From positions 1 to 33,289 of the forward strand of contig PAQA01000037.1 in the NCBI GenBank assembly GCA_002709155.1: 33,289 nucleotides of DNA, read 5' to 3'. Of this stretch, positions 1 through 33,289 are shown piece by piece (the first letter of the stretch is position 1; every line of letters starts with the position of its first letter). The position numbers and the translations under genes are program-made. The notes under the pieces were generated by a model. It was not told the origin of the DNA and made no database searches. It worked only from the letters and a program-made list of their open reading frames with translations. This stretch comes from Rhodospirillaceae bacterium. Lineage in GTDB: Bacteria > Pseudomonadota > Alphaproteobacteria > Thalassobaculales > Thalassobaculaceae.

Positions 1-102
1 CGGATACGGCTGTCTTCGATCCAAAACGTAATTAGCTAAAAAAGCCCGCATCCATGTATTTCCAGATTTAGGGAAAGACGCAATCCAAATAATTTTTCCC
101 AT
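1..102 (-). CDS. Sulfotransferase, N-terminal fragment (gene runs off the left window edge)
   Basis: Reverse complement of 102..1 reads MGKIIWIASFPKSGNTWMRAFLANYVLDRRQPYP, the P-loop-like PAPS-binding motif (PKSGNTW) of sulfotransferases; it is not in the supplied ORF list. Confidence 0.85.
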   Translation of the reverse strand, partial: MGKIIWIASFPKSGNTWMRAFLANYVLDRRQPYP

Positions 103-345
103 CTGCTAATCACCCCGTTTCCCTTTTTGTGCCGCAGTTCTATCAAATTTTCGGCAAAAGTTCTCTCTACACCGAATTGAACAGTCGAATTCCAATTATT
201 AAGACAACTTGTAGTATTACTAGGTTGAATTTAAACTGAAAAAAATACAAAAACATCTTACTTGCAATGAACCTAAAGAAATTCCATGCGTTTCATGGCT
301 GCAAACAAATATTATTGTGCCATAACCCATCGTTGGAGACAAAAT

Positions 346-1191
346 GTGAGTGGTATTATCTGGTTAGCATCCTACCCAAAATCGGGGAACACATGGCTAA
401 GAATATTTATAGAAAATCTTTTCAAGAATACCGCAGAACCAGCCAAGATAAATGAGTTAGGCGTGGTGAAACACAATGATAATTCGCCTAATTTATTCAA
501 ACAAATAATTGGCCGCGGATTTGATGCAATGAAAGACTCAGAACTCCATCAATACCGGGAGGCTGTCCAACGCCATTTGGCGAAAGGGAACGAATCGGTG
601 TTTGTAAAAACCCACAGCGCCCTGCAAAATTTTGAGGGCCGCCCATTAATACACCTGGAGTGCACAGCAGGGGCTGTGTACATCATTCGGAACCCCTTTG
701 ATATGGTTATCTCTTTTTCAGACCACTATCAAATAAGTTATGACGATGCAATTGAGGCGATAGCGGCACCATCACATCGCGTAAACACTACCAATCAGGG
801 TATTTTCCAGATCCTTTCTGGATGGTCTAACCATTACCGGAGCTGGTTTGGAGTTAATAATTTTAATCCTCATTTGATGCGATATGAAGATATGGTCCGG
901 AATCCAATTAAAACTTTTGGCCGTTTTAGTCAATTTCTTGGCTTACCCAAAAACCCTGAGCGGTTGAGACGAGCGATAAAAAACAGCTCCTTCGACGAAG
1001 TTTCCAAACAAGAAACCGTGACAGGATTTTCTGAACGGTCGCGTCCAGATCAAAAGTTCTTTCGCTCTGGGAAGGTTGGCGGTTATAAATCCATACTTTC
1101 TGAGGCTCAAGTGACCAAAATTATAAACGCCCACGGCGAGCTTCTTTTTGAAAAGGGTTATATCACAAAAAGTGGACGGCTAAAGTTTTAA
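346..1191 (+). CDS. Sulfotransferase domain protein
   Basis: GIIWLASYPKSGNTWLRIFIENLF motif and VYIIRNPFDMVISFSDHY. Start chosen at GTG 346 (GGAG at 334-337, 8 nt upstream) rather than ORF-track ATG 286, since homology begins there. Confidence 0.85.
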   Translation: MSGIIWLASYPKSGNTWLRIFIENLFKNTAEPAKINELGVVKHNDNSPNLFKQIIGRGFDAMKDSELHQYREAVQRHLAKGNESVFVKTHSALQNFEGRPLIHLECTAGAVYIIRNPFDMVISFSDHYQISYDDAIEAIAAPSHRVNTTNQGIFQILSGWSNHYRSWFGVNNFNPHLMRYEDMVRNPIKTFGRFSQFLGLPKNPERLRRAIKNSSFDEVSKQETVTGFSERSRPDQKFFRSGKVGGYKSILSEAQVTKIINAHGELLFEKGYITKSGRLKF

Positions 1192-1253
1192 CTTTATACC
1201 TTGTCTTTAAAAATTAGACCAACCCCCAATTGAATGCGATGGGATAGAATTCA

Positions 1254-1949
1254 ATGAGCATTAATAAAGTGGACTCACAAATTAACGTTGCAAACAACTT
1301 AATGTTGATTAACCAGAAGATACAAGCAGCCCTAAAAAGGGCAACCCGGCAAAAAGATGATGTTCAGCTGATTGCAGTGAGTAAGGTGCAGCCCGTTGAA
1401 AAAATAGAGGCGGCATTAGTTAAGGGACACAGGTTATTTGGTGAAAACCGGGTCCAGGAAGCAGCGCTTAAGTGGCCTGCTCTAAAGATCAAATACCCTG
1501 ACGCCAAATTACACCTGATTGGCCCGTTGCAGACGAATAAGGTCAAAGATGCGATAATGTTATTTGATGTTATCGAAACCTTAGATAGGCTTAAGCTTGC
1601 TGAAGAAATAAAAAAACAATCTGTTAAAAAAGGCTCGGATATAACCTGTTATGTTCAGGTGAACACTGGGGAGGAAGAACAAAAAGCTGGGGTATTTCCT
1701 GCTGAAGCAGAGAAATTTGTGAAGCATTGCCAGGATACAGTGGGCTTAAATATAAAGGGCCTTATGTGCATTCCACCGGTAAATGAGGAATCTGCATTAC
1801 ATTTTAGTCTTTTAGGTGAAATAGCGGGAAGGCTAAAACTTCCAATTCTTAGTATGGGAATGAGTGACGATTTCGAAACAGCAATAGCTTTCGGTGCAAC
1901 CCATGTACGGATAGGCTCGAGTATTTTTGGGAGAAGAGAAAATAGTTGA
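1254..1949 (+). CDS. yggS: YggS family pyridoxal phosphate homeostasis protein
   Basis: QLIAVSKVQPVEKI, LFGENRVQEA, LHLIGPLQTNK, LSMGMSDDFETAIAFGATHVRIGSSIFG motifs. Confidence 0.93.
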   Translation: MSINKVDSQINVANNLMLINQKIQAALKRATRQKDDVQLIAVSKVQPVEKIEAALVKGHRLFGENRVQEAALKWPALKIKYPDAKLHLIGPLQTNKVKDAIMLFDVIETLDRLKLAEEIKKQSVKKGSDITCYVQVNTGEEEQKAGVFPAEAEKFVKHCQDTVGLNIKGLMCIPPVNEESALHFSLLGEIAGRLKLPILSMGMSDDFETAIAFGATHVRIGSSIFGRRENS

Positions 1950-1951
1950 TT

Positions 1952-2485
1952 TTATACTAATTCTGATTTTGAGCCCTTTATTTCTAACACCTCATTGTGT
2001 TCAACTAAACTTATCAAGTTAAGCAAATTATCTTTCCTCAAAGAGATGCAGCCAGATGTTGGGGATCCATCTTTTGCCATCACATGTATAAATATAGCAC
2101 TACCGCGACCTTTTATCGGAGGTCTATCATTATAGCCCAACTCGACGACAATGTCATAAAGGTCGTCCTCTCTCCACAGCTTCTCATGACTATATGGATG
2201 GGGTAGTGTTACTAGTTTATTGTAGTTATCTTCATCTTTTGCATCATCGCACCAGCCTAATTGTTTGGTTATCTTTGTTAACGGTAATTGAGTTACAGGC
2301 GTATCTTGTTTATCTGCTCGATAGAAAACTCGTCTAAGTGGCCAAGCTCCTATTGGTGTACAGTTGTCGCCTTCTATTTTATCAACGGTCAAACCATTTG
2401 ACCCAATACAGCAGGCTGCATGGAGATTCAGACACTGAAGTGTTGTGAAATTATCACCTATTTTTTGAGCAACTATTACAGCCAT
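1952..2485 (-). CDS. L,D-transpeptidase family (YkuD-type) protein
   Basis: IFIHVMAKDGSPTSGCISLRKDNLLNLI matches the H...SxGC catalytic signature; GAWPLRRVFYRAD N-terminal motif. Confidence 0.85.
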   Translation of the reverse strand: MAVIVAQKIGDNFTTLQCLNLHAACCIGSNGLTVDKIEGDNCTPIGAWPLRRVFYRADKQDTPVTQLPLTKITKQLGWCDDAKDEDNYNKLVTLPHPYSHEKLWREDDLYDIVVELGYNDRPPIKGRGSAIFIHVMAKDGSPTSGCISLRKDNLLNLISLVEHNEVLEIKGSKSELV

Positions 2486-2506
2486 AGGGAAACGCCATTA
2501 TAAATA

Positions 2507-3268
2507 TTACTTTGTATTCTGTAGTTTATTATATTTACCAAGTTTTTCCAGCATCCAATTCTCTATGTCCCTGTGATCGGTAATTACATGATTTGCTGTT
2601 TTTGTATCATTTCGATTAAAATTTTCAGATGTGTAAGTCTTTGAAGTGTTTTGTATTAATTTATCAAGGACGAGACCTCGGACTTCTCGCGCTTGGGAAA
2701 CGTTTCGTGGTGGCATTGAGTATACTTTCCCTGATTTGAAAGCGTCATTTGGAGTCGCAAATGTTTCTGCTTCTGATGCTAAAAGGAAAGTTTTTCGAGC
2801 GACGGCATTCTTCAATGAATGGGTTGAATGGCTAGTTTTCTTTTCTCCCAAAACTTCAAAGGTTTCATCTTTGGCTGTGTTGATTTCCCGTTGTTTCATG
2901 TCGTCATTGTTAGCTGCCAAATCCGGCCCCTTTTTTGGCGCTTGTGTTTTGGTTGACTCTGCTTCGATAATATAACTCCCTAATGCGGCGACTAGTCCTA
3001 TAGGCCCCCCATATAAAGCGCCACCGACAAACTTTGGCACATCAGATATGTTGTCCCCGGATATGTTTCTATAAATGGAGGATATCACGGGGATATGTTG
3101 GAGGGGATTGATAGCATCTACAATATCTAAGAAGGTTAGGTTGGTTTTGGCAACATGGGATAACTCCTGTTCTGCTTCATAGCTCATTGGATCTGCTTCG
3201 CCTTCAGGGGCGCTCTCGTGTTTTTGCCAAACATTTTCAACAGTGTGTGGGGCAATAGAATCAAGCAT
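2507..3268 (-). CDS. Hypothetical protein with YRNISGDNIS...GGALYGGPIG segment
   Basis: Long ORF. Start placed at MLDSIAPHTV (3268) because GAGGAG lies just upstream. Gly-rich hydrophobic segment KFVGGALYGGPIGLVAALGSYII. Confidence 0.7.
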   Translation of the reverse strand: MLDSIAPHTVENVWQKHESAPEGEADPMSYEAEQELSHVAKTNLTFLDIVDAINPLQHIPVISSIYRNISGDNISDVPKFVGGALYGGPIGLVAALGSYIIEAESTKTQAPKKGPDLAANNDDMKQREINTAKDETFEVLGEKKTSHSTHSLKNAVARKTFLLASEAETFATPNDAFKSGKVYSMPPRNVSQAREVRGLVLDKLIQNTSKTYTSENFNRNDTKTANHVITDHRDIENWMLEKLGKYNKLQNTK

Positions 3269-3339
3269 TAGGAACTCCTCTAAATTACAAACATGCAATC
3301 AGTGTACCAAAACTATAAAAATACGAGGGGTATTTTAAA

Positions 3340-4533
3340 CTAAAACAAATGGCCCGTTTTTATTGCCTTTGTTCTTAGATAATCTTCATTATGAGGATTT
3401 GATGGGAAGATGTGGGCCACACGGTCAACCACTTTCACTCCCTCATTAGATAATTGGGTTAGTTTGTCGGGATTATTAGTTAAAAGCTTTACGGATTTAA
3501 TTCCTAATTGCTTAAGTATTTCCGCTGCCGGTGCGTATATACGTTCATCCGTTTCAAATCCAATATGCTTGTTGGCGTCCACCGTGTCCGCCCCAAGATC
3601 CTGTATCCTATAGGCCCTCAACTTGTTTATAAGACCAATATCTCTGCCTTCTTGAGCCAGATAAATTAGGACACCCCCCCCATATTCCTCGATTGCTTGA
3701 ATAGCTCCGCGTAGTTGGTCTCCACAGTCACAACGTAGACTGCCAAGGAGATCTCCAGTCAGGCACTGAGAGTGAAGTCTCACAAGAACCGGTTTTGAAA
3801 CATCCACATTTCCAATTGTGATAGCCAAATGCTCGTCCCCCCCATCAACTGGTCGGAAAGCAATAAGGTTAGCATTTTTCGCATCTAGCAGCGGGACCTT
3901 AGCCGAGGTAGCTTTAACAAGCCGTTGTGCTCGAATCTTGGCAAATGTGTCTATGGACGCTGTTTCCACTAGAAGTAACCCATTATCTTGTTTAAAATTG
4001 GATAGTTGATTGACATCTGCGAGAGGAACTCTAGAGAATATAGCACTCGGAAGAAGCCGAGCGTATTTCGCGAGTTGAATAGCTTTCTCGGCAATTCCTC
4101 CCAAGGATTCTGGAATGACAGTAAGCTTTTCTATTTCAAGTGTTTTGAAATCATTATTATTGTAATCCTCTAGGAAGGTGGGGTCCGACAATCGATGTAT
4201 AAATGCTGGTCCATTACTCTTAGGGAGGCTGACGCTAAGTACATTGGATGATTGGTTAAAAATGTTGATTGCCGCTGCCCTATTCCGCGTAATTGCGAGG
4301 GTTGGTTGAGACCCTGTTATCTGAGCAATCATTTTAAGCCCCATCGAAGTGGCCATCTCGGCTGCCTGCACTACTGCAGCCGTTTGATTTGGAGCGTCGC
4401 GAAGAATTACAAGCGCTCCTCTTCGAAGATCACCGATTGCTCGTTCGACAGATGTTTGAGCTGGAGACGATTTTCCTGCAGGAGAATTTGTTATTTCAAG
4501 ATCAGAAAACTTGTTTACCATACGCTCTATCAA
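3340..4533 (-). CDS. ribA: GTP cyclohydrolase II with degenerate N-terminal RibB-like domain
   Basis: VRLHSQCLTGDLLGSLRCDCGDQL, GGGVLIYLAQEGRDIGLINKLRAYRIQD, LLTNNPDKL: GTP cyclohydrolase II zinc and active-site motifs. Confidence 0.93.
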   Translation of the reverse strand: MIERMVNKFSDLEITNSPAGKSSPAQTSVERAIGDLRRGALVILRDAPNQTAAVVQAAEMATSMGLKMIAQITGSQPTLAITRNRAAAINIFNQSSNVLSVSLPKSNGPAFIHRLSDPTFLEDYNNNDFKTLEIEKLTVIPESLGGIAEKAIQLAKYARLLPSAIFSRVPLADVNQLSNFKQDNGLLLVETASIDTFAKIRAQRLVKATSAKVPLLDAKNANLIAFRPVDGGDEHLAITIGNVDVSKPVLVRLHSQCLTGDLLGSLRCDCGDQLRGAIQAIEEYGGGVLIYLAQEGRDIGLINKLRAYRIQDLGADTVDANKHIGFETDERIYAPAAEILKQLGIKSVKLLTNNPDKLTQLSNEGVKVVDRVAHIFPSNPHNEDYLRTKAIKTGHLF

Positions 4534-4751
4534 TATTATTGGGGTGATCGGGTCAATAGTTCTTATTCAGTTTTTGCTTTTTTATTTATTAAACGGATAT
4601 AGGATTAGTTCAAAATAAGCAAAATGATATTTATCAATTGGTCAGGTTAAACGAAGAATTTCTATCCATTTATTATTACAAATAAATATCAACAAAATAT
4701 TTTTTAGAGAATTGCCAAATATTTATCTCTAGTTATTTCGAGAGCGGATGG

Positions 4752-5060
4752 ATGATAAAAACGATGATAATTGCCGCGTACAAAGATCGCATTATTGCGC
4801 AGTCAGAAAATTCTATTGAGATAGAGAATAGTATTTATTTCCCCAGATCTGACGTGTTCATGTCTTTCTTGAATCCAACAACGACAGTGACGCGCTGCCC
4901 TTGGAAAGGCATGGCTACCTATTTTGATGTGAGGGTTATGAGCAATGTATGTAAAGATAGTGCATGGAGTTATCAAAATCCAAAATCAAAGGGACGGTTA
5001 ATTCGATGTTATGTTGCTTTTTGGAAGGATATTGTCGTGTTCAGGGAGAGTGATGATTAA
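4752..5060 (+). CDS. DUF427 domain protein
   Basis: DRIIAQSENSIEIENSIYFPRSDV...TTVTRCPWKGMATYFDV...AWSYQNPK...GRLIRCYVAFWKDIVV resembles the DUF427 fold pattern. Confidence 0.75.
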   Translation: MIKTMIIAAYKDRIIAQSENSIEIENSIYFPRSDVFMSFLNPTTTVTRCPWKGMATYFDVRVMSNVCKDSAWSYQNPKSKGRLIRCYVAFWKDIVVFRESDD

Positions 5061-5125
5061 TAGAAGTATTCAGAGGAATAATACTTTTTGGTGTATGTGT
5101 TGTCGAACAAAGTTTTAGGTGTTTC

Positions 5126-5812
5126 ATGAAAACCTTTTTACTTATTGGTGAGGATCGATACTTTTATGAGGCCCTCAAGAAGCAGATAGAGCGGAATGAA
5201 AGTTTTCTGTTACAGTTTTCAAATCCAAGCCAGGTAGCTAGCAGTTTTACTCAGATTGAGGCCTGTTCACTACTATTTTTAGATATCCCGTCGTTAAATG
5301 ATAAAGAGTTCATCGATTATGAGATGTTAAAGACCATGCTTAACGTTCCGTTGATGGTTTTTACAAAACATGGTTCTTATATCAAACCTATTGTTATTCA
5401 ACAGTTTCTGCTCAACAAGACGATTGCTAAGCCGTTTAAAATGTCCCGGTTAATAAATGAGATTGACGAGTTACTGGCAGAATGTGTCGACAAACTCATG
5501 ACGCCCAAAAGGATCGGCAAGTATTTATTCTTAGAAGATGAAAGTCTGCTTGTTGGTTCTGATGATAGTAAAAAGATAAGGCTAACCGAAAAAGAAACGG
5601 CAATTTTGATAAGGCTATCTGCGGCTAATGGAGGATCAGTCAGTCGAAAAACATTATTAGAAGAAGTTTGGGGTTACAAGGCGGGAATAAATTCACATAC
5701 TCTAGAGACCCACATATACCGATTACGAAAGAAGATTGAAGAGCTTGGCTCTAGCAGCTCGTTTTTAAAAACTTCAAGAGACGGCTATAAGTTACTTTTC
5801 AACTCAAATTAA
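5126..5812 (+). CDS. OmpR/PhoB-type response regulator, no kinase adjacent
   Basis: Receiver with LFLD (phosphoacceptor), VFTK and AKPF; C-terminal winged helix LTEKETAILIRLSAANGGSVSRKTLLEEVWGYKAGINSHTLETHIYRLRKKIEE. Confidence 0.9.
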   Translation: MKTFLLIGEDRYFYEALKKQIERNESFLLQFSNPSQVASSFTQIEACSLLFLDIPSLNDKEFIDYEMLKTMLNVPLMVFTKHGSYIKPIVIQQFLLNKTIAKPFKMSRLINEIDELLAECVDKLMTPKRIGKYLFLEDESLLVGSDDSKKIRLTEKETAILIRLSAANGGSVSRKTLLEEVWGYKAGINSHTLETHIYRLRKKIEELGSSSSFLKTSRDGYKLLFNSN

Positions 5813-5953
5813 CATTGGCGTAATTCATTGATTCTTAAATTATTGCTTGAACAAGTTGTTTAATGATTGTTGTTTGTGCAATATAGGATACTTGGGGAAT
5901 TTTAATTTGCCAGATCAATCGGTCGATTTTTATGGGGAAAGGTAAATTGTAGC

Positions 5954-6787
5954 TTGGATACCGACTCTTCATTCTTTGTGAGATTCTGGGGTGTGCGAGG
6001 AAGCATTCCTTGTCCCGGCCCTGAATTTGTCAGATATGGTGGAAATACGCCTTGTGTCGAGATTCGCTGTAACGACCGAATTTTAATATTCGATGCTGGA
6101 ACAGGGCTCAGGCCTCTGGGAAATTTAATTAGTAGTGAGGGTAATAATGAGGCGGATATATTCTTCAGCCACGCCCATTTGGACCATATAGGAGGATTAC
6201 CCTTTTTTGGCCCTGCTTTCAATCCAAAAAATTCGTTCAGAATTTGGTCTGGAGAGTTAGAAAATGCGAGATCGATGAAGGATGTTTTTAATAACCTTAT
6301 GATGGCACCCCTTTTCCCGGTTCCTTTGGAAATCTTCAATGCAAAATTAGAATTTAAGATGGTGAAATCGGGTCAAGCATTCACAATTTCCAAAGATATA
6401 GAAATATCAACGGCAAATTTGAACCACCCACAAGGAGCTCTGGGTTACCGTGTGAATTTTGATGGGAAATCAATATGCTATATTTCCGATACAGAACACA
6501 GGCCGGAGAGCATCGATAAAAATATAGTAAATTTGATCCAGGGGGCAGATATTGTGATATACGATGCCACTTACACTGATGAAGAATATCCAAATCATAT
6601 TGGGTGGGGACACTCCACGTGGCAGGAAGGGATAAAACTTTGCGATGCGGCTTCTGCGAATAAATTAGTAATATTTCATCATGACCCTAGCCATAATGAC
6701 AATGCTATGGACGAGATTGCTACTTTGGCAGCAAGAGAGCGCTCAGGCACCGTTGTGGCAAGAGAAGGCATGGTGTTATCTCTTTGA
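5954..6787 (+). CDS. MBL fold metallo-hydrolase
   Basis: FWGVRGSIPCPGP..RYGGNTPCVEI, FFSHAHLDHIGGLPFF (HxHxDH), YISDTEH, IFHHDPSHND. TTG start. Confidence 0.88.
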   Translation: MDTDSSFFVRFWGVRGSIPCPGPEFVRYGGNTPCVEIRCNDRILIFDAGTGLRPLGNLISSEGNNEADIFFSHAHLDHIGGLPFFGPAFNPKNSFRIWSGELENARSMKDVFNNLMMAPLFPVPLEIFNAKLEFKMVKSGQAFTISKDIEISTANLNHPQGALGYRVNFDGKSICYISDTEHRPESIDKNIVNLIQGADIVIYDATYTDEEYPNHIGWGHSTWQEGIKLCDAASANKLVIFHHDPSHNDNAMDEIATLAARERSGTVVAREGMVLSL

Positions 6788-6819
6788 TGTTATTGTAACG
6801 AAATAGTCCAGATCCTCAC

Positions 6820-7659
6820 ATGAAGTTGCGAAAAATATTCTATGGTCTGCTTACAGTATTTAGTATTCGGAAGTTGGGGTACTTCATTCCTTATAGATAT
6901 GCCGGACAGGTGAGAGTCAAAAACACTACTAATCCTTGGTTGTTGGAATTGTTTTCTGAGCTTTCAAACAGCGTATTTATTGAAACACTTAAATCTGTTC
7001 AGCCGTACATAAATGATTTGAAAAAAATAACATTCAACAATGTTAAATTTGAGGACCCAAGATGGGATCAGGATTGGTTCCCCGGTTTAGATGCTGTTGT
7101 AGCTTATGGTCTTGTTCGCAAGGTTAAACCAGCCACCATTATTGAAATTGGATCAGGCCATTCGACGCGTTTCCTTGTTCGCGCTATTAACGATGAGAAG
7201 ATTAGAAGCAATGTAGTATGTATAGATCCACAGCCGCGTGCTGCGCTTCGCGGATTAAATATAAATTTTATGAGGCTTCCTCTGCAAAAAATCGATCTAA
7301 AGTGTTTACCAGTGCTTCAGAAAGGGGACATACTTTTTATTGATTCAAGTCATATAAGTGTCCCGGGTAGTGATGTTGATTTAATTGTGAGCAGGATTTT
7401 ACCAGCGCTTCCAGCGGGCGTTTTTATTCATTTTCACGATATATTTTTGCCTGATCCGTACCCAAAAAACTGGGAATGGCGAGAATATAATGAACAAATA
7501 ATTATTTCGGCTTTGTTGGCGGGAAAAAAATATAACCCCATATTTTCAAGTTATTTTATTCGAAATTACGCGCCAGAATGTCTTCAAGAGCTTGGTTTTG
7601 ACTGGATCCAAATGCCACTGGACGCTATTGAATCTAGTCTTTGGTTAGAAACAATATGA
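6820..7659 (+). CDS. Class I SAM-dependent methyltransferase-like protein
   Basis: ATIIEIGSGHSTRFLVRAIND (SAM motif I), VVCIDPQPRAAL, GDILFIDSSH, FIHFHDIFLPDPYP. Confidence 0.7.
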   Translation: MKLRKIFYGLLTVFSIRKLGYFIPYRYAGQVRVKNTTNPWLLELFSELSNSVFIETLKSVQPYINDLKKITFNNVKFEDPRWDQDWFPGLDAVVAYGLVRKVKPATIIEIGSGHSTRFLVRAINDEKIRSNVVCIDPQPRAALRGLNINFMRLPLQKIDLKCLPVLQKGDILFIDSSHISVPGSDVDLIVSRILPALPAGVFIHFHDIFLPDPYPKNWEWREYNEQIIISALLAGKKYNPIFSSYFIRNYAPECLQELGFDWIQMPLDAIESSLWLETI

Positions 7660-7680
7660 CTATATAATATACTATAATAG

Positions 7681-7755
7681 TGGCTGGGGCGGCAGGAGTC
7701 GAACCTGCGGTCGCGGGATCAAAACCCGCTGCCTTAACCACTTGGCCACGCCCCA
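7681..7755 (-). tRNA. tRNA-Gln (anticodon TTG)
   Basis: Reverse complement TGGGGCGTGGCCAAGTGGTTAAGGCAGCGGGTTTTGATCCCGCGACCGCAGGTTCGACTCCTGCCGCCCCAGCCA folds as a cloverleaf: loop TTTTGAT, GTTCGAC T-loop, encoded CCA. Confidence 0.97.
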
Positions 7756-7866
7756 TTTTATAACATTGATATATCTGTAAATTAACTATAATTCAATATG
7801 CGTATCAAGATTATCTATTAACATTGTTTATGATCACCGCTTATAATGCACACAGGAGATAGATCA

Positions 7867-8274
7867 ATGGTCAAAACAGTCATTACTGAAAACTTTCCAT
7901 GGAGCATTAAAGGGATTTCTATCGAAGCTCGAAAACTTGCGAAAGAAGGAGCGGCGAAAGAAGGTCTCACTATTGGGCAATGGTTAAAAAAAATAATAAA
8001 TGAAGATCATGATGAAAGTTTCACCTCACCAAATAAATCATTGGGGGATGCTGACCCGGAAATTGCCGTTACAAAAACGCTAAAATCTGATTTATCCCAA
8101 CGCCGACCAATGAAAATCCACGATGAAGCTATGGTTCTTGAACTTATTACCCAAATTGAAAAAAGATACCTTGATCTGGCCACACCTATACAGTCTATCT
8201 TAAGTCAATTGTCGTTGCGGATAGATTTAGTTGAGTCCAAAATTAAGAAAGACACAGTAACCGATGATTTGTAA
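7867..8274 (+). CDS. Small protein carrying the PWS(I/V)KGI...IGxW module
   Basis: PWSIKGISIEARKLAKEGAAKEGLTIGQWLKKIIN parallels the N-terminus of the next ORF. Start at ATG 7867 follows AGGAG. Confidence 0.75.
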   Translation: MVKTVITENFPWSIKGISIEARKLAKEGAAKEGLTIGQWLKKIINEDHDESFTSPNKSLGDADPEIAVTKTLKSDLSQRRPMKIHDEAMVLELITQIEKRYLDLATPIQSILSQLSLRIDLVESKIKKDTVTDDL

Positions 8275-8356
8275 TGACAGCATCTTCTTTACTTAACAAT
8301 TTACCTTTCTTCGGTTTATAATATTAAAGTACCGGTTGAGTTTATTGGAAGAAGGT

Positions 8357-9430
8357 ATGGCCAGACTAATTGCCCCTTGGAGTGTCAAAGGTATTGATAA
8401 TGAAACGCGAGAATTAGCACGTCAAAAAGCCAAGAATTCTGGCATCAATATTGGGGCCTGGATAAATAGAGCAATACTCGACCACGGATCTCGAGAACAA
8501 TCTGGCGCTACCGACCTACATAATGTCGCGGCCGATAGTATTCCCGAAAACTCGTATTCCCAACGGTCTTTAAATGAACCCCCTAATGATATAATTTTTC
8601 AAAGATTGCAGCAATTAAATAAGAATCTAGATGGTGAATTGCGGCCAATTATGTTTGCTCTAAACAATCTAGCCCTGCGCTTAACGGCGGCGGAAGCATT
8701 GCAGAAAAAAGAACCAAAGAAAATAAATAGAATTGAACCGGTTGTTATAAATCCTGAAGTGGACGAGAACGCTAGAAACAAGATTATAAACGAAGAACTG
8801 GACACGGAAGAACTGATAAACGAGCAGTCGAAACCCAGTTTAGAGCGTCCAGATCCTTTTCCCCCGGCAGGCGATCTTAATGAAGGGGTAGATGTTCCAG
8901 AAACGCTTCGACAAAAAAGTAATATGGAATTGGAGAGTGTTCCAAACGCTGAAAATAAGCAGTCCAATGGCAAGAGCTTTAGTGCAAAAGCACTTATGAT
9001 TTTGCTTGGTTTGATAGTTTTTTCTGCTGTAGGAGCAGCATCACTTTACTTTGTCCCCCAAACAACAAACAAAATTGCGAAGGAGATAAGTGCAGCAACC
9101 GAACACCACTTAGACGCTGTATCGAAAACGTTAAATGACTCGCTGCTCTATTCGCAAAGATTACTCGAGTTATTTTTGGGGAAGAGCGCTGGTGTGGTAG
9201 AGACGGAAGAAAAATCCAAAATTTATAAAGGCTCGAGCAGTAACAAAGAGGGTTCCAAAACAACCGAAAGCAAACTAGGAAATAAAACACCACCTTCTGT
9301 TTCCAGTGGATTAGTGCTTTCTCATGTGGAAAACTCTGTCTCTAGAAATATCGTAGCTTTGAACGCTAATAAACAAAATAAGCCTATAAATAATTCTTTA
9401 CACGAGGAAAAACGCAAAAAAAAACATTAA
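8357..9430 (+). CDS. PodJ-like membrane protein, N-terminal part (frame ends just after an A9 run)
   Basis: LIAPWSVKGIDNETRELARQKAKNSGINIGAWINRAIL module; one TM segment ALMILLGLIVFSAVGAASLYFV. The supplied ORF begins at TTG 8336; ATG 8357 is a more likely start. Ends KRKKKH* immediately after A9. Confidence 0.75.
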   Translation: MARLIAPWSVKGIDNETRELARQKAKNSGINIGAWINRAILDHGSREQSGATDLHNVAADSIPENSYSQRSLNEPPNDIIFQRLQQLNKNLDGELRPIMFALNNLALRLTAAEALQKKEPKKINRIEPVVINPEVDENARNKIINEELDTEELINEQSKPSLERPDPFPPAGDLNEGVDVPETLRQKSNMELESVPNAENKQSNGKSFSAKALMILLGLIVFSAVGAASLYFVPQTTNKIAKEISAATEHHLDAVSKTLNDSLLYSQRLLELFLGKSAGVVETEEKSKIYKGSSSNKEGSKTTESKLGNKTPPSVSSGLVLSHVENSVSRNIVALNANKQNKPINNSLHEEKRKKKH

Positions 9431-10173
9431 AATTTCTACGGGCTAAAGCAAATAATGGTGATGCAGTTGCTCAGTATAAATTGGGCCTTCATTGGATAAA
9501 AAAAGAAAAAAGTCAAAACAATTATTTGAAGGCGGCTACTTGGTTTAAATTAGCCGCAGTGCAGGGCCTTAAAAATGCTCAGTACATTTTAGGTGTTCTT
9601 TACGATACGGGCGTTGGCTTGGCGAAAGACGAAAACCAAGCTTTTTTATGGTACCACGCAGCCGCTAATCGTCATCATCCTATGGCTCAATTTAATATAG
9701 CTAACTTTTACTTGGAAAGAGAAAACGGGAAAGATGATTTTGCAAATGCGCTGCGTTGGTTTGAATTGGCTTCAAAAAATGGAGTGGACGAAGCGGCGCA
9801 TAATGTCTCTATATTATCTATAGTGGACAAATTTTCCAAATTGAAAAAATCAGATATACTGAAGCTGTATACTAGAGAGCCGTCAAAACAACTGAAAAAG
9901 CTCTCCATGAGCTCCATCCCATACAAATTAAAAAATGGGGCGGAAACTCAAAAATTCGAAATCACTCAAAAGAAAGAGATAGAAAGTAGTTTGGTTCTAT
10001 CTATACAAAAAGAACTTCGGTTGGATGGTTTTTATTTAGGCCCATTAGATGGGAACTTAGGACCTAACACCAAAGCTGCGATCAGTGCGTATCAGCTGGA
10101 AAATGGACTTGTAGCGTCAGGGAAGCCATCAATCCAATTATTGGATTATATTAAACGCGAAACAAATAAATAG
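9424..10173 (+). CDS. SEL1-repeat plus peptidoglycan-binding (PG_binding_1) part, -1 frame continuation of the preceding ORF
   Basis: Frame is open back to the A9 run: TLKFLRAKANNGDAVAQYKLGLHWIKK...ATWFKLAAVQGLKNAQYILGVLYDTGVG (SEL1), then IQKELRLDGFYLGPLDGNLGPNTKAAISAYQLENGL (PG_binding_1). The supplied TTG 9481 start would cut into the first SEL1 repeat. Confidence 0.8.
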   Translation, partial: TLKFLRAKANNGDAVAQYKLGLHWIKKEKSQNNYLKAATWFKLAAVQGLKNAQYILGVLYDTGVGLAKDENQAFLWYHAAANRHHPMAQFNIANFYLERENGKDDFANALRWFELASKNGVDEAAHNVSILSIVDKFSKLKKSDILKLYTREPSKQLKKLSMSSIPYKLKNGAETQKFEITQKKEIESSLVLSIQKELRLDGFYLGPLDGNLGPNTKAAISAYQLENGLVASGKPSIQLLDYIKRETNK

Positions 10174-10204
10174 TCCGTTCGCATTGGCATGATACATCAA
10201 ATAA

Positions 10205-11065
10205 TCATGCCCCCTTTAAAAAGGTGGAGGCGGCCCACCATCCATAATTCCTGATTTGTTCCTCCGCTTTGATGACGTTCACTGTTTCATTGGGTTCGAA
10301 TAACGCAAAACATGTGGCGCCACTACCTGACATTCCAACAGCTTTAATACCTTTCAACTTTCTTAGAACAAACAAAACTTCTTTTATAACTGGAGCTAGT
10401 TTAATAGCGGGCTCAATTAAGTCGTTTGGAGTATTGCATCCGATATTTTTGAATATTTCTTCAACATCTACGTTAGCGTTCTCATCTGCTGGTTCAAACA
10501 AATCTTTTTTTGAAAATGTTTCAAATACTGCCTTAGTAGATAGCTTGATATTTGGATTTACGAGTAATATTGGCATATTTGGGATTCCGCCAATAATTGA
10601 TAATTTTTCTCCCCTACCTTCCATTTTGAGGGCCCTTCCAGAAAGGCAGGCTGGGACGTCTGATCCCAAATTTAACCCTATTTCGCTCATTCTCTCCTCG
10701 CTTATTCTCGCTTTTGGGGCCAATAGGTTAAGCATTTTTAGAACACAGGCTGCGTCTGCGGATCCGCCACCAAGTCCAGCTGCAACGGGAATTTGCTTAA
10801 ATATCTTGATGGTAACGGGCTGAGCCCAAATTGTTTCCTTTCGAAAATATTCGAGGGCTTTGACTACTATATTGTCGCCCTCCAAATCTTTTGAAAAAGG
10901 GCCGCTGATTTCTAATTGGTCGCAAAAACTGTTAGTAAAAATTTCCACTTCATCACCAAAATCAGAGAACGCTGTTATGCTCTCAATAAGATGGAAGCCG
11001 GTTTCGTTCTTTCCCAATATTTTAAGGGTTAAGTTAATTTTTGCCCGGGCTATAGATTTTAGCAT
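10205..11065 (-). CDS. ispE: 4-(cytidine 5'-diphospho)-2-C-methyl-D-erythritol kinase
   Basis: ARAKINLTLKILGK, IPVAAGLGGGSADAACVL, LGSDVPACL, MSGSGATCFALF: GHMP kinase/IspE motifs. Confidence 0.95.
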   Translation of the reverse strand: MLKSIARAKINLTLKILGKNETGFHLIESITAFSDFGDEVEIFTNSFCDQLEISGPFSKDLEGDNIVVKALEYFRKETIWAQPVTIKIFKQIPVAAGLGGGSADAACVLKMLNLLAPKARISEERMSEIGLNLGSDVPACLSGRALKMEGRGEKLSIIGGIPNMPILLVNPNIKLSTKAVFETFSKKDLFEPADENANVDVEEIFKNIGCNTPNDLIEPAIKLAPVIKEVLFVLRKLKGIKAVGMSGSGATCFALFEPNETVNVIKAEEQIRNYGWWAASTFLKGA

Positions 11066-11087
11066 CTCTGATAAACTCTCTTAGCTT

Positions 11088-12827
11088 TCAATTAGCTTCT
11101 AATCCTTGCTTCAATTTTCGATTGATAGATTCCAGATGAGCGGCATCCAGTTTCATACTTTTTACCTTATCCCACTGAAAACGCGCTTCCAATTTTCTAC
11201 CAACCTTCCAGTATGCATCGCCAAGATGATCATTTATTGTGGCGTCGTTTGGCCGCAATTGAACGGCCCGTTCCAATTCTGGAACGGCTCTCTTATAGTC
11301 GCCCGATTGATATAGGACCCACCCCAAGCTATCAGCAATATAGCCATCTCTAGGTCGCTGTTCTACAGCTTTCACTATCAGCTCATTTGCCTCTGTAAGT
11401 TTTATGCCTTGCTCTGCCCATGCGTAACCCAGATAATTCATTACAAAAGGCTGATTGGGGGATAATTCCAGAGCTTTCAAAAAGTCAGCTTCTGCCTTAT
11501 CCCAATGTTTCGACTGCTCGTAGGCTATCCCGCGGCTGTAGTATAGTATCCAATCAGCGTTTTCAGTGCTGATTTTTAATTGTAGCGCTCTGGAATATGC
11601 TTTTATAGCCTCGCCCCATTTTTTTAAGCTGCGCTTTAAATCACCAATATGAACATAGGCGCGATACTCTTTAGGATTATTTTGGATAATTTTTTCCAAC
11701 AAACTGACAGCGTCTTCAGTTTTTTCAATACTTTGTAATGTTGTTGCTAAGTTAAATTGTGCAAACAAGAAATATGCAGATTTTACCTTAATTTTTGAGA
11801 AGTGATCGATAGCTTGGTGGTGTTTACCGCTTTGATTGAGCATTTCTCCAAGAAGTATATCGGCGGGGGCGAATCTAGGGCGCATATAAAGCGATAACCG
11901 AGCAAAAATAATAGCAAGTTCGTCTGTAAGATCATTTTTCAAGGCTTGAGAGATATCAAATAATGCTTCAGCTAGACCGTCTGAGGCATTAGTTATAAAA
12001 ACTTCCCTATCTAATAATGCGGTTTTTTCCTCCAATATTGTGTTAAGGACAGTAGCATCAACATCATTTTGGGTTAGTCTTTTAACCATTTCTCGCGCTT
12101 GAGCTAGACGAGCGCTTCTAGCATAGTGGGCTGCTGTGGAAATTTTCAACCTATCCGGTGGGACAGAATGGTGTAAAAGCGCTTTTTCAAACGCCGCATC
12201 TGCTTTTTGAACTTCCCCTGCAATTTGATATCCAAGCCCGAGATGCAGCAAGCCGAGTATTTCGAAGCCTTCTTTTTCACTTATTTTAGAAAAAGAAGCT
12301 ACCCCCAAATCCACCTTACCTTTAGCTATCGAGGTCCAGCCTAGAATAAGAGGACTCAAAATTTGGTTTAATTGAGACTGAGGTAGTTTGCCAAAAGCAT
12401 CACTTGCTTTTTCCCAGTTACCGGACTTTGCTTCGCGCAGGCCAATAACCAGCATCATAAAAGGTGAAACAGCATCCAGTTTAATAGAGTGTTCTGCCAG
12501 TTCCGCAGCTTCTTTTACATTACCAAGTCTCAACTCAGAGAGAAAGGCTTCTCTGATTAGTCTTATATCGTTCGGATCTTTTAAGCGAGCACGCTTGAAA
12601 TTTATTGATGCCATTCTGGAGTCATTATCTCGTCTGGCGTATCGCCCTGCCAAATAGTTTCCTGACATTGAGGTTTCAAAACCACTACTCAATGTGCGAA
12701 CAGATTCTGTAGGTTCATTAGCGCAGTTAGCAAGCAATGCTCCTACTAACACCAAACCGCTAAGTCTTCTCAAAAAAGATTGAAAAACAAGCAATCTAGC
12801 AGAACCTTCTTTAAGTAGTGCTAGCAT
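11088..12827 (-). CDS. Tetratricopeptide repeat protein (possible lipoprotein or exported)
   Basis: Multiple TPR units (YYSRGIAYEQSKHWDKAEADFLKALELSPNQP, ADSLGWVLYQSGDYKRAVPELERAVQLRPND); N-terminal LVLVGALLANC lipobox-like segment. Confidence 0.9.
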   Translation of the reverse strand: MLALLKEGSARLLVFQSFLRRLSGLVLVGALLANCANEPTESVRTLSSGFETSMSGNYLAGRYARRDNDSRMASINFKRARLKDPNDIRLIREAFLSELRLGNVKEAAELAEHSIKLDAVSPFMMLVIGLREAKSGNWEKASDAFGKLPQSQLNQILSPLILGWTSIAKGKVDLGVASFSKISEKEGFEILGLLHLGLGYQIAGEVQKADAAFEKALLHHSVPPDRLKISTAAHYARSARLAQAREMVKRLTQNDVDATVLNTILEEKTALLDREVFITNASDGLAEALFDISQALKNDLTDELAIIFARLSLYMRPRFAPADILLGEMLNQSGKHHQAIDHFSKIKVKSAYFLFAQFNLATTLQSIEKTEDAVSLLEKIIQNNPKEYRAYVHIGDLKRSLKKWGEAIKAYSRALQLKISTENADWILYYSRGIAYEQSKHWDKAEADFLKALELSPNQPFVMNYLGYAWAEQGIKLTEANELIVKAVEQRPRDGYIADSLGWVLYQSGDYKRAVPELERAVQLRPNDATINDHLGDAYWKVGRKLEARFQWDKVKSMKLDAAHLESINRKLKQGLEAN

Positions 12828-12842
12828 ATTTATACTATTCGA

Positions 12843-14486
12843 TTACATATTCGGATAATTTGGACCGCCTCCACCTTCTGGAACAACCCAGTTTATATTC
12901 TGCGACATGTCTTTGATATCACACGTCTTGCAGTGAACACAGTTCTGCGCATTTATCTGTAATTGAGGCATTAATCCTTGGTCATCATATACTATTTCGT
13001 AGACTCCAGCTGGGCAAAATCGTTGCTCAGGTGCGTCGTAGTATTTGAGGTTGTAGTCTACAGGAACCGAATCATCTTTAAGTTTGAGATGCGCCGGCTG
13101 ATTTTCTTCATGGTTTGTATTAGATAGAAACACTGATGATGGCTTATCAAAACTTATTTCCCCATCTGGTTTCGGATAATCTATCTTTTCGCAGTGACTA
13201 GCAAGTTTCAGTGAGTCGTGGTCATTGTGATGCTTGAGTGTCCACGGAGCTTTCCCTTTGAAGATGTATGTGTCAATAGCTGCGTGGATAAACCCAAATA
13301 GTAACCCTGCTCGAAAACCAGGTCTTATATTTCTTACCTTGAATAATTCACTCCAAAGCCAACTTTTAGAAAGTTGTTCCTTATAATCTGCGACTTCAAC
13401 TCCGAACTCCTCTTTGTTTTCTTTTGCAAATGTTTGAGCGATTGATTCTGCAGCTGTTATTCCTGATTTCATAGCGGTGTGCGTTCCCTTAATTTTAGGG
13501 ACATTTAGGAACCCAGCACTACAACCTACAATTAATCCGCCCGGAAATGATAAATCGGGAATTGATTGATAGCCTCCTTCATTTAATGCCCGGGCTCCAT
13601 AGGCGATACGTCGGCCTCCCTCAAAATATGGTTTGATTTTAGGATGTAGTTTAAAGCGTTGAAACTCATCAAACGGACTTAGATGAGGATTTTGGTAGTC
13701 GAGACCGATCACATAGCCGACAGAGACTTGGTTATCTTCGAGATGATAAAGAAATGATCCTCCATAAGTCGAATTATCAATAGGCCATCCTACTGTGTGT
13801 ACTGCTAGTCCCTGTTTATGTTTATCTGGCGAGATCTCCCAAAGTTCCTTTATCCCAATAGCAAAGGTTTGTGGGTCCGCATTTTTACGCAATTGAAACT
13901 TTTCAAAGATTTGTTTTGTTAAAGAGCCACGAACCCCTTCAGAGAAAACGGTTTGTTTGGCGTGCAACTCTATCCCTTGAGTATAATTTGGGGTTTGTTC
14001 TCCATCCTTACCAATACCCATATCGCCTGTCGCTACGCCTTTTACTGAGCCATCAGGGTTGAACAAAATTTCAGAGGCAGCAAACCCAGGATAAATTTCT
14101 ACCCCAAGAGACTCCGCTTGTTCTGCTAACCATCTGCAGAAATTGCCTAAACTAATAATATAATTTCCATGGTTATTCATTTGTGGGGGGGTAGGTAGCT
14201 GAAAACTAGCGTTTTTCGTCAAAAAAAGAAACTTGTCACTTGTAACTGGCGTATTCAAAGGTGCGCCTCGCTCTTTCCAATCCGGAAATAATTCAAATAA
14301 CGCCCTTGGCTCGAGCACTGCGCCAGATAAAATATGCGCCCCCACTTCTGAGCCTTTTTCAAGAACGCAAACACTAATGTCTTTGCCAGTTGCCTCACTG
14401 ATCTGACGTAGTTTGATCGCGGTGGATAAACCTGATGGTCCAGCGCCCACAATCACCACATCGTATTCCATTGATTCGCGTTCCAT
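12843..14486 (-). CDS. Electron transfer flavoprotein-ubiquinone oxidoreductase
   Basis: [24 protein letters not shown] motif; C-terminal CPAGVYEIV...[36 protein letters not shown] ferredoxin-like 4Fe-4S domain. Confidence 0.96.
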
Positions 14487-14596
14487 TAGCCCCCGCTTAA
14501 TTTGTGCAAAAGTACTATCTATAATATGATGCAGTGGTCGGCTTTCGGCAAGCGGTACAAGAAAAATCTGTCATCAAAAAATTAAAAAAGTAGGTC

Positions 14597-15370
14597 ATGA
14601 AAGAAAAAATCACTAGTCTAAAACTTTCCAAATGGATAGTTGAATCAGGTCAGGACGAGCTATTAAGTGAATCGCCACAAAACCGATTTTTTGATCCTGA
14701 CTCTGAGTCGAAAGTTTTGGAGGTGGTTCCTTCTAGAAAAATCGCGCCACAAGATAAAATTGATTCCCCTAAAAATATAAATTCCACCGAAATAGCCAAT
14801 ATGGCATCAACTTTGGTGGAGTTGCGAGAGTCAATGATTAATTACGATGGTTGTTCGTTAAAACATACCGCCATGAACATAGTTTTTGGCGATGGAGATG
14901 AAAAATCAGATGTAATGCTCATCGGTGAGGCTCCTGGTGCTGATGAAGATAGGGAAGGGATACCTTTTGTGGGGTTGAGTGGTAAGTTACTAAATAAGAT
15001 GCTCAGCTCGGTTGGACTGTCGCGTTCAGAAGTATACATCACCAATATAATTCCGTGGCGTCCGCCCGGAAATAGGCAGCCCACTATTCAAGAAACAGCT
15101 GCGTGTTTACCCTTTATCCAAAGGCATATAGAACTTATCAATCCCAAAGTTTTAATTTTGGTTGGTGGGACAGCTTCTAAGACATTGTTAGTTCGTAAAG
15201 AAGGTATAATGCGATTGAGGGGCCGTTGGTTTGATTATCAGAAAAGCGATAAAACAGTCATTCCTGCTCTATCGATCTTTCATCCCGCATTTTTGCTGCG
15301 TTCTCCGGCACAAAAGGTCAATGCTTGGAAAGATCTCTTAGCTATTAGGAGTCGGTTAAAAAATCTTTAG
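14597..15370 (+). CDS. Uracil-DNA glycosylase, family 4-like (canonical Fe-S cysteines not evident)
   Basis: MLIGEAPGADEDREGIPFVGLSGKLL, NIIPWRPPGNRQPT, FHPAFLLRSPAQK motifs. Confidence 0.92.
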   Translation: MKEKITSLKLSKWIVESGQDELLSESPQNRFFDPDSESKVLEVVPSRKIAPQDKIDSPKNINSTEIANMASTLVELRESMINYDGCSLKHTAMNIVFGDGDEKSDVMLIGEAPGADEDREGIPFVGLSGKLLNKMLSSVGLSRSEVYITNIIPWRPPGNRQPTIQETAACLPFIQRHIELINPKVLILVGGTASKTLLVRKEGIMRLRGRWFDYQKSDKTVIPALSIFHPAFLLRSPAQKVNAWKDLLAIRSRLKNL

Positions 15371-15599
15371 TTTTGATGTTCGGGCGTGTAGTTAATTAAC
15401 TTATTTCCGTGCTCCTTAATAAATAAACTTAAATTGAATAGTCATAATTTAACCCTTGCCCTAGCGTAGGAGCTGGCGTTAGCTAGGTGGTCAGGTTTGG
15501 TTCAGCAAAATTTTTAATCTTTACTATGATAGAGAAAAGACCATTATAAAACTCATAGAAAATCGAATAGAAGTACAATTCGGACTACTTCTCTTTAGT

Positions 15600-17351
15600 A
15601 TGTTGGTTCTTTCAATAGCGACTGGCCGCAGCCTATCATCCCAAGAATTACGAGAGTTTCCCGGGTCGTATGAAGTCACATACCCTTTACCTCTTCCTTT
15701 GAGTAAGGATGACTCTTTCCGATATACGCAAATATTTGAGTTGCAAAAAAAAGGTCATTGGAAAAGATCCGAGAAAATTATTACACAGCTCAGCAATAAG
15801 CTTCTTCTGGGTCACGTATTGGCTCAAAAATTTCTTCATCCTACAAAATATCGTTCTAAGTACCCCGAGTTGCTAGAGTGGATGAAAAATTATGCTGACC
15901 ACCCCCAAGCTAAACGCATTTACTCCTTAGCAAGTCGCCGTAGACCCGCAAATTGGAAATCTCCACCTAAACCGATTGGCAAATTTTTAAGGGGGAATGG
16001 CCCTAATCCAATCAACCAGAAGCAATTCAATTACATGTCGACTGTGAAGCGTTCGAAATTTAGGAATCGTCAAGCAATAAAATTGCAGCGACATGTTACC
16101 GGACTGATCAGAAAGGGGTGGCCAACTGGAGCTTATAAAAAGTTACTGTCGCCAAGATTTCAAAAAGACTTACATCCATATGAAGTTGCCAGCTCTAGGG
16201 CGGAGATAGCGCATGGATACTTTATATTTGGAAAAGACGATTTAGCCATTAAGTTGGCAGAAGAAAACCGTTCAAAATTTCCTGAAAAAATGGTGCTAGG
16301 TGAATGGGCGGCAGGGCTGGCGGCCTGGAGATCGGATAAAATTAATAAAGCACAGAAGTTTTTTGAAAATGTAGCAAGGGGTAGCGGGTCTAATAGTGAT
16401 TTAGCCGCAGCTGGCGCTTTTTGGGCCTCGCGTTGTTACTTGTTGAATCAACAACCAAAACAGGCGATTAGCCTACTGAAACAATCTGCTTCTTTCGAAG
16501 AAACATTTTATGGCATTATATCGGCTCGAGCTCTAGGTTTGGAACCAGTGATAAGCTTTAATCATTCTAGGGTTTCTAAGGAGCTTTTTTCAAATATGGG
16601 CGCGTATCCTCAGTTATTGAGAATGCTCGCTTTGTTGCAAATAAAAAAATATAACGACGCTGAAAAAGAAATAAGATCGCTGTTTTACTCAATGCCAAGA
16701 CATTTGAGGCCTTCATTAATGACGATCGCTGCTGACTATGGCATGCCAGGTTTTGCCATGCGGTCTGCAGGAGTTCTAAAAGGGGATGGCTTTCCAGCTG
16801 ACCTAAAGGCTCTTTATCCGTTCCCATCGTGGGAGCTTCCAAATGATGTTGAAATTGATGCGGCCTTTATCTACGCAATGGTTAGACAAGAAAGCCAATT
16901 TTACTCAAGAGCTATGAGTAGACGTGGGGCACGCGGCCTTATGCAACTTATGCCCCGAACAGCCGCCTCTATAGGGAAGAGTAAAAGGTTTCGAAGAGGT
17001 AGGGGGCGTGATGCATTGTTTGATCCTAAAACTAATTTAATTTTAGGGAGCAAATATCTCCTTCATCTAATGCAGTCACGAAATCTATCTGGTAATCTCT
17101 TTAAAGTATTAGCGGCCTACAATGCGGGTCCAGGAAATTTAAGAAAGTGGGAACGAAGACTTGAATACAAAAATGATCCCTTGTTATTTATAGAATCTAT
17201 ACCATCTCGAGAGACAAGGCATTTCATAAAAAAAGTCATGTTTGGGTTTTGGGTTTACAGATTCAGACTTAATGAACTAGCGCCAACGTTAAGCGATGTT
17301 GCCGGTGGAAATTGGCCAAAGTATATGCCCGCATCAAAAAAGAAACTTTAA
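15600..17351 (+). CDS. Soluble lytic murein transglycosylase family protein
   Basis: AFIYAMVRQESQFYSRAMSRRGARGLMQLMPRTA (ES...GLMQ SLT motif), LAAYNAGPGNLRKW. Confidence 0.93.
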   Translation: MLVLSIATGRSLSSQELREFPGSYEVTYPLPLPLSKDDSFRYTQIFELQKKGHWKRSEKIITQLSNKLLLGHVLAQKFLHPTKYRSKYPELLEWMKNYADHPQAKRIYSLASRRRPANWKSPPKPIGKFLRGNGPNPINQKQFNYMSTVKRSKFRNRQAIKLQRHVTGLIRKGWPTGAYKKLLSPRFQKDLHPYEVASSRAEIAHGYFIFGKDDLAIKLAEENRSKFPEKMVLGEWAAGLAAWRSDKINKAQKFFENVARGSGSNSDLAAAGAFWASRCYLLNQQPKQAISLLKQSASFEETFYGIISARALGLEPVISFNHSRVSKELFSNMGAYPQLLRMLALLQIKKYNDAEKEIRSLFYSMPRHLRPSLMTIAADYGMPGFAMRSAGVLKGDGFPADLKALYPFPSWELPNDVEIDAAFIYAMVRQESQFYSRAMSRRGARGLMQLMPRTAASIGKSKRFRRGRGRDALFDPKTNLILGSKYLLHLMQSRNLSGNLFKVLAAYNAGPGNLRKWERRLEYKNDPLLFIESIPSRETRHFIKKVMFGFWVYRFRLNELAPTLSDVAGGNWPKYMPASKKKL

Positions 17352-17362
17352 AAGATTGTATT

Positions 17363-17914
17363 ATGCCAAAAATCGATGAAACTAGAGAATTTATCCCAGT
17401 AAATATAGCGCTTTTAACCGTTTCGGATACACGGACACTGAAAGATGATCGTTCTGGAGATATCTTATTTCAAAGAGCATCTGATGATGGGCATATAGTT
17501 TTGGAGCGAGCAATCGTCAAAGACGAGATAAACTTAATAAAACAGAAACTAAATCTTTGGATTAACGAACCTAAAATTGATGTTGTTATCTCTACAGGAG
17601 GGACAGGTTTCACGGGCCGTGACGTAACTCCTGAGGCATTTAAGGCTACTTTTGAAAAGGAAATAGAGGGGTTTGGTGAATTATTTCGCTGGATAAGCTT
17701 TAAGAAAATTGGAACGTCGACTATTCAGTCAAGGGCTGTTGCAGGTGTTGCCAAAGGGACATACCTCTTCGCATTACCTGGATCGACGGGAGCATGCAAA
17801 GATGCTTGGGATGAAATTCTGCATAATCAACTCGATGTAAGATTTCGGCCCTGTAATTTTGTTGAAATAATGCCTCGATTAAGGGAGCACGAATTAGCCG
17901 GGCGATCTTCTTGA
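17363..17914 (+). CDS. moaB: Molybdenum cofactor biosynthesis protein B
   Basis: NIALLTVSDTRTLKDDRSGDIL, VISTGGTGFTGRDVTPEA, FALPGSTGACKDAWDEIL. Start at ATG 17363, 12 nt after the preceding stop. Confidence 0.93.
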   Translation: MPKIDETREFIPVNIALLTVSDTRTLKDDRSGDILFQRASDDGHIVLERAIVKDEINLIKQKLNLWINEPKIDVVISTGGTGFTGRDVTPEAFKATFEKEIEGFGELFRWISFKKIGTSTIQSRAVAGVAKGTYLFALPGSTGACKDAWDEILHNQLDVRFRPCNFVEIMPRLREHELAGRSS

Positions 17915-18502
17915 GTTAAGTCGATAAAAGTCGTCGCCGTTATCAATATCCTTCATAGTTTGAACGTAGCCGATTTGTTCCGGTTGATTAAAGCAGCGGA
18001 TGGTATCGGTTAATGCATATTGTGTCGACCATCGCACATCGTTCATTTTTGGCATCTTTTGACCTCCCGCCACACCAATTAACCAGTATCCACCGTCATT
18101 GGACGGTCCAAAGATAACTTTTGATCTGCCAAGCTCCTTAAAAGCAAATTTAATATATTCGTACTTAACATTTGGGATATCGCTTCCGATAAGAACACAT
18201 GGGCCATTGCCAACTCTACCCATTGCATCTGCCATCCTTTCTCCCAGATGTCCTTCACTTTGGTACTTAATTAGCCAATTTCCTTTAGCGCAATGTTTAA
18301 AAAGCTTTTTTGAATTCCTGGGAGTTATAAATAGATATTTCCTCCAGGGTAGTTTGCGATTTAATCGTTTGATTAAATTATCGACTTGGGATCTGTACCA
18401 AAAAGTTGCTTTGGTGTGTCCAATATCTTTCGCAAGTCTTCGTTTGACGATCCCCATTTTGGGTGCTTTTGCAAAAATTATGAGGTTTAAGTTGGTTCTC
18501 AT
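17894..18502 (-). CDS. TIGR04282/DUF2064 family glycosyltransferase
   Basis: LIIFAKAPKMGIVKRRLAKDIG, GPCVLIGSDIPNV, VIFGPSNDGGYWLIGV. Confidence 0.88.
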   Translation of the reverse strand: MRTNLNLIIFAKAPKMGIVKRRLAKDIGHTKATFWYRSQVDNLIKRLNRKLPWRKYLFITPRNSKKLFKHCAKGNWLIKYQSEGHLGERMADAMGRVGNGPCVLIGSDIPNVKYEYIKFAFKELGRSKVIFGPSNDGGYWLIGVAGGQKMPKMNDVRWSTQYALTDTIRCFNQPEQIGYVQTMKDIDNGDDFYRLNSRRSPG

Positions 18503-19176
18503 TTATTTGTGGTATTATATATCTTTGAAATTAATTTTGGAGACACGCCGATGAAGTAGAGCAATAAGCAAAGGAAATTTCGAGTTATACGCTTCAAGTA
18601 GCCATCGTCGACATAGCGTTCTGCTGATGTTAAAGCGACTGTATCAAAAAGTGCTATTTTTGAATTTCCTATCCTTCGAACAAGGTCGACGTCTTCCATC
18701 AATGGCCATGGCTTATAGCCTCCGATACGTTTATAAAATCGGCGATATATTAGAAGTCCTTGATCCCCATAAGGTAAACCTAACCATTTATTACGAAACC
18801 GAACCATTTGTGTCAGTCTCTCAGAGGCTTTACTTTTTGCGTCTAAAGCAAATGTAAACACCGCAGCTCGATCTAGGTTACTCTTTTGGCTGGCAAACAC
18901 TACTATGGATGCTGCCCAACCTGCCCCAAGAGCTGTATCTGCGTGTAGAAATAATAGCCAATCACCCGTAGCTGCTTTTGACCCAGCTATCAATTGGGGG
19001 CCGCGACCCTTTTCACAGTAGATAACTCGCGCGCCAAGTTTCTCGGCAAGACAAGCCGTTTCATCAGTTGAGTTAGCATCTACAACAATCAATTCTAGCG
19101 AAATGCCAGCTTTCTGTGCGGTCTTCAGAGCAGTTATTGTAGTCTTTATCGTCCTAGCAGCATTATACGTAGGCAT
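18499..19176 (-). CDS. TIGR04283 family glycosyltransferase 2
   Basis: MPTYNAARTIKTTITAL, ELIVVDANSTDETACLAEKLGARVI, GRGPQLIAGSKAATGDWLLFLHADT. The 5' end is uncertain because the open frame extends upstream as VISLSVIMPTYN. Confidence 0.88.
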   Translation of the reverse strand: MPTYNAARTIKTTITALKTAQKAGISLELIVVDANSTDETACLAEKLGARVIYCEKGRGPQLIAGSKAATGDWLLFLHADTALGAGWAASIVVFASQKSNLDRAAVFTFALDAKSKASERLTQMVRFRNKWLGLPYGDQGLLIYRRFYKRIGGYKPWPLMEDVDLVRRIGNSKIALFDTVALTSAERYVDDGYLKRITRNFLCLLLYFIGVSPKLISKIYNTTNK

Positions 19177-19347
19177 TATAACTGAAAGACTGATAACTCC
19201 CGATTTTTTTTGGCTTATGGATAACGGGTGTTTTATAGCCGTGTTCCCAGTTTTTCTGATTGTGAGTTTGTGTTAACACTTTAGTTTCTTTTAGGATACA
19301 TCGTTTCTCTACAAAGCTTCAACAATAGTCTAGCACTAATTTTTTTA

Positions 19348-20427
19348 TTGTGCTTTGCTATTAACATGAATAACGAAATACAAATAGAGTGCCTTTATAG
19401 AGCGCTCTCTAAGTACGATATATTTTCCCAACTAGAAAAAGATGACCTCAAGGTTGCGACGACAAAAGGGCTCGTTCATGATCATGTTCTCTTAAGATCA
19501 GATAATTATAGCGATTATAAAATGGTAGTCAGGATCCCAAGGTTGAGCCAATTTGGTCTGGATCCTAAGGAAAATCTAGAATACCAGGCGGCTTGCTTTT
19601 CCGCGGCCTCACCAAGTAATCACACACCAAAGTTGATACTAGTGGTTGAGCCTTCTGCTAATTTACCCATGGGAGCGTTAGTTGTAGAACACATAAAAGG
19701 AAAAAATATTGCTTTACCGAGTGATTTGAATGGTATGGCGGAGTGTTTCGCGCGAGTTCATTCATTGCAAACACCTGAAACGCCAGATCACTCCGAGCTA
19801 CTATACCATATTGACCCAATTCGCGGGGTTGTTAACACCATAAATGAACAGTCAAAATTTATTAACGAGGCTACTAGTGATCCCGCGGTTCAAAAAATCT
19901 TGAGAGAGGAAGTGGAATGGGCACGCGATTTCGCCAATCAAAATTCTAACTTACATCCGCCGCCTCGCCTTTGTTTAACAGACACTCACCCGGGTAATTT
20001 TTTGGTAGATTTGTCTGGGAAGGTATTATTTGTCGACTTGGAAAAAGCGCTATACGGGTCGCCGGCAATTGATTTGGGGCATGCAACGATACTGACCTCA
20101 ACATTGTGGGATTTTGACATTCAAGTGGAGCTTTCCAGAAATGACATAATAAATTTTTATCAAGCTTATTTGGACTTGTTGCCTGAAAACTTAAAGAACG
20201 AGATCAGGCCCTGGCTAATGCCTATGAGACGCCTGGCATGGATAAGGTCCACTACATGGAGCTGCAAATGGTCCACAAGGAAACAAGATTCAGGTGAGAT
20301 AGAGGAAGGTTTGAGGGGCCAAATACAAAATCATGTAGTAAAGAGATTAGCTTCTTTCGTTGATTTAAAGATGATAAATTCGGTTCGATCGGAGTGGATT
20401 GGCGAAAACAGGTTAGCACTGATTTAA
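19348..20427 (+). CDS. Aminoglycoside phosphotransferase-like (APH) family protein
   Basis: PRLCLTDTHPGNFLVDLSGKVLFVDLEKALYGSPAIDLGHAT: HxxxxNxxxD and DxE kinase-like motifs. ATG 19366 is an alternative start. Confidence 0.82.
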   Translation: MCFAINMNNEIQIECLYRALSKYDIFSQLEKDDLKVATTKGLVHDHVLLRSDNYSDYKMVVRIPRLSQFGLDPKENLEYQAACFSAASPSNHTPKLILVVEPSANLPMGALVVEHIKGKNIALPSDLNGMAECFARVHSLQTPETPDHSELLYHIDPIRGVVNTINEQSKFINEATSDPAVQKILREEVEWARDFANQNSNLHPPPRLCLTDTHPGNFLVDLSGKVLFVDLEKALYGSPAIDLGHATILTSTLWDFDIQVELSRNDIINFYQAYLDLLPENLKNEIRPWLMPMRRLAWIRSTTWSCKWSTRKQDSGEIEEGLRGQIQNHVVKRLASFVDLKMINSVRSEWIGENRLALI

Positions 20428-20429
20428 AA

Positions 20430-20641
20430 ATGAATAGAAAAATTATAAACTTAAGAAGAGAGCGTAAGCGAAGAAAAAAACTGTCCTCGAAGAAAAGGCG
20501 CAAATGAATAGGGTTAAGTTTGGCTGAACAAGAAGCGAAAAAAAGAAAGATGAAAATGATCAACAAAAATCAAGCCAATTCTTTTCTGATCGTAGACTTG
20601 AGAAAAACATTCTTAAAATGAAATCAGATCAAGAGGGGTGA
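20430..20641 (+). pseudogene. DUF4169-like small protein gene, disrupted (-1 frame break at A7 plus in-frame TGA)
   Basis: Frame 0: MNRKIINLRRERKRRKK; frame -1 after A7 at 20474-20480: TVLEEKAQMNRVKFG*TRSEKKKDENDQQKSSQFFSDRRLEKNILKMKSDQEG*. This matches the recalled DUF4169 pattern INLRxxRKxxxR..AxxNRxxFGRTKAEK. Confidence 0.7.
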
Positions 20642-21282
20642 GATCATTGCCTAATTTTATTTTAGAGGATGGTCTATCGTTATCCAGTGATGCCTTGATA
20701 GCAGGCGTTGATGAGGTTGGTAGAGGCCCGTTGGCTGGACCAGTTGTGGCGTCAGCTGCTATTATTAACCGTTCCCTGTACTCGGAAAGTATACTTTGTA
20801 GGATAGACGACTCAAAACGCTTATCGCATAAAAATCGCAAGTTGGCCCTTACATTGATCCGTAAGATAGCAATAACTGGTACTGGCTTTGCAAATAGAGA
20901 TGAAATTGATGAATTGAACATCTTATGGGCATCTATGCTGGCAATGGAACGGGCTATTGAGGAGGTTCAAACAAAGTTAGATCGACCTCTCGATGGCGTC
21001 TTGGTCGACGGTAATCGACTTCCAAATTTAAAATGTCCAGGTTACGCGATTGTAAAAGGAGATACCAAATCGATCTCTATTGCTGCCGCATCTATTGTTG
21101 CAAAAACGACCCGGGATGATTTTATGCTTAGGATGGCTTCTATACATCCAGAGTATGGCTGGGAAAAAAATATGGGTTACGGAACGCAACAGCATCTAGA
21201 TGCGTTGAAAAAATTTGGACCAACTGAGCAGCATCGCCGAAGTTTTAGGCCGGTTTTGGAAGCTTTAAAAACAAGTTATTGA
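20638..21282 (+). CDS. rnhB: Ribonuclease HII
   Basis: IAGVDEVGRGPLAGPVVASA, DDSKRLSHKNR, VDGNRLPN, SIAAASIVAKTTRD, GYGTQQHLDAL. Start is either GTG 20638 or TTG 20647. Confidence 0.95.
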   Translation: MRSLPNFILEDGLSLSSDALIAGVDEVGRGPLAGPVVASAAIINRSLYSESILCRIDDSKRLSHKNRKLALTLIRKIAITGTGFANRDEIDELNILWASMLAMERAIEEVQTKLDRPLDGVLVDGNRLPNLKCPGYAIVKGDTKSISIAAASIVAKTTRDDFMLRMASIHPEYGWEKNMGYGTQQHLDALKKFGPTEQHRRSFRPVLEALKTSY

Positions 21283-21421
21283 TCTTTAATCTGTTCTGGT
21301 ACCACATCTAGTATAAATTTATCTAACTCATTGACTCTAAACAATTTTTTTCCAAACCCATTGACCTCAATAAGGTGTTAAGTGATTATGGCCTCCTAAT
21401 TTCAACCATAGGTTTTACAGA

Positions 21422-22510
21422 ATGTTGGACATTGAGAACTTGGGAGAGGGAAAGATCGTCCTTGGCGACTGTGTTAGTGCGTTGAATAGTTTGCCGCCGA
21501 ACTCCATTGATTTGATATTTGCCGACCCACCGTATAATTTACAATTATCAGGTGAGCTTCTGCGTCCTAATAACTCGAAAGTTGATGGTGTTACCCAACA
21601 GTGGGACCAGTTCGAGAGTTTTGCAGCCTATGATAATTTTACGAAGGAGTGGCTTAAGGCCTGTTATCGGGTGTTAAAGTCCTCAGGCTCTTTATGGGTC
21701 ATTGGGTCATACCATAATATATTTAGAGTGGGAGCGACGCTCCAGGATATTGGGTTTTGGATCCTGAACGATGTAATTTGGCGCAAAACTAATCCAATGC
21801 CTAACTTCAGGGGACGCAGATTTACGAATGCTCATGAAACAATGATCTGGTGTGCAAAAGGTCCTGAAGCAAAGAAATACACTTTCAATTATGACTCGAT
21901 GAAATCCCTAAATGAAGGCCTTCAAATGCGAAGTGACTGGTTGTTGCCACTATGTACTGGATCAGAGAGGTTGAAAATAGAGGGGCAAAAGGCGCATCCA
22001 ACGCAAAAGCCGGAAAGCCTTTTATCTCGTGTTATTCTGGCGACGTCCAAACCGAACGATATCGTGCTGGACCCTTTTTCGGGTTCTGGAACTACGGCTG
22101 CTGTGGCTAAACGTTTTGGAAGAAGATACATTGGGATAGAACAAGATAAATCCTACGCTAGTTTGTCACAAAAACGGCTCAAAAGTGTACACGCGCTGGC
22201 AGATCCAGAAGTGTTACAAATAGATAGTAAAAGGCACGAACCGCGTGTTCCGTTTGGTAGTTTGTTAGACCGAGGTTTAATTGAACCCGGTGAATTAATG
22301 TTCGATGCCCGAAGGCGTTGGCATGCCAAAGTGCGTGCAGATGGTATGCTTATCTCAAATGAAACTAGAGGGTCAATTCACTCTGTCGGTGCGGCTGTTC
22401 AGGGAGCCCAAGCTTGCAATGGTTGGACTTTTTGGCATGTCGATAGAAAAGGTAACCCTGTTTCGATAGATTTATTTAGACAGATGGTTCGGGCTGAGCT
22501 TGCGGCTTGA
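21422..22510 (+). CDS. ccrM: CcrM-type site-specific DNA (adenine-N6) methyltransferase, predicted GANTC specificity
   Basis: LIFADPPYNLQLSGEL (DPPY motif), VLDPFSGSGTTAAVAKRFGRRYIGIE, and a C-terminal RAMA-like extension; rnhB neighbour. Confidence 0.93.
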   Translation: MLDIENLGEGKIVLGDCVSALNSLPPNSIDLIFADPPYNLQLSGELLRPNNSKVDGVTQQWDQFESFAAYDNFTKEWLKACYRVLKSSGSLWVIGSYHNIFRVGATLQDIGFWILNDVIWRKTNPMPNFRGRRFTNAHETMIWCAKGPEAKKYTFNYDSMKSLNEGLQMRSDWLLPLCTGSERLKIEGQKAHPTQKPESLLSRVILATSKPNDIVLDPFSGSGTTAAVAKRFGRRYIGIEQDKSYASLSQKRLKSVHALADPEVLQIDSKRHEPRVPFGSLLDRGLIEPGELMFDARRRWHAKVRADGMLISNETRGSIHSVGAAVQGAQACNGWTFWHVDRKGNPVSIDLFRQMVRAELAA

Positions 22511-23791
22511 ATAGTCCTCACGTACGAAAAATAAGACACCCAGACCTATAATCCAAAAAATTATTGCTACAGCCATGCCGGCTCTTTGGCTCTCAAATAA
22601 TAGGGTAGCCCAACCAAATAGCATCGGGCCTAAAAAACTCGTACATTTTCCTGACATGGAATAAAGGCCATACATTTTTATTTGTATAGAAGGAGGGGTA
22701 ATCCTGCTGAGTAGTGTTCTGCTGGAGGCTTGAGCCGGGCCAATGAAAAAACTCATAGTCAACCCCGCTAACCAGAATAATATAATATCTGTAGCTATCA
22801 AGATAGCGCTACCAAAGATAATCAGTCCTAAGAGGGAAGTTATCACGGTGATTTTTGAGCCAAATTTGTCATCTATCCACCCAAATACAAAAGCCCCAAA
22901 TCCGGCAGAAATATTCATGAAAATTCCAAAAACGAGTAGCTCGCTAAAATCTAAACCAAACGTGCCCGCTGCGTATATTCCCCCAAATTGAAATAAGATC
23001 AATAAACCGTCGGCGTAGATCATTCGGGCGAGTAAAAAAACCCAGATTGATGGGTAGTGCTTCAATTCCTTTAAAGTATTTTGAAGGCTTTTCAATCCTG
23101 GTTTTATAGATTGAATCAAAGGTGTCGTGCATTTTGTATCAGGACAAAAAATAAAGAAAGGCCACCCAAAAATAATCCACCATATTCCAACTATAACTGA
23201 TGTGGCCCGAATATGCTCGGCCAGTTCAGAATCTAACCGTAAAAATTGCGGTGGGTTCTGGACTAGGCCGAATAGACATAAGGTAAGGCAGATAATAGCG
23301 CCAATATAACCGGTGCCCCATCCCCAACCGCTTACGCGTCCAACTAGATGTGCCGGAGATACAGAAATTAGCGTTGCGTTGTAAAAAAGATTTGTGAATT
23401 CGAAACTTACAACGCCAATAGAAACGGCTATCAGAGCAAGCGGAATGGAAGCTTGGGAAGGAGTCACAAACCACAGTGTTAAAGTTGCACTAATGGCCAG
23501 GACGCTGAAACATAAAATCCATTTTTTTAAATGCCCTGTTTGTTCCGCTATAGCCCCGAGAAAAGGTGAGAGAATAGCAACCACAACACCAGAGATTGCT
23601 AAAGCGTGGCCCCACAAAAAAGTGCCATGAATTTCGTCATCAACAACAGCCTTTGAAAAATATGCAGAGAACAAGAAGGTTACTATTACGGTTGGATGCG
23701 GAGAATTCGCCCAATCAAAAAGGCACCAGCTGATTATAGCCCTTTTTTTCTTGTTTCTTTCCTGTGGAGTAAGGGCTGTATCGCTTAACAA
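22472..23791 (-). CDS. MFS transporter, UMF1/Atg22-like
   Basis: ISWCLFDWANSPHPTVIVTFLFSAYFSKAV N-terminus, multiple TM segments, VGRVSGWGWGTGYIGAI. Confidence 0.87.
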   Translation of the reverse strand: MLSDTALTPQERNKKKRAIISWCLFDWANSPHPTVIVTFLFSAYFSKAVVDDEIHGTFLWGHALAISGVVVAILSPFLGAIAEQTGHLKKWILCFSVLAISATLTLWFVTPSQASIPLALIAVSIGVVSFEFTNLFYNATLISVSPAHLVGRVSGWGWGTGYIGAIICLTLCLFGLVQNPPQFLRLDSELAEHIRATSVIVGIWWIIFGWPFFIFCPDTKCTTPLIQSIKPGLKSLQNTLKELKHYPSIWVFLLARMIYADGLLILFQFGGIYAAGTFGLDFSELLVFGIFMNISAGFGAFVFGWIDDKFGSKITVITSLLGLIIFGSAILIATDIILFWLAGLTMSFFIGPAQASSRTLLSRITPPSIQIKMYGLYSMSGKCTSFLGPMLFGWATLLFESQRAGMAVAIIFWIIGLGVLFFVREDYSSRKLSPNHLSK

Positions 23792-23847
23792 AAGAGACCG
23801 TTTCTATATATAGAGGGATTTAAGATTTATATTATGCAAATGCCAAT

Positions 23848-24867
23848 CTAAAAGAGTTTATTGTTCCACTGATGTAAAATTGACCGTATCACAGCTATGA
23901 AGGCGATTGGCTGATCCAAGAATAAATGATGCTTAGCTTCAGGAATTCCAACTATTGGTGATCCTTCCTTCATTAGACTTGTCATATAATTCACTGTTTT
24001 TATGTCTAGCAATGAACTTTCATCGCCATAAACTAAAGCAGTTTTGCATGATATTTCCTCTAGATAGGTGTGATATGGCTCTGTAAACCTCCGATTATGC
24101 ATCGCTTTACCATCAAACTTCCAGGTCCATCCTTCTTGTTCCTCTTTAATTGAATGGTGTCCTATGTGTTGTACCAAAAAGTCGTTTTCACAATCCTGTT
24201 CAGGCATCAGTCTAAAGCGGTCCAATGCGGTTTTGTAATCTGCGTAGTGTTTCTTATTGCCCATTCGGCGCACTTTTCTCTTAGCGTTTATTTCGGGAGG
24301 GCGAATGGGGGAGTCAGCAAGAATTAGTCCACTTATTAATTTACCGTACTTTTGTGCAAATTTAGTAGCGGTTAATCCCCCAAAACTATGTCCAATCACA
24401 AAGACATTTTCTCCAAGATTTGCGTCTTCAATGACTTTTAATAGCTCTTCAGATCGAATTTCAGCGCTATACTCCGCTCGGTGACCACTCTCACCCATGC
24501 CGGATAAGTCAAGTGCAGCCACTTCAAAATCATTACTGAAAAATGGTGCCAGGAAGCTCCACCAGTGAGAATGTCCCCCACCTCCATGTACAAACAGAAG
24601 GCCCCCCTGTTTTTTTGTCTTAGATGTTGCTTTCCAGAGTAAATAATGTATTGGGCAGTTGCCTACATCAACTAAATGCGAAGATGATTGTTGGGACATC
24701 GCCCATTGGAACCACAGCGGAGGCTTAGCCTTTTTTGTTTTTTTATTTTCCTCTTTATTTTCCATTTCGGTCCCAGTAACGTTAAGAAGCCATGGTGAGA
24801 AGTTTTTATACTCGATTAATCTGATTTTCCATAAATAGTTTATTATGCGGTGTCGGACCGAACTCAT
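23848..24867 (-). CDS. Alpha/beta hydrolase
   Basis: LLFVHGGGGHSHWWSFLAPFF, FVIGHSFGGLTATKFAQKY (GxSxGG), LVYGDESSLL, IPEAKHHLFLDQP. Confidence 0.9.
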   Translation of the reverse strand: MSSVRHRIINYLWKIRLIEYKNFSPWLLNVTGTEMENKEENKKTKKAKPPLWFQWAMSQQSSSHLVDVGNCPIHYLLWKATSKTKKQGGLLFVHGGGGHSHWWSFLAPFFSNDFEVAALDLSGMGESGHRAEYSAEIRSEELLKVIEDANLGENVFVIGHSFGGLTATKFAQKYGKLISGLILADSPIRPPEINAKRKVRRMGNKKHYADYKTALDRFRLMPEQDCENDFLVQHIGHHSIKEEQEGWTWKFDGKAMHNRRFTEPYHTYLEEISCKTALVYGDESSLLDIKTVNYMTSLMKEGSPIVGIPEAKHHLFLDQPIAFIAVIRSILHQWNNKLF

Positions 24868-24898
24868 GGCTTAACATTATCGGGTTAGGAGCAGTTTA

Positions 24899-25297
24899 AT
24901 GGTTGATATAAAACTCGGTGTTTTTGAGATGGTAGAACAAGCACGCGCGGAGATCGAAGAGGTTGATACAATTGACGCTATAGAACAGGCTCAGAACCCT
25001 GATTGCCTTGTTATAGACATTCGTGACGTTAGGGAGCGGAAAAGAAATGGTTATATTCCAGGCAGTTTTCATTGTCCCCGAGGAATGATTGAATTTTGGG
25101 TGGATCCTGAAAGTCCATATTTTAAGGATGTTTTCAACGAAAAGAAACGATTTCTATTCCATTGTGCCGCGGATTGGCGGTCCGCTCTAACCGTTCAAAC
25201 TGTCACTAAAATGGGACTTGAGAATGCAGCTCATATAAAAGGGGGGTTAAACGCATGGTGTAAAGCAGGTGGACCTTTCATGAAAGACGAGGGGTGA
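24899..25297 (+). CDS. Rhodanese-like domain protein
   Basis: CLVIDIRDVRERKRNGYIPGSFHCPRGMIEFW, FLFHCAADWRSALTVQT (Cys active loop), IKGGLNAWCKAGGPF. Confidence 0.9.
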   Translation: MVDIKLGVFEMVEQARAEIEEVDTIDAIEQAQNPDCLVIDIRDVRERKRNGYIPGSFHCPRGMIEFWVDPESPYFKDVFNEKKRFLFHCAADWRSALTVQTVTKMGLENAAHIKGGLNAWCKAGGPFMKDEG

Positions 25298-25298
25298 C

Positions 25299-26504
25299 AT
25301 GTTCGCAACAGTGTCTGAACAGCTCGGCTCCAATGAAACTTTTTCTTTTGAGAAGTGGTTTTCGAATATAAAATCGATCACTTCGAGTATAAAGGCATCG
25401 CATCAAGATATTGATAAGCAACGTTGTTTGACTGATACACTTTTGAATGAATTACATGAGGTTGGATTATTTCGATTATCGCTGCCACGGGAAATTAATG
25501 GAGGCGAATTAAGTCCCCATCAACTTTCACAAGTGGCGGAAGTTCTTGCAAAAGCGGACGCTAGCGTTGGGTGGTGCTTTGGTCAAGGTTCTGGGTGCGC
25601 AATGTCTGCCGCTTTCTTAGAGCCTAAGACAGCGAAAAAAGTTTTTGGTCCCAAAAACTCGGTTTTAGCATGGGGAGCTGGGATTGCGGGAAAAGCTGTA
25701 AAGTGCAATGGCGGCTATAAAATTACGGGAACATGGCAGTTCGCAAGTGGCAGTGGTCATGCGACGTGGCTGGGCGGCCATAGTTTTGTTTTTGACGCCA
25801 ATGACGCACCCATTTTAAAAGCCAATGGTGCGCAGGTGGATCGCACTGCTTTGTTTCCAAAATCATCGGCGGTTCTTCACGATGATTGGCACGTTATTGG
25901 ATTAAAGGGAACGAGGAGTGAGAGCTATACTGTTAACGAGCTTTTTGTACCAGAAGAATTAACTTTAGATCGCGAGAACCAAGATGAGTGCCGAAGTAAT
26001 GCGCCACTTTATATATTTCCAACGACTTTGGTGTATGCATCATGTTTCTCCGGGGTTGCCTTGGGTATAGCTAGAGGGGCTGTTGATGATCTCATAGATA
26101 TAGCAAGAACGAAAACCCAACGATCGGCTAGATCCTCTATGAGAGAGAGCCCAGTTTTTCAAACTCAGATCGCGCAGTTAGAAGCCCAGCTGGGCTCGGC
26201 ACGAGCATACCAACAAAGTGTTCTTGAAAGGGTGTCAAAAACGGTATTTCAAACACGTGAGTTGCAACAAGGCGATAGAGCAGAAATACGCCTGGCAACC
26301 ACCTATGCTATCAACCAGGCGACAGAGGTGGTGCAGCAAGTTTATAAGCTAGCCGGATCTTCGGCCATTTTCGAAAATGCACCGTTTGAAAGACGTTTCA
26401 GAGATATGCACGGAGTATCCCAACAAATGCAGGCGAGACATAGTCATTTTGAAACAGTTGGTCGGTATATGATGAACTTGGATAGCACAAGTGCCCACAT
26501 GTAG
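25299..26504 (+). CDS. Acyl-CoA dehydrogenase-like flavin-dependent monooxygenase/oxidoreductase
   Basis: RLSLPREINGGELSPHQLSQVAEVLAKADASVGWCFGQG, GGYKITGTWQFASGSGHATWL, DDWHVIGLKGTRSESYTVNELFVPEE, SSAIFENAPFERRFRDMHGVSQQMQARHSHFETVGRYMM. Confidence 0.87.
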   Translation: MFATVSEQLGSNETFSFEKWFSNIKSITSSIKASHQDIDKQRCLTDTLLNELHEVGLFRLSLPREINGGELSPHQLSQVAEVLAKADASVGWCFGQGSGCAMSAAFLEPKTAKKVFGPKNSVLAWGAGIAGKAVKCNGGYKITGTWQFASGSGHATWLGGHSFVFDANDAPILKANGAQVDRTALFPKSSAVLHDDWHVIGLKGTRSESYTVNELFVPEELTLDRENQDECRSNAPLYIFPTTLVYASCFSGVALGIARGAVDDLIDIARTKTQRSARSSMRESPVFQTQIAQLEAQLGSARAYQQSVLERVSKTVFQTRELQQGDRAEIRLATTYAINQATEVVQQVYKLAGSSAIFENAPFERRFRDMHGVSQQMQARHSHFETVGRYMMNLDSTSAHM

Positions 26505-26618
26505 GCCTAAGGATAAAAATATAAGCCAACTCAGAACGGTATTTTAAATTTTTATTCGCATCACTGCATCATAACGTCGTAGTATCTATCCACTTTAAAA
26601 CTAAACATGGAGCAATAG

Positions 26619-26933
26619 ATGTCTATGGTGCACGTACTGGCAGTAATTACTGCTAAACCAGGTAAGAGAGCGGAAGTCTTAGCTAATTTTAATGCGAATG
26701 TGCCCGCGGTTCACGCTGAGGAGGGATGTGTAGAGTATGGCGCTGTAATTGATTGTGCTGACGCTTCTTCGTTCGCCTCTGCTTATGGCCCAGATACATT
26801 CGTGGTGGTAGAAAAATGGGAAAGTTTAGATCACTTAAAGGCCCATGCTGCAGCGCCTCATATGAAAGCTTATGCGGAGAAGAATAAAGATCTATTAGCA
26901 GATCGTAAAGTACACGTTATGTCATCCGCATAA
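26619..26933 (+). CDS. Antibiotic biosynthesis monooxygenase (ABM)-like / putative quinol monooxygenase
   Basis: VHVLAVITAKPGKRAEVLANF, HAEEGCVEYGAVID, FVVVEKWESLDHLKAHAAAPHMKAYAEK. Confidence 0.87.
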   Translation: MSMVHVLAVITAKPGKRAEVLANFNANVPAVHAEEGCVEYGAVIDCADASSFASAYGPDTFVVVEKWESLDHLKAHAAAPHMKAYAEKNKDLLADRKVHVMSSA

Positions 26934-26951
26934 ACCAAGTTAGGTTGACCT

Positions 26952-27004
26952 TGAGCGCTTGTTAATCAAAGAAAAACTTTTTACTTTTTGATTAGTATCG
27001 CTCA
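26952..27004. terminator. Possible bidirectional hairpin terminator between convergent genes
   Basis: Nested inverted repeats TGAGCG (26952-26957)/CGCTCA (26999-27004) and TAATCAAA (26963-26970)/TTTGATTA (26987-26994), with A/T-rich arms. Confidence 0.6.
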
Positions 27005-27020
27005 CGGTGAACTCTTCTGC

Positions 27021-27866
27021 TTACGCGCCTCGTATTTCTTCTAGAACTGGATAAATAAATTTTTTGAAAAGTTCTGGATTCTCGGACATCGGAAAATGGC
27101 CCATTCCTTCCATTATTGTCGTCTTTGCCCCTGTTATCCGCTCTGCAGTATCGATGGTACGTTCAGGGGTGCAAGAGGAGTCATACTCTCCTGATAGCAA
27201 ATAGACAGGACAATTTTTTGTATTAATCCTCGGGGATCGGTCGTCAAAGTCTCCATCATGCCAATAAAAGTAAAGATCACCTTTGAATATGCCAGGACCT
27301 CCCTGCATATAATGCCACAAAGTTTCCCAACGGTATTCGTCTGGACTTTGTGGGGCAATCTGGGCAGATACAAATGCTGCACAGACTTCGCCACCATGAA
27401 CATCTGGTCTGTGCAGCCAGCTGAGATCATAATAAGGCTCCAGTTTATCGGCACCTTCCAGGGCGATTACACTTCGAAAATATTCTGCTTGTTCAAGAGC
27501 AAGATGCAATGTCAGTCTTCCACCCATGGAGCACCCCATTATTACTGGGTTTACCAAATCGTAGGCATGACAAAATGTCATCACCGTCTCTTTATACAGC
27601 TCAGTTGTAAGTTGGTATTCGTTATCTCTAAACCCCGGCGGAGGATTTGATTTTCCATGCCAAGGCATATCAAACGCGATCACACGGAAATTCTTGGTGA
27701 TAGTCTCATCGCATAACAAGTGGCGATATTGTCGCGCGTCAGAGCCAGCCGTATGGAGACAAACTAATGGGATACCATCTCCTGCTTCTTCAACGTAAAT
27801 TCGGCATGGTTGGCCATCCACATAGATAGTGAAATAACGACCAACAATCGGTTCGAAATTTGGCAT
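27021..27866 (-). CDS. Alpha/beta hydrolase
   Basis: GIPLVCLHTAGSDARQYRHLL, VIAFDMPWHGKSNPP, PVIMGCSMGGRLTLHLA (GxSxGG), LLSGEYDSSCTPE, MEGMGHFPMSENPE. Confidence 0.93.
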   Translation of the reverse strand: MPNFEPIVGRYFTIYVDGQPCRIYVEEAGDGIPLVCLHTAGSDARQYRHLLCDETITKNFRVIAFDMPWHGKSNPPPGFRDNEYQLTTELYKETVMTFCHAYDLVNPVIMGCSMGGRLTLHLALEQAEYFRSVIALEGADKLEPYYDLSWLHRPDVHGGEVCAAFVSAQIAPQSPDEYRWETLWHYMQGGPGIFKGDLYFYWHDGDFDDRSPRINTKNCPVYLLSGEYDSSCTPERTIDTAERITGAKTTIMEGMGHFPMSENPELFKKFIYPVLEEIRGA

Positions 27867-27868
27867 AA

Positions 27869-28234
27869 TTAATCCTTACCGTTTCTAAGACTCGCTATTA
27901 AGTCCTTAAAAAACTGTAGGTTTTGAATGAGAGGTAAAAGGTTCCCGTCCAATGTTATTAATTGTTTTGGCAGCATGCTCCAAATATCATGAAAGTCGCG
28001 CTTAGGAATACAGCGCCAATGCTCTTTCCAAGTAGATTTTGCCGCACGGATTGCAAATATTCCTGATTCAGTTGCTAAATCCCGTTTTTGAATTTGAGTA
28101 ATCTTCCCATTCTTTATACTGATAAGATAATCATCATTATCAATACCAAAGGTAAAGCTTAGATTGACCCATTTGCCTCTTTCCGTCAGGGGCTTGTTTC
28201 CGTTGACTCGATCTTTTAATTTATTCAAAATCAT
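27869..28234 (-). CDS. Conserved hypothetical protein
   Basis: 121-aa ORF whose start lies 2 nt downstream-adjacent operon order with the hydrolase at 27866; no family firmly recognised. Confidence 0.6.
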   Translation of the reverse strand: MILNKLKDRVNGNKPLTERGKWVNLSFTFGIDNDDYLISIKNGKITQIQKRDLATESGIFAIRAAKSTWKEHWRCIPKRDFHDIWSMLPKQLITLDGNLLPLIQNLQFFKDLIASLRNGKD

Positions 28235-28257
28235 GCAGTAAAACTCTTATCTCAGAC

Positions 28258-28446
28258 TCATATTGACGAATTGCCTATAGCATGTCCGGCTACGTTTTCA
28301 CCGGCGATGAAGTAGGAATTTCCGCCCTTTTCATGTTCGGGGGCTTTTTCGAATATTAAAACTGTCGCTCCATTTTCGCGTGCTACAAGGGCTGCTGTAA
28401 GGGCCGCGTTGCCGGCACCAACAATAACGACGTCAAAAGGGGACAT
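28258..28446 (-). pseudogene. Remnant of FAD-dependent (TcuA-like) dehydrogenase, N-terminal Rossmann motif only
   Basis: [46 protein letters not shown] resembles the start of a much longer flavoprotein family, but the frame stops after 62 aa. Confidence 0.7.
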
Positions 28447-28475
28447 TTATTGCTACCTTTCTACTGGAACTTAAA

Positions 28476-28493
28476 AGTTATAGAGCAATAACT
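28476..28493 (-). terminator. Weak candidate hairpin downstream of cysK
   Basis: AGTTAT (28476-28481)/ATAACT (28488-28493) with a following short T tract when read on the minus strand. Confidence 0.3.
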
Positions 28494-28596
28494 CCCTTAT
28501 AACAGCATTTTCTAGAGCCATATACTTTAAGCCCCAAATTATTCAGATAAGAAATACCAGGAGGATTGATTTGTTTATTACTTAATGAAACTTTAA

Positions 28597-29682
28597 CTAT
28601 GTGGTGGACATTTGGTAGCCTGGAGTTGAGTTCGATAGACCAATTTCTTCTGGAGACATGTCTTCTTGGATTCCATCAAATAATGGAGATGAAAGATAGC
28701 GTTCGCCGGTGTCAGGTAACATGCAGAGAATCGTCGTACCTGGCTTGGCTGTTTTTGCTACTTGCATCGCGACAGCGAAAGAAGAGCCTCCCGATATTCC
28801 TGTGAATATACCTTCTGACTGGGCAAGTTTTTTTGACCATTCTATCCCATTTTCACCCGAAACTGGTATCAAATCATCGTAGAAATTATTATCTATCGTC
28901 TCTTGAAGCACCAGTGGTATGAAATCTGGGGTCCATCCCTGTATCAAATGAGGTGACCATGCTGGGTGGCTGTGTAGAGGCATTCCCTGATCGTTTCTGT
29001 CTTGCGTACTGCCACTTCCAATGATCTCTGCTCCTTCTGGCTCTGTCAAAATTATTTTTGTATTGGGTTTTTGGGTGCGTAATATGCGCGCTACTCCGGT
29101 GATAGTGCCTCCTGTTCCATACCCGCTCACAAAATAATCAAGAGTACTATTCGTGAAGTCAGATAGAATTTCCTGAGCGGTAGTGTTTTCATGAATTTTT
29201 GCGTTATCAGGGGTCTCAAATTGGCTTGCTAAAAACCAACCGTTAGCCTCGGCTAACTCCTTGGCTTTGTTATACATGCCAAAGCCTTTTTCAGCTCGTG
29301 GGGTTAACACGACCTTGGCACCGAGGAACCGCATTAATTTTCTGCGTTCAATGGAAAAACTATCAGCCATTGTCACAACCAAAGGATATCCTTTGGCAGC
29401 ACAAACCATGGCGAGTCCAATACCAGTATTACCGCTTGTAGCCTCAACAACAGTTTGCCCAGGTTTCAGCGCTCCACGTAATTCGGCTTCCTCAATGATA
29501 CTGATTGCTAAGCGATCTTTAACGGATCCAGCGGGATTAAAAAACTCTGCTTTGACGTAAAGATTAATACCATTAGGCGCTAACCGGTTGATCCTTATAC
29601 ATGGAGTATCCCCTATTGTATCAACTACCGAACTATAAAGAGTTTGTCGACCCTTGGTTTTTCTATAAGTTTCTCGGCTCAT
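28597..29682 (-). CDS. cysK: Cysteine synthase A
   Basis: IGDTPCIRINRL, FFNPAGSVKDRLAISII (PLP Lys), VEATSGNTGIGLAMV, GYGTGGTITGVARIL, GISGGSSFAVA. GAGGAG precedes the start. Confidence 0.93.
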   Translation of the reverse strand: MSRETYRKTKGRQTLYSSVVDTIGDTPCIRINRLAPNGINLYVKAEFFNPAGSVKDRLAISIIEEAELRGALKPGQTVVEATSGNTGIGLAMVCAAKGYPLVVTMADSFSIERRKLMRFLGAKVVLTPRAEKGFGMYNKAKELAEANGWFLASQFETPDNAKIHENTTAQEILSDFTNSTLDYFVSGYGTGGTITGVARILRTQKPNTKIILTEPEGAEIIGSGSTQDRNDQGMPLHSHPAWSPHLIQGWTPDFIPLVLQETIDNNFYDDLIPVSGENGIEWSKKLAQSEGIFTGISGGSSFAVAMQVAKTAKPGTTILCMLPDTGERYLSSPLFDGIQEDMSPEEIGLSNSTPGYQMSTT

Positions 29683-29826
29683 TTTAATCTCCTCTTAAGC
29701 AATTATTAAGGTATTAAAGTCGAGCGCAGGAAAAAACGAAATATTTTTTTAGTAGATTTCTGCGATAAGACTGGTGATAGTTTGGCGACAATTATTTTTT
29801 CTTGATTAGTTAAAAAGGAAGAAAAC

Positions 29827-30132
29827 ATGACTGCTGTTCTTATCGTTCGCGCAATAGTTGATCCTAATAGAAGAGATGATTTTGATACTTGGTATCAAAA
29901 TGAACATTTGCCCGATGCCCATAAAGCCTTTAGTCCCCTAACGGCAAAACGCGGCTGGTGCAAAGACGATCCGAACACGCATATAGCTGTCTATGAATTT
30001 TCAAGTCTAATTGAGGCGACCAAGGCCACTGAGTCACAGGCTATTAAGAGTCTTATAGCCGAGTTTGATAAACATTGGGACGGCTTTGTTACTCGAACCC
30101 GTGAAGTAGTAGAATTTAAGCACTCAATATAG
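29827..30132 (+). CDS. Small hypothetical protein, dimeric alpha-beta-barrel-like
   Basis: MTAVLIVRAIVDPNRRDDFDTWYQNEHLPDAHKAFSP: (W/Y)YxxEHLPD pattern typical of ferredoxin-like dimeric barrels; AAAAGGAAG precedes the start. Confidence 0.75.
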   Translation: MTAVLIVRAIVDPNRRDDFDTWYQNEHLPDAHKAFSPLTAKRGWCKDDPNTHIAVYEFSSLIEATKATESQAIKSLIAEFDKHWDGFVTRTREVVEFKHSI

Positions 30133-30184
30133 TTTTATAATAAAGATGTTTTTATAAAGCATGGTCGGATTGCAGGTGGAGAAA

Positions 30185-30259
30185 TGGAGCGGGCGATGAG
30201 ATTCGAACTCACGACATTCTCGTTGGCAACGAGATGCTCTACCACTGAGCTACGCCCGC
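30185..30259 (-). tRNA. tRNA-Gly (anticodon GCC)
   Basis: Reverse complement GCGGGCGTAGCTCAGTGGTAGAGCATCTCGTTGCCAACGAGAATGTCGTGAGTTCGAATCTCATCGCCCGCTCCA: full cloverleaf, TTGCCAA anticodon loop, encoded CCA. Confidence 0.97.
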
Positions 30260-30438
30260 GCTTTTTAGCTAATATAAAAAACACATTAAGACGCGGATAA
30301 TACTCACTGGGTAGAAGTTTGCAAGACTTCCATATTAATTTAAATGTTCTTATGAGAATTTTAGTATTCTTTCTTCTTCTTCAGAAGGTTACCAAATTAT
30401 ACGATTCCGGGGTTTTAGAATAAAATGGAAAAAGAGAT

Positions 30439-30969
30439 ATGAGTGAAAGTGACAATGGAAATACTCTGGGGAATAATGCCCAATCATCAACAGATGATGT
30501 TCTAAAGCGTTTAGAGACATTGGGCATTGCTTCTACCACCTACGATCATCCTCCTTTATTTACAGTGGAGGATTCTAAGTCTTTACGTGGACCTATACCA
30601 GGAGATCATCTTAAAAACCTTTTTTTGCGCGGCAAAAAAAGTCAGATGTGGTTGATTGTTTGCCGTGAAGATCTCGTAGTCAATTTAAAAGAGATTGGAT
30701 CGAGACTGGGAGGGCAACGACTTTCGTTTGGCAGCCCTGAACGTCTATTTAAATATTTGGGTGTAATTCCAGGAGCGGTATCACCATTTGCATTAATAAA
30801 TGATGTAAATCAGGATGTTGATGTAATTCTGGATAAGGGCATGATGTCATCCTCTCTTTTAAATTTCCATCCAATAACAAATGAAAAAACGACATCTATA
30901 AGTCCAGATGACCTTCTAAAATACATTGGGTCATGTGGACATCAACCAAAAATAATTGATTTAGAGTAA
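30439..30969 (+). CDS. YbaK/ProX-type prolyl-tRNA deacylase (PrdX-like)
   Basis: TTYDHPPLFTVEDSKSLRGPIPGDHLKNLFLRGKKSQMWLIVCRED, LGVIPGAVSPFALIND, NFHPITNEKTTSIS. Confidence 0.92.
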   Translation: MSESDNGNTLGNNAQSSTDDVLKRLETLGIASTTYDHPPLFTVEDSKSLRGPIPGDHLKNLFLRGKKSQMWLIVCREDLVVNLKEIGSRLGGQRLSFGSPERLFKYLGVIPGAVSPFALINDVNQDVDVILDKGMMSSSLLNFHPITNEKTTSISPDDLLKYIGSCGHQPKIIDLE

Positions 30970-31040
30970 ACTTGTGAGGATGGGTTGTCCTGAAGATTAT
31001 AACGACCATATACTAGGGGTCTACTCGGGGAGGAATTAAT

Positions 31041-31961
31041 ATGGAATCGGCAGATAACGGTATTACTAGAAGCGATGGCAACCCTGTTGAAAATGCCGTT
31101 AAAGACGCGACAACAGCAACATTTATGTCAGATGTCGTCGAGGCATCAACCACTGTGCCTGTTATTGTTGATTTCTGGGCTCCATGGTGTGGACCTTGCA
31201 AACAGCTTGGCCCAATTTTAGAAAAAGTAGTGAAAGAATCAAATGGCCTGGTAAAACTCGTCAAAATAGATATAGACCAAAACCCTGAAATAGCGCAGCA
31301 GATGAGAGTGCAGTCGATTCCTGCGGTCTTCGCATTTAAGGGGGGGCAGCCGGTAGATGGCTTTGCAGGTGCTCTGCCCGAAAGTAAAATACGCGAGTTT
31401 GTAAAAAAATTAACAGATGGTGAGGCGGGAGATTCACCAATTGCCGAAGCTCTAGATGCAGCTGAAGCTATGTTGGAGCAGGGAGAGTTTCAGGAAGCCA
31501 GTGCTTTATTTAGTCAAATTCTTCAACATGATGCCACAAGTACCAGGGCTATAGCTGGGCTTTGTAAGGCCCTCATTGCTTTGGGGGAAGGTGAAAAAGC
31601 GGAAGAATTATTGGATGGTTTATCGGAAGACCAGAAAAAAACTTCTGAGATCCAGGCAGTTGTTTCACAAATGGAACTAGCTCAGGCTAGCTCAGAGGTG
31701 GGCGACTTGGTCGACCTTCGTGCCTCAGTTGAACAAGACCCTAAAAACCCTGAAAACCACTTTAATTTGGCCATGGCATTATATGGCAGCAGTGACAATG
31801 AGGGGGCTGTTGACCATCTCCTCGAAAGCATAAGGATCAACAGGGCATGGAATGAGGAAGCTGCGAGAAAACAGCTGATCAAATTATTTGGTATATTTGG
31901 TCCAACGGACCCTTTGACATCAGACGCTAGAAAGCGCCTATCATCAATATTATTTTCATAG
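31041..31961 (+). CDS. Thioredoxin with C-terminal TPR region (YbbN/CnoX-like)
   Basis: PVIVDFWAPWCGPCKQLGPILEKV (WCGPC), RVQSIPAVFAFKGGQPVDGFAGALPES, then TPR-like helices. GGGAGGAATTAAT precedes ATG. Confidence 0.93.
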   Translation: MESADNGITRSDGNPVENAVKDATTATFMSDVVEASTTVPVIVDFWAPWCGPCKQLGPILEKVVKESNGLVKLVKIDIDQNPEIAQQMRVQSIPAVFAFKGGQPVDGFAGALPESKIREFVKKLTDGEAGDSPIAEALDAAEAMLEQGEFQEASALFSQILQHDATSTRAIAGLCKALIALGEGEKAEELLDGLSEDQKKTSEIQAVVSQMELAQASSEVGDLVDLRASVEQDPKNPENHFNLAMALYGSSDNEGAVDHLLESIRINRAWNEEAARKQLIKLFGIFGPTDPLTSDARKRLSSILFS

Positions 31962-32003
31962 CACTTTTGATACCCAACTGTGTAATTATAGGGAGAGCAC
32001 TTT

Positions 32004-32669
32004 TTGACTGGGTCAGGATTTTCTACAGAGTTCTATAATCTGCCCGCATCGCTGCCCGTGTTTCCTTTGGGTGGGGTTTTGCTATTACCTTATGGTAGAC
32101 TTCCGCTAAATATTTTTGAACAACGTTATTTGGACATGATGGATGATGCGCTTAGATCAGAGAGGCTAATAGGTATCATTCAACCAACCAGCGAAACTGA
32201 AAGTCAGCAGAAAACTCCCTCACTTTATAAAACGGGGTGCGCGGGTAGAATAACGGCGTTTTCGGAAACAGAGGATGGTCGTTATCTTATTACGTTACTT
32301 GGCATTTGTCGTTTTAACATCGAACAAGAAATTGATTCTACGAGGGGATATCGACGCATAGTGCCGAACTGGGAGCCATTTCGCTCTGATGTCGAAAAAA
32401 CCGATAAGTTTGATATGGATAAAGAACGTTTGATGGCTGCTCTTAGGGGTTATTTCGAAAAAAAGACTATTGATGCGGATTGGGAAGCTATAAATCGGAT
32501 GAACAATGCTGAGCTAATAACCACCTTGTCTATGATTTGCCCGTTCACTGCAACCGAACAGCAAGCTCTTCTCGTTGCCGAAAAAGTCGAAGATAGGGCA
32601 TCTACTATGATTTCATTATTGGAGATGGCCAACCATGAGGGAGATGGCATAGAAGATGTCAGGCATTGA
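32004..32669 (+). CDS. LON peptidase substrate-binding domain protein
   Basis: [69 protein letters not shown] start 7 nt after GGGAGAG. Confidence 0.92.
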
Positions 32670-32856
32670 TAAAGGCGAACGTACGATAGACCCAAAATTG
32701 TTGGAAATACTAGTGTGTCCACTTACAAAAACGCCACTTATTTATAGCAGGGAAACGCAGGAGCTTATTAGTGAGCAAGCGTGTTTGGCTTATCCTATAA
32801 GGAATGGGGTGCCAATAATGTTAGTTGATGAGGCCCGTAATACAAATTTAGATTAA
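32656..32856 (+). CDS. Trm112 family protein
   Basis: [51 protein letters not shown]; overlaps the previous gene by 14 nt. Confidence 0.93.
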
Positions 32857-32875
32857 ACGTTGGCAGAGATTTCAG

Positions 32876-33247
32876 ATGAACGGTTTTTCAGCGAAGACAT
32901 GGCCTTTGGAGATTAGGGTCAAGTCAAAAGAAAAAGTGTTGGAAGTAGATTTTGATGATGGAGCATCGTTCGCGATAGCTGCCGAACTATTGAGAGTTGA
33001 AAGTCCTTCTGCAGAGATACAGGGACACGGATCAGGGCAAAAGGTAACACTGGCAGGCCGAAGACATGTTAGCATATTGAATGTTGAGCCCGTTGGTAAC
33101 TATGCTATCAAAATTAGTTTTGATGATCTCCATGACACCGGCATATTCTCATGGCAATATTTATATGAGCTGGGCACCAATCAAGAAGATCTTCTGGACA
33201 GCTATGTAGCGCGGCTCGATGAACTAGGCCTAAGCCGGGACCCGTGA
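32876..33247 (+). CDS. DUF971 (gamma-butyrobetaine hydroxylase-like N-terminal) domain protein
   Basis: TWPLEIRVKSKEKVLEVDFDDGASFAIAAELLRVESPSAEIQGHG, VGNYAIKISFDDLHDTGIFSWQYLYELG. Confidence 0.92.
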   Translation: MNGFSAKTWPLEIRVKSKEKVLEVDFDDGASFAIAAELLRVESPSAEIQGHGSGQKVTLAGRRHVSILNVEPVGNYAIKISFDDLHDTGIFSWQYLYELGTNQEDLLDSYVARLDELGLSRDP

Positions 33248-33289
33248 CTTTATGGCAATGTGCCTCGTAGTAATAGCGGCAGAGACCCC

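Follow-up and report, generated by a model that had tools for sequence, protein, structure and literature searches.

Positions 8357–10173 of the window, a stretch of 33,289 nucleotides from the draft genome of a Rhodospirillaceae bacterium (contig PAQA01000037.1; assembly of 1.86 Mb, 71% complete), hold two reading frames that meet at a run of nine adenines. The run, the split and the -1 offset recur in related genomes, and both halves are under purifying selection. The balance of the evidence tips, by a modest measure, towards a single gene for a bitopic envelope protein, in which the poly-A template lies out of frame by -1 and is bridged by RNA polymerase slippage, with a short default product and a full-length minority form. 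Slippage of some kind at the run, at whichever level and to whatever end, appears very probable. In the proposed mechanism, RNA polymerase would slip on the A run. Transcripts of the templated length would be translated into the short membrane form, and those that gained one A (or lost two) into the full-length form. With the offset maintained, the cell would make the short form by default and full-length protein as a minority. Both forms would be useful to the cell, possibly in polarity. Automatic annotation would render such a gene as two fragments or as a pseudogene. To our knowledge, conserved poly-A frameshifts are few in bacteria beyond reduced endosymbionts.

Architecture of the split gene

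An earlier inspection of this DNA, referred to here as the sequence-only reading, had described an open reading frame (ORF) beginning at 8357 and ending right after the A9 run, followed by a -1 frame with SEL1 and PG_binding_1 domains. Both were recovered, together with the zero-frame heptamer A_AAA_AAA and the GAGG motif upstream of the run that it had pointed out (Table 1). The zero frame passes the site as CAC GAG GAA AAA CGC AAA AAA AAA CAT TAA, and its product ends in KRKKKH directly after the run. The -1 frame opens 22 nt 5' of the run and stays open to 10173.

Table 1. Features of the split gene, in window coordinates
Feature	Position	Strand	Remarks
Zero-frame ORF, 357 aa	8357..9430 (including stop)	+	Short form: cytoplasmic N-module, transmembrane helix, periplasmic linker
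PWSVKGI module and the conserved helix after it, LRPIMFALNNLALRL	8375..8719	+	From alignment; N-terminal
Predicted transmembrane helix	8990..9046	+	Residues 212–230, Kyte-Doolittle
GAGG, Shine-Dalgarno (SD)-like	9404..9407	+	Distance of 8 nt to the run and 10 nt to the heptamer
A9 slippery run	9416..9424	+	Read in the window sequence
A_AAA_AAA heptamer, zero frame	9418..9424	+	Possible ribosomal slip site
Zero-frame stop, TAA	9428..9430	+	3 nt after the run
-1-frame continuation, 249 aa, TLKFLRAKANNGDAVAQYKLGLHW...	9424..10173	+	SEL1 repeats, PG-binding domain
Best-scoring SEL1 repeat (PF08238)	9577..9672	+	Profile match 2e-14
PG_binding_1 (PF01471)	9988..10143	+	Profile match 1e-9

Read as one protein, the product would comprise, in order, a cytoplasmic PWSVKGI module, a transmembrane helix, a periplasmic linker, SEL1 repeats and a PG-binding domain. 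The predicted helix stands out in the Kyte-Doolittle profile (maximum 2.42, with 1.05 for the second-best region), and the run lies 123 codons downstream of it. The PF01471 domain is the only one found in the assembly. The PWSVKGI module is present in 62 of 289 genomes of the class, being fused to long ORFs in many of them, and among the loci inspected across the class no further split PWSVKGI protein was found. AlphaFold models the N-module as helical with low confidence (pLDDT 70, pTM 0.30). Comparison with NCBIfam gave sub-cutoff matches only.

Conservation of the run and of the offset

All seven AT-rich orthologues carry a run of A9 to A12, and six of the seven are split with a common -1 offset; this sample spans two genera and few independent lineages, and the shared phase may partly reflect common descent. 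Two congeners of the window's bacterium (G000), namely G002 (CALIMD010000096.1, a metagenome-assembled genome) and G004 (QBVV01000006.1, SAR116 cluster bacterium AG-313-A07, presumably a single-cell genome from the style of its name), show the same split at A10 and A11, respectively, with a downstream identity of 84–85%. Three genomes from a second genus in the family, G011 (A10), G041 (A12) and G042 (A10), are likewise split at the run. The split orthologues come from independent assemblies. A more distant congener, G003, has A9 in the same linker, yet retains a continuous ORF of 628 aa. The view of one ancestral gene broken at a slippery A run, put forward in the sequence-only reading, agrees with this pattern. 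Relatives with a continuous ORF and no conserved homopolymer, which that reading would have taken as a sign of an assembly error or a strain-specific mutation, are confined to the GC-rich members of the family, whose continuous ORFs of about 700–1000 aa lack the run.

At the site itself, G002 reads CAT GAG GAA ATA ACG C-A10-C TAA and G004 reads C-A11-TAA. GAGG and AAAATT are 25 nt apart in the window, G002 and G004, so that the window's species has lost one base and gained another relative to its congeners, the two changes cancelling and the offset being held. In a tree built from the N-module and the SEL1 region, the seven genes from AT-rich genomes group together, and two changes are needed to explain the split on it: it was gained twice, or gained once and then reversed in G003. 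The distance from the run to the first SEL1 repeat differs between the two genera, which leans towards two origins of the split without proving them.

In three further genomes (G001, G020 and G043) the gene is missing; the neighbouring ispE is missing too, and gene loss was therefore set aside, the locus being probably unassembled. The orthologues of the second genus (L012, L150 and L151) stop after the SEL1 repeats and have no PG-binding domain. Directly 5' of the split gene, the window carries a short PWSIKGI paralogue (7846–8274, + strand) with an A8 run at 7986–7993; the paralogue is retained in G003, G004, G011, G041 and G042, and in GC-rich relatives PWSVKG proteins occur as tandem sets of two or three.

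Maintained split or tolerated frameshift

The most serious rival to a maintained split, although we consider it unlikely, is a tolerated frameshift. Drift would have fixed the loss of a single A and slippage would merely rescue the gene, the long form being the only one that matters to the cell and the short form a waste product. Such rescue is documented in Buchnera and Blochmannia, where, much as in the window's AT-rich clade, poly-A tracts lie in out-of-frame genes that slippage keeps functional (PMC5009743). Those are reduced endosymbiont genomes, however. The window's assembly has 69 A/T runs with a length of nine or more, and only at the one at 9416–9424 is a gene broken with no new start codon behind the break; three look-alike sites are ordinary tandem genes, each with its own start. 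At one split per 69 runs, genome-wide gene decay at A runs was rejected as an explanation. A bias towards single-A deletions, together with descent within each genus, may account for the common -1 phase, and the in-frame state of G003 also fits a tolerated frameshift. Nevertheless, inserting or deleting one base in a tract this mutable would restore the frame, and in the window's species one-base changes have occurred and been compensated. Since six of the seven genomes nonetheless remain out of frame, we lean towards a split that is maintained, that is, programmed, rather than a long form that is merely rescued. Three further points weigh against the favoured reading of slippage at a maintained split: A9, the length found in the window, is avoided only mildly in coding sequence, the KKK context makes A runs likely in an AT-rich genome, and the two genera differ in where the run lies relative to the first SEL1 repeat.

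Transcriptional versus ribosomal slippage

Independent initiation of the downstream half was rejected: in six genomes, no ATG, GTG or TTG codon with an SD motif lies close to where the downstream frame starts. The first start candidates lie at least 18 codons into this frame in five genomes, and in G000 and G002 they fall inside the first SEL1 repeat. An internal start would also deprive the SEL1 and PG-binding part of its membrane segment.

The sequence-only reading had likened the site to programmed -1 ribosomal frameshifting of the Escherichia coli dnaX type, in which the ribosome would slip on A_AAA_AAA with help from the upstream GAGG. In the window's genus, each of the three split genomes has the zero-frame heptamer and GAGG, spaced much as in dnaX; A_AAA_AAG and A_AAA_AAC contexts are found in some relatives, and the offset is -1 throughout. 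This account nevertheless appears improbable: none of the three genomes of the second genus has GAGG, AGGA or GGAG just 5' of the run, no downstream RNA structure beyond that of shuffled sequence was detected in five genomes (z from -0.57 to 0.34), and tracts of 9–12 A are longer than a ribosomal site requires. Because GAGG is restricted to the window's genus and a downstream structure is absent, transcriptional slippage, the second suggestion of the same reading, is preferred. It would need nothing but the run and, with long A runs depleted in coding sequence and an in-frame run in dnaX of the clade, offers the best mechanism, beside which ribosomal slippage at the run may contribute.

Selection on both halves

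Both halves of the gene are under purifying selection. In close pairs of split genomes, dN/dS is 0.33–0.54 for the upstream half and 0.20–0.27 for the downstream half; the distant pair G011/G042 gives 0.13 upstream and 0.15 downstream, with dS near saturation. The bootstrap intervals exclude 1 everywhere, for both halves. The low downstream values suggest that this half was probably translated for most of the time since the split lineages diverged. When substitutions were placed at random at the observed number, the downstream frame stayed open in 1.2% of the simulations.

Phase variation, in which slippage at the DNA level would toggle the downstream half among cells, is very unlikely. The length of the homopolymer resembles that of contingency genes and one of the seven genomes is in frame; however, at least six of seven share one phase (p ~0.02 if the phases were free and equal, by arithmetic that ignores kinship), and the change that kept the phase in G000 involves bases outside the run. 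A sequencing indel or inactivation, which the sequence-only reading had left open and which a draft assembly might invite, is scarcely credible given the same split in six assemblies, the improbably open downstream frame and an omega far under 1 for each half; the split is neither an assembly error nor a recent mutation.

Relation to known systems

The closest precedent for the split gene is tssM1 of Citrobacter rodentium, in which an A11 run supports 20–25% slippage, both forms are required and their ratio is critical (PMC4256274). There too, an inner-membrane protein gene is broken just after a poly-A run and slippage adds a C-terminal domain. In tssM3 of Yersinia pseudotuberculosis, the run is in frame and slippage makes the short form (PMC4256274), the counterpart that would be expected of G003. 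Unlike the split gene, the tssM genes belong to a type VI secretion family, and slippage was measured in them, whereas we infer it here; in turn, the split gene, unlike tssM, has retained its split across two genera.

The comparison with PodJ drawn in the sequence-only reading holds for the architecture and not for membership of the PodJ family. In Caulobacter, the two forms PodJ-L (1–974) and PodJ-S (1–702) result from proteolysis, and a PleC-based chimera was stimulated by PodJ-L but not by PodJ-S (PMC8980812). Caulobacter PodJ shares with the split gene the succession of cytoplasmic part, transmembrane helix, periplasmic repeats of TPR/SEL1 type and PG-binding domain, as well as the pairing of a form that carries the periplasmic domains with one that lacks them, a pairing predicted for the split gene. 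However, its cytoplasmic part of about 635 aa contains six coiled coils and a disordered region (PMC8980812), a scaffold that the split gene lacks in its approximately 211 aa before the transmembrane helix. With so much shorter a cytoplasmic part, the window gene is PodJ-like by architecture and not, as far as shown, PodJ proper.

Slippage would likely give a membrane-only form and a full periplasmic form from one gene, as the earlier inspection had anticipated. Judging from its sequence, we would place the split gene among the poly-A slippage genes already known, and it probably yields forms resembling PodJ-S and PodJ-L, of which it would be a fixed-ratio counterpart. If so, polymerase stuttering, rather than proteolysis, would set the length ratios of a polarity-type scaffold. 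A literature search found nothing on point for PodJ with slippage or for dnaX slippage in alphaproteobacteria.

dnaX and long A runs in the same clade

In Thermus thermophilus, slippage on an A9 run in dnaX yields the short subunit, with stop codons near in the other frames (PMC1088944). The A9 run and the close stops are shared with the split gene, as are the two C-terminal length variants, which are predicted for it; the zero frame encodes the long form in Thermus dnaX and the short form in the split gene. A comparable arrangement was found in dnaX of the window's own clade. In the six AT-rich genomes of the clade where dnaX was found (L215, G000:C54:8475-10196, and L216–L220), the gene contains an in-frame run near residues 394–409, A10 in G000, G001 and G004 and A11 in G003, G011 and G043, with stops 0–10 codons away in both other frames. 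No such run is present in dnaX of G005 and G010. By this analogy, dnaX of the clade likely carries a Thermus-type slippage site for gamma and tau in alphaproteobacteria, and its Thermus-like design supports slippage in the window's clade. In G003 dnaX (L218; runs at 2714 and 2730), an additional A9 starts 16 nt upstream of the A11.

Long A runs are otherwise scarce in coding sequence. Across 349 kb of coding sequence in G000, runs of at least ten A were observed 0 times with 5.9 expected from synonymous codon shuffles (n = 100), and none of the 100 shuffles was as low; A9 occurs at 0.71 times expectation (7 of 100 shuffles as low) and T9 at 0.37 times. Avoidance of runs from about nine onward was used by Baranov et al. 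as a sign of slippage (PMC1088944), and it could also be selected by replication slippage.

Taken with dnaX, these observations allow a wider proposal, which we advance tentatively and at less than even confidence. In free-living marine alphaproteobacteria, polymerase slippage might serve as a standing regulatory device that sets the short-to-long ratio of an envelope scaffold resembling PodJ, in place of proteolysis or alongside it, and the gamma-to-tau ratio in dnaX, the run and its offset being selected across genera and other long A runs being purged from coding sequence. If this holds, a marine lineage that has received little study would share slippage as an expression device.

The A11 of the split gene in G004 is the sole A11 in that assembly. 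The same genome has an in-frame A10 within a 703-aa ORF (L116, G004:C61:10412-10421), a third candidate slippage gene.
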